DNA of 64,000 bases from Sulfuricella sp. (lineage in GTDB: Bacteria; Pseudomonadota; Gammaproteobacteria; Burkholderiales; Sulfuricellaceae). The translations under genes and the position numbers were made by a program. Location of the stretch: contig JAQTNE010000003.1 in assembly GCA_028713975.1 (NCBI GenBank), forward strand, positions 124,001 to 188,000, given 5' to 3'. The notes beneath the pieces were generated by a model. That model was given only the letters and a program-made list of their open reading frames with translations, was not told the DNA's origin and ran no database searches. This document shows positions 1 through 64,000 of this stretch, in pieces; position 1 is the first letter of the stretch, and each line of letters begins with the position of its first letter.

Positions 1-489
1 AGCGATACCGGCAAGAAAATGGCGGAAAAGGTCAACATCATCAATAGCGCGATTACCGCAGTAATCGCCACGGCGGAACAATTCGCCGAGGACGACCGGC
101 TCACGGTCGATGAGGCGGAGCAAACCATCCGCAAGGTGCTCGCCAATTTTGAATCGGTGACCACCAGCCTGTGCGAGTCCTCCGAAATGCTGCGCCAGGA
201 AAGTGAGGGCATCCGCGGGGAAATTTCCGACACGCTGGTACATCTCCAGTTTCAGGATCGGATCAGCCAGATACTCTCCCATGTGCGCGCCAATCTCGAC
301 GGGCTGCATGACCGGATCAAACAGCATTTTTCCGAGCGTGAGCGCGGCGGCGCCACGGCGATAGATGCGAAGCGCTGGGTCAACGACATGGCGCTGGGGT
401 ATGCCACCACCGAACAGAAGCTCATCCATCACGGCGAGACGACAAGCGGCAAGACCGATTCGGGTTCAGAGGAAATCACCTTTTTTTAG
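1..489 (+). CDS. Chemotaxis-associated/MCP-like protein, C-terminal part (5' end lies outside the window)
   Basis: Frame is open from base 1 through the ORF at 19..489; 'DTLVHLQFQDRISQIL' segment is typical of chemotaxis-locus helical proteins; directly upstream of cheY. Confidence 0.6.
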   Translation, partial: SDTGKKMAEKVNIINSAITAVIATAEQFAEDDRLTVDEAEQTIRKVLANFESVTTSLCESSEMLRQESEGIRGEISDTLVHLQFQDRISQILSHVRANLDGLHDRIKQHFSERERGGATAIDAKRWVNDMALGYATTEQKLIHHGETTSGKTDSGSEEITFF

Positions 490-501
490 CGGGAGAAAGA
501 T

Positions 502-870
502 ATGGCAAAGAGCATTCTGATAGTTGACGATTCGGTGACGCTGCGCCAGGTGGTATCGATTGCGCTCAAGGGCGCGGGCTATGACGTGATCGAAGCCTGC
601 GACGGCAAGGACGCGCTGGGCAAGCTCAACGGCCAGAAAATTCACCTGATCGTCAGCGACGTGAACATGCCCAACATGGACGGCATCACCTTTGTGCAGG
701 AAGCGAAAAAGCTGCCCGCCTACAAATTCACCCCGGTCATTATGCTTACCACCGAGGCCGGCGAGGACAAGAAATCCGCCGGGCAGGCGGCGGGTGCCAA
801 GGCCTGGGTGGTCAAGCCATTCAAGCCCGAGCAGATGCTGACCGCGGTATCCAAGCTGATTCTGCCCTGA
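502..870 (+). CDS. cheY: CheY-family response regulator
   Basis: ILIVDDSVTLRQ, DVNMPNMDG and KPFKPEQ receiver motifs; chemotaxis context. Confidence 0.9.
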   Translation: MAKSILIVDDSVTLRQVVSIALKGAGYDVIEACDGKDALGKLNGQKIHLIVSDVNMPNMDGITFVQEAKKLPAYKFTPVIMLTTEAGEDKKSAGQAAGAKAWVVKPFKPEQMLTAVSKLILP

Positions 871-873
871 GCC

Positions 874-1194
874 ATGGAGAACGAAATGGAAAATCAAAGC
901 GGTTCCTGCCAACTGCGCCTGGAAGGCGAAATGACTATCTTTACCGCGGCGGATATCCGCGAGCGCCTGTTTGCGCCGCTGCCGCACTGCCAGCAGATGG
1001 ATGTCGATCTGTCGCAGGTCAGCGAACTGGATAGCGCCGGGCTGCAATTGATGGTGTTGGCCAAGCGTGAAGCCACCGCCATGGGCAAGGACATCCGCTT
1101 TGCCGGGCACAGCCCGGCAGTGCTGGACGTGCTGGAAATATGCGGACTGACCGGCTATTTCGGCGATCCCGTGGTGATGGCGAAGGGAGATTGA
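874..1194 (+). CDS. STAS-domain protein (CheA-locus anti-sigma-factor-antagonist-like)
   Basis: LDSAGLQLMVLAKREA STAS motif; between cheY and cheA. Confidence 0.8.
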   Translation: MENEMENQSGSCQLRLEGEMTIFTAADIRERLFAPLPHCQQMDVDLSQVSELDSAGLQLMVLAKREATAMGKDIRFAGHSPAVLDVLEICGLTGYFGDPVVMAKGD

Positions 1195-1196
1195 GA

Positions 1197-3398
1197 ATGA
1201 ACCTGGATAACGCATTACAGACGTTCTTCGTGGAAAGCCACGAGCTGCTGCAAGCCATGGAAGACGCGCTGCTGGATATCGAACACAGCGACGACCCGGT
1301 CGAATCGGTTAACGCCATTTTTCGGGCGGCGCACACCATCAAGGGGAGCGCCGGGCTGTTCGGCCTGGACGGTATTGTCGCCTTCACCCATGTGATGGAA
1401 AGCGTGCTGGACAAGGTGCGCGGCAATGATCTTGCCATCGACGACGGCATGGTCGCCCTGCTGCTGTCCTGCGGCGACCACATCAAGGTATTGCTCAACA
1501 GCCTGGTTGACGGTCAGGAGCAGTCTGACCCCGCCGTGTTCGCAGAGGGCGCCGTGCTGATCGAAAGGCTGTCGAAATATCTCGGCGCAAGCGAAAACCA
1601 GATTGAGCCCGCCACGCTGCCGCAACAGCATGAAACCAGGGTGGAGGCCATGGGCGGCGGTTTCGTGGAAACCGACAACTGGCACATCTCCTTGCATTTT
1701 GGGCGGAGCGTGCTGCGCAACGGCATGGATCCCCTGTCGTTTCTCCGCTACCTCGGCACGATGGGGCGCATCGTTGGTATTTCTACCCTGCTCGACGCCA
1801 TTCCTCCGGCGGCGGAGATGGATCACGAATCCTGCTACCTGAGCTTCGAAATCAACTTCCAGAGCGATGCCGACAAGGCCGCCATCGAAGGCGCGTTCGA
1901 ATTCGTGCGTGACGATTGCGTGATTCACATCCTCCCACCCAGGAGCCGTATCGCCGATTTTCTCGAGCTGATTCAGAATCTGCCGGAGGAAGACATGCGG
2001 CTGGGCGACATGTTGGTACGTTGCGGCACGCTGACGCAGAAAGAGCTGGAAGAGGCACTGGCTCTCCAGTCCGCGGGCGCCAGCGGCAACGCGCCGGAAA
2101 GCGGCGAAGAGCCCAAGCGCCCGATCGGCGAGATCGTGGTGGAGGCCGGCATGGTTCAGGCGCCCGTGGTCGAGGCCGCGCTGGAAAAGCAAAAACATAT
2201 CAAGGAAGCCAAAGGCCAGGAAAACCGGGTGATCCGCGTGGATGCGGAAAAACTCGACAACCTCATCAACCTGGTTGGTGAGCTGGTGATCGCAGGAGCT
2301 TCCGCCTCGCTGCTGTCGCACCGCAGTGTGGATGTCCCGCTGCAGGAAGCGACTTCCAACATTTCCCGCCTGGTCGAAGAAATCCGCGATAGCGCCTTGC
2401 AACTGCGCATGGTGCAAATCGGCGAGACCTTCCGCCGCTTCAACCGCGTGGTGCGTGATGTCAGCCGCGAACTGGGCAAGGACATCGAGCTCCTGATCAG
2501 CGGCGCGGAAACCGAACTGGACAAGACTGTGGTGGAAAAAATCGGCGACCCGCTCATGCACTTGGTCAGGAATGCCATGGATCATGGTATCGAATCCGCT
2601 GAACTGCGCCAGAGCCGGGGCAAGCCCGCCAAGGGTACGCTGCGGCTCAACGCCTACCACGAATCCGGCAGCATCGTGATCGAAGTGGGTGACGACGGCG
2701 GCGGCCTCAACCGCGAGCGTATCCTCAAAAAAGCCATCGACAAGGGGCTGGTCAGTCCGACCCAGAACCTGTCCGACCAGGAAATTTACATGCTGATCTT
2801 CGAGGCAGGCTTCTCGACTGCGGAACAGGTCAGCAACCTGTCTGGGCGCGGCGTCGGCATGGACGTGGTGCGCCGTAACATCGAGGCGCTGCGCGGCACT
2901 TGCGAACTGGATTCGCAGGAGGGCCAAGGTTCCACCGTGCGTATTCGCCTGCCGCTCACGCTGGCGATCATCGACGGTTTCCAGATCGGCGTGGGTAGCG
3001 CCTCTTACGTGGTGCCTCTGGACATGGTCAAGGAATGCCTGGAGCTCAGCAGCGAGGAGCGCCAGAAAGCGAAGGATCACCACTATATCAACCTGCGCGG
3101 TGAAGTGTTGCCTTTCGTCCGGCTGCGCGAGCGTTTCAGCGAAAAGGGCCAGGCCGGGCCGCGCGAAAACGTGGTGGTGGTGCAATACGGCGGCCAGAAG
3201 GCCGGGCTGGTGGTGGACGAGCTGATGGGTGAATTGCAAGCGGTGATCAAACCGCTGGGGTGTCTTTTCGGTAATTTGAAAGGAGTTAGCGGATCAACCA
3301 TTCTGGGTAACGGCGAAGTGGCGCTGATCCTCGACGTGCCGTCGCTGATACAGCAGGCGGTCAATGCCGATACGCAAATGGCACTGAGTCAAGCATAA
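1197..3398 (+). CDS. cheA: Chemotaxis histidine kinase CheA
   Basis: Hpt AAHTIKGSAGLFG, HATPase HLVRNAMDHGIES, CheW-like C-terminus; start taken as MNLDNALQTFF at 1197. Confidence 0.93.
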   Translation: MNLDNALQTFFVESHELLQAMEDALLDIEHSDDPVESVNAIFRAAHTIKGSAGLFGLDGIVAFTHVMESVLDKVRGNDLAIDDGMVALLLSCGDHIKVLLNSLVDGQEQSDPAVFAEGAVLIERLSKYLGASENQIEPATLPQQHETRVEAMGGGFVETDNWHISLHFGRSVLRNGMDPLSFLRYLGTMGRIVGISTLLDAIPPAAEMDHESCYLSFEINFQSDADKAAIEGAFEFVRDDCVIHILPPRSRIADFLELIQNLPEEDMRLGDMLVRCGTLTQKELEEALALQSAGASGNAPESGEEPKRPIGEIVVEAGMVQAPVVEAALEKQKHIKEAKGQENRVIRVDAEKLDNLINLVGELVIAGASASLLSHRSVDVPLQEATSNISRLVEEIRDSALQLRMVQIGETFRRFNRVVRDVSRELGKDIELLISGAETELDKTVVEKIGDPLMHLVRNAMDHGIESAELRQSRGKPAKGTLRLNAYHESGSIVIEVGDDGGGLNRERILKKAIDKGLVSPTQNLSDQEIYMLIFEAGFSTAEQVSNLSGRGVGMDVVRRNIEALRGTCELDSQEGQGSTVRIRLPLTLAIIDGFQIGVGSASYVVPLDMVKECLELSSEERQKAKDHHYINLRGEVLPFVRLRERFSEKGQAGPRENVVVVQYGGQKAGLVVDELMGELQAVIKPLGCLFGNLKGVSGSTILGNGEVALILDVPSLIQQAVNADTQMALSQA

Positions 3399-3437
3399 TT
3401 TTTGGAAAAGTAGCAGTAATTTTTTGGGAGAACTTCA

Positions 3438-5057
3438 ATGAAAAATCTGAAAATCGGTACTCGTCTGGCCATTGGCTTTGGGTTCACGCTAGCCCTGATG
3501 CTGGTGATTTCCGTCATGTCCTATATGCGTGTCAGTGAAATTAACGCCGAAGTCGGCAACATGGTCAACGACAAATTCCCCAAGACGGTATGGGCGAACA
3601 ACATTCTTGATACGATCAGCGTGAACGCCCGAGCCATCCGCAACATCTTGCTGGTGAAGCCGGAGGACGTGGAAAAAGAACTGGCGCGCGTTTCCGAACA
3701 GCGCAAAATCAGCGACGAGAATTTTGACAAGCTGGAAAAGACCGTCAGGTCGGAATCGGGCAAGAAGGCGCTGGCGCATGTGCAGGAAACGCACAAGGTG
3801 TTCAACGCGGACCTGGAGCGGTTCCTTGTCTTGCAAAAGACCGGCAAGAAGGAGGAGGCTCTCGAGCTGTTGCTGACACAGCTACGTAAATCGCAGGCCG
3901 ATTACGGCAAGGCAGTGACTGAGATCACCGCACATCAAACCAAAATGATGGAAGTGTCTGGCGCGTTGGCCGATGAAAAAGCCAGCCAGACGGAACAGCT
4001 GATCCTGATTCTGACAATTTCAGCCATCCTGATCAGCGCCGGTTTTGCCTTCTGGGTGACGCGCTTGATCACCAGGCCGCTCAATGAAGCTGTCAGTGTC
4101 GCCAACTCCTTGGCCGAAGGCGACCTGACAGTGCGGATTGAGGTGAATTCCAAGGACGAGACCGGTATGTTGCTGGCCGCGATGCAGAACATGGTGGGCA
4201 AGCTGTCACAGATTATCAGCGAAGTGCGCGGCGCGGCGGACTCTCTTTCCAGCGCTTCGGAAGAAGTCAGCGCCACGGCGCAGAGCATGAGCCAGGCGTC
4301 CAGCGAGCAGGCTGCCTCGGTGGAAGAAACTTCGGCCTCGATCGAGCAGATGTCCGCCTCGATCAACCAGAATGCCGAGAATGCCAAAGTCACCGACGGC
4401 ATGGCTTCGCAGGCGGCCAAGCAGGCCACCGAAGGTGGAGAGGCGGTGAAATCCACGGTGGCAGCGATGAAGCAGATCGCCGGCAAAATCGGCATCATCG
4501 ACGACATTGCCTACCAGACCAACCTGCTCGCCTTGAATGCGGCCATCGAGGCGGCGCGTGCCGGCGAGCACGGCAAGGGTTTCGCGGTGGTGGCAGCGGA
4601 AGTGCGCAAGCTGGCTGAACGCAGCCAGCTTGCGGCGCGCGAAATCGGCGAGGTGGCGGGCAGCAGCGTGGAGCTGGCAGAGCGTGCTGGCAAGCTGCTC
4701 GATGAAATCGTTCCGGCGATCAACAAAACTTCCGACCTGGTGCAGGAAATCAGCGCAGCTTCGGAGGAGCAATCCTCCGGTGCTGCGCAGGTCAATGCGG
4801 CAGTCAGCCAGCTCAATCAGATTACCCAGCAGAACGCCAGCTCGTCGGAAGAACTGGCAGCCACTTCGGAAGAGATGAGCGGACAGGCTGAACAGTTGCA
4901 ACAGACCATGTCGTTCTTCAAGGTCGAGGGCGGTACGGTCGCGGCGACCGGCGGCAAAAAGGCCAAGCCGGCGCCCAAGGCGGCGGTCGCCATGGCGCGC
5001 GGCAAGCCCGCCAGCCACGCGCAGCATGATGAAGAGCACGAATTCGTGCGTTTCTGA
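3438..5057 (+). CDS. Methyl-accepting chemotaxis protein (4HB sensor, HAMP, MA domain)
   Basis: [40 protein letters not shown] hairpin motif; N-terminal TM and 4HB-like region. Confidence 0.93.
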
Positions 5058-5071
5058 AAGGAGGAACCGGA

Positions 5072-5611
5072 ATGAATGCGCTGGTTTCCGTAGAAAAAAA
5101 ATTGCCGGCCCCGGTGGCCGGCGTGGTCGAAGGGCGGCAATTTCTCACCTTCACGCTGGGTGGCGAAATGTTTGCCATCGAGATTCTCAACATCAAGGAG
5201 ATCATCGAGTACGGCAGCCTGACCACCGTGCCGATGATGCCGGAATTCGTGCGCGGGGTGATCAACCTGCGCGGTCGGGTGGTGCCGGTGATCGACCTGT
5301 CGGTGCGCTTCGGCCGCAAGGCGACTGAAACCACCAAACGCACCTGCAACGTGATCATCGAAGTGCAGGCCGAGGGCGAGACTGTCGATATTGGTATCGT
5401 GGTCGATGCGGTATCGGAGGTGCTGGAAATTCCCACCGCCGAGATCGAGCCTGCACCGTCGTTCGGCGCAAAAATCCGCGCCGATTTCATTAGCGGCATG
5501 GGCAAGGTCAACGGTGAATTCGTCATCATCCTCGGCCTCAACAAGGTGCTTTCGGTTGAGGAAATGGCGATGCTGGCCGGCGTCGGGACGGGCGAGGCCA
5601 GCGCCGGGTAG
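5072..5611 (+). CDS. cheW: CheW adaptor
   Basis: GGEMFAIEILNIKEIIEYG, RGVINLRGRVVPVIDL. Confidence 0.92.
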   Translation: MNALVSVEKKLPAPVAGVVEGRQFLTFTLGGEMFAIEILNIKEIIEYGSLTTVPMMPEFVRGVINLRGRVVPVIDLSVRFGRKATETTKRTCNVIIEVQAEGETVDIGIVVDAVSEVLEIPTAEIEPAPSFGAKIRADFISGMGKVNGEFVIILGLNKVLSVEEMAMLAGVGTGEASAG

Positions 5612-5802
5612 CCGGGCGGCAAGCCCGCCGAAGTCGTGGCGCTGGTTCGCAGGGTTGCTGAAGGCGATCTGGCTGGCGCAGAGAAGGCTTTTCCGAAAAT
5701 CGACCTTTATTCCCAACAGGCCATTGCTTTGCCCAAGCAGGCCGAACAGGATGCCGCCGCCCGATAAAGCGGGTTGGGGGCGCTGATATAGAGGGGCCGC
5801 AC

Positions 5803-6609
5803 ATGGATATTGCCACGATAAGCGATAAAGAATTCAGCCAGTTCCAGAATCTGATCTACAAGATTGCCGGCATCAGCCTTTCACCCGCCAAAAAGCCGCT
5901 GGTCAGCGGGCGCCTGGCGAAACGTTTGCGAGAGCACCGGCTGGCGAGTTACGGGGATTACTTCAAGTTGCTGAACAGCGGCCATCACCCGGATGAAATC
6001 CAGATGGCGGTCGATTTGCTGACCACCAACGAGACGTATTTTTTTCGGGAATCCAAGCACTTCGATTTCCTGCGCCAGAATATCCTGGCGCATCACAAGA
6101 AAGGGCAGCTCTTCCGGGTGTGGAGCGCGGCCAGTTCCAGCGGGCAGGAGCCCTACACCGTCGCCATGGTGCTGGCGGACTGCCTGGGCGACCAGCCATG
6201 GGAAGTGGTGGCTTCGGACATCAGTACTCTGGTGCTGGAGCGGGCGCGTTCCGGGCATTATCCCCTGGAGCAGACGCGGCATATCCCGAAAAGTTATCTC
6301 AACAAATTCTGCCTGAAGGGGGTCGGCTCCAAGGAAGGGACTTTTATGGTCGGGCGCAGCTTGCGCAGCCGGGTCAACTTCATGCAGGTTAATCTCAACG
6401 CGACGTTGCCCAAGCTGGGAGAATTCGACCTGGTCTTCCTGCGCAACGTGATGATATATTTCGACGAGGAAACCAAGCGTCAGGTGGTGCGTCGCATCAT
6501 TGGGCAGATCAAGCCCGGCGGCTACCTGATCATCGGCCATTCGGAAAGCCTTAACGGGATCGCGGACGAAGTGAAGTCGCTGATGCCCTCGGTGTACCGC
6601 AAGGCATGA
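5803..6609 (+). CDS. cheR: CheR protein-glutamate methyltransferase
   Basis: TNETYFFRE, WSAASSSGQEPYTVAM, FLRNVMIYFD. Confidence 0.95.
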   Translation: MDIATISDKEFSQFQNLIYKIAGISLSPAKKPLVSGRLAKRLREHRLASYGDYFKLLNSGHHPDEIQMAVDLLTTNETYFFRESKHFDFLRQNILAHHKKGQLFRVWSAASSSGQEPYTVAMVLADCLGDQPWEVVASDISTLVLERARSGHYPLEQTRHIPKSYLNKFCLKGVGSKEGTFMVGRSLRSRVNFMQVNLNATLPKLGEFDLVFLRNVMIYFDEETKRQVVRRIIGQIKPGGYLIIGHSESLNGIADEVKSLMPSVYRKA

Positions 6610-6619
6610 ATCCGTCCGT

Positions 6620-7174
6620 ATGAGAACTCCCCTCAGCGTCATCGAGATTTTCCTGCAACCCGGAGATTTCTATTTTGGCGACCGCGATACCCGTATCCGC
6701 ACCCTGCTGGGCTCGTGCATCTCGATTGTTGTCTGGCACCCTCAACGGCTGATCGGCGGGATGTGCCACTACATGTTGCCCACCCGCGGTAAAAAACGCA
6801 CCGGCACGCTGGACGGGCGCTATGGCGACGAGGCGCTGGTGTTGTTTCTGAAGGAAATCCAGGCGGCGGGAACCCGCCCGGCGGAATATGAGGCCAAGCT
6901 GTTCGGTGGTAGCAACATGTTTACGGGCACCGGGAAAATTCGTTGCCCGGAGATCAACTGCGCTGACCCGTTCACCGCCTCATGCAAGGACATATCGTGC
7001 CGTAACCGGCGCAGCGCACGGCTGCTCGCGGAGCGCCACGGCTTTGCCGTCACGGCGGAAAAACTGGGCGGCACCCAGCCGCACAATATTCTGTTCGATC
7101 TCTGGAGCGGCCACGTCTGGATCAAGCGCCCGCCGAAGGGATTGGCCTGCACTGGCAAAACTCTAAAAACATGA
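6620..7174 (+). CDS. cheD: CheD chemoreceptor glutamine deamidase
   Basis: [31 protein letters not shown]. Confidence 0.93.
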
Positions 7175-8232
7175 AAAAAATCAAAACATTGATTGTTGAC
7201 GACTCGGCTGTGGTGCGGCAGGTACTTTCCGGATTGCTGGGCGGCGACCCGGAAATCGAGGTGATGGCGACGGCCTCCGACCCGATCTTCGCCATCGAGA
7301 AGATGCGCGTAAGCTGGCCGGATGTGATCGTGCTGGATGTCGAAATGCCGCGCATGGACGGCATCAGCTTTCTGAAGAAGATCATGGCCGAGCGCCCGAC
7401 CCCGGTGGTGATCTGCTCCACCCTGACGGAAAAGGGCGCGGAGACCACCATGCAGGCGCTGGCGGCGGGCGCGGTCAGCATCGTCACCAAGCCCAAGATC
7501 GGGCTCAAGCGCTTTCTGGAAGATGCCTCCTCGGATATCGTGGGTGCGGTCAAGGCGGCATCACATGCCAACGTAAAACGCGTGACGGCGGCGCCCCCGC
7601 TCAAAGTCGCTCCCAAACTCAACGCCGATGCGATCCTGCCCGCAGCCGGCGGGCACGCCATGGCGCGAACCACCGAGCGTATCGTCGCCATCGGCACCTC
7701 CACCGGAGGAACCCAGGCGCTGGAGGTGGTGCTGACCGCGCTGCCGCGCATTTGCCCCGGCATTGTCATCGTCCAGCACATGCCGGAAAAATTTACCGAA
7801 GCCTTTGCCAACCGGCTGAACGGCATCTGCAAGCTGGATGTCAAGGAAGCCGCCAACAACGACCGGGTGCTGCCGGGGCGCGCCCTCATCGCGCCGGGCG
7901 GCAAGCACATGGTGCTGCGGCGCAGCGGCGCGCAATATTTTGTGGAGGTGCTCGACGGGCCGCTGGTGAACCGCCACCGCCCGTCGGTGGATGTGCTGTT
8001 CCGTTCGGTCGCCAAGGTGGCGGGAAAGAACGCGCTGGGTATCATCATGACCGGCATGGGCGACGACGGCGCGGCGGGGCTGCTGGAAATGCGCCAGGCC
8101 AACGCCCGCACCATTGCCCAGGACGAAGCCACATGCGTGGTTTTCGGCATGCCGAAGGAGGCGATAAAGCTCGGTGCGGCGGACAAGGTTGTTTCCCTGA
8201 ACGATATTCCCGGAGAAATCGTCCGCAGCTAG
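7171..8232 (+). CDS. cheB: CheB protein-glutamate methylesterase
   Basis: Receiver domain plus [15 protein letters not shown] and [13 protein letters not shown]. Confidence 0.95.
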
Positions 8233-8382
8233 AATCGCCTGCCGGCAGGTGCCGGAAGCCATACGCACCAGCGAAATATTTTGTTATACAATTACAAAAG
8301 TATAAAAATAGACAGGCATGGAGCGTACCCCTTTCCCTGTATCATTAAGGATCCGGCCACAGGTGATGGCAGAAGGAAGCCA

Positions 8383-8787
8383 GTGGGCGGAGCAACACAG
8401 ACTCTTGCGGGAATCAGGGTGATGGTGATTGATGACAGCAACACCATTCGCCGCAGTGCCGAAAATTTTCTGGTGAAAGCCGGGTGCGAGGCCATCCTCG
8501 CCGAGGACGGGTTCGACGCCCTGTCCAAGATTGCCGATTACCAGCCGGATGTCGTTTTTGTCGACATCATGATGCCGCGCCTGGATGGCTACCAGACCTG
8601 CGCGCTGATCAAGAAAAACCCCAGGTTCAAGGTTACGCCGGTTGTCATGCTGTCCAGCAAGGATGGTCTGTTCGACCGCGCCCGCGGCCGGATCGCGGGG
8701 GCGGTCGAATATTTGACCAAACCGTTTACCGGAGAAAGCCTGCTCGATGCCGTGGCCCGGCACGCGGCCCGGCGCAGCATCGGTTAG
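8383..8787 (+). CDS. pilG: PilG-like twitching-motility response regulator (start uncertain)
   Basis: VMVIDDSNTIRRSAENFL, MMPRLDGYQTCALIKKNP, KPFTGE; followed by PilH/PilI/PilJ. Confidence 0.8.
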   Translation: MGGATQTLAGIRVMVIDDSNTIRRSAENFLVKAGCEAILAEDGFDALSKIADYQPDVVFVDIMMPRLDGYQTCALIKKNPRFKVTPVVMLSSKDGLFDRARGRIAGAVEYLTKPFTGESLLDAVARHAARRSIG

Positions 8788-8810
8788 AACTTGGAGAGTG
8801 AAAGTAAAGA

Positions 8811-9176
8811 ATGGCTATCAATAAAATAATGGTCGTGGACGATTCGCCTACCGAAAGATTTTTTATCGGCGACATGTTGGGCAAACAGGGTTATCAGGTG
8901 ATCTTTGCCGAAAGTGGCGAGGAGGCGATTGCCAAGGCCAAACAGGAAAAGCCCGACCTGATCATCATGGACGTGGTGATGCCGGGGCTGAACGGCTTCC
9001 AGGCGACACGGGCGATCTACAAGGACGGGGAGACCAAGGACATTCCCATCATCATGTGTACCACCAAAGGGCAGGAAACCGACAAAGTATGGGGGATGCG
9101 CCAGGGCGCCAGGTATTACATCGTCAAGCCGGTGAATCAGGACGACCTGCTGAAAAAAATCGCCGCACTGGGTTGA
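8811..9176 (+). CDS. pilH: PilH-like response regulator
   Basis: [44 protein letters not shown]. Confidence 0.85.
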
Positions 9177-9193
9177 ACCTGGAAACGGCGTTT

Positions 9194-9313
9194 CACCGCA
9201 GAGGACGCGGAGGACGAGGAGAAAAATCGAGGGATTGGCAGGCCACCCGTCGGATGAGTACGTTACATTTGCTAAGTATGAATTCCTTTGCGTCCTCCGC
9301 GCCCTCTGCGGTT
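9194..9313. repeat. MITE-like element with ~22-bp imperfect terminal inverted repeats
   Basis: accgcagaggacgcggaggacg near 9195 and its near-perfect inverse cgtcctccgcgccctctgcggt at 9291-9312. Confidence 0.65.
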
Positions 9314-9380
9314 CAATAGCTTTTTGTTGGTTGATGCGCATTTCCCAGGGCGCTGTCTTGGGGCATTACGGGGATATCAG

Positions 9381-9902
9381 ATGGGCAGAAAAGTCAGCCT
9401 GCGGAAGTTTCAGGAAGGCGTCATGACCAAACAACTGCATGGCGTGGCAGGGGGCGGGGCGGCCAGCTCCTCTTGGCTGGGCGTCCAGATTGGTTCGTGC
9501 TTCTGGCTGATCACCCTGTCCGATATCAGCGAAACGCTGCCGGTTCCGGAACTGACGCCCGTTCCCTTGGCGCAGCCGTGGTTTCGCGGTGTCACAAGCT
9601 TTCGCGGAAATCTCCATGGCATTGTCGATTTGGCCCTTTTCATCGGCGATGCGCCGGCGCAGTTCGGCGCGGATTGCCGCCTGCTTCTGGTTCATCCAAA
9701 ATTTTCGGTCAACTGCGGGATGGTCGTCAGCCGTTTGCTGGGCCTGCGCAATCCCGCACAAATGCAGCGGGCGGAGGCCGGGAAAGAGAATCCGCCCTGG
9801 GTTGCCGTCGAATATCTCGATGAGACCGGGCGGCGCTGGCAGGCGCTGGATATGCGGGCATTGACTGGACACCCCCAGTTCCTGAATGCGGGCTTGCCCT
9901 AG
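9381..9902 (+). CDS. pilI: PilI-like CheW-domain protein (start uncertain)
   Basis: CheW-like core WFRGVTSFRGNLHGIVDLALFIG; position between pilH and pilJ. Confidence 0.75.
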   Translation: MGRKVSLRKFQEGVMTKQLHGVAGGGAASSSWLGVQIGSCFWLITLSDISETLPVPELTPVPLAQPWFRGVTSFRGNLHGIVDLALFIGDAPAQFGADCRLLLVHPKFSVNCGMVVSRLLGLRNPAQMQRAEAGKENPPWVAVEYLDETGRRWQALDMRALTGHPQFLNAGLP

Positions 9903-9949
9903 AAATTACTGCCGGCACCAGGGATGGTTGATTAGTAACGGAGATAAGC

Positions 9950-12088
9950 ATGGGATTTTTCGGCTTTTTCAGGGGAAAGCGCGGTCAGGAAGAACCGGCC
10001 TGGGCGTTATCGAAGCTGGAAATGAATACCGCCATGGTGATGGGCGAATTGCGGCAAATGGCCACCGAGCCGAGCCGTCCGTTGCCGTTTGTCGGCGAGA
10101 AGCCGCTGAAAAGCCAGCTGAAAATACTCGGTGGTGTGTGGGCCGTCGCCGTGATTTTTTCGCTCGCCCCGCTGCTTTGGTACGGGGTGAGCCTGTATGT
10201 CCTGAAACAGCAGACCGGCATTTCTGCGGAAATGCAGATGCTGGCGCAGAAAATCGAAAAAGACGCGCAGCAGGCCGTGTATGGCAGCCCTGCGGCTTTT
10301 GCGCAACTGAAGGAAGACGATCGCCGCTTCTCCGCCCTGATTAAAATCCTGATGGCGGGCGAAGGCGGCGTACCGGCCTCGCCGGACGCGCTACAGCCGT
10401 TGCTGAAAGACATGAACCGGCAGTGGGCCGGAATGCGCAAGGACATCGGCCTGATCCTGGCGCAGGAAAAAAATCTGGTGCTCGTGAGCAACAGCGTTGC
10501 GGGGATCAATGCCACCAACAAGCCGCTGCTGGAAAAGGCTGAGGTCGCCGTCGCGCGGCTGGCGCAAACTGGAGCGGACGTACAGGAAGTCGTCGCCGCC
10601 GGTCGGTTGCGGATGATGTCCCAGCGCATCGCGAAAAACGCCAACGCCCTGTTGTCGAGACCTGCCGCCAACCTTGAAGATGCGCTCCTGCTGGGCCGGG
10701 ACATCGGCGCCATTCGCGGCATCCTGTCGGGCTTGCTGAACGGCGGCGAAGAGCCGCACCTGAGTGCCGTCAAGGATGCGGAGGCGCGCAAGGCGCTGGA
10801 AGATTTCAATGAAACGTTCGGCGATTTCGCCGCATATGGCGACAAAATCCTGGGCGGCGCCAATGGCCTGGCCGCGGCAAAAAACGCCCAGCAAGCCTTG
10901 CTAAATGCGGGTGACCGGTTGCTCGACGCCGCCCACCAGTTGACCGACGGGCATAACAGGAATGTCAGCAACGGCTGGCTGGAGGCGACCCTGACCCTGG
11001 TTTTTGCCGGCTTCGCATTGCTGCTTGCCGCGCTGTTCGTCAAGGTGCTGCTCGACGATGCCAAACGGCGCGCTGCCCAGAGCGAGCAGGAAAACCGCCG
11101 GAACCAGGAGGCGATCCTGCGGCTGCTCAACGAAATGGGCGATCTGGCGGAAGGCGATCTGACGGTGCACGCGCGGGTGACCGAGGACATCACCGGCGCC
11201 ATTGCCGACTCCATCAACTACGCAATCGACGAGTTGCGGGCGCTGGTGGAGGGGGTGAACAAGGTGACTGAACAGGTGACGCGGGCTTCCCGCGAGGCGC
11301 AGGTCACCTCCGAACAGTTATTGCTGGCATCGGAAAAGCAGTCGGGCGAAATCGAGGAAGCCAGTGCGGCGGTGCGGCAGATGGCTGGTTCCATCAACGC
11401 CGTGTCGGCCAGTTCGGCAGAATCGGCGAAAGTGGCGCAGCAATCCCTGCAAGCGGCGGAAAAAGGCGCGGCGGCGGTGCAAGATTCGATTGCCGGCATG
11501 GGCGAAATTCGCGGGCAGATTCAGGAGACGGCGAAACGGATCAAGCGGCTGGGCGAAAGCTCCCAGGAAATCAGCGAGATCGTGGAGCTGATTTCCGACA
11601 TTACCGAGCAAACCAACATTCTGGCGCTGAACGCGGCGATTCAGGCGGCTTCCGCCGGTGAGGCGGGCCGCGGCTTCTCTGTCGTGGCAGAGGAAGTGCA
11701 GCGGCTGGCGGAGCGCTCCGCCGAGGCAACCCGGCAGATCGGCGCCATCGTGAAGACCATCCAGACCGATACTCACGATGCGGTGGCGGCAATGGAACAA
11801 AGCACCCGCGGTGTAGTGGAAGGCGCCCGGCTGTCGGATGCGGCCGGCCAGGCCTTGTCCGAAATCGAACGGGTGTCGCGCAACCTGGCCAACCTGATCG
11901 AAACCATTTCCCAGGCGACCCAGGCGCAGGCACAGGCCGCCGGCAAGGTGGCGAAGAGCATGCAGGACATCCAGAATATCACCAACCAGACCACGGATGG
12001 CACCAGACAAACCGCCTCCTCCGTGGGGCAGATGACCGCGCTGGCGACCGAACTGAGAGGTTCGGTGGCCGGCTTCAAACTTTCATAG
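9950..12088 (+). CDS. pilJ: PilJ-type methyl-accepting protein
   Basis: TM segments, type IV pili methyl-accepting region [16 protein letters not shown] hairpin [40 protein letters not shown]. Confidence 0.9.
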
Positions 12089-12099
12089 GCAAAAAAAGC

Positions 12100-15000
12100 A
12101 TGGCCATCGAATTGGACATCGGCCCGCTGGCCTGGGTCAAAGACGAGATCGACCAGGCGCTGGATCGAGCCAGGCAAAACCTGTCCGGTTTTCTCGCGGA
12201 GACCGGCGATGTTTCCCCGCTGCGCTTTTGCCAGACCCATTTGCACCAGGCAACCGGGGCGATCCAGATGGTCGGCCTGGCGGGGGCGGCGCGCGTCAGC
12301 GACGCGATCGAAAAGGGCGTGGCGGCACTGGAACAACAGCAAGCCGCGCCCTCCGCCGCCAATGCGGAGGCCATTAACGAGGCGATTTCCGCGCTCTCCC
12401 AATATCTGGCCGACCTGCTCGACGGTGAGCCGGACATGCCGCTCAAGCTGTTTCCGGTCTACAAGAAGCTGCATGAGATTCGGGGCGCCACGGATTTTGC
12501 CGAAAGCGACCTGTTCTTTCCTGACCTGTCCGGGCGTGCGCCGAAGGATGCGGCGGCCCAGCCTCTGGCCGAGGCCGTGCTGCCGGCGCTGGCCAGGGCG
12601 GAACGGGTGCGCTACCAGTCGGGCTTGCTGAAGTTCCTGCGTGACAATAGCGACCGCGAGGGAATCGAGGCCATGCGCGCCGCGCTGCTGGCGATCGAGC
12701 GGGCCCAGCCGCAACCGGCGCAGCGGACATTCTGGTGGGTGGCAGGAGCGCTGATCGAAAGCCTGATTGACAAAGGGTCGAACCTCGACATCGAAGACAA
12801 ACGCCTGCTCGGCAAGCTCGACCAGCAAATCCGCAAGCTGGCCGATGCCACGTTCAAGGCGGCGGAACGCCTGCTGCGCGACGTGCTGTATCGCGTGGCA
12901 TGCAGCGAACCGGTCGGCGAGCGAGTCAGGCAGGTCAAACGCGTATTCGAGCTGGACGCCTATCTGCCGTCGGCGGCGGAAATTCCCGCCAGCCGCAAGG
13001 CCCGGAAAAAATCCTTGCCGCTGCCGTCGCCGGAAATTCAGGCCAATCTGCTGCGGATCGAAGAGGTGCTGGATGCCTTCTTCAGGGATACGGCCAAACG
13101 GCATGAGATTCCCGCCCTCGAGCCCGCTCTCGAACAGATTTCCGCCGCCCTGAAAGACCTTGGGCTGGAAAAAGCCGACAGGCTGCTCGACGCCTGCCAC
13201 GCTAGCATCCGCCGTTTTGCCGACCCCACCTATCAGCCCGACCCGCAAGAGATGGAGGGTGTAGCCGAAGGACTGAGCGGCCTGGGTTCATACCTCGAGG
13301 AAATCCAGCGCGGCCACGCGGATGCGGAAAAACCCCTCGACCGCGCATGGGCGCGCCTGACGGGCGAGCCGGAAAAAGAGGCGGACGGCCAGCCCCCGGC
13401 AGAAGAAGAGTTCCTGTCGGAGCAAAGCGAAGCGCGGCTGGCCGGGATCGAGGCATTTCCGCCGGAGACCTCCGCGGAACAGGGCGCACCGCCGCCCGAA
13501 GCCGAAATAAGGATCGGCGACATCGCCATCCCGCGCGCGCTCTTCGATATTTTCATGCCTGAAGCCCGGCAACGGGTTGCGATTTTGCAGGAAGAACTGG
13601 CGCGCCTGGAGGCGCATCCGGATTTGCCGGTCAGGGAAGATTTCATGCGCGCGGCCCACACCCTGTGCGGCATCGCACGCACGGCGGGTTTGCCGGTACT
13701 GGCCGATCTCGGTTTCGGGTTGGAGGAGTGGCTCACGGAAATGCTGGCGCATCCGCGACCGGCCAGCGGCAAGCAGGTCGCCGTTACCGGCGACGCGGTC
13801 GTCGCGCTGAACCTGATGGTGCAGGCGATAGAGCAACAAAAAATGCCCAAACCGGCCCGGCAATTGATGCGCTCGTTGCAGGCGCTGGTCAAGAAGGTGC
13901 GCGCGGAACGGGGAAAAGCGGCGATGGCGGAGCGCGCGGTTGGCCGGGTTGCCGGATTCGTGGCCGCCGCCCCGGCGGCGCTGCCGGTATCCCGCGACGA
14001 AACCGACCCGGCGGTGCTGCCCCTGTTTCTGGAGGAAGCGGAGAGCCAATATCCGCTGATCGGCGCGCAGATGCGCGCCTGGCGCGGGGAACCCGCAGAC
14101 CGGCAGGCGCCGCAGGAATTACGGCGTTCACTGCATACTTTCAAGGGCAGCGCCCGCATGGCCGGTGCGCTGCAACTGGGCGACCTGATCCACAACCTGG
14201 AAGCTCAGGTGGCTGCTGCAATGGGCGGCGGCGCCCCGTCGGCAGCCTTGTTCGACGGGCTTTTTGCCGGCTATGACCGGATCGGCGGGATGCTGGACCG
14301 GTTGCAGGCCAAACCCGAAGCGCCGGCTGCCGGGGAGTCGGCTCCCCCGTCGGCGGAAAAACCCGGCGCGCAGCAGTTGCGGGTAAGCACCGATGTCATG
14401 GATCGGCTGGTCAACGAAGCGGGTGAAATCAGCATTGCGCGTTCCCGTGTCGAGGCTGAGATGCAAGGCTTTAAGCAGTCGCTGCTGGAGCTGACGGAAA
14501 ACGTCGCCCGCCTGCGCAGCCAGGTGCGCGAGATCGAAATCCAGGCGGAAAGCCGGATGCAGTCGAGCCACGGCGGCGGGGCAGCCGAAGCGTTCGACCC
14601 GCTCGAATTCGACCGCTTCACCCGTTTTCAGGAATTGACCCGGCTTTTGGCCGAGTCCGTCAACGACGTTGCCACCGTGCAGCAGAGCCTGCTGAAAAAC
14701 CTGGGCGAAGCCGATGCCGCGCTACGGCACCAGGCGCGGCAGAGCCATGACCTGCAACAGGATTTGATGCGCATCCGCACCGTGCCGTTGTCCAGCATTG
14801 CCGGGCGGCTCCACCGCATCGTGCGGCAAACCGCCGAAGAGCTGGGTAAGAAGGCCGGCCTGGAGATTCAGGGCGGAGAGGTGGAGCTGGATCGCGGCGT
14901 GCTGGAAAAAATGATTGCGCCATTCGAACACCTGTTGCGCAACTCGCTGGCGCATGGCGTGGAAAACGCCGCCGAGCGCCGCCGCGCCGGTAAGCCGGAA

Positions 15001-15828
15001 AGCGGGGCAATCCGCCTCGACGCGCATCAGGAAGGCAACGAGATCGTGCTGACACTGAGCGACGACGGCGCCGGATTCGATCTGGCCGGCATCCGCAACC
15101 AGGCGGTCGCGCTCAACCGGCTTGCGCCGGACAGCGAGATCGAGCCGGCTCGCTTGATCGACATGATGTTCGACCCCGGTTTTTCCACTGCCACGGCAGT
15201 GACGCAGGTCGCTGGCCGCGGTATCGGCCTGGACGTGGCGCGCAGCGAAATTGCCAGCCTTGGCGGGCGGGTCGATGCGGCGCCCGGTGCCAATGGCGGC
15301 GCGGTTTTCACCATTTGCCTGCCGCTGACCCTGGCCGTGACGCAGGCCGTGCTGGTGCGCTGCGGCGAGAAAACCTATGCCCTGCCCTCGGCGATGGTGG
15401 AGCAGGTGCAGGAATTCAAGGTCGCCGTGCTGGAAGAGTCTTGCCGCAATGGCGAGATCGAGTGGCAGGATAACCGCTACCCCGTGTTTTATCTGGCGCG
15501 GCTTCTGGGCGAGAGCGAAAGCATGCCGGAGCCGCACCGCCACAATCCGGTGCTGTTCCTCAAGAGCGGCAGCCAGCGCGTTGCGGTGCGGGTGGACGAA
15601 ATCATCGGCAGCCGCGAGGCCGTGGTCAAGCGCATCGGCCCGCAGCTTGCCCGCGTGCCCGGCATTGCCGGCGCGACGGTGCTGGGCAATGGGCGCGTCG
15701 CGCTGATTATCAACCCGCTGCCGCTGGCGCAGCGCATGGCGCGGCAGATGCCGTCCGCCGCGGGCACGGTAGAACCTTACCAGAAAGCCGATTTGCTCGC
15801 CCGCATTGCCGGCTTCGTCAGGAAATAG
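12100..15828 (+). CDS. chpA: ChpA/PilL-like hybrid chemotaxis kinase (multiple Hpt-like regions, HATPase, CheW; receiver apparently lost)
   Basis: [44 protein letters not shown]-terminal CheW domain. Confidence 0.88.
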
Positions 15829-16696
15829 ACCAGCTCACTACGCCGGTATAGGCGGTCAGCAGCACGATAATGCCGAAGCCGATGCGGTACCAGGCAAACG
15901 CCGAAAAATCGTGGCGACTGATGTAGCGCAGCAGGCCCTTCACCGCGAAGAACGCGCTGATAAAGGACGCCACGCCGCCCACCGCGAACATCCCGAGGTC
16001 GTCCGCATGCAGCAGGTGGCGGTATTTGATCAGCTCATAAGCGGTAGCGGCGAACAGTGTCGGGATCGCCAGGAAGAAGGAAAACTCGGTTGCCGCCTGG
16101 CGCGACATGCCGAAAAACAGCCCGCCGATGATCGTCGCGCCCGAGCGCGAAGTGCCCGGAATCAGCGCCAGTGCTTGCGCCAGGCCGACTTTTAAAGCAT
16201 CACGCCAGCCCATGTCGTCTACCCGCTGCACCGTGACGACGTGCTTGCGCCGCTCCGCCCACAGGATCAGCAAGCCCCCGACGATAAAGGCCAGCGCCAC
16301 CGGCACCGGCTTGAACAGGTAGTACTTGATTCGGCTTGCGAACAGCAGCCCGAGAATCGCCGCCGGCATGAAGGCCACCGCGAGGTTGAAGACGAAACGC
16401 CGCGCCGCTTCTTTGCCCGCCCGCAAGCCAGAAGCCACGTCGAACAGCCGGGCGCGGAACTCCCAGCACACCGCGAGAATCGCCGCGAACTGGATAATGA
16501 TCTCGAACGCCTTGCCCTTGTCGTCGTTGAAATCGAGCAGGTCGCCCACCAGGATCAGATGGCCGGTGCTGGACACCGGCAAAAATTCGGTAAGGCCCTC
16601 GACGATACCGAGGATCAGGGCTTTGAGCAGCAGCAGGATGTCCACAATGGTCGCCTGTTTCGTAAAAGCCGTGATTCTACCAGTTGCCCGAGGCAA
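15818..16696 (-). CDS. uppP: Undecaprenyl-diphosphatase UppP/BacA (start probably internal, [11 protein letters not shown])
   Basis: [31 protein letters not shown]. Confidence 0.95.
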
Positions 16697-16712
16697 AGGG
16701 GCATAGGTAATG

Positions 16713-16850
16713 GTGTGGGAGGGCCGCCTCGGCCCGGTTTTGAATCTCGCGGCGGGGGCGCCGCTCCTACGATGGGGATGATGATCCGTAGGAGCGGCGC
16801 CTTCGCCGCGATAGTCTAATGATTCGGTAGGAGCGCCGCCCCGGCGCGAT
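16713..16850. repeat. REP/BIME cluster (three palindromic units)
   Basis: gtaggagcggcgccttcgccgcgat at 16788-16812 and variants at 16713-16770 and 16827-16850. Confidence 0.8.
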
Positions 16851-16874
16851 GATTCAGGCGCGACCTATAACCAC

Positions 16875-17327
16875 TCAAATCCACGCCGCATCCCATAACG
16901 GGTAATCGCCCAGGGATTTCACCAGCCCCGCGCGGAGAGGGTTGGCGACGACATAGCGCGCCACGCTAGCCACATCCTCTTCGTGCCGCAGTGCATGGTC
17001 GTGAAACCCCGCCTGCCAGAGCGGGCCGGTACGCTCCAGAGCACGGTTGATGCGATGGGCGCTGATCGATTTCACGTCCTCGATTACGCGCGAAAGCGTA
17101 TGCTCCTCGCGCAATTGCATCAGCCAGTGCAGGTGATCGGGCATGACCACATACGCCAGGGTTTCGGCATGCGGGGTTTCGGCGCGTAGCACGCCGACCA
17201 GCAGGCGGCCGAGGCCGAGGTTTTGAAACCACGGGGCGCGTGCTTGCGTCACTGCGGTGATGAGGTAGATGCGGTTGGGTTCGGAAAAGCGCCCTTTGCG
17301 CAGGTCATGTCCGTGCGACTTTTTCAT
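16875..17327 (-). mobile_element. REP-associated tyrosine transposase (RAYT, Y1_Tnp)
   Basis: RIYLITAVTQ, AYVVMPDHLHWLMQL, LWQAGFHDHALRHEEDVASVARYVVANPLRAGLV. Confidence 0.93.
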
Positions 17328-17399
17328 GGGTTTGGTTATGGGGTGCGCCGGGATATTGTTCTGGGCTGATCGGAAATTATCCGATCGGAAACCTTCGCG

Positions 17400-17438
17400 G
17401 CGAGGGCGCCGCTCCTACCGTAGGAGCGGCGCCCTCGC
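17400..17438. repeat. Perfect 19-bp inverted repeat with 1-nt centre (REP-REP palindrome)
   Basis: gcgagggcgccgctcctac / c / gtaggagcggcgccctcgc. Confidence 0.9.
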
Positions 17439-17465
17439 TGCACCGCACAAGCCGCGCGGGTTCGG

Positions 17466-17582
17466 GTTTTTTCATCGCAGGTAACCAGTACCCCGCCGGC
17501 TACCATCGTTTCGGCGACGATCAGCCGGTCGAAGGGGGTGCGCGTCGTTGAACAGGTTTTGCCGCAAGGCGGCGATAGTCAT
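17466..17582 (-). pseudogene. Decayed type II toxin-antitoxin remnant (antitoxin-like N-terminus joined out of frame to PIN/VapC-like C-terminus)
   Basis: Reverse strand reads MTIAALRQNLFN then, in another frame, TPFDRLIVAETMVAGGVLVTCDEK, a VapC-like motif. Confidence 0.5.
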
Positions 17583-17634
17583 TTTTTCCGTGGCGCCCTC
17601 AGCGTACTTTTTTATTAAACGTACAACAGCAAAA

Positions 17635-19640
<2,006 letters not shown>

Positions 19641-19691
19641 GTATGTGAAATTAATGGAAATGTGGAATAATTGCAAGCGAGCCGGTGAATT

Positions 19692-19747
19692 GTAGGAGGG
19701 ACGCCTCGGCCCGATTTTGCATATCGCGGCGAGGGCGCCGCTCCTAC
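19692..19747. repeat. Composite REP pair (BIME) similar to that at 16713-16770
   Basis: gtaggagggacgcctcggcccgattttgcatatcgcggcgagggcgccgctcctac. Confidence 0.8.
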
Positions 19748-19788
19748 CGATTGCACCGCAGCGGCTAGGCTTAATTAAGGAAACGATC

Positions 19789-20448
19789 ATGGATATGGAA
19801 CAGGCCCGCTTTAACATGGTGGAGCAGCAGATACGCCCCTGGGATGTGCTGGATCAGGATGTGCTGGATTTGCTGCGCGAGGTAAAGCGCGAAGATTTTG
19901 TTCCAGCAGCATACCGCGCCCTGGCGCTTTCCGACATGGAAATCCCACTTGGCCACGGCGAGGCGATGTTGTCGCCGAAAATGGAAGCGCGGATGGTGCA
20001 GGAAGTCGGGGTGAAGGCGGACGACCAGGTGCTGGAAATCGGCACCGGCAGCGGTTACATGACGGCGTTGCTGGCGCGTATGGCGCATCAGGGTGTCGTG
20101 CGCAGCGTTGAAATTGTTCCTGAATTTACCGCGCGCGCAATGGCCATACTTAAGCAGCAGGGCGTTGCCAATACCATTCTGGAGATTGGGGACGCGGCTC
20201 ACGGCTGGACACAGGGCGGGTTTTACGATGTGATCGTGCTGACCGGCTCGGTGCCGGTGCTGCCGGAAGCGTTTCTTGCCAGCCTGAAGATGGGCGGCAG
20301 GCTGTTTGCCGTGGTCGGCGATGCGCCGACGATGGCGGCTCAACTGATTACCCGCGTTACTGAAGACGCTTACCGGACGACCACTTTGTTCGAGACCGAT
20401 ATTCCGTCCCTGAAAAATGCAATGCAGCCGCAGCGCTTTATATTTTAG
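19789..20448 (+). CDS. Protein-L-isoaspartate O-methyltransferase family protein
   Basis: MVEQQIRPWDV, VLEIGTGSGYMTALLARM. Confidence 0.88.
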   Translation: MDMEQARFNMVEQQIRPWDVLDQDVLDLLREVKREDFVPAAYRALALSDMEIPLGHGEAMLSPKMEARMVQEVGVKADDQVLEIGTGSGYMTALLARMAHQGVVRSVEIVPEFTARAMAILKQQGVANTILEIGDAAHGWTQGGFYDVIVLTGSVPVLPEAFLASLKMGGRLFAVVGDAPTMAAQLITRVTEDAYRTTTLFETDIPSLKNAMQPQRFIF

Positions 20449-20466
20449 TTACGCGGGACAAAGGAA

Positions 20467-20576
20467 TTCCCCCCTTTAAAAAAAGGGGGGCTAGGGGGGA
20501 TTTAAAAGCAGGGGGAATTGTCCGCGACCGCTAAATCCCCCTCAATCCCCCTTTGTTAAAGGGGGAGGTGGGTTGT
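20467..20576. repeat. Inverted pair of ~33-bp G/C-run palindromic repeats
   Basis: ccccctttaaaaaaaggggggctaggggggattt and inverse aaatccccctcaatccccctttgttaaaggggg. Confidence 0.75.
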
Positions 20577-20644
20577 CTGTGTTTATGCAACCATGCGCGC
20601 CAATTTGGCCGCCCCCATAAAAAATCTGGTTCAGAAGGGTTGAA

Positions 20645-21985
20645 ATGAAGTCCAGGCGCAGTGCATTTTCCCATTTGTCGTGTATCAGAATAAGGCCGGT
20701 TTCGCTGGCGTTGCTGGCGGCCATTGCCAGCCCTGCTTATGCGGCGGGGTTGGTTGAGGTGTATCGCGAGGCGCAGCAGCAGGATGCGGCGTACGCTTCG
20801 GCGCGTGCGGCCTATGAGGCCGGCCAGGAAAAACTGCCGCAAGGCCGCGCGTTGTTGTTGCCCACTATCAATTTGAGCGCCAACACAACCGGGAACGATG
20901 TGAGTGTAGATTCGCCCGCGACTGACCGAAAGTACAATTCCAACGGCTATAGCCTGTCCCTGAGCCAGCCGATCTACCGCAAGCAGAATTTCGCCCAGTA
21001 TGAGCAATCGAAAAGCCAGGTGACCCAGGCCGAGGCGCAATTCGCGATTGCCCGGCAGGACCTGATCGTCCGCGTTGCCCAGGCGTATTTCGACGTTCTT
21101 CTGGCTCAGGATAATGTGGCGCTGGCCGGGGCGCAGAAGGCGGCCATCAGCGAGCAACTGGAGCAGGCCAAGCGTAATTTCGAGGTTGGTACCAGCACCA
21201 TCGTGGATACCCACGAAGCCCAGGCCCGCTTCGATTTGAGCACATCCCAGGAAATCGCCGCGCAGAGTGACCTCGAAATCAAGCAGCGCGCGCTGCAACT
21301 GATTGTCGGCAAGATTATGGAACGCCTGGATGCCTTGAACGAAAAGCTGCCACTCATCCTGCCGGAACCCAACGACATGGCGAAATGGGTCGAGCAGGCC
21401 GAGCAGCAAAGCCCGCAGATTGCCGTCCAGCGCGCCGCATTTGAAGTTGCCAAGCAGGAAGTGGAAAAAAACCGCGCCGGGCATTACCCTACGCTCGATC
21501 TGGTGGCAGGCTACAATCAGAACGCCAATTCCACTTATCTGGTCAGCGGTACGGTCACCAGTCAGACCATCGGTTTGCAGCTTAACCTACCGATTTTTCA
21601 GGGCGGCAGCGTTAATTCCAAGGTGCGGGAAGCCCTCGCCAATCAGGAAAAAGCCCGGCAAGATCTGGAATTGGGCAGCCGCCAGGCCGCATTGCAAACC
21701 CGCCAGTCCTTTCTCGGCGTGACCAGCGGCATGGCGCAGGTCAAGGCGCTGGAGCAAGCTCTGGTGTCGAGCCAAAGCTCGCTGGATTCAACCAAGCTGG
21801 GGCAGGAGGTGGGGGTGCGTACCAACGTCGATGTGCTTAATGCCCAGCAGCAGCTTTATACCGCCAAACGCGACCTGTCGCAGGCACGCTACAGCTACAT
21901 CTTGAATCAGCTTAAGCTCAAATCCGCCGTCGGCACCTTGCAGGACGAGGATGTTGATCTGGTCAATCGCTGGCTGGCTAAATAG
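20645..21985 (+). CDS. tolC: TolC-family outer membrane protein (type I secretion OMP)
   Basis: GLVEVYREAQQQDAAYASARAAYEAGQE; heptad-rich helices; length and repeat architecture. Confidence 0.93.
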   Translation: MKSRRSAFSHLSCIRIRPVSLALLAAIASPAYAAGLVEVYREAQQQDAAYASARAAYEAGQEKLPQGRALLLPTINLSANTTGNDVSVDSPATDRKYNSNGYSLSLSQPIYRKQNFAQYEQSKSQVTQAEAQFAIARQDLIVRVAQAYFDVLLAQDNVALAGAQKAAISEQLEQAKRNFEVGTSTIVDTHEAQARFDLSTSQEIAAQSDLEIKQRALQLIVGKIMERLDALNEKLPLILPEPNDMAKWVEQAEQQSPQIAVQRAAFEVAKQEVEKNRAGHYPTLDLVAGYNQNANSTYLVSGTVTSQTIGLQLNLPIFQGGSVNSKVREALANQEKARQDLELGSRQAALQTRQSFLGVTSGMAQVKALEQALVSSQSSLDSTKLGQEVGVRTNVDVLNAQQQLYTAKRDLSQARYSYILNQLKLKSAVGTLQDEDVDLVNRWLAK

Positions 21986-21993
21986 TCGCCCAG

Positions 21994-22028
21994 CCCCTCA
22001 CCCCTCACCCCTCACCCCTCACCCCTCA
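21994..22028. repeat. Heptanucleotide tandem repeat (CCCCTCA)x5
   Basis: Five perfect consecutive copies read directly; waaA stop codon lies inside. Confidence 0.92.
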
Positions 22029-23277
22029 CCAAATAAGGCTCAATCAGCGCCATCAGCCGATCGGTCGCGCCGCGATGCCGGTCGGCAAAGGCCAGCGCAG
22101 CAGCCGACATGGCCTGGGATTTTTCCGGCGCATTCAATAAATCTTCCACTGTTTTAACCAGTTCATTGGCGTCCGCCACGCGCACTGCGGCGCCGGATTG
22201 AATGGCGAGTTCAGTCGCTTCCGCGAAGTTAAAAGTGTGCGGGCCGACCAGGATCGGTTTGCCCATTGCCGCTGCCTCGATCAGGTTCTGCCCGCCCAGC
22301 GGCAGCAGACTGCCACCGATGAAGGCGAGATCGCTGGCGGCGTAATAGGCGAACATTTCTCCCATACTGTCGCCCAGCACTACTTGGGTATCTGCGGCGA
22401 TTGGCCGATCTTCAGAGCGGTGCTGAAAACGGGTGCCGGATTTTTTTAGCATTTCGGCCACCTGGCCGAAGCGCTGCGGATGGCGCGGCACGAGGACGGT
22501 GAGCAGGCCGGGAATTCTGGTTTTACCGAGGGCTTGCAGGATCAGCGTTTCTTCGCCGTCGCGCGTGCTGGCGGCGAGGAATACCGGGCGCCCTGCCCCG
22601 AATTGCACCCGCAGGGCTTTTCCCAGATCAATTGCGTTTTGCGGTACGGCCATGTCGAATTTGAGGTTGCCGGTGATTGTTACCGCGGGTGCGCCCAGTT
22701 CGGTTAAACGATGCGCATCGGCTTCGGTTTGTGCGGCAATCGTCGACAGGGCTTGCAGGCTTTGACGGCTGACGGTCTTGAACCAAGCATATTTGCGGGC
22801 CGATTTTTCCGACATCCGCGCGTTCACCAGCAATAGCGGGATGCCGGTTTTTTTGCAGGTTTGCACCAGGTTGAACCAGATCTCCGTTTCCATCAGCAAA
22901 CCGATCTCGGGCTTGAAGTGACCGAGAAAGCGCTTCACTGCAAACGGGAAATCATAGGGCAGATAGCATTGCAGCACCTGGTTGCCGAATAGCTGTTTGC
23001 CGGTTTCGCGGCCGGTCGGCGTCATGTGGGTGAGGAGGATTTTGTGCCCCGGATAGCGCGACTGCAATTGGGCGACGAGCGGCACGGCGGCACGGGTTTC
23101 ACCGACCGAGACGGCATGTAGCCAGATCAGCGGGGCGACCGGTTTGGCGCGATAAAAACCGAAGCGCTCGCCGATGTGGCGCAGGTATTCGGGCTGGCGG
23201 CGGGAGCGCCACAACAGGTGGAGCAGGATGTAGGGCAGCAGCAGGTAGAGCAGCAGGGTGTAAAGGCGGCGCATCAA
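22012..23277 (-). CDS. waaA: 3-deoxy-D-manno-octulosonic acid transferase
   Basis: IWLHAVSVGETRAAVPLV, LLMETEIWFNLV, GGSLLPLGGQNLIEAAAMGKPILVGPH. Confidence 0.95.
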   Translation of the reverse strand: MMRRLYTLLLYLLLPYILLHLLWRSRRQPEYLRHIGERFGFYRAKPVAPLIWLHAVSVGETRAAVPLVAQLQSRYPGHKILLTHMTPTGRETGKQLFGNQVLQCYLPYDFPFAVKRFLGHFKPEIGLLMETEIWFNLVQTCKKTGIPLLLVNARMSEKSARKYAWFKTVSRQSLQALSTIAAQTEADAHRLTELGAPAVTITGNLKFDMAVPQNAIDLGKALRVQFGAGRPVFLAASTRDGEETLILQALGKTRIPGLLTVLVPRHPQRFGQVAEMLKKSGTRFQHRSEDRPIAADTQVVLGDSMGEMFAYYAASDLAFIGGSLLPLGGQNLIEAAAMGKPILVGPHTFNFAEATELAIQSGAAVRVADANELVKTVEDLLNAPEKSQAMSAAALAFADRHRGATDRLMALIEPYLVRGEG

Positions 23278-24314
23278 AACAAGCGCCCTTCATGTTTGCT
23301 CCCTCTCCCTTCTGGGGAGAGGGTTGGGGTGAGGGGCGGCATCTGAGTGCTTATAGATAATTTGACCAGGTCGGTCAGGGCCGAAATTACGCTGGCTGGG
23401 TCAGGTGGCGATCCCGCGCCGCCCAAGTTGATGGCCTTGCTACTGGTGTAAACGCCGGTCAATCCGGGTTCGGAGGCGCAGTAAAGCGCGGCCACCGGCA
23501 CCTTCAGCGCCGCCGCCAGATGGATCAGGCCAGTATCGACGCCGACTGCGGCTACAGCCTGAGACAGCAGCGCCGCAGCCTGGCCGAGGGTGAGCGCAGG
23601 CGTGACCACGGCGTTGGGGATTCGCGCCGCCAGGCGCTGGCTGCGTTGTTGCTCGGTGACGTTTCCCCACGGCAGGACGCAGGCAATTTCCCTGTCGGCA
23701 AGGTAGGCGCCTAGTGTTTTCCAGTGGTCTTCGGGCCAGAGTTTGTCGTCGCGGCTGGTGGCGTGCAGCAGCACGGCAAAGGGGCCTGCCGGCAGCCAGG
23801 AAAAATCCAGGGCGGGCGCGGCGATGCCGTAATCCACCGGATTGTCCGGGATGTAGCCGAAGGCGCGTCCGGCCAGCAGGCGGTTGCGTGCCACCGCATG
23901 CTGGCTTTTTTCGACTCTCATCGTTTTGTCATAAAGCAGCGCAGACAGCGGTTCGCGGGCGCTGTATCGGTCGAAGCCGCAGCGGGCGCCGTGGGCAAGG
24001 CGGGTGATGGCCGCGCTCTTGATCAATCCCTGGGTATCGAGCACTACGTCATAAACCTTGCTGCGCAGGCGATGGACGAAAGTGCCGATTTCGGTGTGTA
24101 CGGCCCGGCTGAACAAGTTTTTGCGCCAGCGCCTTATGGCGACGGGAATGATTTCCCGCACGCCGGGATGCAGGGCGGGGATGCCGGCAAAAGATTCTTC
24201 CACGACCCAGTCGATTTCGGCATCCGGGAAATGGAACAGAAGGTCGCTGACGACGGGTAGATTGTGGATCACATCGCCCATCGACGAGGTTTTGACGAGC
24301 AGTATTTTCAGCAT
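23274..24314 (-). CDS. waaC: Lipopolysaccharide heptosyltransferase I
   Basis: ILLVKTSSMGDVIHNLPVVSDL, VDTGLIHLAAALKVPVAALYCASEPGLTG; overlaps waaA by 4 nt. Confidence 0.92.
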   Translation of the reverse strand: MLKILLVKTSSMGDVIHNLPVVSDLLFHFPDAEIDWVVEESFAGIPALHPGVREIIPVAIRRWRKNLFSRAVHTEIGTFVHRLRSKVYDVVLDTQGLIKSAAITRLAHGARCGFDRYSAREPLSALLYDKTMRVEKSQHAVARNRLLAGRAFGYIPDNPVDYGIAAPALDFSWLPAGPFAVLLHATSRDDKLWPEDHWKTLGAYLADREIACVLPWGNVTEQQRSQRLAARIPNAVVTPALTLGQAAALLSQAVAAVGVDTGLIHLAAALKVPVAALYCASEPGLTGVYTSSKAINLGGAGSPPDPASVISALTDLVKLSISTQMPPLTPTLSPEGRGSKHEGRLF

Positions 24315-24400
24315 CGGCGTATTTTAGCCTAGCAGCCAGTGTTCGTAATGTTTTTCAACAACCTGCTAGAATATCGGCTTTATTTCGGCAGAGCGTGCAG

Positions 24401-25156
24401 ATGCAGCAGAAAACCCCCTTGTCGGTGGTGATCATCGCCCTGAATGCGGCGAGCCAGATCGAGGCTTGCCTGAAAAGCGCCGCCTTCGCAGATGAAATCG
24501 TGGTGGTGGATTCGGGCAGCCGGGATGAGACGCGGGAAATTGCGCTAAAATGCGGCGCACGAGTTATCCATCAGGACTGGCTCGGGTTTGGTCGGCAAAA
24601 ACAGTTCGCGGTCGGTCAGGCCGGACATGACTGGGTGTTGTGCCTGGACGCGGATGAACGGGTGGGCGAGACGCTGCGGGCAAGCATTGAAGCCGAATTG
24701 CAAGCGCCGCGCTTTCTGGCGTACCGGATGCCGCGCTGCAACCGTTTTATGGGCCGCTGGCTCAGGCATGGCGAGGGTTATCCCGACTGGAGCCTGCGCC
24801 TGTTCGACCGCAGGTTCGCGCGCTGGAGCGAGGACGCGGTTCACGAAAAGGTGGTTGCCGACACGGCGGTCGGCGATTTGCGGGGGGATTTGCGGCATGA
24901 GTCGCAGGAAACCCTGGCGGCCTACCTCGACAAGCAGAATCGCTACACCAGCTTGCAGGCCGAGGAGCTTTACCGGCGCGGCAAGCAGGCTTCAGTCGGC
25001 CATCTGATAGTTAGCCCGCTGCTGCGGTTTGTGAAGTTTTATTTTTCCCGCCTCGGATTCCTCGATGGGGTGCCGGGGCTGGTGCATATTTCAATTGGCT
25101 GTTTCAACAGTTTCTGCAAGTACGCGAAATTAATCGCCTTGCAACAGGGGAAATGA
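24401..25156 (+). CDS. Family 2 glycosyltransferase (WaaE/KdtX-like LPS core)
   Basis: LSVVIIALNAASQIEACLKSAAFADEIVVVDSGSRDETREIA, WVLCLDADERV. Confidence 0.88.
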   Translation: MQQKTPLSVVIIALNAASQIEACLKSAAFADEIVVVDSGSRDETREIALKCGARVIHQDWLGFGRQKQFAVGQAGHDWVLCLDADERVGETLRASIEAELQAPRFLAYRMPRCNRFMGRWLRHGEGYPDWSLRLFDRRFARWSEDAVHEKVVADTAVGDLRGDLRHESQETLAAYLDKQNRYTSLQAEELYRRGKQASVGHLIVSPLLRFVKFYFSRLGFLDGVPGLVHISIGCFNSFCKYAKLIALQQGK

Positions 25157-25157
25157 T

Positions 25158-26177
25158 TTGAAAGTATTGGTTACCGGCGTGGCCGGCTTTATCGGCATGC
25201 ATGTCGCCCAGCGCTTGCTGCAACAGGGCGCCGAAGTGGTCGGCATCGACAATCTCAACGATTATTACGATGTGCAGTTGAAGGAAGACCGTCTCAAGCA
25301 GCTCATGCCGCTGCCCGGCTTCCGCTTCGTCAAACTGGAGATGTCCGACCGTGCGGAGATGGAAACGTTGTTTGCTACGGAGAAATTCAATCGCGTCGTC
25401 AATCTCGCTGCCCAGCCCGGCGTGCGCTATTCGTTGCAAAACCCCCATGCCTACGTCAATAGTAATATCGTCGGCTTTCTCAATGTGCTCGAAGGCTGCC
25501 GCCACAACGGCGTGGAGCACCTGGTCTACGCCAGCAGTTCCAGCGTCTACGGCGCCAACACCCACATGCCGTTCAGCGTGCATGACAATGTCGACCATCC
25601 GGTCAGTCTTTACGCCGCCACCAAGAAATCCAGCGAGATGATGGCCCACACCTACAGCCATCTGTTCAACCTGCCGACCACCGGCCTGCGCTTTTTTACG
25701 GTTTACGGGCCATGGGGCAGGCCGGACATGTCGCCTTCCCTGTTCGCCGATGCGATCCTTGCCGGTCGTCCGATCGACGTGTTCAACGAAGGCAGGATGC
25801 AGCGCGATTTCACCTATATCGACGACATCGCCGAAGGCGTGGTGCGGGTGCTGGACAAGGTTGCGGCGCCCGACCCGTCGTTTGACCGTGCCGCGCCCGA
25901 TCCGGCCAGCAGCTATGCGCCTTACCGCATCTACAATATCGGCAACCACGAGCCGGTGGAGCTGATGGCCTTCATTGAGGCGATCGAAAACGCGGTCGGC
26001 AAAAAGGCGGTCAAAAACATGCTGCCGATGCAGGATGGTGACGTGGTCGCCACGTATGCGGATATTGACGATCTGACTCGCGCCGTCGGCTTCGCGCCGC
26101 ATACCCGGTTGGACGAGGGAATAGCGAAGTTTGCTGCCTGGTTCAAGGATTACTATGGAGCGCGGACGGCAAAATGA
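25158..26177 (+). CDS. NAD-dependent epimerase (UDP-glucuronate 4-epimerase/CapI-like)
   Basis: [46 protein letters not shown]. Confidence 0.9.
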
Positions 26178-27229
26178 TCCTGGTCACCGGCGGCGCCGGC
26201 TTCATCGGCTCGAATTTCATCCTGGACTGGATTGCTGCTACCGGCGAGCCGGTCGTCAACCTCGACAAGCTGACCTACGCCGGCAACCTGGAAAGCCTTG
26301 CCAGCCTTAAGGACGATGCACGCCATCTATTTGTCCGGGGGGATGTCAACGATCGGGAGCTGGTGGCGAAACTGCTGGCCGGGCACAAACCCCGCGCCAT
26401 CATTCATTTCGCCGCAGAAAGCCATGTTGATCGCTCCATCAGCGGGCCGGACGAATTCATCCAGACCAATATCAACGGCACCTTTAGCCTGCTGGAGGCG
26501 ACTCGTGCCTACTGGCAGGAATTGGGCGGGGTGGAGAAGGACGCGTTCCGCTTCCTGCATGTTTCCACCGACGAGGTTTATGGTTCCCTTGGCCCCGGCG
26601 ATCCGCCGTTCAGTGAGACTACCGCCTATGCACCGAACAGCCCCTATTCCGCCTCCAAGGCGGCGTCCGACCATCTGGTGCGGGCCTACCATCACACCTA
26701 CGGCCTGCCGATGCTGACCACCAACTGCTCGAATAATTACGGCGCGTTTCAGTTCCCGGAGAAATTAATCCCCCTGGTTCTTCTCAATGCGCTCAACGGC
26801 AAACCGCTGCCGATTTACGGCAACGGCCTGAACGTGCGCGACTGGCTTTATGTCGGCGACCATTGTGCGGCGATCCGCGAGGTGCTGGCTGGCGGGCGGC
26901 TGGGCGAAACCTACAATATCGGCGGCTGGAACGAGAAAACCAATCTCGACGTGGTGAACACGGTTTGCGCCATTCTCGATGAGATGAAGCCAGCCGCTAA
27001 TGGGAAGCCGTACGCTTCGTTGATTACCTACGTGAAAGATCGTCCCGGCCATGATGCGCGCTACGCTATCAATGCCCGCAAGATCGAGCGTGAGCTGGGC
27101 TGGAAACCGAAGGAAACCTTCGAAACCGGCATCCGCAAAACCGTGGCATGGTATTTAGATAACATGGGCTGGGTGGAGCATGTCGTTAGCGGCGAATACC
27201 AGGCATGGGTAGGTCGGCATTATGGCTAA
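26174..27229 (+). CDS. rmlB: dTDP-glucose 4,6-dehydratase
   Basis: [50 protein letters not shown]. Confidence 0.96.
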
Positions 27230-27614
27230 TGGCAAGTTGCAAGTGGCAAACCCCAAGCCCCATCAACGGTTGGAGGTTTGGCAGCAGGCGATGCTGCTGG
27301 TGAAAGAAACCTACTCGGCCACTGCCGGTTTCCCGAAAGAAGAGATGTTTGGGCTGGTAAGCCAAATGCGGCGCGCTGCGGTGTCTATTCCCTCGAACAT
27401 TGCCGAGGGTGCCGCAAGAGAAGGAGACAAAGAATATCTGCATTTTCTGAGCATTGCCCGTGGTTCATTAAGCGAACTCGATACGCAAGTGCATATCGCA
27501 GCGATGCTGGGTTATATGGCCGCAGATCATCAGTTGAATGATTTGGTTGATAGAGTCGGAAGGCTGTTGGGTGGATTCAGTAAAAAATTAAAAACGGACG
27601 TGACCAAGCCATGA
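27222..27614 (+). CDS. Four-helix bundle protein (23S rRNA-intervening-sequence/IVP family)
   Basis: [54 protein letters not shown]. Confidence 0.92.
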
Positions 27615-28525
27615 CTACCACTCGCCACTCGCCACTCGCCACTCGCCGAACCAAAGGCATTATCCTGGCCGGAGGCTCCGGCACCCGGCTGCATCCGGTG
27701 ACTTTGGCGGTTTCCAAGCAACTGCTGCCGGTCTACGACAAGCCGATGATCTACTATCCTTTGACCACGCTAATGCTGGCAGGGATACGAGAAATTCTAA
27801 TTATTTCCACGCCGCAGGACACGCCGCGCTTCGAGCAGTTGCTGGGCGACGGGGCGAATTGGGGGCTTAACATTCGCTATGCGGTTCAGCCCGAGCCGGA
27901 GGGCATCGCCCAGGCATTCGTCATCGGCGCGGATTTCATCGGCAATGATCGTTGTGCCTTGGTGCTGGGTGACAACATTTTTTACGGCCACGAATTGGCC
28001 CATGACCTGAAGGCCGCAGCGGCGAAACCGGGCGGTGCGACCGTGTTCGCCTACCCGGTGCACGACCCCGAGCGCTACGGCGTGGTCGAATTTGATCCCT
28101 CAGGCCGGGCACTTTCCATCGAAGAGAAGCCGGCTGCGCCGAAATCCCGCTATGCGGTTACCGGCCTGTATTTTTACGACAACCAGGTGGTGGAGATCGC
28201 GAGTTCGCTCAAGCCATCCCCGCGCGGCGAGCTGGAAATCACCGACGTCAACAAGGTGTACCTGGGTCGGGGCCAACTTGAAGTCGCTGTCATGGGGCGC
28301 GGCATGGCTTGGCTCGATACCGGTACGCACGAATCCCTGCTGGAAGCATCCCAGTTCATCGAAATCATCGAGAAACGCCAAGGCTTGAAGATCGCCTGCC
28401 CGGAAGAGATCGCCTACCGCATGGGCTATATCACAGCCGGACAACTGGAGGCGCTGGCCGCGCCGCTGAGCAAGAACGGCTATGGACAATATTTACTCGG
28501 ACTGCTGCGGGAAAGACTATTTTAA
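27611..28525 (+). CDS. rmlA: Glucose-1-phosphate thymidylyltransferase
   Basis: [38 protein letters not shown]-terminus extended by [14 protein letters not shown]. Confidence 0.96.
27620..27647. repeat. Heptanucleotide tandem repeat (ACTCGCC)x4 inside the rmlA 5' coding end
   Basis: Four perfect consecutive copies read directly. Confidence 0.92.
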
Positions 28526-29070
28526 TGAATGTTATCCAGACCACCCTTCCCGGCCTGCTGATCCTTGAACCCAAAGTGTTCGGCGACGAGCGCGGCTTTT
28601 TTTTCGAAAGCTATAATCAGCGGGTGCTGGCGGAAAAAGCCGGGATCACGGCGCATTTCGTCCAGGATAACCATTCCCGTTCGGCAAAGAATGTGCTGCG
28701 CGGCCTGCATTACCAGATACGGCAGCCGCAGGGAAAACTGGTGCGCGTGGTTGCGGGAGAGGTATTCGATGTCGTTGTGGACATCCGCAAAAGTTCACCC
28801 ACGTTCGGCAAATGGGATGGATTCAAAATGTCGGCAGAAAACCGGCGCATGGCCTGGATTCCACCCGGATTTGCGCATGGCTTTCTGGTGTTGTCGGATT
28901 ACGCCGAATTTCTCTACAAGACGACTGACTATTGGGCGCCGGAGTATGAGCGTTGTATCCGTTGGGATGACCACGATCTGGATATTCAGTGGCCGTTGGC
29001 GGGCGAACCGGTGCTTTCTACCAAGGATGTGGCGGGAGATGCGCTCCGCACCGCCGAGCTATTCGAGTGA
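28525..29070 (+). CDS. rmlC: dTDP-4-dehydrorhamnose 3,5-epimerase
   Basis: DERGFFFESYN, FVQDNHSRSAKNVLRGLHYQ, PPGFAHGFLVLS. Confidence 0.96.
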   Translation: MNVIQTTLPGLLILEPKVFGDERGFFFESYNQRVLAEKAGITAHFVQDNHSRSAKNVLRGLHYQIRQPQGKLVRVVAGEVFDVVVDIRKSSPTFGKWDGFKMSAENRRMAWIPPGFAHGFLVLSDYAEFLYKTTDYWAPEYERCIRWDDHDLDIQWPLAGEPVLSTKDVAGDALRTAELFE

Positions 29071-29933
29071 AAAGAATTCTACTGGTTGGCAAAAATGGCC
29101 AGGTTGGCTGGGAGTTGCAACGCACCTTGGCGACGCTGGGAGAGGTCATCGCTGTCGATCGGCAGACCATGGATCTGGCCAATCCTGATTCGATCCGCAA
29201 TGCAATTCGGACTACCCAGCCGAGTTTGATCGTTAACGCGGCTGCCTACACCGCCGTCGACAAGGCGGAAAGCGAGCCGGAACTCGCCATGGCGATCAAT
29301 GGCGTAGCACCCGGCATCATGGCGGAAGAGGCTAAGCGACTTGGTGCTGCGATGGTTCACTATTCCACCGATTACGTATTCGACGGAACAAGAACCTTGC
29401 CCTATACCGAGGAAGACAACCCCAACCCGCTTAATGTTTACGGCAAAACCAAGTTGGCCGGCGATCTGGCGATTCAGGCGGCGGGCATTCCTCATCTGAT
29501 CTTCCGCACCAGTTGGGTGTATGGTCTGCGCGGCAATAATTTTCTGCTGACCATCTTGCGGCTGGCAAAGGAACGCGATGAATTAAAGATCGTGGACGAC
29601 CAGATCGGTGCGCCCACCTGGTGCCGCATGATCGCTGAAGCGACCGGGCAAGTATTGAGCCAGTGTTGTTCCCCCTTCGCCATAAATAGTGGTGTGTACA
29701 ACATGACGGCAGCCGGCCAAACTTCCTGGTATGGCTTTGCCCAAGCAATTCTTGAAAATGCACCAAGCCAAGTACAATCGTTGTCCCGATTGATCCCTAT
29801 CACTACACCCGAATACCCTTTGCCCGCGTTAAGGCCGCCATTCGCCATTCTTTCTACCGACAAGCTGAAACAGGTATTTGGTCTGGATATGTCCTCCTGG
29901 AATTCCTCCTTGCGGCTTTGCTTGGATCAGTAA
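29067..29933 (+). CDS. rmlD: dTDP-4-dehydrorhamnose reductase
   Basis: RILLVGKNGQVGWELQR, NAAAYTAVDKAESEPELA, HYSTDYVFDG. Confidence 0.95.
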   Translation: MKRILLVGKNGQVGWELQRTLATLGEVIAVDRQTMDLANPDSIRNAIRTTQPSLIVNAAAYTAVDKAESEPELAMAINGVAPGIMAEEAKRLGAAMVHYSTDYVFDGTRTLPYTEEDNPNPLNVYGKTKLAGDLAIQAAGIPHLIFRTSWVYGLRGNNFLLTILRLAKERDELKIVDDQIGAPTWCRMIAEATGQVLSQCCSPFAINSGVYNMTAAGQTSWYGFAQAILENAPSQVQSLSRLIPITTPEYPLPALRPPFAILSTDKLKQVFGLDMSSWNSSLRLCLDQ

Positions 29934-30055
29934 CATCGTGTCGATGTTGCCCTTTGTGTGCAGGTTTGTGGTTTTTATTGACATCCCATTACGCATTCCT
30001 TAATCTACCAGCGTTCAAGTCGTGAACACATGTGCGCATTGTAAAAGGCGGTTGA

Positions 30056-30403
30056 ATGGAAGAAATTCATTACAAGCTGCTCAAGGCGTTGCAAGCCAAT
30101 CCCGATCTTAGCCAGCGAGAACTGGCTTGTGCTATTGGCGTTAGTCTCGGCAAGGTCAATTTCTGCCTGCGTGCGCTGATCGAGAAAGGCTGGGTCAAGG
30201 CCGCTAATTTTCGCCGCAGCACAAACAAAGTGGCCTACGCTTATTTGCTTACGCCGAGTGGCATCGAAGAAAAAACCCGGGCTACAGCGCATTTTCTCAG
30301 GCGCAAGATTGCGGAATATGAAGTGCTTGAGAAGGAAATTGAGCAATTGCGGAACGAAATTAAAAAAGGTCGAATATCGGTAGATGTGCCAGTTGAGGTG
30401 TAG
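30056..30403 (+). CDS. MarR-family EPS-associated transcriptional regulator
   Basis: LKALQANPDLSQRELACAIGVSLGKVNFCLRALIEKGWVKAANFRRSTNKVAYAYLLTPSGIEEK. Confidence 0.85.
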   Translation: MEEIHYKLLKALQANPDLSQRELACAIGVSLGKVNFCLRALIEKGWVKAANFRRSTNKVAYAYLLTPSGIEEKTRATAHFLRRKIAEYEVLEKEIEQLRNEIKKGRISVDVPVEV

Positions 30404-30420
30404 GCGGCAAACTGGGTTGT

Positions 30421-30580
30421 GGGCTACTGGTAGCCGTCTGCGGCGAGGCCGCACAAGGAAATCTGAAGGCGTTTTCGCCCAGGAAGACGGCGGAAATGTG
30501 TAGTTGTACTGTTAGGCAAGATGAACAAAGTAAGTTACAGGGTAAGCCGCGACTTGCGCGCCTCGGGCGCGTATAAATTA
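30421..30580 (+). promoter_or_regulatory. Structured leader ahead of the glycan operon (three short perfect hairpins)
   Basis: TGCGGC-gag-GCCGCA 30439-30453; GGCG-tttt-CGCC 30468-30479; CGCGCC-tcg-GGCGCG 30557-30571. Confidence 0.5.
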
Positions 30581-30611
30581 TTAGGAACGTGCCCGAGTAT
30601 GAGATTGACGG

Positions 30612-31238
30612 ATGTCTCCTGATCCATTAACCGATTCAGCAAGTAAAAATAATCAATTTATGACAACTGACGACGCGATTCACCGCAACATTGCTGAACA
30701 CATTCAGACCATCGAATTAGTTCGTGGATCTTTAATTGGCGCGACCCAAAGGATTGGTCACCTTGTATCTCAGTCTCTTTCCAGTGGCGGTACCCTGTTT
30801 TGGTGCGGTAATGGAGGCAGCGCTGCCGACAGCCAGCACCTGGCTGCGGAGTTGGTCGGGCGGTTTAAAAAAAATCGGCGTCCGTTGCGGTCAGTCGCGC
30901 TGACTACGGACACCTCAGTGCTTACCTGCGTAGCCAACGACTACAGCTACGAAGATATTTTTGCGCGTCAACTGGAGGCTCTAGGTCGGTCGGGAGATGT
31001 ACTATTGGCAATTTCCACCTCGGGCAATAGCGAGAATGTGATACGTGCCATCAAGACAGCAAAGAGCATGGGTATTACAACGATCGCCTGGCTTGGTAAA
31101 GATGGCGGCTCCTGTAAAGACTTGGCTGATCATGCCTTGGTTATCCCTTCTGATTCCACTGCCAGAATTCAGGAGGCCCACATCCTTATCGGCCATATCC
31201 TCTGTGAATTAGTCGAGCAGGAGTTAGGCCTTGCCTAA
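30612..31238 (+). CDS. SIS-domain protein (GmhA-like phosphoheptose isomerase)
   Basis: FWCGNGGSAADSQHLAAELVGRF, LLAISTSGNSENVIRA, EAHILIGHILCELVE. Confidence 0.9.
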   Translation: MSPDPLTDSASKNNQFMTTDDAIHRNIAEHIQTIELVRGSLIGATQRIGHLVSQSLSSGGTLFWCGNGGSAADSQHLAAELVGRFKKNRRPLRSVALTTDTSVLTCVANDYSYEDIFARQLEALGRSGDVLLAISTSGNSENVIRAIKTAKSMGITTIAWLGKDGGSCKDLADHALVIPSDSTARIQEAHILIGHILCELVEQELGLA

Positions 31239-31788
31239 ATCCTTCCCAACCTTGGCGGCCATTCATACTGTCGTGTTCGATTTCGACGGTGTATTTACCG
31301 ACAACAAGGTCTGGGTCGATCAGGACGGACGCGAAAGCGTGCGCTGTGATCGTGGAGATGGATTGGCTTTTGATCTCATTCGCACTTTTCAGCGTCGAGG
31401 CCGGCTCACGGCGGAATTTTTTATCCTATCCAAGGAAGCTAACCCGGTGGTGCTGGCGCGAGCCAAAAAGCTCAAGCTGGGTTGCCACCATGGCGTTGGC
31501 GACAAATTGGGCTTTATAGTTGAATATCTTGCCGCCCGTTTGCCTGGCGATGCGGATCCGTTTGCCGGGATGGTGTATCTAGGCAATGACCTCAACGACT
31601 TGCCACTAATGCGCCGCGCCGGTTATGCTGTTGCACCTGCGGATGCTCACCCATTGGTTTGCGATATTGCTCATTTGATAATGCCACAACGGGGCGGCGA
31701 GGGATTTGTCCGCGCATTCATCGAGCGTTTGCTTGGAATAGATCATTTAACTAAGGAAGAAATCGATGAGCTTGTATCTGATCGCTGA
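31231..31788 (+). CDS. KdsC-like HAD phosphatase
   Basis: TVVFDFDGVFTDNKVWVDQDGRESVRCDRGDGLA, GNDLNDLPLMRRAGYAVAPADAHP; no cap insertion. Confidence 0.88.
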   Translation: MPKSFPTLAAIHTVVFDFDGVFTDNKVWVDQDGRESVRCDRGDGLAFDLIRTFQRRGRLTAEFFILSKEANPVVLARAKKLKLGCHHGVGDKLGFIVEYLAARLPGDADPFAGMVYLGNDLNDLPLMRRAGYAVAPADAHPLVCDIAHLIMPQRGGEGFVRAFIERLLGIDHLTKEEIDELVSDR

Positions 31789-32605
31789 AATTGGTATTAA
31801 TCATAATGGCAGTCTCGACATTGCCAAACAGCTTATTGACGCGGCTGCGGGGGCGGGTTTTGATGCGGTAAAGTTCCAGAAACGCACCATCGAGAAAGTA
31901 TACACGAAAGAATTACTGGATAGCCCACGCGAAAGCCCATGGGGAACCACCCAGCGCGACCAGAAAATGGGGCTGGAATTCGGTCGTGAGCAGTATCAGG
32001 AGATTGACCGCTACTGCAAGGGAAAGGACATTGCCTGGTCTGCCTCGGCGTGGGATGTGGATGCCCAACATTTTGTCCGTGATTTTAATGTTTCTTTTAA
32101 TAAAGTCGCCTCAGCCATGCTTGGCCATAAGCCACTACTGCGCGAGATTGCATCCGAAGGCAAAAAGGCCTTTATTTCGACCGGTATGGCGTCCCTGGAC
32201 GAGATTGATGAAGTGGTGAATCTATTCCAGCAGGCCAACTGCCCGATTGAACTAATGCATACCAACAGCACCTACCCGATGCGGGAAGAGGATGCCAATT
32301 TGCGCTGTATTCCCATGCTGAAAGCGCGTTATGGTTGTGACGTGGGCTACTCCGGCCATGAAAGTTCGTTGATCAAGGTGTGCGTTACTGCCGTTGCTCT
32401 GGGCGCCACTTCGCTGGAGCGTCACATCACTTTGGATAGAGCTATGTACGGCTCCGACCAAGCTGCATCGATTGAGACACACGCCCTGCATAATTTCGTC
32501 GAAAGTGTGCGTATGGTTCCTAAATTGCTGGGAACGGGTGAAAAGGCGATTGCCGATGTAGAACTGGCTGTGCGCAAGAAATTGCGGGTTGAGGTGGCTG
32601 AGTAA
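31766..32605 (+). CDS. NeuB-family ulosonic acid synthase lacking the C-terminal SAF domain
   Basis: LIAEIGINHNGSLDIAKQLIDAAAGAGFDAVKFQKR, STGMASLDEI, GYSGHESS; ends at 279 aa. Confidence 0.88.
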   Translation: MSLYLIAEIGINHNGSLDIAKQLIDAAAGAGFDAVKFQKRTIEKVYTKELLDSPRESPWGTTQRDQKMGLEFGREQYQEIDRYCKGKDIAWSASAWDVDAQHFVRDFNVSFNKVASAMLGHKPLLREIASEGKKAFISTGMASLDEIDEVVNLFQQANCPIELMHTNSTYPMREEDANLRCIPMLKARYGCDVGYSGHESSLIKVCVTAVALGATSLERHITLDRAMYGSDQAASIETHALHNFVESVRMVPKLLGTGEKAIADVELAVRKKLRVEVAE

Positions 32606-32619
32606 ATAGACGGGAAAGT

Positions 32620-33366
32620 ATGAATAAGCGCGTTGTTCTCATCATTCAGGCTCGCATGGGCTCCACCCGGCTACCAGGCAAGTCCATGATGGACTTGGCT
32701 GGGGCGCCCTTGGTCGGACGTATTTTGGAGCGAGTAAAGCGCTGCCAGCGCATTGATGAGATAGTTTTGGCCATCCCCGATATATCCAAAGACAGCGTTC
32801 TTGGTGATCTGGGTAGGAGTTATGGCGTAACGGTATTCGCGGGCCCTGAAAATGATCTGATCGAGCGTTACTACCAGGCGGCCTTGGCGAGCGATGCCGA
32901 AGTGGTGGGGCGCCTGCCGGCAGACAATGCCACTCCCGAGCCGGCAGAAATTGACCGGATCGTCGATCACCACCTATCGCTGGGGCGCCGGGGGTTTTCC
33001 TCGAATCTATCGGTTATTAATGATTCCGGCTACCCGGACGGGATTGGTGCGGAGATGTTCGATTTTTCTCTGTTGGCTGAAGCACGGGAACGCCATGCGG
33101 ACCCTCGTCAACGTGAACACGTGCATCTGAATTTTTTCGATTACGGCACGCAGCAAGCGGTGGATGAAAACTGGTGCCCTATCAGCACGGTGCCATGTCC
33201 GGCGGAATTCCGCCGGCCCGATCTTGTGCTGGATGTGAATACTCAAGAGCAATATGAGTTCATGCGACAGCTCTACGAAGACCTTTATCCCCGGAATCCG
33301 AATTTCCATATCACCGATATTATTCGCTGGTATGACGAGGTGTATCGCAACCCAAAAACCGTTTAA
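32620..33366 (+). CDS. SpsF/NeuA-like cytidylyltransferase
   Basis: VLIIQARMGSTRLPGKSMMDLAGAPLVGRILERVKR, RLPADNATPEP. Confidence 0.85.
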   Translation: MNKRVVLIIQARMGSTRLPGKSMMDLAGAPLVGRILERVKRCQRIDEIVLAIPDISKDSVLGDLGRSYGVTVFAGPENDLIERYYQAALASDAEVVGRLPADNATPEPAEIDRIVDHHLSLGRRGFSSNLSVINDSGYPDGIGAEMFDFSLLAEARERHADPRQREHVHLNFFDYGTQQAVDENWCPISTVPCPAEFRRPDLVLDVNTQEQYEFMRQLYEDLYPRNPNFHITDIIRWYDEVYRNPKTV

Positions 33367-33442
33367 GAGTGGCCGAAGTCTATGGGAATGAAAGAACTTC
33401 CGCACAGCCAATTCAGTTGAATGACTCCAAATATAGGAACTA

Positions 33443-34435
33443 TTGCAGATGAAGAATTTAAGTCGTGTGGTTTATTTCAACGGGCAACTGGTACCAGAAT
33501 CCGAGGCGCGGATTTCAATTTATGACTCTGCGCTGATGTTTGGCGACATGGTGTTCGAAATGACTCGCTCTTTCAACAAGAAGCAATTCAAGTTGCGCGA
33601 GCATATAGATCGTCTTTATGCCGGGGTTAAGATCCTGCGTATTCCATTACAGATGACGCCCGAGGAGATGGAACGGGCTTGCTATGAAACGATTGAGGCT
33701 AACGACCACCTTTTTGCCGCCGATGATGAACACCGCCTGATGATTGATGTTTCCCGCGGCCTGCTCGGGATATATCAAGGAATCGAAGGGTTGCACAAAG
33801 GCCCGAATGTGATTATTGCCGACTTTCCCCTGCGTTGGACGGTTGCAAGCATGGGCAAGCTATTTGAAACTGGAATTAACGCGGTGATTACCTCGCAACG
33901 CGCCATACCGGCCGCTTTGCTTGATCCAAAGATCAAGAACAGAAGCCGGATCCATTACCTAATGGCAAATATTGAGGCATCCCAAGCCGAGGGCGACAAC
34001 AACTGGGCGTTACTGCTTGACCCAGATGGCTTCGTTGCGGAAGGAACGGGCGACAATTTTTTCATCATCAAGAACAATCAGATTATCACTCCGGAACCTC
34101 GCAATATCCTGCGTGGGATAAGCCGGGACTACATCTTCGAATTGGCGGAGCAGCTCGGGCTTATGTGTATCGAAAGAAACATCGAGACTTATGACGTAAT
34201 GATGGCCGACGAAGCTTTCATGACGGGAACGCCTTTCTGTATGCTGCCCGTCACCCAACTCAATGGCGTCGACATCGGCGATGGCAAGGTTGGGCCGCTG
34301 TTCAAGCGCCTTCTGGCCCGCTGGAGCGGAAATGTCGGCCTGGATATCGAAGCACAGATCAAGGCCTACTCGGCGGAGATGAGCGGCGCGAAGTCTTCTG
34401 CTCCCAGCCCATATCAGTTTAAGCCGTCAAAATGA
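33443..34435 (+). CDS. Class IV PLP aminotransferase (IlvE/D-amino-acid aminotransferase-like)
   Basis: VYFNGQLVPESEARISIYDSALMFGDMVFEMTR, EGTGDNFFIIKNNQIITP. Confidence 0.88.
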   Translation: MQMKNLSRVVYFNGQLVPESEARISIYDSALMFGDMVFEMTRSFNKKQFKLREHIDRLYAGVKILRIPLQMTPEEMERACYETIEANDHLFAADDEHRLMIDVSRGLLGIYQGIEGLHKGPNVIIADFPLRWTVASMGKLFETGINAVITSQRAIPAALLDPKIKNRSRIHYLMANIEASQAEGDNNWALLLDPDGFVAEGTGDNFFIIKNNQIITPEPRNILRGISRDYIFELAEQLGLMCIERNIETYDVMMADEAFMTGTPFCMLPVTQLNGVDIGDGKVGPLFKRLLARWSGNVGLDIEAQIKAYSAEMSGAKSSAPSPYQFKPSK

Positions 34436-35295
34436 GCAGTAATATCGGCTTTATGCAAGGGCGGCTCTCGCCGTTGGTCAATGGGAAAATTCAGGCTTTT
34501 CCATGCGATCACTGGCGTCAGGAGTTTCCGCTGGCGGCGAAGAACAGCCTCAAGCTCATGGAATGGACGCTCGATTACGAAGGGCTGCACCAGAATCCGC
34601 TTATGACAAGCGAAGGGCGGGCCGAGATTCGCACGCTTGGCTCAGCGTATGGCTTGGGCATTCCTTCTCTGACGGGGGATTGCTTTATGCAAATGCCCTT
34701 CTACAAGGCGCAGGGGAAACAGCGCGCCGACTTGATCAGCGACCTGATCAACGTGATAAAAGCCTCGGGCGAGATTGGCATTGTTTATGTCGTTGTGCCT
34801 CTGGTGGATAATGGCAGGATAGCTAGCGAAGAAGATGCGCGGTCTCTGATCGAGGGTTTGAATGAGGCGTTGCCAGCAATCGAAGCGGCCGGTGTGAAAA
34901 TTGTATTCGAATCGGATTTCCCCCCGGTAGAGTTGACGCGATTCATGAAAAGTTTCGATTCGGAGCATTTCGGAATCAATTACGACATTGGTAATAGCGC
35001 CGCACTGGGATACAACCCGGTTGAGGAAATTTCCGCATATGGCGCTCGAATTCTCAATGTCCACGTCAAGGATAGAGTGCTTGGGGGTACCACCGTTCCC
35101 TTGGGGCAGGGGAATGCCGATTTCCCCACCGTTTTCAGGGCGCTGGCGGATGCCGGCTATAACGGGAATTACATTTGCCAGACTGCGCGCGCTGCCGATG
35201 GCGATCACGCCGAAGCATTGCGCCGCTACCAGGCGCAAATACAGGCTTGGCTGGCCGATGCCCGTCTGCCGCTAAACAAATCTTTGCCAGCGTGA
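34432..35295 (+). CDS. Sugar phosphate isomerase/epimerase (AP-endonuclease-2-like TIM barrel)
   Basis: NIGFMQGRLSP, GINYDIGNSAALGYNP, LNVHVKDR. Confidence 0.82.
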   Translation: MSSNIGFMQGRLSPLVNGKIQAFPCDHWRQEFPLAAKNSLKLMEWTLDYEGLHQNPLMTSEGRAEIRTLGSAYGLGIPSLTGDCFMQMPFYKAQGKQRADLISDLINVIKASGEIGIVYVVVPLVDNGRIASEEDARSLIEGLNEALPAIEAAGVKIVFESDFPPVELTRFMKSFDSEHFGINYDIGNSAALGYNPVEEISAYGARILNVHVKDRVLGGTTVPLGQGNADFPTVFRALADAGYNGNYICQTARAADGDHAEALRRYQAQIQAWLADARLPLNKSLPA

Positions 35296-35305
35296 ACCAC
35301 AGTCA

Positions 35306-36064
35306 ATGAATCTGGAGCTTGCCGGCAAAACCGTCCTGATTTCAGGGTCGTCCAAAGGGATAGGCAAGGCGATAGCCGCCGCTTTTTATAAAGAAGGTTG
35401 CAACGTTGTCTTGAATGGCCGCGATGGCGGCCAACTGGAAAGCGTTTTAAATGAATTGGGTGAGCGGGCAAGCATCTTTGCTGCCGATGTCACTCAACCG
35501 GAAGATTGCGCCGCACTGGTGGCGCACGTTATCGAGCGCTGGGGGCGACTGGATATCCTGGTATGCAACGTGGGCAGTGGTTCGTCCGTGCCGCCGGGCA
35601 GCGAAACCCTTGCCGAATGGCGGCGCGTGTTCGACCTCAACCTGTTCAGCGCCACAAATATGGTGGAAGCGGCCGCTGGCGCGCTTGCCGAAACGCAAGG
35701 CAACGCGGTTTGCATCTCCTCGATTTGCGGGCAGCAGGTGATCCCCGGCGCCCCGGTGACATATTCTGCGGCGAAGGCGGCGCTCAACGCCTTTGTGCGG
35801 GGAATCGCCCGCCCCCTTGGCCGCGAAGGCGTGAGGATTAATGCGGTGGCGCCCGGCAATATTCTTTTTGAGGGTTCTGTTTGGCAACGCAAGCTTGCCG
35901 AGGGCGCGATGCTAGTCCAGCAGTTTCTGGAAAAGGACGTCCCGCTGCGCCGGCTCGGCCAGCCCGAGGAAATTGCCGGGCTTGTAGTCTTCCTCGCCTC
36001 GGCACGCGCCGGTTTTTCAACCGGCGGCGTATTCGTCACAGACGGCGGCCAAGTGGTGGGTTAG
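35306..36064 (+). CDS. SDR-family oxidoreductase
   Basis: VLISGSSKGIGKAIAAAF, CNVGSGSSVPPG, YSAAKAALNAFVRG. Confidence 0.9.
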   Translation: MNLELAGKTVLISGSSKGIGKAIAAAFYKEGCNVVLNGRDGGQLESVLNELGERASIFAADVTQPEDCAALVAHVIERWGRLDILVCNVGSGSSVPPGSETLAEWRRVFDLNLFSATNMVEAAAGALAETQGNAVCISSICGQQVIPGAPVTYSAAKAALNAFVRGIARPLGREGVRINAVAPGNILFEGSVWQRKLAEGAMLVQQFLEKDVPLRRLGQPEEIAGLVVFLASARAGFSTGGVFVTDGGQVVG

Positions 36065-36090
36065 CCCGCCTAAAGTACATAATACTCGCC

Positions 36091-37083
36091 ATGCCGCATC
36101 GTTCCAGGTTCAGACCTGCCCTGAGTTTCCTGCTTCAACTAAGCGTATCTGGCGCCCTGATCTGGATATTGCTCCAGACTACCGACATGACTGACGTGGG
36201 CAGCAAGCTCATGAAATTTTCTTTATGGTCGGTTGTTGTGGCTGTTTTGCTTATTATCCTGCTTACCGTCTTGCATGGATTGCGCTGGAAATTTATCGTC
36301 AGCGCCAGCCGCGGAAAACTGTCCGCTATCGACGCTGTCAAGATCGTGTTCCTGGGTAACTTCTGGAATCAGGTGCTTCCCTCATCGGTGGGAGGGGATG
36401 TGGTTAGAGCATGGGCTGCAAAGCGCGCCGGCCTGGATATGGGCTTGGCAATTACAACGGTTTTACTCGACAGGCTTATCGCTGTCGCATCCTTGATAAT
36501 TGGAATCGCTTTGGGGCTCCCATGGCTTGCCGGGATGATCCAGGGCGCGACAGCACGTGGGTCTATCGTGCTGTTTGTCGGGCTGAGTGTAGGCTGCCTG
36601 TTTTTTCTTTACTTCCTTCAATGTATACCCCGATCATTGCTTCGTTGGAAGGCCATGCGCTTTGTCCAGCGGATTGTCGATTCCACCCAGAGAGTTATTC
36701 GACACCGGCAGGGGAACCTTGCATTTGCGCTATCTCTCGCCATCCATGGCGGGACTGCGCTGGCAGTATTTATTCTCGCAATGGGGCTAAATATTCGTGT
36801 GGGCTTGCTGGACTGTTTGCTGCTCATGCCCCCCGTAATGCTGATAAGCATGTTGCCGATTTCCATTGCCGGATGGGGTTTGCGGGAAAGCGCCATGGTT
36901 ATCGCTCTGGCGATTGTTGGCGTGCCTGCATCGGATGCCCTTGCCATTTCGATCGTTTTTGGGGCTGTGGGCATGTTGGCGAGTTTCCCTGGAGCCGTCG
37001 TTTGGCTGCATGCCAAGAAGCTCACAGTGCCAGAACATGCGCCCTTTTTTCAGGATAAAATATTGCCGACCCAACGTAGGTAG
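36091..37083 (+). CDS. Lysylphosphatidylglycerol synthase TM-domain/flippase-like integral membrane protein (UPF0104)
   Basis: FLGNFWNQVLPSSVGGDVVRAWAAKRAG, MLPISIAGWGLRESAMV; multiple TM helices. Confidence 0.82.
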   Translation: MPHRSRFRPALSFLLQLSVSGALIWILLQTTDMTDVGSKLMKFSLWSVVVAVLLIILLTVLHGLRWKFIVSASRGKLSAIDAVKIVFLGNFWNQVLPSSVGGDVVRAWAAKRAGLDMGLAITTVLLDRLIAVASLIIGIALGLPWLAGMIQGATARGSIVLFVGLSVGCLFFLYFLQCIPRSLLRWKAMRFVQRIVDSTQRVIRHRQGNLAFALSLAIHGGTALAVFILAMGLNIRVGLLDCLLLMPPVMLISMLPISIAGWGLRESAMVIALAIVGVPASDALAISIVFGAVGMLASFPGAVVWLHAKKLTVPEHAPFFQDKILPTQRR

Positions 37084-37200
37084 GGGTCTCAATAAGTTCC
37101 TGACCGCTTCAATAGATGCCATGCCTTGGCCGACGGTTTTGGCGGGTGCAGCCTGCAAGGCAGTCGAAATCGGCTCAAATTTGATGTAGAATCGAGACAA

Positions 37201-38352
37201 ATGCGCGAAGACTATCTGCCCTTTGGAAAGCCCAACTTCTCGGACAAGGAGATCGAGGCGGTTGCTCGCGTCATGAAATCGGGATGGGTTGGCATGGGTT
37301 CCGAAACCATTGCCTTTGAGCAGGATCTGGTTGCATACGTAAATGCCCCTTATGTTGTTTCCGTCAATTCATGTACGTCGGCATTGTTCCTGTCTCTGCT
37401 GGTTTCAGGGGTGCAGGCTGGCGATGAGGTAATTTGTCCCAGCCTTACCTGGTGCAGCACGGCAAATGCAGCCCTTTACCTGGGGGCAAAGCCCGTATTT
37501 TGCGATGTTGATGCAGATACGCTTTGTGTGACGCCTGAATCAATTTTGTCCAAACTCACGCCAAGGACCAAGGCTGTTGTTGCCGTCCACTTCGGCGGTC
37601 TGGCTATTGATGTTAAAGCCCTGCGCGCTGCGTTGCCTGACCAGGTTGTCATTATCGAGGACGCCGCCCATGCCATTGGCGCAAGGTATCCTGATGGCAG
37701 TCCTGTAGGCTCCTCCGGGAATCTGACCTGCTTCAGCTTCTATGCCAACAAAAATATCTCCACCGGGGAAGGCGGGGCCATCGCGCTGTTTGATCTCGCC
37801 AAAGCATCCCGGCTTCAGTCTCTTCGGCAACACGCATTGCCGCTTGACGCATGGAAGCGCTTTACCCATCCGAAATCGCTGTTGTTGTCCAATCAGCTCG
37901 CCGAGCTCGGTTACAAGATGAACTACACTGACCTTCAGGCCGCAATTGGCCGGGTTCAGCTATCGCGCATAGGCGAGTTCGAAAAAATCAGGCTTGCATT
38001 AGCGCAGCGCTATGTGGAGCGCCTGGAGAGCTTCAAACCCGCTATCAAGTTTCAGGCGGAGTGCGTACACCTCCACCATGCGCGCCATCTGTTTACGATT
38101 CAGCTTCCCGTGAGCGAAATGCGGTTTGACCGTGCGGAAGTGTTGCTGGCGCTGCGCGCAAAAAATATTGGGGCTTCAATTCATTATGCGCCGCTGCATC
38201 TCATGCCTCTGTATGGAGATAACGCCGAATCCGTTTCGCTTCCTGTTACCGAAAATTTGGCCAAGTGCATCATTACGCTCCCGATTGGCGCGAGTATGAG
38301 CATTTCAGATGTGGATTACGTGGTTGACGGTCTCTTGGCAGTAATCCACTGA
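37201..38352 (+). CDS. DegT/DnrJ/EryC1/StrS aminotransferase
   Basis: DYLPFGKPNFSDKEIEAVARVMKSGWVGMGSET, SFYANKNISTGEGG (PLP Lys). Confidence 0.92.
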   Translation: MREDYLPFGKPNFSDKEIEAVARVMKSGWVGMGSETIAFEQDLVAYVNAPYVVSVNSCTSALFLSLLVSGVQAGDEVICPSLTWCSTANAALYLGAKPVFCDVDADTLCVTPESILSKLTPRTKAVVAVHFGGLAIDVKALRAALPDQVVIIEDAAHAIGARYPDGSPVGSSGNLTCFSFYANKNISTGEGGAIALFDLAKASRLQSLRQHALPLDAWKRFTHPKSLLLSNQLAELGYKMNYTDLQAAIGRVQLSRIGEFEKIRLALAQRYVERLESFKPAIKFQAECVHLHHARHLFTIQLPVSEMRFDRAEVLLALRAKNIGASIHYAPLHLMPLYGDNAESVSLPVTENLAKCIITLPIGASMSISDVDYVVDGLLAVIH

Positions 38353-38371
38353 ATCGCGGCAAGGAGCTTTA

Positions 38372-39361
38372 ATGAGTGTGTCGAATCCTTTGAAATCTAG
38401 AAATAACGAGTATGGCTTCTATGGGCGCCTGGCTGCCGATTTTCCTTCCCAGGTTATCGTCGATGTGACCGAAGTGTGCAACCTCGCGTGCATTCACTGC
38501 CCCCATCCGGAGTTCAAGAAGTCCGAGCATTATGCCTCCCGGTATCTTGATCTTGATCTGCATCACAAGATGGTGGATGAAGTTCGTGAGCATGGTCGTG
38601 GCTCAACACAATATATTCGCTATACAAGCAGTGGCGAACCACTCGTTCACCCAAAAATTTACGACATGCTGGATTATGCGGTCAAACATTCCGGGGTATT
38701 CGTGACGCTGACCACCAACGGCTCCATCATGAAGGAGAAGCGGATCGAGAAACTGCTGACCTCGGGTTTGCACATGGTGGATATCAGTATTGATGCCATG
38801 AACCCAGAAACCTACGCCAGGATTCGTGTTAATGGTGACCTCAATGTGACGCGACAGAACGTGCTGCGATTGTTAGAGATGAAGCGCGATATTGGTGCCG
38901 AAACGCGTATCGTAGTGAGCTTTGTCGAACAGCCCCAGAATAGCGGCGAGGTGGTGGATTTCGAAAACTATTGGAAGCAGCAAGGCGCGGATTTTGTGGT
39001 GATTCGGCGGCTGCATTCGGCTGCAGGGGGAGTGGCGGGCACCGCCAATGATATGAGGGTTGGTGCAGACCGCAAGCCGTGCCTATATCCATGGGAACGG
39101 ATTATGCTGAACCCCAAGGGAGAGCTCGCTTTCTGTCCTCAGGACTGGGTGCATGGTTCGGTGTTGGGCGATTACCGCATGACGACTATCCGCGAGGTTT
39201 GGCAAGGCGATACATATAGACAATTGCGCGACGCGCATTTGGCAAACGATTTCAAGGTATTTCCGTTTTGCGGTCAATGTCCGGACTGGGCGCAGACGCG
39301 CTGGCCTGGCGAAGGGAAGAGTTATGCTGATATGGTCGCTCATTTTATTAATGATGAATAG
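38372..39361 (+). CDS. Radical SAM protein with SPASM/twitch-type C-terminus
   Basis: VTEVCNLACIHCPH; C-terminal CLYPWERIML...FCPQDW...FCGQCPDW. Confidence 0.9.
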   Translation: MSVSNPLKSRNNEYGFYGRLAADFPSQVIVDVTEVCNLACIHCPHPEFKKSEHYASRYLDLDLHHKMVDEVREHGRGSTQYIRYTSSGEPLVHPKIYDMLDYAVKHSGVFVTLTTNGSIMKEKRIEKLLTSGLHMVDISIDAMNPETYARIRVNGDLNVTRQNVLRLLEMKRDIGAETRIVVSFVEQPQNSGEVVDFENYWKQQGADFVVIRRLHSAAGGVAGTANDMRVGADRKPCLYPWERIMLNPKGELAFCPQDWVHGSVLGDYRMTTIREVWQGDTYRQLRDAHLANDFKVFPFCGQCPDWAQTRWPGEGKSYADMVAHFINDE

Positions 39362-39372
39362 GTATTAAAAAT

Positions 39373-40143
39373 ATGACAGACATTGCAGATAGACATGAGC
39401 CTGAACGGCTACAAAAAAAAGCATTGGAAAAACTATTCAGCCATACTGAACTGACTCAGTTTGAGATGTTTCGTAATTTTCCCGTGTTTACTCCGCGATA
39501 TAACATCGCGCGATTTCTTGCTCATTATGAGATTTTCAAAAAGGTGCACAAACTTCCCGGTGTGATTGTTGATCTGGGGGTTTATCGCGGCGCTTCTCTA
39601 TTCACATGGGCAAAGTTATGTGAAATATTCTGTCCTACGGATGTGCGAAAAATTGTTTATGGGTTCGATACGTTCACGGGATTTGTGGAAATTAGCAAGG
39701 AAGACGGACCGGAAAATGCATTACAGGATGTTAGACCGGGAGGGTATTTCGGCGGAGCAACTATTGAACAAGATTTGATGCTTGCCAGGGATGCTATGAA
39801 TTACGACAGACATCTTAGGCATATGGAGCGTATTGAGCTTATTAAAGGTGATGTCATTAAAACCATTCCCGAATTCACCCAAAGAAAAGGTGCCGGGTTA
39901 AGAATTGCCATACTTAATCTTGACCTTGATCTATATGAGCCGACCAAGTGCGCACTTGAGAATTTTGTTCCTTTGATGGCACCCGGCGGAATTATTATTT
40001 GTGATGAATATGCAGTGGATACCTTTGGCGGTGAAACAAAAGCTGTTGATGAGTATTTTATGGAACACTTTGGCCGTCGACCGAAACTTCAGAAATTTTC
40101 CTGGCATAGCAATCCATCGGCTTACATAAAGGTTGATTGGTGA
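39373..40143 (+). CDS. TylF/MycF-family O-methyltransferase
   Basis: GVIVDLGVYRGASLFTWAKL, YGFDTFTGF, LDLDLYEPTKCALENFVPLMAPGGIIICDEY. Confidence 0.85.
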   Translation: MTDIADRHEPERLQKKALEKLFSHTELTQFEMFRNFPVFTPRYNIARFLAHYEIFKKVHKLPGVIVDLGVYRGASLFTWAKLCEIFCPTDVRKIVYGFDTFTGFVEISKEDGPENALQDVRPGGYFGGATIEQDLMLARDAMNYDRHLRHMERIELIKGDVIKTIPEFTQRKGAGLRIAILNLDLDLYEPTKCALENFVPLMAPGGIIICDEYAVDTFGGETKAVDEYFMEHFGRRPKLQKFSWHSNPSAYIKVDW

Positions 40144-40841
40144 AGGTAGGAATTATCCAGTCCAACTACATTCCTTGGAGAGGCTATTTCGATTTTATTG
40201 CCTCAGTCGATTTATTCCTTTTTCATGATGATCTTCAGTATACGAAGGGAGATTGGCGAAACAGAAATAAAATCAAAACAAAAAATGGGTTGAAATGGAT
40301 AACTGTTCCAGTTAATTATGCTCATACTAACCAATTGATCTGTGATACAACAATTGATTATCACCAAAAATGGTGGCGTGATCATCTGAATCAGTTTAGG
40401 GAAAACTACTTTATTGCCCCTTGTTATGGGGATATTTGCGAAATTTTAGAAAAAAGCTTACCCCGAAATATACAAACCATCTCCGAGTTGAATATTTCGC
40501 TTATTAAAAATATTTGTGGTTACCTTAAAATAAATACGCCAATGTTAATGACCTCTGAATTCGAGCCGGAAGGAAGTAAATCAGAGAGGCTTGTCTCAAT
40601 TCTTAGGAAAGCAGGGGCTAGTACGTATGTTTCTGGACCAGCCGCCGATGGCTATCTTGAAAAAGAGTTATTCAAAAAATCGGGCATCTGTATTGAATAT
40701 AAAAGCTATGATTATCCAGAGTATCCTCAGCTGCACGGTGCCTTTGAGCCGAGAGTGACAGTTCTGGACGTTATTGCCAACTGTGGTGAAAAGGCTAGTC
40801 AGCTAAGCAAGAGCCTGACACCTAACAAACTGGTGGCCTGA
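40140..40841 (+). CDS. WbqC-family protein
   Basis: VGIIQSNYIPWRGYFDFIASVDLFLFHDDLQYTKGDWRNRNKIKT. Confidence 0.9.
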   Translation: MKVGIIQSNYIPWRGYFDFIASVDLFLFHDDLQYTKGDWRNRNKIKTKNGLKWITVPVNYAHTNQLICDTTIDYHQKWWRDHLNQFRENYFIAPCYGDICEILEKSLPRNIQTISELNISLIKNICGYLKINTPMLMTSEFEPEGSKSERLVSILRKAGASTYVSGPAADGYLEKELFKKSGICIEYKSYDYPEYPQLHGAFEPRVTVLDVIANCGEKASQLSKSLTPNKLVA

Positions 40842-40889
40842 GTTTCAACAGAGGGCGGTTTGATTTGCGCCTATCAATAGAGTATCCGC

Positions 40890-41849
40890 ATGCTTACTAA
40901 AATATTTTCTATTGTTGTGCCAGTCTATCAGAATGCAGGCAATTTGCCCTTTACTATGCCGACACTATTGGCCATGCAAAAGCAGTTGCCTGAATGGAAA
41001 CTGGAATTGGTTTTCGTCGATGACGGATCAACTGATGGCTCTTATAAATTGCTGGCTGAATTTGCCCTGGATAATCCTGAACAAGTTAAGGTGGTCAAAC
41101 TCACTAGGAATTTTGGGCAGAATCCGGCAATTCAAGCGGGATTACTTTATGCCACTGGTGATTGCGTTGGGATTGTTTCGGCTGATTTGCAAGAACCCTG
41201 CGAATATTTTTTGGACATGCTCAAAGAATGGAAGCTTGGCGCCAAATTTGTAATCGGCGAACGAGTTGTGCGTGAAGAAAATTGGTGGCATCGTAATATT
41301 TCGGGTTTTTATTGGAGGCTGATTCGGCGTGCTGCTTTCCCGGAACTTCCCGAAATGGGCTATGACTTCTGCCTGTTGGACAGGCAAGTCGTCGAGAATA
41401 TTAACCATATCCGTGAGAAAAATTCGCCGATATTTATCCTTTTATATTGGCTTGGATACAAACCGGTACGCTTGCCTATAATTAGAAAAAAACGTGAGGT
41501 AGGGCGCTCTCAATGGCGGCTTATTAAGAAGATTCAGCTTGCCATTGATACCCTGATAGGCTTTACTTATTTGCCTAGCCGATTGATAACACTGATGAGC
41601 TTTTCAGCTTCTTTTTTTGCCCTGGTGTATTTGTTGTTTCTTCTTTATCGATGGCACAGCACTGGAGCTGCCCCCTTGGGTTGGATGACGGTTGTCGGTC
41701 TACTGGTGTTGTTTGGCGCCTTGATTTTATTCGCTCTCGGTATTATCAGTGAATATCTACTCAGAATTCTCGATGAGAGCCGCAAACGCCCTCCCTTTGT
41801 AGTGGACGCGGTAATGGGTTCCTTGGAGGGGGGGCAGCACAGACGGTAA
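40890..41849 (+). CDS. Family 2 glycosyltransferase (DPM1/ArnC-like, two C-terminal TM)
   Basis: SIVVPVYQNAGNLP, FVDDGSTDGSYKLL, VGIVSADLQEP. Confidence 0.9.
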   Translation: MLTKIFSIVVPVYQNAGNLPFTMPTLLAMQKQLPEWKLELVFVDDGSTDGSYKLLAEFALDNPEQVKVVKLTRNFGQNPAIQAGLLYATGDCVGIVSADLQEPCEYFLDMLKEWKLGAKFVIGERVVREENWWHRNISGFYWRLIRRAAFPELPEMGYDFCLLDRQVVENINHIREKNSPIFILLYWLGYKPVRLPIIRKKREVGRSQWRLIKKIQLAIDTLIGFTYLPSRLITLMSFSASFFALVYLLFLLYRWHSTGAAPLGWMTVVGLLVLFGALILFALGIISEYLLRILDESRKRPPFVVDAVMGSLEGGQHRR

Positions 41850-42044
41850 TGGCACAAAAACATTTAACAGGTCGTAGTGGACACGCAGACTCCATTCCTT
41901 TTGCCAGGCAGTACACTATTGACCTTCCTTTTATTATTCAGCCCGGATTCGACAAGCACAAACTGTGCGTTGTAAGAGCGGCTTGCGGTTAATGCCGGGA
42001 ACTTCCGGCGAACCAGAGATCATTTATGACTAGCAAGTTTAAAT

Positions 42045-42806
42045 ATGAGGAACCCGTTGGTGGAAACTGAAGCATATAGTATTGCTGCGGATGTTGAGGA
42101 GGAGCACTGGTGGTTTTGCGGGCGCCGCGCCATCCTTCGCTCTGTACTAAATAAGCTGCTGCCCCCGAGTGATGTCCCACGTAGAATCCTCGAGGTCGGT
42201 TGCGGCAATGGCGGCAATCTCCCATTGCTTGCAGAATATGGGCAGGTTACTGCGGTGGAACTCGATGACAAGGCCAGGATGCGTGCAGCCGAACGCGGTG
42301 TGGCGCAAGTGGAAAAAGGCTGGCTGCCCGACGGGCTGCCGTTTAATGCGCCTACATTCGATTTGATTCTGGCGCTTGACGTGGTGGAGCATGTGGATGA
42401 CGATTCTGGCTCTATACGCGCGCTGCAAAAGATACTTAATCCGGGTGGAATGCTTGTCATAACGGTGCCCGCTTATCAGTGGCTATGGAGCGAGCACGAC
42501 GAACTGAACCATCACAAGCGACGCTATAGTCTTGCCCAGTGCAAGAAATTGCTTGCCGGAAACGGGCTCAATGTGCGCTATGCGACGTATTTTAATTCCT
42601 TGCTATTTCCGCTCGCCGTGTCGCACATAAAGCTCCATAAGTACTTCAGTAATGACCCTTACGGTGCCTTGCGCACCCCACCATCTTTTATCAATCAATT
42701 ATTGTTATCGGCGTTTGCTCTGGAATCCCGCCTGATACCCGGTATTTCAATGCCATGCGGCATTTCAATTCTCCTGTGCGCTACGCGCATGGATGCTGTC
42801 AAATGA
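42045..42806 (+). CDS. Class I SAM-dependent methyltransferase
   Basis: RILEVGCGNGGNLPLLAEYG, LDVVEHVDDDSGSI, LNPGGMLVITVPAYQWLWSEHDELNHHKRRY. Confidence 0.88.
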   Translation: MRNPLVETEAYSIAADVEEEHWWFCGRRAILRSVLNKLLPPSDVPRRILEVGCGNGGNLPLLAEYGQVTAVELDDKARMRAAERGVAQVEKGWLPDGLPFNAPTFDLILALDVVEHVDDDSGSIRALQKILNPGGMLVITVPAYQWLWSEHDELNHHKRRYSLAQCKKLLAGNGLNVRYATYFNSLLFPLAVSHIKLHKYFSNDPYGALRTPPSFINQLLLSAFALESRLIPGISMPCGISILLCATRMDAVK

Positions 42807-42883
42807 GCTGCATTTTAATCATACAATATTCGGTACCGCAGGGTTCTGCTTGGACGAACTGTTAATAATTTTACCTGGAAAGG

Positions 42884-44548
42884 GTGGTAGCTTTGGCATT
42901 GTTTTTTTCGCAACGCGGCCTCAAATCAAGGAGGGAATCCTCAGAACGAGGCATGCTTGATCGGCGCCCGCTCCTGTTTTTACTGATTGCGCTGACTGTG
43001 TTCGCGGGCATGCTACGGTTTTACCTGCTGGGGCAAAGAAGCCTGTTTCTGGATGAAGGGTGGCTGGTTGAATTTGGGCGCGTCCCCTTCTGGGATGTGC
43101 TCAATGGGAAGGCTACGGCTGTACCCCAAGTAATTTTTCCATATATGCTGACTGCGCTGGGGAATGTTTTTGGCTATTCCGAATTTTCGATAAGATTTCT
43201 GCCCGCGCTTGCGGGCACCCTGCTGGTTCCGGCCACTTTTCTTTTGGCGCGCCTTTTTCTTGCCCGGCGGCAATCGCTTCTCGTTGCGGCGCTGGTTGCC
43301 ATCAGCCCAATAGCGATAGCCTATTCGCAAGAGGCGGCGAATTACAGCTTGGGGGTGTTGCTGGCTACGGTTTATCTCTGGTGTTTTATCCGGTTCTTGC
43401 GCACCGGTGACAAAAAACTGCTGTTGTCCTTCATCGCTATTGCCACTCTGTCCGTATACCTGCATCTCTACCATCTGTTTATCGTATTTGCTTTGGGTGT
43501 TAGCTGCATCTTCCACAGGAAAAGACCGAGGCTTTGTTTGGCGGTTCTGATCGCCGCAGGGATTGTGGTAGTCCTGTCTGTGCCGGCGATGTACCTGAAT
43601 TATAGGATTCTGGCATCGATGGGTGGGCACTATTCGGCGAACGAACTTACCCTGTCTTTCGCGAAGATATACGGATTCGTCAAGCAGATCGTGTTTTCGT
43701 GGCTCCACGGCCCACTGGATTCTATTTATGTTCCACAATCCTTATTTTTATATGAGCCGCCGCTATCCCGGGTTGTTTTTTACGGCCAACCGCTCTCCGC
43801 GGTTATTTTGTTTTCTGTTTTCGCCTGGGTCGTCGGGTACAACCTGGTGCGTGCGAATAAGGACGTTGCGATCCTGCTGACCGTAATCGCGATTTATTGT
43901 GCGGCCGCAATTTTTCTGGCCACCAAGGCCAATCATTTGTTCGAACGATATTTCCTGGTTTTGCAGCCGCTGTTTTATATCCTGCTGGTGAGAAGTTTTA
44001 TGCCTCCCTGGCGTAGCAAGCGGGCCAATTTATTTGCGCTTGGGTTGGTTGCCCTCCTGATCGCACATTTTGCAGTAACCTGGAGCCAAAATTACGATAA
44101 ACCCCTCTGGAACAGTGACTGGAAAACGGCTACCCGGCTATTGAGAAAGTCGATAGGCGAACTTGGGCCAAGGCAGAGCTTTACGATTCTGGTGCCGGTG
44201 AATTACGAGTCGGTCATAACCCGGTTTTACCTGCCGGATTTGCGCGACAAAATATTATGGGACGATGAGTACCAAGCCTACACGTATAATCCGCAACTTG
44301 TTTTTCTAAAACTCGACGCCATGAGGCAATATAACCTGAGGCTGCTGTCAACACCGCTTGTGAGCAAGAGCGATGTGGTTTACGTCCTGACGGAGCGTGG
44401 GCGCGATCAAATTTCCTACATTGCCGAGAAGCTCTCGGATCATTTCTGCCTTGCGGGTGTTTCCGGGACTAATGCACGGCTCTATATGTTTAAACGGTAC
44501 GATACTTCCAAGACCTCCGGGGTGAGTCCAGAGTGTGTGCCGAAATAG
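42884..44548 (+). CDS. GT39-like integral membrane glycosyltransferase (start may be 42953)
   Basis: LFLDEGWLVEFGRVPF, repeated TM helices, FSIRFLPALAGTLLVPATFLLAR. Confidence 0.78.
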   Translation: MVALALFFSQRGLKSRRESSERGMLDRRPLLFLLIALTVFAGMLRFYLLGQRSLFLDEGWLVEFGRVPFWDVLNGKATAVPQVIFPYMLTALGNVFGYSEFSIRFLPALAGTLLVPATFLLARLFLARRQSLLVAALVAISPIAIAYSQEAANYSLGVLLATVYLWCFIRFLRTGDKKLLLSFIAIATLSVYLHLYHLFIVFALGVSCIFHRKRPRLCLAVLIAAGIVVVLSVPAMYLNYRILASMGGHYSANELTLSFAKIYGFVKQIVFSWLHGPLDSIYVPQSLFLYEPPLSRVVFYGQPLSAVILFSVFAWVVGYNLVRANKDVAILLTVIAIYCAAAIFLATKANHLFERYFLVLQPLFYILLVRSFMPPWRSKRANLFALGLVALLIAHFAVTWSQNYDKPLWNSDWKTATRLLRKSIGELGPRQSFTILVPVNYESVITRFYLPDLRDKILWDDEYQAYTYNPQLVFLKLDAMRQYNLRLLSTPLVSKSDVVYVLTERGRDQISYIAEKLSDHFCLAGVSGTNARLYMFKRYDTSKTSGVSPECVPK

Positions 44549-44591
44549 TTTGCCCACACAAAATCAATAGAGGCGAAAGGATTAAAGAACG

Positions 44592-45416
44592 ATGAAATAC
44601 TTTGACTTGACAGGCAGGATTGCCCTTATTACAGGGGGTGCCGGACTGCTTGGGGTTAAACATGCATCGGCATTGCTGGCACACGGCGCAACGGTTGTTA
44701 TCACCGATGTCAACCGGGACGCGGTTCAGAATGCCATTGCGGTCCTGGGCCAGGAATATCCGACGGACAGAATGGTTGCCCATGTGATGGATGTCACGGA
44801 CTTGTCTTCCATTCAGTCCGTGCATGAATCGCTGCTCAAGAGCCATGGGGGCGTAAGCATCCTGGTCAATAATGCGGCCATAGACCCCAAAGTCAAGGGC
44901 GGCGCCGGCATCATGGAAACTTCCCGGCTGGAAAATTTTCCACTGGATCAATGGAACTTCCAGCTTGATGTCGGCCTGACCGGGGCTTTTCTCTGCACCC
45001 AGGTTTTTGGAACATGGATGGCGAGTAATGGCGGTGGTGTGATACTGAATATCGCTTCCGATCTTTCCGTGTTTGCTCCGGATCAGCGGCTGTACCGTAA
45101 GGAGGGCTTGCCGGAGCATCTTCAACCGGTGAAGCCGGTTACTTATTCGGTGATCAAGGCCGGCCTGATCGGCCTGACCCGTTATACCGCCGGATATTGG
45201 GCCGGCAATGGGGTGCGGGTTAATGCACTGTCTCCGGGCGGGGTCTATAACGGTCAGTCGGATGAATTCGTGTCCCGTCTCACTAATCTTATTCCGATGG
45301 GACGGATGGCGGAAGCTGACGAATATGTGGCTGCAGTGCAGTTTCTGTGTTCGGATGCTTCCAAATACATGACGGGGCAAAATATCGTAATGGATGGCGG
45401 AAGGTCGATTTTGTGA
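44592..45416 (+). CDS. SDR-family oxidoreductase
   Basis: RIALITGGAGLLGVKHASALL, VNNAAIDPKV, YSVIKAGLIGLTRY, MTGQNIVMDGG. Confidence 0.9.
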   Translation: MKYFDLTGRIALITGGAGLLGVKHASALLAHGATVVITDVNRDAVQNAIAVLGQEYPTDRMVAHVMDVTDLSSIQSVHESLLKSHGGVSILVNNAAIDPKVKGGAGIMETSRLENFPLDQWNFQLDVGLTGAFLCTQVFGTWMASNGGGVILNIASDLSVFAPDQRLYRKEGLPEHLQPVKPVTYSVIKAGLIGLTRYTAGYWAGNGVRVNALSPGGVYNGQSDEFVSRLTNLIPMGRMAEADEYVAAVQFLCSDASKYMTGQNIVMDGGRSIL

Positions 45417-45569
45417 AACGGTTTCTGATTGCCACCGCGTGGGAAGGAACTGGGCATGATGATGGGCCTGCTTTGTTTCTTGGCGAATAGTGCCCTTTAT
45501 TTTCGTTGGGAACGCTGGTTGGCGCTGAATGCCGAGGTGCTGTCTTGCTATTGAGATGACCGCGCCAAG

Positions 45570-45600
45570 CTTCATGCAGGTTATTAGTACCTGCATGAAG
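45570..45600. repeat. Perfect 12-bp inverted repeat (7-nt loop)
   Basis: CTTCATGCAGGT tattagt ACCTGCATGAAG. Confidence 0.88.
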
Positions 45601-45649
45601 CGGCTGCTTTCGAGACTTAACTGGAGGGATGTGGGAGCCGATGAAGTAG

Positions 45650-45892
45650 TTTTCGCAGATTGCATTCTGCCCGACCGATTGGACTCTTGGCTCAACTATT
45701 ATTGATTATCAAACTACGACTATTGCCGAAATGTGGCAAAGCGAGTTCTACCAAAAGCATCGACAAGCCAATATGACAAAAAATTATAAAACGTATAAAT
45801 TTTGCGGTCAGTGCCCGGACTGGAAGCAGGCGCGCTGGCCGGATGAGGGGCATGGCTACGTCGATTTGATCAAGAAAATGAAGCCATCATAA
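45650..45892 (+). pseudogene. 3' remnant of a radical SAM/SPASM gene paralogous to 38372..39361
   Basis: Reads FSQIAFCPTDWTLGSTIIDYQTTTIAEMWQSEFYQKHRQANMTKNYKTYKFCGQCPDWKQARWPDEGHGYVDLIKKMKPS*, matching the C-terminus of the intact gene. Confidence 0.88.
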
Positions 45893-46938
45893 TGGAACAA
45901 ATCCTGCATTCCAAGCCTTGGATCGCAGAGTCCGACATAGAAGCGGTTTCGGCCATTTTGTCGTCGTCCATGCTCGCGCAAGGCGAGCGCACTCGCATGT
46001 TAGAGCACAGGCTGGCATCATGGTTGAATGCGGTGGATGGTGTCGGTGTCGCTTCCGGTTCGTCTGGGGTCGTGCTGGCGCTACACGGGCTTATGATTGG
46101 GGACGGCGATGAGGTCATCCTCCCAACTTATGTGTGCAGATCATTACTGGAGGCCGTGCTTGCTTCGCGCGCGACCCCGGTGCTGTGCGATGTCGGCTGG
46201 GATTGGGTAATGACAGCGAACGACGCCAAGCGTGTCGTCAGCACCAAGACCCGCGCCATTGTGGTTCCCCACATCTATGGAATTTTCGCCGACATAGACT
46301 CCTTTCGAACACTCGGGGTGCCGATCATTGAAGATTGTGCACAGGCGCTGGATGCACCCGGAATACGGTCGGCGAAGGGCGACGTTACATTGCTATCCTT
46401 TCACCCCACGAAATGCCTGACATCGGGCGAAGGCGGTATGGTTATTTCTTCAGATGCGAATATCCTGGAAAGGATGCGCGCATACCGCGATGGTAGCGAC
46501 ACTGGTTACAAAGCACGTTTTTTTTCCCCACTGTCGGATATTTTGGCTAGCCTCGCGCTGGCGCAGCTTGACCGGTATGAGGAAGGTCTTTCGCGTCGAC
46601 AGCAGATTGCCTCCACCTACATGGCTGCGATTGAATCGTGTTGTCCTAACGTCTTGAATCGAGGTGCGCTGGGCAACAGTATGTTTTTCAGGTTTCCGCT
46701 ACGCGTTCGTGGTGGCCTTGATGAGTGCCAGCAGGCATTCGCTGATTTAGGAATCCAAGTACGAAAGGGGGTCGATGCTCTCCTTCACCGAGGGATGGGT
46801 CAGGCCGATCAGGCGTTTCCGGTCGCAGTGGAACTTTTTGAGACGACCATCTCCATCCCCATCTATCCCGCTCTTTCCCGCAGCCAGGAATTGCAATGCA
46901 TTAAAGCGGTTACGCAAGTGCTGTCGTGCCTTCACTAA
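45892..46938 (+). CDS. DegT-family aminotransferase (divergent)
   Basis: GVASGSSGVVLALHGLMIGDGDEVILPTYVC, IIEDCAQALDA, LSFHPTKCLTSGEGG. Confidence 0.88.
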   Translation: MEQILHSKPWIAESDIEAVSAILSSSMLAQGERTRMLEHRLASWLNAVDGVGVASGSSGVVLALHGLMIGDGDEVILPTYVCRSLLEAVLASRATPVLCDVGWDWVMTANDAKRVVSTKTRAIVVPHIYGIFADIDSFRTLGVPIIEDCAQALDAPGIRSAKGDVTLLSFHPTKCLTSGEGGMVISSDANILERMRAYRDGSDTGYKARFFSPLSDILASLALAQLDRYEEGLSRRQQIASTYMAAIESCCPNVLNRGALGNSMFFRFPLRVRGGLDECQQAFADLGIQVRKGVDALLHRGMGQADQAFPVAVELFETTISIPIYPALSRSQELQCIKAVTQVLSCLH

Positions 46939-46950
46939 TCGCTTAAGCAG

Positions 46951-48693
46951 ATGTTTCTTGTCACGACTGCGGATCGGCGGTACTGGAAAGCCGGTGAAAA
47001 AATCCTGTTCCTGGGCGAGTGGTGCAAGCTGTTTTGTGACAGAGAGTACTGGGAACATCTGCCGCATGACACGCTGTCTTTCTATTGGAATGATCGGCAA
47101 CGGCTATATCGTGATTACCAGTATGTAAGTGTATTGTACGAACGTTATCTGGAATTGCTTGCTCAGCAGTTAAATCGCGCGCATGCCACCCATTTCTCGT
47201 TGCGTTACTGGCGCATTCTGATTGGCCCGTGGCTCCGGTTTTTCATGGAAACGCTGTTTGACAGATATGTTGCGATCAAGGAAGCACGGGCAACAAACCA
47301 GATAACCGGCACTTGGGTGCCTGAAGATATTGCAGGGAATTGGACACCCAATGATTTCCCCAATTTTCTCAAGTGGTTCGTCGCTGACGAATATAACCAG
47401 TATTTGTACGGAAAGGTTATAAGAAGGCTTGGCGGAATTCCTTATGAGATTGTCAGTAGTGAAGGTCGCGCCAAGGCAGTGAGTCATGGCGGGACGTTCT
47501 CATCCCGAGTGAAATGGCTGCTTGGTTGTTGTTCGAGAGCAGTTCCAGACAAGTTTAACAGGAAGGTGTTTGTATCGAGCTATTTGAGTTTGAGGGATCA
47601 GATCAAGCTGCAATTGTCTCTGGGGCAACTCCCCTATTTCCCCCCCGGGATTATTCTGGATGACCTCGCCTATGATGCGAAGCGCCGATCTGCGCTGTTT
47701 TTTAACGAGGGCGATGACGAATTTGAGGTGTTACTGGCCGCGCTAATTCCTGAGCAGTTGCCCAAGCTTTATCTGGAAGGGTATGCGGATATGCACAAGC
47801 GAGCGATGAACGCTTATCCGAAGAAGCCGGAATTGATTTTCACGGCCAATGCATTTTCCGAAAATGAAGCATTCAAATTTTGGACGGCTTGCCAAGCCGA
47901 GGCGGGAACGAAATTTGTTATTTCCCAGCATGGCGGGCATTACGGCACCGGTTTGTGGTCAAGCACTGAAAATCACGAAATAAAAATTGCCGATACATAT
48001 TTTTCATGGGGCTGGCGCTCAGAATCGAATCTGAATGTTGAACCCCACCCGGTCGGCAAGCTTGCCCCGCTCGGAAAACGAAAAAAGGCTCATAATGACG
48101 GGCCGATTCTTTGGGTAGCAAATACCTGGCCAAGGTATCCCTACATTTCCATGAGTATTCCGGTTGCCTCGCAAATGCTGACGTATCTTGATGAGCAGAA
48201 GCGGTTTATGCATGGGCTTTCGCAAAGTGCTGGTGATGCGTTGTTACTCAGACTTCATCCAATGGATTATGGCTGGCATGCAAAAGCCAGATGGGCGGAG
48301 TGGTTCCCCCGCCTGAAAGTCTATCAGGGGCCAGAGCGCTTATCTCAACAATTACTTGGATGCAGGTTGTTTGTGGGCACGAATAACGCGACAACCTTTC
48401 TGGAAACATTGGCGGCCAATATTCCTACAATAATATTCTGGAACCCGGATCATTGGGAATTGCGCGATTCTGCGTTGCCCTATTTCAATGAACTGCGCCG
48501 TGCCGGCATCCTCCATGACACCCCGGAATCGGCTGCCGATAAAGTCAATGAGGTTTATCGGAATCCGGATTTATGGTGGCGGCAAACAGAGCCCCAACGC
48601 GCAAGGGAAGTGTTCTGTGCGGAATTTGCGCAAACCAGCGATGAATGGATGAAAGACTGGAGGCGCGGTTTTGCTAAAATTGTTGCGCCTTAA
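46951..48693 (+). CDS. LIC12162-family putative surface-glycan transferase
   Basis: FLVTTADRRYWKAGEKILFLGEWC N-terminus, ISQHGGHYGTG, GTNNATTFLETLAANIPTIIFW. Confidence 0.8.
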   Translation: MFLVTTADRRYWKAGEKILFLGEWCKLFCDREYWEHLPHDTLSFYWNDRQRLYRDYQYVSVLYERYLELLAQQLNRAHATHFSLRYWRILIGPWLRFFMETLFDRYVAIKEARATNQITGTWVPEDIAGNWTPNDFPNFLKWFVADEYNQYLYGKVIRRLGGIPYEIVSSEGRAKAVSHGGTFSSRVKWLLGCCSRAVPDKFNRKVFVSSYLSLRDQIKLQLSLGQLPYFPPGIILDDLAYDAKRRSALFFNEGDDEFEVLLAALIPEQLPKLYLEGYADMHKRAMNAYPKKPELIFTANAFSENEAFKFWTACQAEAGTKFVISQHGGHYGTGLWSSTENHEIKIADTYFSWGWRSESNLNVEPHPVGKLAPLGKRKKAHNDGPILWVANTWPRYPYISMSIPVASQMLTYLDEQKRFMHGLSQSAGDALLLRLHPMDYGWHAKARWAEWFPRLKVYQGPERLSQQLLGCRLFVGTNNATTFLETLAANIPTIIFWNPDHWELRDSALPYFNELRRAGILHDTPESAADKVNEVYRNPDLWWRQTEPQRAREVFCAEFAQTSDEWMKDWRRGFAKIVAP

Positions 48694-48709
48694 GGAATAG
48701 CGAAACCAG

Positions 48710-50212
48710 ATGTCCATTCGTTCAAGATTCCTGATTACTATTGTGGCCAACATAGCCAGGGCGGTGTTGTCTTTCGCCACGGGGCTGATATTGGCACGTG
48801 GGCTTGGGCCGCATGACTATGGTAATTTTGCCTTTTTGGTCGGCACCTTCATGGCGCTCAGGCAATTGCTGGATATGGGCACATCTACCGCTTTCTACAC
48901 ATTTCTCTCGCAAAAACCCCGCGGGCATTTTTTTATAGCCAGCTATGCCGGGTGGCAGTTTTTGCAATTTTCCCTGCCATTTTTCATCATTGCGCTGTTA
49001 TTGCCCAGGCAATGGGCTGAATTGATTTGGGCTGGTCAAGATAGGGGTTTGGTGCTGCTCGCCTTCGTCGCGGTATTCATGCAGCAACAGGTATGGCAGA
49101 TGATGGCACAGATAGGCGATTCGATGCGGCAGACTCGCCGGGTGCAGGGTATTAGTGTAGGGATTGCTGCAGTACACCTGGTGCTGGTATTGCTGCTTTG
49201 GCAGATGCAAGTGCTTTCGTTGCGCTGGTTGTTTTGGCTCATTTTTGTCGAATATTTTGTTGCAGCCTGCCTTGCCTATAAATTTATTCCGCTCCCCAAT
49301 AGCGAGTCGGTGGAAATCAACTTGAAATCGCTGGTCAGGCAATATGCGGACTACTGCAAGCCGCTGGTAGCATTCTCGTGGCTTGGTTTTGCTTATTCCT
49401 TTGCGGATAATTGGCTGTTGCGTACCTATGGCGGAGCAAAGGAACTGGCTTTCTATTCGGTGGCCAATCAGTTTGCGATGATAAGCCTGCTAGCAACTAC
49501 GTCCATCATGCAGATTTTCTGGAAAGAGCTTGCGGAGGCGCATCAAAACCAGGACAGGCAACGGGTCGCCATGATTTATCAAAAAGTTTCCCGCTTCCTT
49601 TTCTTTTTTGGTGCCTTGGTAAGCGGCTTTCTTTTGCCGTGGAGCAAGGAAATCACCGGTTGGACGCTGGGTATTGAATATCTTGACGGAGCGCCGGTGC
49701 TGGCAGTCATGTTTTTGTTCCCGATGTATGCGGCAATGGGCCAAATAGGTGGAACGATGTTCTATGCGACTGAAAACGCCAGGCCTAAAGTGGTTATCGA
49801 GACAATACTTATGCTGGTGAGCATTCCTGCGGCATATTTTGTGCAGGCGCCGCACGATGCGTTGATTCCGGGTCTTGCCTTGGGCGGTTTGGGTATGGCG
49901 GTGCAGAAGGTGGCGCTGATTGCCGTTGCAAATAATGTGATGACTTGGTGGCTTGCCAGAACCCACGGCTGGGAGTTCGACTGGAAGTGCCAGGTCACAA
50001 GCCTGGGCGGCGCCCTGCTTGTGGGAGGGCTATCCTACTGGATTGTATCCATGGCGGGGATGAAAACGATAGCCGCGTTTGTATTGGCGGGCGCCTTGTA
50101 CGCTGTGACAATGTTTGCCCTAATATGGCGCCATCCGCAGATGGCAGGCATGACGAAAGAAGAAATCAACGGATATATGTTTAAAGTTTTTAGATTTATG
50201 CGATTGATTTAG
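48710..50212 (+). CDS. Oligosaccharide flippase (Wzx/MOP superfamily)
   Basis: ATGLILARGLGPHDYGNFAFLVGTFMALRQLLDMGTSTAFYTFLS; ~12 TM. Confidence 0.88.
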   Translation: MSIRSRFLITIVANIARAVLSFATGLILARGLGPHDYGNFAFLVGTFMALRQLLDMGTSTAFYTFLSQKPRGHFFIASYAGWQFLQFSLPFFIIALLLPRQWAELIWAGQDRGLVLLAFVAVFMQQQVWQMMAQIGDSMRQTRRVQGISVGIAAVHLVLVLLLWQMQVLSLRWLFWLIFVEYFVAACLAYKFIPLPNSESVEINLKSLVRQYADYCKPLVAFSWLGFAYSFADNWLLRTYGGAKELAFYSVANQFAMISLLATTSIMQIFWKELAEAHQNQDRQRVAMIYQKVSRFLFFFGALVSGFLLPWSKEITGWTLGIEYLDGAPVLAVMFLFPMYAAMGQIGGTMFYATENARPKVVIETILMLVSIPAAYFVQAPHDALIPGLALGGLGMAVQKVALIAVANNVMTWWLARTHGWEFDWKCQVTSLGGALLVGGLSYWIVSMAGMKTIAAFVLAGALYAVTMFALIWRHPQMAGMTKEEINGYMFKVFRFMRLI

Positions 50213-50340
50213 GCCAAATAGGTGGCTTATCCATTATGCCCACTGTGCGCCCTCATTGCTGACCATCACCAGTGTTCGGTTATGAGTTGGATATATCCGG
50301 TTGGCAGCTATTTTCTGTATTGTTTGTCTAGTGATAACGC

Positions 50341-50346
50341 TATAAT
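50341..50346 (+). promoter_or_regulatory. Candidate -10 box (TATAAT) in the AT-rich gap before the B12-radical SAM gene
   Basis: taacgcTATAATagtgc; no convincing -35 box. Confidence 0.3.
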
Positions 50347-50447
50347 AGTGCACTATTTTGATTAAAATATATTCGGCATCCAGGCATCCAGTCGGAAGGT
50401 GCTCGTATTTATGGAGCATAATTTTCATCAACAATCTGAGTGATTAA

Positions 50448-52328
50448 ATGAAAGCTTGTATCTGCACAACGCCGATCCGGCCAGTGCCAACAGAATATCC
50501 GCCTTTTGGCAGTCTTGCGGTTATCCAGTCACTGAGAAAAATAGGCGAGGATCCGCAGTTTTTTAACATCGATTATTTTCGCTACAAGCACGATCAGATT
50601 GTTGAATATTTTACTAAAAATCAATTCGATGTGGTGGGGATCAGCGCAGTTGTATCAACTGCCTATGCCTATACGAAATATCTTTCCGATCTTATCAAGT
50701 CGGTTTCCCCTAAGACCGTTGTCATTGTAGGCGGAAATCTTGCTGCGAGCGCTGAAATTCTTCTGCGAAAGTGCGAGGTGGATTTCTGCGTAGTGGGTGA
50801 TGGCGAGCTGGTAATCCAGAACCTGTTCAAGGTGCTTTACCAGAAACCGCTGAATTATGACCTGTTGCGTGAAACCAAGGGAATTTGTTTCCTGGATGAG
50901 CGGGATCAGTTTTGCTTTACCGGTTTTGGGCCCCGCCCATCAGCGGAAGAAATAGAATGGCCGGATTATCGAATTCTGGAGGCGGATGGTTCTTTGCCAT
51001 ATTTTATCTCGGATAAAATCGACGAGCGCTTTACCGGTTATGATGCCCCGGTCGAACCCGGTGTAACGCAGGCAACAATTGTCATGACAAAAGGGTGTGT
51101 TGCACGCTGCACGTTCTGCCATCGATGGGAAAAAGGTTTTCGTGCCCGCCCTGTCAATCAGGTAATGGATCATATCAAACACCTCCATGATCGTTACAAT
51201 ACAAAATTCATAGATGTTTCCGATGAGAATTTCGGGGCTGACCGTAAGCTGGCATGGGAGATCGCATCCCGGTTGGGCGAAATGAATGTTGTTTGGCGGG
51301 TGGCCGGGGTTCGGACACGAACTGTGACCAAGGAGGCGTTGCTTCACTGGAAAGCCAATGGCTGTGTATCGGTCTATTTTGGCATCGAGTCTGGAAGCGA
51401 AAAAATCCTGAAAGTCATGGAGAAAAATGCGACGCTGGAAGAAAACATCAATGCGCTGAAATGGACTACTGAAGCTGGGCTGGGCACTGTAATTCAGCTT
51501 GTTTTAGGTATGCCAGGGGAAGACGACCAAACGATTCGGGAAACGGCTGATTTTCTCAAAAACGTTTCTCAATATGTTTTATGGTGGGGAGACAAGGCGC
51601 CTAGCGAATTGATCAGTATCAATTATGCCCAAGCCTTGCCCGGCACCCCTTTTTACGAGTTCGCACGCGAGCATGGGTATATCGGACAGGGTGTTGATGA
51701 AGAAGAGGATTACCTGATAAAGATCAGTGACACCGATGCCTACAAGGAAGATCACTTCCTTAACTGTACGGGTCTGCCCTTGCTCAAGGTGCTGATGTGG
51801 CGGCCTTTTATCCTGGCCGAAGTGGATGCCTACCATCTAACCTCCCAACTGCCGAACCCCCATCTTTCACTTGGATACTTGATCCAGTATTACCTTAAGC
51901 TACTCCGGGTAAGGGTGGAGAAAGGCTGGGGAGGGAACTCTTGGGTGGCTTCCCTGATGAAGGTGGTATTGCCCAAGGCTCGGCCAGATGACCGCTTAAT
52001 GAAAAAAGAAAATGATACAAGCGATTATTATAGTGATTCGGGGTATTTTAATATTCACAAGGGATTCAAATTTGCCCCGCTATTGTTGAACCCAATAACA
52101 AGGAAATTGTTTTACCCGATACTTGCCGTTGCCATGGCTATTAAATCGGGATCATTCTGGCAGGCTGCGAAGCTGCTTGCCGAGCACATCGTTTGGAGCA
52201 TGGGTTATCGTCCAGGAAAATCGGTTGATATCCCGGACAAGTCGCTTCGCAAAATTGTGACGATCAAACCAGTCAAGCCGAATGCGGAGCATAGAGATCA
52301 AATGTTGCCTTTGCGTTCGGGGCGCTAA
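50448..52328 (+). CDS. B12-binding-domain radical SAM protein
   Basis: N-terminal VVGISAVVSTAYAYTKYLSDLIK...VVIVGGNLAAS, CVARCTFCHRW cluster motif, FGIESGSEKILKVM. Confidence 0.88.
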   Translation: MKACICTTPIRPVPTEYPPFGSLAVIQSLRKIGEDPQFFNIDYFRYKHDQIVEYFTKNQFDVVGISAVVSTAYAYTKYLSDLIKSVSPKTVVIVGGNLAASAEILLRKCEVDFCVVGDGELVIQNLFKVLYQKPLNYDLLRETKGICFLDERDQFCFTGFGPRPSAEEIEWPDYRILEADGSLPYFISDKIDERFTGYDAPVEPGVTQATIVMTKGCVARCTFCHRWEKGFRARPVNQVMDHIKHLHDRYNTKFIDVSDENFGADRKLAWEIASRLGEMNVVWRVAGVRTRTVTKEALLHWKANGCVSVYFGIESGSEKILKVMEKNATLEENINALKWTTEAGLGTVIQLVLGMPGEDDQTIRETADFLKNVSQYVLWWGDKAPSELISINYAQALPGTPFYEFAREHGYIGQGVDEEEDYLIKISDTDAYKEDHFLNCTGLPLLKVLMWRPFILAEVDAYHLTSQLPNPHLSLGYLIQYYLKLLRVRVEKGWGGNSWVASLMKVVLPKARPDDRLMKKENDTSDYYSDSGYFNIHKGFKFAPLLLNPITRKLFYPILAVAMAIKSGSFWQAAKLLAEHIVWSMGYRPGKSVDIPDKSLRKIVTIKPVKPNAEHRDQMLPLRSGR

Positions 52329-52498
52329 TTGCGGCTTCTGGATTCGAGGCATTGAAGGTTTGAATGTAAAAAAGCCATATGCTTGTCGGCATGTTTCACC
52401 TAACGCCATTGACAATGGGCGACTTGGTTGCCAACAAGGAAGCAACAAAATGTTATTTGTAAGAAAAATAATCGATTAATTTAAATGGATAGCTAAAG

Positions 52499-53344
52499 TT
52501 GAAATTAACAATTATAAAAACTGGCCTTAAGCGACTGATCAATATGGCGGTCACTTTCTTGGGTAAAACATCCATCGGTTGCTACCTGTATGGGCAGATT
52601 ATTAATGACGCGATGAGCCGTTCAAAAACGATAGAGCATCAGGGCTTAAAATTGATTTTTTCTACCCCGAATCCGTTAAATATATTTCGTGCTGACACTT
52701 TCTCCACCAAGGAGCCGGAAACCTTGGAGTGGATTGATGGCATGGCCCAAGGTTCTGTAGTTTGGGATATCGGGGCGAATATAGGTCTGTATTCTTGTTA
52801 TGCCGCCAAACGTAAGGGTTGTAAAGTGTTCGCTTTTGAGCCATCAGTATTTAATCTGGAACTGCTGGCCCGTAATATATTTCTCAATAAACTTACAGAA
52901 TTGGTCACGATAATTCCTCTTCCTCTTTCTGATGCAATGGCTGTAAATACACTCAACATGACGGCCACGGAATGGGGGGGGGCACTGTCGACCTTTGGAA
53001 AGTCCTATGGTTATGATGGGCAGCCGCTTACTAAAATATTTGAGTTCTCAACAATAGGCATTTCCATGAGCGAGGCGGCAGACCTGCTTAAAATTTCTTC
53101 GCCTGACTATATCAAGATGGATGTTGATGGAATTGAACATCTGATCCTTAAGGGCGGCATAAATATTCTTAAGAATGTTCAGGGTGTGCTGATTGAGATC
53201 AATGACGAGTTTCAACAGCAGGCCGAAGATGCAAGAAATTATTTGGCCGCATCAGGTTTGATATTAAAAGAGAAGCGGCGCTGGAGTGGGACTGATAACA
53301 GTCCTTTTGCCGCAACGTATAACCAGATATGGCACCGTGAGTAA
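52499..53344 (+). CDS. FkbM-family methyltransferase (contains G9 tract)
   Basis: VWDIGANIGLYSCYAAKRKGCKVFAFEPSVFNLELLARNI, DYIKMDVDGIEHLIL. Confidence 0.87.
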   Translation: MKLTIIKTGLKRLINMAVTFLGKTSIGCYLYGQIINDAMSRSKTIEHQGLKLIFSTPNPLNIFRADTFSTKEPETLEWIDGMAQGSVVWDIGANIGLYSCYAAKRKGCKVFAFEPSVFNLELLARNIFLNKLTELVTIIPLPLSDAMAVNTLNMTATEWGGALSTFGKSYGYDGQPLTKIFEFSTIGISMSEAADLLKISSPDYIKMDVDGIEHLILKGGINILKNVQGVLIEINDEFQQQAEDARNYLAASGLILKEKRRWSGTDNSPFAATYNQIWHRE

Positions 53345-53468
53345 GATCATTGATGCTTCTCCGATTTTATAAAGTAATGCAAACCATGGGCCGTATTATT
53401 TGTCAGTGACAAATGGTTTTTGAAAAAAGCGGAACATTAATGCGAAGCCATGTGAGATGGGAAAGGAA

Positions 53469-54241
53469 ATGAAAAAATTTCGCTAAAAGAAAAGATTCGT
53501 ACAGGGGTTCCGACAATCGGATCCTGGATTACTTTGGGCCATGCGGGGATTGCCGAAATCATGGCTAATGCCGGTTTTGACTGGTTGGTAGTCGATCTTG
53601 AACACAGCGTTATGGCCATTGATACGGCCGGCGATCTGATTCGAGTCATCGACCTGTGCGGGGTTTCGCCATTGGTGCGCTTGACCTCCAACCATCCCGA
53701 TCAAATCAAGCGGGTAATGGATGCCGGCGCGCATGGCGTAGTGGTGCCGATGGTTAATTGCGCTGCCGATGCGGAGCGGGCCGTGGCGGCGGTGCATTAT
53801 GCTCCGGAGGGTTCCCGAGGGGTGGGGCTGGCTCGTGCGCAGGGATATGGCATCCGCTTCCGGGAATATTTTGCCTGGCAGAAGGAACATGCTGTCGTTA
53901 TCGTGCAGATAGAGCATCGGGACGCGCTCGACAATCTCGAAGAAATATTGACGGTTCCGGGAGTGGATGCCTTCATCATCGGCCCTTATGATCTTTCATG
54001 CTCAATGGGGATTCCAGGCCAGTTCGACCACCCTGACTTTGCCGCGGCCATGGAACGAATCCGCACTGCGGGCGAAAAGTTGGCTTGCCCCGCCGGACTG
54101 CATATTGTCGAACCTGATAATGCGCGCCTCGCACAGTCGTTGCGCGAGGGCTACCGGTTTATCGCCTACAGCGTAGATATTCGCTTGCTGGATGTTGGCG
54201 TTCGGCAAGGACTTCAATGTTTTAAAGAGATAGTTCAATGA
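53469..54241 (+). CDS. HpcH/HpaI aldolase family protein (N-terminus frame-ambiguous)
   Basis: LKEKIRTGVPTIGSWITLGHAGIAEIMANAGFDWLVVDLEHSVM, VVPMVNCAADAERAVAAVHYAPEGSRG; conserved N-terminus lies upstream of the track ORF. Confidence 0.85.
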
Positions 54242-55008
54242 AAGCAATAGGAATTATCCCGGCGCGCATGGGTGCGTCACGTTTTCCCGGCAAACCAATG
54301 GCAAAGCTGCTTGGAATGCCAATGGTCGGCCACTGCTATCATCGTACCCGGCTGGCGCCGGGTTTGGATGCGGCTTATGTGGCTACCTGCGACGAACCTA
54401 TTGCCGAATATGTGCGAGGTATCGGTGGCACGGCAATAATGACATCGTTAAGCCACAATCGAGCCACCACGCGTACGGCGGAGGCTCTGGAGCTTATTGA
54501 GCGCGAATCCGGTGAGCGGGTCGATGTTGTGGTGATGGTTCAGGGGGACGAACCGCTGATATCACCCGAAATAATCGGGGAGACATTGCGTCATTTTGCC
54601 GATCCCTCTGTGGATATCGTTAATGTCATGTCCCGATTGCGCACGCTGGAAGCGTTTGTGGACAAGAATAACGTCAAGGTGGTGGTTAATCCGAACAATG
54701 ATGCGATTTATTTCTCCCGCGAGCCGATTCCTTCGCCGTGGAAGGGCTGGGAACATTTGCCCCGCTACATGCAGACAGGCATCATCGCATTTCGCCGCGA
54801 TGTTTTGCTGCGCTTTAACGCTATGGCAGAGACGCCTCTGGAGCAGTACGAATCCGTGGACATGAACCGGGTACTCGAAACTGGGGGGCATATCCGCATG
54901 GTGCTCACTGAGGCTCTTACCATCGGAGTTGATACCCCTCAGGAACTCAAGGATGCGGAGGAATTGCTGAAAAATGATCCAACTTTGGCTCAGTACTTGG
55001 CTCAATGA
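54238..55008 (+). CDS. KdsB-like CMP-ulosonate cytidylyltransferase
   Basis: IIPARMGASRFPGKPMAKLLGMPMVGH, VMVQGDEPLISPEII, YMQTGIIAFRRDVL. Confidence 0.85.
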   Translation: MKAIGIIPARMGASRFPGKPMAKLLGMPMVGHCYHRTRLAPGLDAAYVATCDEPIAEYVRGIGGTAIMTSLSHNRATTRTAEALELIERESGERVDVVVMVQGDEPLISPEIIGETLRHFADPSVDIVNVMSRLRTLEAFVDKNNVKVVVNPNNDAIYFSREPIPSPWKGWEHLPRYMQTGIIAFRRDVLLRFNAMAETPLEQYESVDMNRVLETGGHIRMVLTEALTIGVDTPQELKDAEELLKNDPTLAQYLAQ

Positions 55009-55077
55009 GAGGGCGTGAAATCTGGTCGGAGGTGCGGCCGAATCGATACGCAACGAGAATTGTAAATAGGGGGGGGT

Positions 55078-56040
55078 ATGGGACAGATATTGAGGGCTGA
55101 TGAAGTTAAACCAGATTTTGAAGGTTTAAAAAATAAATGGGGAGAAATGCTCAGAAAGTATTATTTGGACGTGAAGACGCTTAATCCTAAGTTTACCTTG
55201 GATGTTCCCTGTCCTTATTGTGGTTCAACAGAATCAGAGCAGTCATTTGATCTCAATGGATTTTGTCATAAGACGTGCTCGGAGTGTCAAACCTTGTATG
55301 TTAGTCCTCGCTTATCCAATGTTTGTATCGAGGAGCTTTATAGTGATGATTATTACAGTGAAATGTACACTCGCTCTATGCTTCCCGCCTTTGAAAAACG
55401 TAAGCAATTGATTGGCCGACGCAAATTTTCCCAGACCGTTTCCCATTGGGGGGGGCAAGGGCAAGGAAGAGTCCTTGATGTTGGGGCCGGAATCGGAGAA
55501 GTCATAGATGTGTTTCGAGAAGAAGGCTGGAGCACCCACGCTATTGAGATGAACAAGGTTGCAATAGAGTGGTTGCGGTCGCGCAGTTATGAAGAAGTTT
55601 TTCATGGAACTCTGGGAGATTACACGTCTCCCCACAAGTACGACATCATAATGGCATGGGGAGTTGTCGAGCATGTTGTGGATCCGGCAGCTTTCCTAAA
55701 AAAGGTTTATGCGCTTTTGACCCCGGGAGGTATGTTTGTTTCTGAAGTTCCTCATGGTCAATGCCTTTTAGTTGATATGGTTCAGAAAACAGGTATGGAT
55801 CCCAAACGTATCCTTATCGGAGAGCAACACATCGTTCTTTATTCAACCCAGGCTTACACCGGATTACATGAAAGAAATGGGTTTGAAAGAATCCATGTGC
55901 AAACAAATGGTCTTGATTGCGACACGATATTTAAAGAAAGCAATGTGAATATTCCTGACGATATTTTAGCCCCGATGCAAGAGTGTATCGACGAACAAAT
56001 GTATGGCGATCTTCTGCGCGGATTCTGGCGTCGACGCTAG
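55078..56040 (+). CDS. Class I SAM methyltransferase with N-terminal zinc-ribbon-like Cys motifs
   Basis: CPYCGSTESEQSFDLNGFCHKTCSECQTLYVSPR, RVLDVGAGIGEVIDVF. Confidence 0.87.
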   Translation: MGQILRADEVKPDFEGLKNKWGEMLRKYYLDVKTLNPKFTLDVPCPYCGSTESEQSFDLNGFCHKTCSECQTLYVSPRLSNVCIEELYSDDYYSEMYTRSMLPAFEKRKQLIGRRKFSQTVSHWGGQGQGRVLDVGAGIGEVIDVFREEGWSTHAIEMNKVAIEWLRSRSYEEVFHGTLGDYTSPHKYDIIMAWGVVEHVVDPAAFLKKVYALLTPGGMFVSEVPHGQCLLVDMVQKTGMDPKRILIGEQHIVLYSTQAYTGLHERNGFERIHVQTNGLDCDTIFKESNVNIPDDILAPMQECIDEQMYGDLLRGFWRRR

Positions 56041-56045
56041 ACATA

Positions 56046-56162
56046 ATGAATGAATTAAGATTTAGCCCTGGCCCAGTATTTGACCCGATGAAAGAACGGC
56101 GGATGAGTTTTCATGTTTGGGTAGTTGGCCGAAAACCCATCGATAATGAGGTTGTCCCATGA
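56046..56162 (+). CDS. Possible small ORF (38 aa) overlapping the next start
   Basis: MNELRFSPGPVFDPMKERRMSFHVWVVGRKPIDNEVVP*; ATGA overlap with the gene at 56159. Confidence 0.3.
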   Translation: MNELRFSPGPVFDPMKERRMSFHVWVVGRKPIDNEVVP

Positions 56163-57208
56163 CGGAACTGAAAGTGGGTATTGCCGGGTTCGGTGTGGTT
56201 GGAAAGCGCCGCAAGGACTGTGTCGATCGCCACCCGCATATGCGGGTCGTGGCCGTATGTGATCAATTGTTCGAAGGGGAGGGCGTGTTCCCGGATGGCG
56301 TACGTTATTATCCGGATTACCGTCCCTTGCTGGCGGAAGATTTGGATATCCTTATCGTATGTCTAACCAACGAGGTTGCGCCCGAAGTTAGCATCGCCGG
56401 CCTGGAGCGTGGGTTACATGTGTTCTGTGAGAAGCCGCCGGGCCGCAATGTTGAAGACATTGCGCGGGTTATCGCTCATGAGCGTCAGCATCCTGCCCTT
56501 AAGCTCATGTATGGGTTCAACCATCGTTACCATGACTCCGTTCAGGACGCCTTGCAGATTATCCGATCTGGCCAGCTTGGCCGCATTATTAATATGCGGG
56601 GCGTTTACGGAAAGTCGAAGTTGATCACCTTCAATCAGCCCGACTGGCGAACCCAGCGGGAGATTGCGGGTGGGGGTGTGCTGCTCGATCAGGGTATCCA
56701 TATGGTAGATCTTATGCGTCTTTTCGCCGGGGATTTTACCGAGATTTACAGCTTCATCTCCAACAGCCATTGGGGATACGATGTCGAGGACAATGCCTAC
56801 GCCTTGATGCGCACGAAAGACGGCATCGTGGGTATGCTCAATTCGTCGGCTACCCAGTGGCGGCACCGGTTCCATCTAGACATCAATCTCGATCGGGGCA
56901 GCATCATCCTTGGTGGCATTCTTTCCGGCTCCAAGAGTTATGGCGCTGAAACAATGACCGTTGTTACCGCCGATCATGATCGCGACAATGGCGATCCCAA
57001 GGAACAAATCACCCGCTATAACCGGGATCCTTCCTGGGATGAAGAGATATCCTGTTTCGCCGACTGTGTCTTGAATGACAAGCCGATTCAAAGTGGTTCA
57101 TCCGAGGATGCTTTCCGGACAATGGAGCTTGTTTATAAAATTTATTACGCCGATCCTGTTTGGCGAAACACCTATCAAATTCCCAATCCAGACGATTGCC
57201 AGATATGA
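56159..57208 (+). CDS. Gfo/Idh/MocA-family oxidoreductase
   Basis: VGIAGFGVVGKRRKDCVDRHPHMRVVAVCDQ, GLHVFCEKPPGRNVEDI, GGGVLLDQGIHMVDLMR. Confidence 0.92.
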   Translation: MTELKVGIAGFGVVGKRRKDCVDRHPHMRVVAVCDQLFEGEGVFPDGVRYYPDYRPLLAEDLDILIVCLTNEVAPEVSIAGLERGLHVFCEKPPGRNVEDIARVIAHERQHPALKLMYGFNHRYHDSVQDALQIIRSGQLGRIINMRGVYGKSKLITFNQPDWRTQREIAGGGVLLDQGIHMVDLMRLFAGDFTEIYSFISNSHWGYDVEDNAYALMRTKDGIVGMLNSSATQWRHRFHLDINLDRGSIILGGILSGSKSYGAETMTVVTADHDRDNGDPKEQITRYNRDPSWDEEISCFADCVLNDKPIQSGSSEDAFRTMELVYKIYYADPVWRNTYQIPNPDDCQI

Positions 57209-57810
57209 ATAACATCGACCGTTTTTGCACTCATGACCCCGTGGTTTTCGCGGGCGCTTACATCAATTACCTCTCCGAAGTAATGAAGGGTATCGATGTC
57301 AGCCAGATCGGCTGTTTCATCAAAACTTTGCTTGATGCGCGCGAGCGGGACGCCACCATTTTTTTTATGGGTAACGGGGGGAGTGCCGCCACCGCAAGCC
57401 ACTTTGCCAATGATTTGGCTATCGGCACACGTTCTTACGAAAAACCTTTTCGTGCGGTTAGCCTGACCGATAACCAGGCAATTATTACCGCTATTGGCAA
57501 CGATTTTGGCTTCGAAGAGATTTTCATGCGACAACTGAGCATTCTCGGTCGTTCCGGCGATATATTGGTCGGCATTTCCGCCTCTGGAAATTCCGGTAAC
57601 CTCCTTAGTGCCTTTGAATTTGCCCGTTCCGTTGGCATCAAAACCGTGGCGATAACCGCTTTCGATGGCGGCAAGATGAAAGATGTTGCCGACGAAGGTA
57701 TTCATGTGCCGACCGCGCCACGGGAATATGGCCCTGCCGAGGATGCGCATATGATGATAGACCATCTTGTGGGCGCTTATCTGACTCATCTGGTTAAGGC
57801 CGAGGCCTGA
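57205..57810 (+). CDS. SIS-domain protein (GmhA-like), second copy
   Basis: FMGNGGSAATASHFANDLAIGTR, LVGISASGNSGNLLSAF, EDAHMMIDHLVGAYL. Confidence 0.9.
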   Translation: MNNIDRFCTHDPVVFAGAYINYLSEVMKGIDVSQIGCFIKTLLDARERDATIFFMGNGGSAATASHFANDLAIGTRSYEKPFRAVSLTDNQAIITAIGNDFGFEEIFMRQLSILGRSGDILVGISASGNSGNLLSAFEFARSVGIKTVAITAFDGGKMKDVADEGIHVPTAPREYGPAEDAHMMIDHLVGAYLTHLVKAEA

Positions 57811-57814
57811 TTTT

Positions 57815-58543
57815 ATGGCGGAAGCGAAAATTAAAAGGTTCACCGACAGGAAAGTGGTGGTTACGGGGGCCACACGGGGAATAGGTCTTGCGATCGCCCA
57901 GGCATTTCATGCCGAAGGGGCCTATGTGATCGGAACCGGCACCGGCGAAAGTGGTACAGGTTTCTGCGACGAGCATTTTCGTGCCGATTTCACCGATCTG
58001 GACCAGATTCACATCTGTGCCGATTTCATCCGCCAGGCTGAACCGGATGTGCTGGTGAACAACGCCGGCATCAACAAGGTGGGGCCGTTCGTTGAGATTG
58101 ACCCGGAAGATTTCCGGCGTATTCAGCAGGTTAATGTTTTTGCACCATTCTCCCTGTGTCAGGCGGTGATTCCCAGCATGAAACGCAAAGGTTGGGGGCG
58201 CATCGTTAATCTGTCTTCGATCTGGGGCAAGATCAGCAAGGAATACCGTGCTCCCTATTCGGCCAGCAAGTTTGCCTTGGACGGCATGACTCTGGCGCTC
58301 GCTGCCGAGCATGCGGCAGATGGGATTCTTGCCAACTGCGTGGCACCCGGTTTTATCGATACCGAACTCACTCGCCAGGTACTCGGCGACGAACAGATTC
58401 AGCGAATTGTCGCCACTGTGCCGGCGCGCCGCATGGGCAGCATCGAGGAGATCGCCCACTTTGTGGTATGGCTTGGCGGTCCGGAGAACACTTATCTTAC
58501 CGGCCAGAACATTGCTATTGACGGAGGTTTCAGCCGTGTCTGA
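57815..58543 (+). CDS. SDR-family oxidoreductase
   Basis: VVVTGATRGIGLAIAQAF, VNNAGINKVGPF, YSASKFALDGMTLALAAEHA. Confidence 0.92.
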   Translation: MAEAKIKRFTDRKVVVTGATRGIGLAIAQAFHAEGAYVIGTGTGESGTGFCDEHFRADFTDLDQIHICADFIRQAEPDVLVNNAGINKVGPFVEIDPEDFRRIQQVNVFAPFSLCQAVIPSMKRKGWGRIVNLSSIWGKISKEYRAPYSASKFALDGMTLALAAEHAADGILANCVAPGFIDTELTRQVLGDEQIQRIVATVPARRMGSIEEIAHFVVWLGGPENTYLTGQNIAIDGGFSRV

Positions 58544-59606
58544 AAAGCTCAGCATCCAATCTCACTCGGGGCCTTATTCCGTGGCCTTCGACGATCTGTT
58601 GTTGACCGAACCGGCGCGCCTCCTGGATGGGCAGCCGCACTTTCTGGTTGACGCCAATGTGGCGCGTCTCTACGCCGATCATTTGCGTCCGATCCTCGAT
58701 AACCATCGCACGCTGGTCATTGAGGCCACAGAGGAAAACAAATCTATTGACCGCATCATTCCGGTTATTGAGCGGTTAGTGGAAAACAAGATCCGGCGGG
58801 ATCACACTTTGATCGCCATCGGCGGCGGTATTATCCAGGACATTACCTGTTTTATAGCCAGCACCCTGCTTCGCGGGGTGCCCTGGAAGTTTGTACCCAC
58901 AACGCTGCTTGCCCAGGCAGATTCATGCATCGGATCAAAGAGTTCTGTCAACCTTGGTGCCACCAAAAATATCCTTGGCACTTTTAATCCGCCGAGGGAA
59001 ATTTTTATTTGCACCGAATTCATCAATACTTTGGAGAGCAAGGATATTTTTTCAGGTATTGGTGAAATCCTCAAAGTGCATGCTATCGACGGCATGGCGG
59101 CATTCGATCGTTTGTCAGCCGATTACGACTCGCTTTTCACCAGCCGCGCCACTCTTCTTCGGTACATCCGGGAAGCCTTGCTTATCAAGCAGCGCTTTAT
59201 CGAAGAGGATGAGTTCGACAAGGGTATCCGCAATATATTCAATTATGGCCATAGTTTTGGCCACGCCATCGAATCGGCAACCGAGTTTGGTGTGCCGCAT
59301 GGCATCGCGGTTGCTATCGGTATGGATATGGCCAACCGTATTGCGGTTCTACGCGGTTTGCTGCCGGAGAGCCATTACAACCGGATGCATCCCGTAATAC
59401 GCAAGAACTATGCGGCCTTCGCTTCCATCAACATCCCCGTGGAAGCTATGCTTGATGCCCTGATGAAGGACAAGAAAAATACCGCTACCGAGCTGGTGCT
59501 CATCTTCCCGGTGGGCGATGAAGCAAACATCGAACGGGTGCGGGTGGTTCCTGATGAGGGTTTCCGAAGTCAGTGCAAACAATTCCTTGCGGAGATGAAG
59601 GCATGA
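58536..59606 (+). CDS. AroB-like sugar phosphate cyclase (3-dehydroquinate synthase superfamily)
   Basis: IAIGGGIIQDITCFIASTLLRGVPWKFVPTTLLAQADSCIGSKSSVN, GIGEILKVHAID, NYGHSFGHAIE, PHGIAVAIGM; GTG start at 58536 after GGAGG. Confidence 0.88.
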   Translation: MSEKLSIQSHSGPYSVAFDDLLLTEPARLLDGQPHFLVDANVARLYADHLRPILDNHRTLVIEATEENKSIDRIIPVIERLVENKIRRDHTLIAIGGGIIQDITCFIASTLLRGVPWKFVPTTLLAQADSCIGSKSSVNLGATKNILGTFNPPREIFICTEFINTLESKDIFSGIGEILKVHAIDGMAAFDRLSADYDSLFTSRATLLRYIREALLIKQRFIEEDEFDKGIRNIFNYGHSFGHAIESATEFGVPHGIAVAIGMDMANRIAVLRGLLPESHYNRMHPVIRKNYAAFASINIPVEAMLDALMKDKKNTATELVLIFPVGDEANIERVRVVPDEGFRSQCKQFLAEMKA

Positions 59607-60535
59607 ATCTTACCGACAAAGTCGCGGTCTGCTCGCGCTCCTTTTCCCGCAATACAGTTTTACGCGCCGAGCTGATCGCTCGCTACGGGCACGTAACTTT
59701 CAATGAAACCGGGCGCCAGTTGGAAGGGGATGATCTGGTCGAATTCTTGCGTGGCCACGATAAGGCGATTACTGCACTGGAAAGGATTGATGACTATATC
59801 CTGGCGAACCTGCCGGAACTGAAAGTGATTGGGAAGTATGGCGTTGGCCTCGACATGATTGATCTCGATGCAATGCGCCGTCACGGCAAGCACCTTGGCT
59901 GGACCGGAGGCGTCAACCGACGATCTGCGGCTGAACTGGCTCTGTCTTTCGCTATCGCCATGCTGAGACATGTTCCAGCCGCCCATCGTGAGGTTCTGGC
60001 CGGGACATGGCGCCAGCATATGGGTGGTTTGCTGTCTGGACGAACGGTAGGCATCATCGGTTGTGGCCATATCGGCAAGGATCTCGTCCGTTTGCTCCAA
60101 CCCTTTGATTGCCCGATTTTGGTGAATGACATTCGTCACTATGGCGATTTCTATGCCGAATTCGGCATCGAATCCCTTGACCTGGAAGAACTGCTCACGC
60201 GAGCTGATGTTGTCACCTTGCATGTGCCCCTCGATGACAGCACCCGTGGAATTCTTACTGCCGAGCGGTTGGCGCTAATGAAACCCACTGCGATTCTCAT
60301 CAATGCAGCGCGTGGCGGGCTGGTGGATGAACTGGCGCTCAAACAGGCGCTTATCGAGAAGCGCCTGGCCGCTGCCGCCTTTGATGTCTTTGCTGAAGAA
60401 CCTCCGCAGGATGTTGAATTGCTGCAATTGCCGAATTTTCTCGTGACCCCGCACATCGGCGGTAGCGCTGAAGAAGCCATCCTTGCCATGGGGAGATCGG
60501 CAATCGCGGGCCTGGATGAGCATGCCTTGCCCTGA
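59603..60535 (+). CDS. D-isomer-specific 2-hydroxyacid dehydrogenase (phosphoglycerate dehydrogenase-like)
   Basis: GRTVGIIGCGHIGKDLVRLL, LINAARGGLVDELALKQAL, VTPHIGGSAEEA. Confidence 0.92.
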   Translation: MNLTDKVAVCSRSFSRNTVLRAELIARYGHVTFNETGRQLEGDDLVEFLRGHDKAITALERIDDYILANLPELKVIGKYGVGLDMIDLDAMRRHGKHLGWTGGVNRRSAAELALSFAIAMLRHVPAAHREVLAGTWRQHMGGLLSGRTVGIIGCGHIGKDLVRLLQPFDCPILVNDIRHYGDFYAEFGIESLDLEELLTRADVVTLHVPLDDSTRGILTAERLALMKPTAILINAARGGLVDELALKQALIEKRLAAAAFDVFAEEPPQDVELLQLPNFLVTPHIGGSAEEAILAMGRSAIAGLDEHALP

Positions 60536-60833
60536 CGTTCCCACAGCCAGTCACTGGCTGCGGCGTTCCCACGTTCTTTCTGGGCGCACCCCGGCTTATG
60601 GAGGTGGGGTCGGATTTACTATCGACACCGTTCGCTCGATGGGTCGGGGCGACTCATGCAATGCCGTTTCCCGGACATTTTCAAACCACCTCGGCGCTCA
60701 TGTGGACGCACCCCGCCATTTTGTTGCTGATGGAGAAAATGTTGACAAATACGCTATCGGTGATTGGGTGTTTGCCAAGCCATTTATTGCCGGCGTTCCC
60801 GCCAGAGTGGCACATATTTTTTCTGACGATTGA
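60514..60833 (+). pseudogene. Truncated cyclase-family (kynurenine-formamidase-like) gene, N-terminal part only
   Basis: HVLSGRTPAYGGGVGFTIDTVRSMGRGDSCNAVSRTFSNHLGAHVDAPRHFVADGENVDKYAIGDW then stop. Confidence 0.65.
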
Positions 60834-60848
60834 AGGACGGATCGGACG

Positions 60849-62699
60849 TTGCCCTCTTTCATTCTTGTTACCAAAAAACAATCGGCACCAGAGTTTCGCG
60901 GAAAATGGGTCTATTTTGGCGAAAATTACCTGGATATGTGCCGCTGGGAAAAGCAGCTCGGCTCTGCAGAGAGGCTTTCCTATGCGCAATGGCTCCCACA
61001 GACTTTCAAGGAACTGAGCGGGACGTTTATTCAATGGGTTTCTGATCTGGGCAAGCCCTATGGAAGTTCGCTCGATTGGTGGATGACACGACTTTCGGGC
61101 CGGAACCCCTTGCAGACGCCGATTTTCTTGCACATCTGTTATATGGATATCCTGTACAAGCGGCTGCTTGGCGATCTTCAAAACGAGTGCCTGATCGTGT
61201 GCGAGGATTGGTTTTTATTGCGGATGATCGAAACGAACTTGAAGAATGCGGGTTATGCAACCCGGCGCAAGCCGTTCTGGCAGTTTAGCTTTGTATCCGC
61301 TGAACTGGCGTGTGTCCTGGAGGCTTGTGCCCGTTGGGGCTATGCCTTGGGTTACCAGCTCTTCGCTTTGTTGGTGGTGAAGCTCCTTTTCCGGTTCCGG
61401 GCGGAAGAGGCTTCAGGTAATAATGCAAAAAAAACAGTGATTATCCATACCTGTGTGGATGAGGCATGTTTTGGCGCGGATGGGAAATTTCATGACCGTT
61501 ATTTTGCAGGGCTTTCTGAATGGCTGGAGGAGGGGGGCTATCAGGTCTGGACTATTCCTTGGCTCTTCAATCTGAAGCGCCCGCTTTTTTCGGCTTATTT
61601 ATGGCTTCGGCGCTCCCCTGACAAATTCCTTATTCCAGAAAAATATCTAAGGTTATCCGATTATGTGATGCCGGTTTGGCAAATACTTAAGGGTGGGTGG
61701 GTACTGCGCGGCGATCACAATGTTTTGGATTATTGTGTCACGCCGCTCATTAAGCGCGAAAGGCGGGCCAATTTCTCTGCTGCCGGATGGATGCGCTTTT
61801 TGCTTTACATTCCCTTCCTTAAACGATGGACAAGAGAAGGGGGGCACTGCGACATATTGGTTGATATGTTTGAGAATATGCCTTGTGAGCGGACGTTGGT
61901 TCGAGCGATCAGGCAGTATTCATGTGAAGCACTAACGATCGGGTATCAGCATGCCACGATCATGGATGAGTTAATAGGCTACCGTGTAACTGCCGATGAA
62001 TGGGCCAGCCGGGTTTTCCCGGATCGTATCGTAACCAATGGCGTGGCCAATAGGGAGATTTTGGCCAATGAAGGATTTCCGAAAGGCGCCCTCATTGAAG
62101 GCCCTGCTTTTCGCTATAACTATCTGTTCAATCAAAATGGATCGGAATCAGGAGTAGCCAGACCGGCAGATAAAAAGAAAGTAATTTTGACTGTTTTGCT
62201 GCCAATGGATATTCCGGCGGCAGTGGAACTTTTGCTTGGAGTCGTCCGTATTGCCGACAAAGTGACTGCTGCTGGTCTGCGCGTCGAACTGAAGAATCAT
62301 CCAATGTCGCCTGAGGATAGGCTGATGCGGGCAGCGGGACTGTCACAGTTGCCATCAGGCTGGGATTGGACCAAGGAGGGCATGCGCGACCAACTGGATA
62401 AAACGGTCATCGCCATCGGCATGGGAACGGCTGCTTTGCTTGATGCCGCAGCGGCGGGCGTCCCCGTGATATGCTTGGGCCGCGAACTTGGCTTTTCCTA
62501 CAACCCACTGGAATGTTTGGGCAGTAAATATGCCAGTTGTCGTACGGTTGGTTCGGCGATGTTTCCACAGCGGTTTGCGGAAGTGGCGGGAGACGTGAGT
62601 GGGGACGAAGGGAGGCAATTAAAGCAATTGTCTTCCGATATTATCCTGGGTCTTGGTCGTCTCGACCATAAAAACTTTTTGTCATTTATACGGGAATGA
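60849..62699 (+). CDS. Putative surface-carbohydrate transferase (GT-B-like, possibly distant LIC12162 relative)
   Basis: VAIGMGTAALLDAAAAGVPVICLGRELGFSYNPL, VELKNHPMSPEDRLM; location in glycan island. Confidence 0.55.
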   Translation: MPSFILVTKKQSAPEFRGKWVYFGENYLDMCRWEKQLGSAERLSYAQWLPQTFKELSGTFIQWVSDLGKPYGSSLDWWMTRLSGRNPLQTPIFLHICYMDILYKRLLGDLQNECLIVCEDWFLLRMIETNLKNAGYATRRKPFWQFSFVSAELACVLEACARWGYALGYQLFALLVVKLLFRFRAEEASGNNAKKTVIIHTCVDEACFGADGKFHDRYFAGLSEWLEEGGYQVWTIPWLFNLKRPLFSAYLWLRRSPDKFLIPEKYLRLSDYVMPVWQILKGGWVLRGDHNVLDYCVTPLIKRERRANFSAAGWMRFLLYIPFLKRWTREGGHCDILVDMFENMPCERTLVRAIRQYSCEALTIGYQHATIMDELIGYRVTADEWASRVFPDRIVTNGVANREILANEGFPKGALIEGPAFRYNYLFNQNGSESGVARPADKKKVILTVLLPMDIPAAVELLLGVVRIADKVTAAGLRVELKNHPMSPEDRLMRAAGLSQLPSGWDWTKEGMRDQLDKTVIAIGMGTAALLDAAAAGVPVICLGRELGFSYNPLECLGSKYASCRTVGSAMFPQRFAEVAGDVSGDEGRQLKQLSSDIILGLGRLDHKNFLSFIRE

Positions 62700-63610
62700 T
62701 CCTGAGAAGATTAATAGATTTATTGTTGCGGCTGGCGCGACGCCTGGTTCGGATTTTGGCGGCATTTGAAGTGCGGATGGGCGGGCTTGACGAATCCAGT
62801 GATAAACACTTGGGGTGCGTGATACGGTCGACCATGAGCCATGATATGTATGGCGATCCAGATGAACAATATTACCGAAAACAATACTGGCATTGGATTG
62901 AGTGTGCCTTAAACGAGTCGAAGATATCCACTGGTGGTTTGGGGCTGGATTTGGGATGCGGGCAGGGCAGGCTGGCGACGCTTCTTGCTCGTTACTTGCA
63001 TCAGGGTTCGGTATTCGGGATTGATATTTCTGAGGCTGCAATTGCTCAGGCCAGGGTGTATGCGGAGAAAGAGGGCGTCTGCAACGCGGTCTATCAGGCA
63101 GACGATATTTTAGAGGTATTGGAATGCTCTGCCGACAAATCGGTAGATGTCATCCTGATGACAGAGGTTACTTTCTTCTACCCTGAATGGCGCGCCGCGC
63201 TTGATGAGATCAAGAGGGTTCTGAAGCCAGGAGGCATCGTGTGCGCAGCTTTTCGCCCGCTTTATTATAATGCGATGAGTTTGGCCGGCATTGGTATGTT
63301 TGAACAGGCCGATATGTTGTTGGCATCTCGCAGCGGTAATTTATTCGGGGGGGCGGTCCGGTTTACATGGCAGACTTCGGTGGAAATCGCTGCGCTTTTG
63401 CGCGATGAAATGGGTATGGAACTGCCTCATCTGGTTGGGATCGGTTGCTGTTCAGGTATCGAGGGCGATCCGCACGCATGCCTGGTTCGTCCGTCCCGGC
63501 TTGACGATAAAGATGCTAATGACCTTATGAAGCTGGAGCTGGCAATGGCTAAAGAAGTGCCGGATGCGGGGCGCTATATACTGGCGATCGCCCGAAAGGC
63601 GCAATTGTGA
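62696..63610 (+). CDS. Class I SAM-dependent methyltransferase
   Basis: GLGLDLGCGQGRLATLLARYLHQGSVFGIDISEAAIAQAR, EIKRVLKPGGIVCAAFRPL. Confidence 0.88.
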   Translation: MILRRLIDLLLRLARRLVRILAAFEVRMGGLDESSDKHLGCVIRSTMSHDMYGDPDEQYYRKQYWHWIECALNESKISTGGLGLDLGCGQGRLATLLARYLHQGSVFGIDISEAAIAQARVYAEKEGVCNAVYQADDILEVLECSADKSVDVILMTEVTFFYPEWRAALDEIKRVLKPGGIVCAAFRPLYYNAMSLAGIGMFEQADMLLASRSGNLFGGAVRFTWQTSVEIAALLRDEMGMELPHLVGIGCCSGIEGDPHACLVRPSRLDDKDANDLMKLELAMAKEVPDAGRYILAIARKAQL

Positions 63611-63620
63611 GAGGTGGTCT

Positions 63621-64000
63621 TTGATTCGTTTGTCCAAATCCGTTGTCGGTAAGCAGGAAATGGAAGCCGTGGCGGCTGTTCTGGAGCGTGGCTTTTTGGG
63701 GATGGGCCGTGAGGTTTGTTCTTTCGAGGAAGAGCTTTCCTCTTTTTTTTCAGCCAGGAGCGTTGCCTGCGTTAACACCGGAACCGCCGCCTTGCAGCTT
63801 GCGCTGCAAGCGGTTGGGGTTGGAGTTGGCGACGAGGTGTTGGTTCCCTCATTAACTTATGTCGCGTCGTTTCAGGCTATTTCCGCTTGTGGTGCAGTGC
63901 CAGTGGCGTGCGATGTATATGAGCGCAATGGGCTTCTCGATCTTGAAGATGCTGCCAGACGGATTTCGTCTCGAACCAAAGTGATTATGCCTGTCCATTA
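63621..64000 (+). CDS. DegT-family aminotransferase, truncated by window end
   Basis: TTG start; IRLSKSVVGKQEMEAVAAVLERGFLGMGREVCSFEEELSSFF...VNTGTAALQLALQAVGVGVGDEVLVPSLTYVAS. Confidence 0.85.
   Translation, partial: MIRLSKSVVGKQEMEAVAAVLERGFLGMGREVCSFEEELSSFFSARSVACVNTGTAALQLALQAVGVGVGDEVLVPSLTYVASFQAISACGAVPVACDVYERNGLLDLEDAARRISSRTKVIMPVH

Follow-up and report, generated by a model that had tools for sequence, protein, structure and literature searches.

We propose that a gene set found in an eight-gene version in Sulfuricella sp. makes a CMP-activated ulosonic acid by a variant of the known routes, in which the 2-keto acid would be formed by a class II pyruvate aldolase and activated by the product of the adjacent KdsB-like gene, with a PGDH-like dehydrogenase in the conserved core and alternative sub-modules beside it. 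From sequence and gene context, we put the probability of this reading at about three in four; context gives good support to the link between the aldolase product and the CMP-transferase. The aldolase (ALD) would condense pyruvate, or perhaps hydroxypyruvate, with an aldose or its phosphate, giving a 2-keto (ulosonic) acid with no need for a PEP-dependent synthase, and the neighbouring KdsB homologue (KDSB) would convert this acid to a CMP-ulosonate, from which an adjacent glycosyltransferase may transfer the sugar into a surface glycan. The dehydrogenase (PGDH) would perform a core step on a 2-hydroxy or 2-keto acid, to provide the C3 donor or else to adjust the acid. This core would act with one of two sub-modules: an epimerase and a HAD phosphatase in most genomes (architecture I), or a Gfo/Idh dehydrogenase and a SIS isomerase, joined in the window by an SDR dehydrogenase and an AroB-like cyclase (sub-module II).

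The window is the whole 64,000-nucleotide stretch of Sulfuricella DNA that was analysed. All eight genes of the module lie on its forward strand, mostly overlapping, and their families, assigned by Pfam and NCBIfam profiles (Table 1), agree with the co-directional run described in an earlier sequence-only reading. The short overlaps described there are also present, as three ATGA junctions (ALD/KDSB at 54238, Gfo/SIS at 57205, AroB/PGDH at 59603) and one 8-bp overlap between the SDR and AroB genes. An ATG at 53469 is one base out of the aldolase frame (an A6 tract is followed by TAA), and the N-termini of homologues align to the in-frame ATT at 53477; the aldolase would start either at this ATT or at ATG 53469 with one A missing in the tract. 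The most likely starts of the PGDH and AroB genes are 59603 and 58536. Neither KdsA nor NeuB is encoded inside the module, again as first described: the closest NeuB in the window lies at about 31.8-32.5 kb, with a CTP_transf_3 gene of its own beside it at 32.6 kb. WaaA is encoded in the window at about 22.65-23.18 kb on the minus strand and a housekeeping-type KdsB separately on contig 6 of the genome, and no KdsA scored above cut-off in the assembly, which is 89% complete.

Table 1. Genes of the module and candidate transferases nearby, in window coordinates
Feature	Positions	Strand	Profile match
HpcH/HpaI-type class II pyruvate aldolase (ALD), ulosonate-linked clade	53477-54241	+	PF03328, 3e-40
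KdsB-like CMP-ulosonate cytidylyltransferase (KDSB; CTP_transf_3)	54238-55008	+	PF02348, 2e-41; NF009905
Class I SAM methyltransferase, Cys-rich N-terminus	55078-56040	+	PF13489
Gfo/Idh/MocA dehydrogenase (GFO), sub-module II	56159-57208	+	PF01408, PF22725
GmhA-like SIS sugar-phosphate isomerase, sub-module II	57205-57810	+	PF13580; TIGR00441 sub-threshold
SDR dehydrogenase, sub-module II	57815-58543	+	PF13561
AroB-superfamily putative sugar-phosphate cyclase, sub-module II	58536-59606	+	TIGR04425
PGDH-like D-2-hydroxyacid dehydrogenase (PGDH), conserved core	59603-60535	+	PF02826, 3e-55
TIGR04331 LIC12162-family protein, candidate transferase	46951-48693	+	529 bits
TIGR04326-like (LIC13510) surface-carbohydrate protein, candidate transferase	60849-62699	+	76 bits, below cut-off 250

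Within 6 kb of the aldolase gene, a CMP-sugar cytidylyltransferase is encoded at 84 of 87 loci of the ALD clade, drawn from many phyla with nearly half from one family and many others from metagenome bins, and at none of the 20 loci of catabolic HpaI-type homologues used as controls; for a PGDH-like dehydrogenase the counts are 82/87 and 0/20. Outside the Nitrosomonadaceae group the linkage holds at 39/42 loci against 0/20 (Fisher 2e-13). Aldolase, CMP-transferase and PGDH are thus the conserved core. The sequence-only reading had pointed to co-occurrence of its families in other genomes as a check, which holds for this core but not for the AroB-like cyclase, found at only 8/87 loci, two of these with the gene at a distance, in Nitrosomonadaceae. 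Methyltransferase homologues occur at 23/87. KdsA is absent from all 87 loci, and NeuB lies within 6 kb at two, each with a separate PseF-type CMP-transferase gene of its own, so that no NeuB-family synthase is coupled to the ALD-linked transferase. Where the KdsB-type gene is absent, a NeuA-type transferase usually stands in (L101, L105, L130 and L217, the last an Acuticoccus plasmid), a non-orthologous replacement.

The aldolase belongs to the HpcH/HpaI family by its PF03328 match and its catalytic H and R and metal-binding E and D, and it shares fold family and these residues with the class II pyruvate aldolases HpaI, GarL and YfaU. However, ALD sequences form a clade distinct from these catabolic enzymes, split from the controls by one branch (98/85), and have no catabolic neighbours in our sample. 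H43, R68, E146 and D172 are kept in 88/88 ALD sequences, while Q122, W134, H147, Y171, H209 and Y231, beside the metal site, are invariant in the ALD clade only. The window protein scores 182 bits against the HpaI NCBIfam equivalog (cut-off 369) and far below the cut-offs for GarL and RhmA. Since aldol reactions are reversible, a degradative role remains compatible with the sequence; the conserved pairing with a CMP-transferase nevertheless contradicts the possibility, raised in the earlier reading, of a catabolic gene not conserved in this neighbourhood.

KDSB passes NF009905 (272 bits, cut-off 255), a subfamily that also includes housekeeping KdsB and whose membership does not tell the substrate; its closest PDB structure is 1gq9. 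Kdo is bound by the C-terminal domain of KdsB (PMC3149649), and in this domain the window protein carries H181Q, Y185I, E210D and Q211M (E. coli numbering). H181Q, E210D and Q211M are each found in 79/79 ALD-linked homologues, and the residues are unchanged in 30/30 housekeeping KdsB. Judged by these substitutions, the linked homologues are not plain Kdo enzymes and their sugar-side domain is re-modelled, contrary to the plain Kdo-specific enzyme that the sequence-only reading had named as its own refutation.

It is very unlikely that KDSB is simply another enzyme for activating Kdo (or Kdo8N), next to an unrelated catabolic aldolase, as the KdsB-family names in NCBIfam and the housekeeping KdsB and WaaA of the window genome might suggest: besides the substitutions in every scored linked homologue, the pairing of aldolase and CMP-transferase is conserved across phyla, and the module occurs in a family that lacks both LpxC and WaaA and in ALD-carrying Peptococcaceae, Dehalococcoidia, Nealsonbacteria and Hadarchaeum bins in which no WaaA was found. 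Another alternative starts from the AroB-like protein, which reaches 477 bits against TIGR04425 (“AroB-related putative sugar phosphate phospholyase (cyclizing)”), above its cut-off of 400, and falls below the cut-off for dehydroquinate synthase (TIGR01357; 262, cut-off 305). TIGR04425 cyclases, whose function is putative, stand alongside DHQS, EEVS and DOIS, and the DHQS metal- and phosphate-site motifs are retained (alignment to 3okf and others). DAHP formation by a pyruvate aldolase is chemically possible, and ALD could make a DAHP-like 3-deoxy-2-keto acid phosphate for this cyclase, in a pyruvate-based, shikimate-like route to a carbocycle, with KDSB serving something else. We consider this scarcely credible and set it aside on the co-occurrence pattern, as the constant partner of ALD is the CMP-transferase rather than the rare AroB, and AroB also occurs at three loci (L035, L037 and L038) without ALD.

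These three loci, which combine AroB with Gfo, SIS, SDR and CMP-transferases (and PGDH in 2/3), imply another source of 2-keto acid there, and they leave unsupported the first idea that all eight window genes form one pathway. The AroB/Gfo/SIS/SDR set is a separable, optional sub-module, with Gfo homologues at 15/87 ALD loci and, in architecture I, an epimerase and a HAD phosphatase in place of Gfo/SIS; the window SIS protein falls below the cut-off for the phosphoheptose isomerase GmhA (TIGR00441; 128 bits, cut-off 209). Since each part thus occurs without the other, there may be two pathways side by side, with ALD, KDSB and PGDH making a CMP-ulosonate and the sub-module, with its own PGDH-type step, a separate cyclitol-like sugar. 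This is a real, if minority, possibility, weakened by the CMP-transferases present at the AroB loci too and by the mutual exclusion of HAD and Gfo/SIS (both together at 0/42; Fisher 8e-6), pointing to a shared position in a single pathway. A further, rather doubtful variant concerns the donor, which would be hydroxypyruvate derived by PGDH from glycerate or (post-HAD) 3-phosphoglycerate, leading to a 3-hydroxy, not a 3-deoxy, ulosonic acid. PGDH, whose closest PDB structure is phosphoglycerate dehydrogenase 1wwk, keeps the catalytic R/E/H of PGDH and glyoxylate-hydroxypyruvate reductases in 81-82 of 84 sequences but differs from them in its conserved link to ALD and the CMP-transferase. In favour of this donor, PGDH is as constant a partner as the transferase, a glycerate-2-kinase-family gene adjoins it at L115 and L153, and one PDB relative is annotated as a hydroxyketoacid aldolase; against it, HAD is absent from the window's version and the hydroxypyruvate reductase equilibrium lies toward reduction. 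The earlier proposal that the aldolase product feeds the CMP-transferase is supported by context (linkage, lack of KdsA, changed KDSB, occurrence in a family with neither LpxC nor WaaA), but not its designation as 3-deoxy, hydroxypyruvate being an equally possible donor.

The preferred, aldolase-based reading shares with the Kdo pathway (KdsD, KdsA, KdsC, KdsB) the logic of a SIS isomerase, a C3 extension to a 2-keto acid, a HAD phosphatase (in architecture I) and a KdsB-family CMP-transferase. It differs in having an aldolase instead of KdsA, PGDH and a second oxidoreductase in addition, changed sugar-side residues in KdsB, and an occurrence that extends to genomes where WaaA and LpxC are absent. 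The nonulosonic acid pathways (NeuB/NeuA, LegI, PseI) likewise CMP-activate a 2-keto acid for surface glycans, and some ALD loci use a NeuA-type transferase; however, ALD loci have no NeuB partner, any nearby NeuB having its own CMP-transferase gene. We found no description of an aldolase-based CMP-ulosonate pathway in the open-licence literature, which is weak evidence of absence. As for the final transfer, 5/7 homologues of the TIGR04326-like protein carry a (K/R)xHP motif. A CMP motif has been described (PMC12887879), and it is only partly kept in the LIC12162-family protein (detected at 6/87 ALD loci) and in c424, a Nitrosomonadaceae neighbour; both have predicted GT-B folds and are at most candidate CMP-ulosonate transferases. 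Compared for a structural match to GT99, GT107 or GT140, the LIC12162 model (pLDDT 84.5) gives generic GT-B hits, with only the R of (K/R)xHP kept, and the best PDB matches of the two proteins are of TagF/BshA type and UDP-GlcNAc 2-epimerase/GT4 type.

One family of carriers, which we take as Nitrosomonadaceae (ammonia-oxidising bacteria), has the aldolase in 60/61 genomes and neither LpxC nor WaaA in any of the 61; KdsA was not found above cut-off in the seven members searched. Missing lipid A genes have already been reported for N. europaea (PMC3087551). The absence of KdsA and WaaA had raised the idea of a Kdo substitute on lipid A in the LPS of this family, which was dropped when the LpxC scan indicated no lipid A pathway at all. 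More speculatively, and we would give this well under even odds, the module may be a widely exchanged CMP-ulosonate route with a dedicated pyruvate-type aldolase in place of the PEP synthase, possibly using hydroxypyruvate to make a non-3-deoxy sugar, and in the lipid-A-less ammonia oxidisers its sugar may be a core component of a surface glycan or glycolipid that replaces LPS. If the aldolase-based reading is true, CMP-activated ulosonic acids would also be made without PEP-dependent condensation, and KdsB annotations would name the wrong sugar in many genomes. It would also give a direct handle on the make-up of the outer surface of Nitrosomonadaceae, as lipid A genes are missing there while the aldolase is nearly universal.

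A run of eight co-directional genes had been claimed for this part of the window; Pfam and NCBIfam confirm each of them, and ATGA overlaps are found at three of the joints. The start at 53469 proposed for the HpcH/HpaI aldolase does not stand, as the ATG there is one base out of frame, within an A6 tract (window 53465-53495), and homologues begin at the position of ATT 53477. Where its start codon would be expected, the gene has no standard one, and reading frame leaves ATT 53477 and TTG 53534 as candidates; a sequencing error, an unusual start or slippage could account for this.

Coordinates of the features discussed
Feature	Sequence	Position	Remark
Aldolase, KdsB-like cytidylyltransferase, methyltransferase, Gfo/Idh/MocA, GmhA-like SIS isomerase, SDR, AroB-like (TIGR04425), PGDH-like dehydrogenase	window	53.47-60.54 kb	order as listed
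NeuB-type synthase, then CTP_transf_3 gene	window	31766-33363	~21 kb upstream of run
GmhA	window	30612-31238	over its cut-off
B12-binding radical SAM protein	window	50448-52328	upstream of run
FAD-linked 2-hydroxyacid dehydrogenase (YdiJ/GlcD-like)	L035	329-3226	AroB-like locus, no aldolase
FAD-linked 2-hydroxyacid dehydrogenase (YdiJ/GlcD-like)	L038	6708-9563	AroB-like locus, no aldolase
Glycerate-2-kinase-family (MOFRL) gene	L115	14014-15336	directly before PGDH-like gene
Glycerate-2-kinase-family (MOFRL) gene	L153	13041-14363	directly before PGDH-like gene
c424	L077	7473-8756	GT-B protein, no Pfam family, conserved IKPHTR motif

From a search of 85,462 species genomes we took the best 80 relatives of the aldolase (52-74% identity), which belong to Pseudomonadota, Gemmatimonadota, Thermodesulfobacteriota, Chloroflexota, Elusimicrobiota, Planctomycetota, Acidobacteriota, Bacillota, a Nealsonbacteria bin, a Hadarchaeum bin and others. 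Phylum-scan loci and one plasmid bring the set to 87 loci, among which one family and metagenome bins are over-represented. As controls we used 20 catabolic HpaI-type homologues, the next matches of a single phylum scan. A CMP-transferase gene lies within 6 kb of the aldolase at 84 of the 87 loci listed and a PGDH-like gene at 82, versus none of the 20 controls in either case, which argues against a catabolic aldolase in an unconserved neighbourhood. Because 45 of the 87 loci are Nitrosomonadaceae or near, the fairer figure for the transferase is 39 of the 42 loci listed outside that family versus 0 of 20 controls (Fisher 2e-13). Two of the three exceptions (L093, L079) have contigs ending near the aldolase, and the third (L149) has a KdsB-type gene about 6.1 kb away.

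The sequence-only reading also held that no PEP-dependent synthase lies within the module and that the aldolase product could feed the transferase, and both ideas fit the wider set. KdsA is absent from all 87 loci listed, and NeuB lies within 6 kb at only two (L083, L155), each time beside a PseF-type gene. If the aldolase product is the transferase substrate, the activity rather than the gene should be conserved; together with the linkage, the replacement of KdsB by a NeuA/PseF-type gene at L101, L105, L130 and on an Acuticoccus plasmid suggests as much. The window's own NeuB-type synthase (TIGR03569 235 bits, below cut-off) and its CTP_transf_3 neighbour are a separate nonulosonic-acid-like set. 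No KdsA over the cut-off was found in the window's genome assembly (89% complete), although WaaA and another, housekeeping KdsB are present; this probably reflects incompleteness.

Kdo is bound by the C-terminal domain of KdsB (PMC3149649). Comparing 79 scorable linked enzymes with 30 housekeeping sequences (E. coli numbering), we found H181Q, E210D and Q211M in 79/79 and Y185I in 77/79. The changed residues are ones we take to contact the sugar in E. coli structures. The substitutions indicate that the linked partner is not a plain Kdo-specific enzyme.

On sequence grounds, we also regard the aldolase as a lineage distinct from the control homologues. Among 399 genomes of the phylum, the window's own excluded, six matches have 45-63% identity and the others mostly 31-45%. 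In a maximum-likelihood tree, one branch (98/85) parts the 20 controls from the aldolases except L080, a 37% match that groups with the controls. H43, R68, E146 and D172 are kept in 88/88 aldolases, and Q122, H147, Y171 and H209 are among the residues common to them and absent from controls.

The idea of a single eight-gene module survives only in part. Outside Nitrosomonadaceae, a HAD phosphatase occurs without Gfo/SIS genes at 19 loci, these genes without the phosphatase at 15, both at none and neither at 8 (Fisher 8e-6). The AroB-like gene is found at 8 of the 87 loci listed: at six it accompanies Gfo/SIS genes, and at the other two, both from Nitrosospira-type genomes, it stands 8-10 kb off. 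It also occurs with Gfo, SIS and SDR genes at three aldolase-less loci (L035, L037, L038), each having a CMP-transferase gene (KdsB-like in L035); PGDH is present in the first two, and L038 stops at a contig edge. The window therefore combines a widespread core of aldolase, KdsB-like transferase and PGDH with a less common sub-module. Its aldolase groups (100/99) with L082-L086 and L088, which carry that sub-module whole or in part (L084 is a short contig). The FAD-linked dehydrogenase is a possible other source of 2-keto acid in L035 and L038. The window's radical SAM protein is 52% identical to one in L035, and a C-methylation step may belong to the window module.

All functions given here are inferred from sequence and context. 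Most likely, the aldolase would join an aldose, free or phosphorylated, to a C3 2-keto acid; either a phosphatase or the sub-module would ready the acceptor or product, and the KdsB-like enzyme would make the CMP-ulosonate that a transferase then uses. At aldolase loci PGDH recurs as regularly as the CMP-transferase; it retains its catalytic triad and may either supply hydroxypyruvate to the aldolase or act later. MOFRL genes precede it at two aldolase loci of uncultured gammaproteobacteria. Alignments show DHQS motifs kept in the AroB-like protein. Both candidate transferases, the window's LIC12162-family protein and c424, are modelled as GT-B enzymes; c424 is divergent from the KdsB-like gene in most Nitrosomonadaceae loci.

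In G102 and 60 more genomes of its family, a scan with the aldolase only found the gene in 60 of 61, and in 51/51 good assemblies. The family is taken as Nitrosomonadaceae on three grounds: 74-90% aldolase identity, a place in the tree next to Nitrosomonadaceae rows, and synteny with loci of named Nitrosomonas and Nitrosospira. The full order KdsB-aldolase-PGDH-epimerase-HAD was read in G102, G472, G421 and G451, and HAD lies near the aldolase at 38 of 45 Nitrosomonadaceae-group loci (40 counting two AroB-bearing loci). The single KdsB-subfamily match in G102 is the aldolase-linked gene. Since WaaA and LpxC are each found in 0/61 genomes, and KdsA over the cut-off in neither G102 nor the genomes of six named strains, the transferase here can hardly serve Kdo-lipid A. 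Neighbouring O-antigen ligase, methyltransferase and glycosyltransferase genes point to a surface-glycan locus. According to an earlier report (PMC3087551), N. europaea lacks almost all of the Kdo2-lipid A genes; judging by these genomes, the pathway now looks lost throughout the family.
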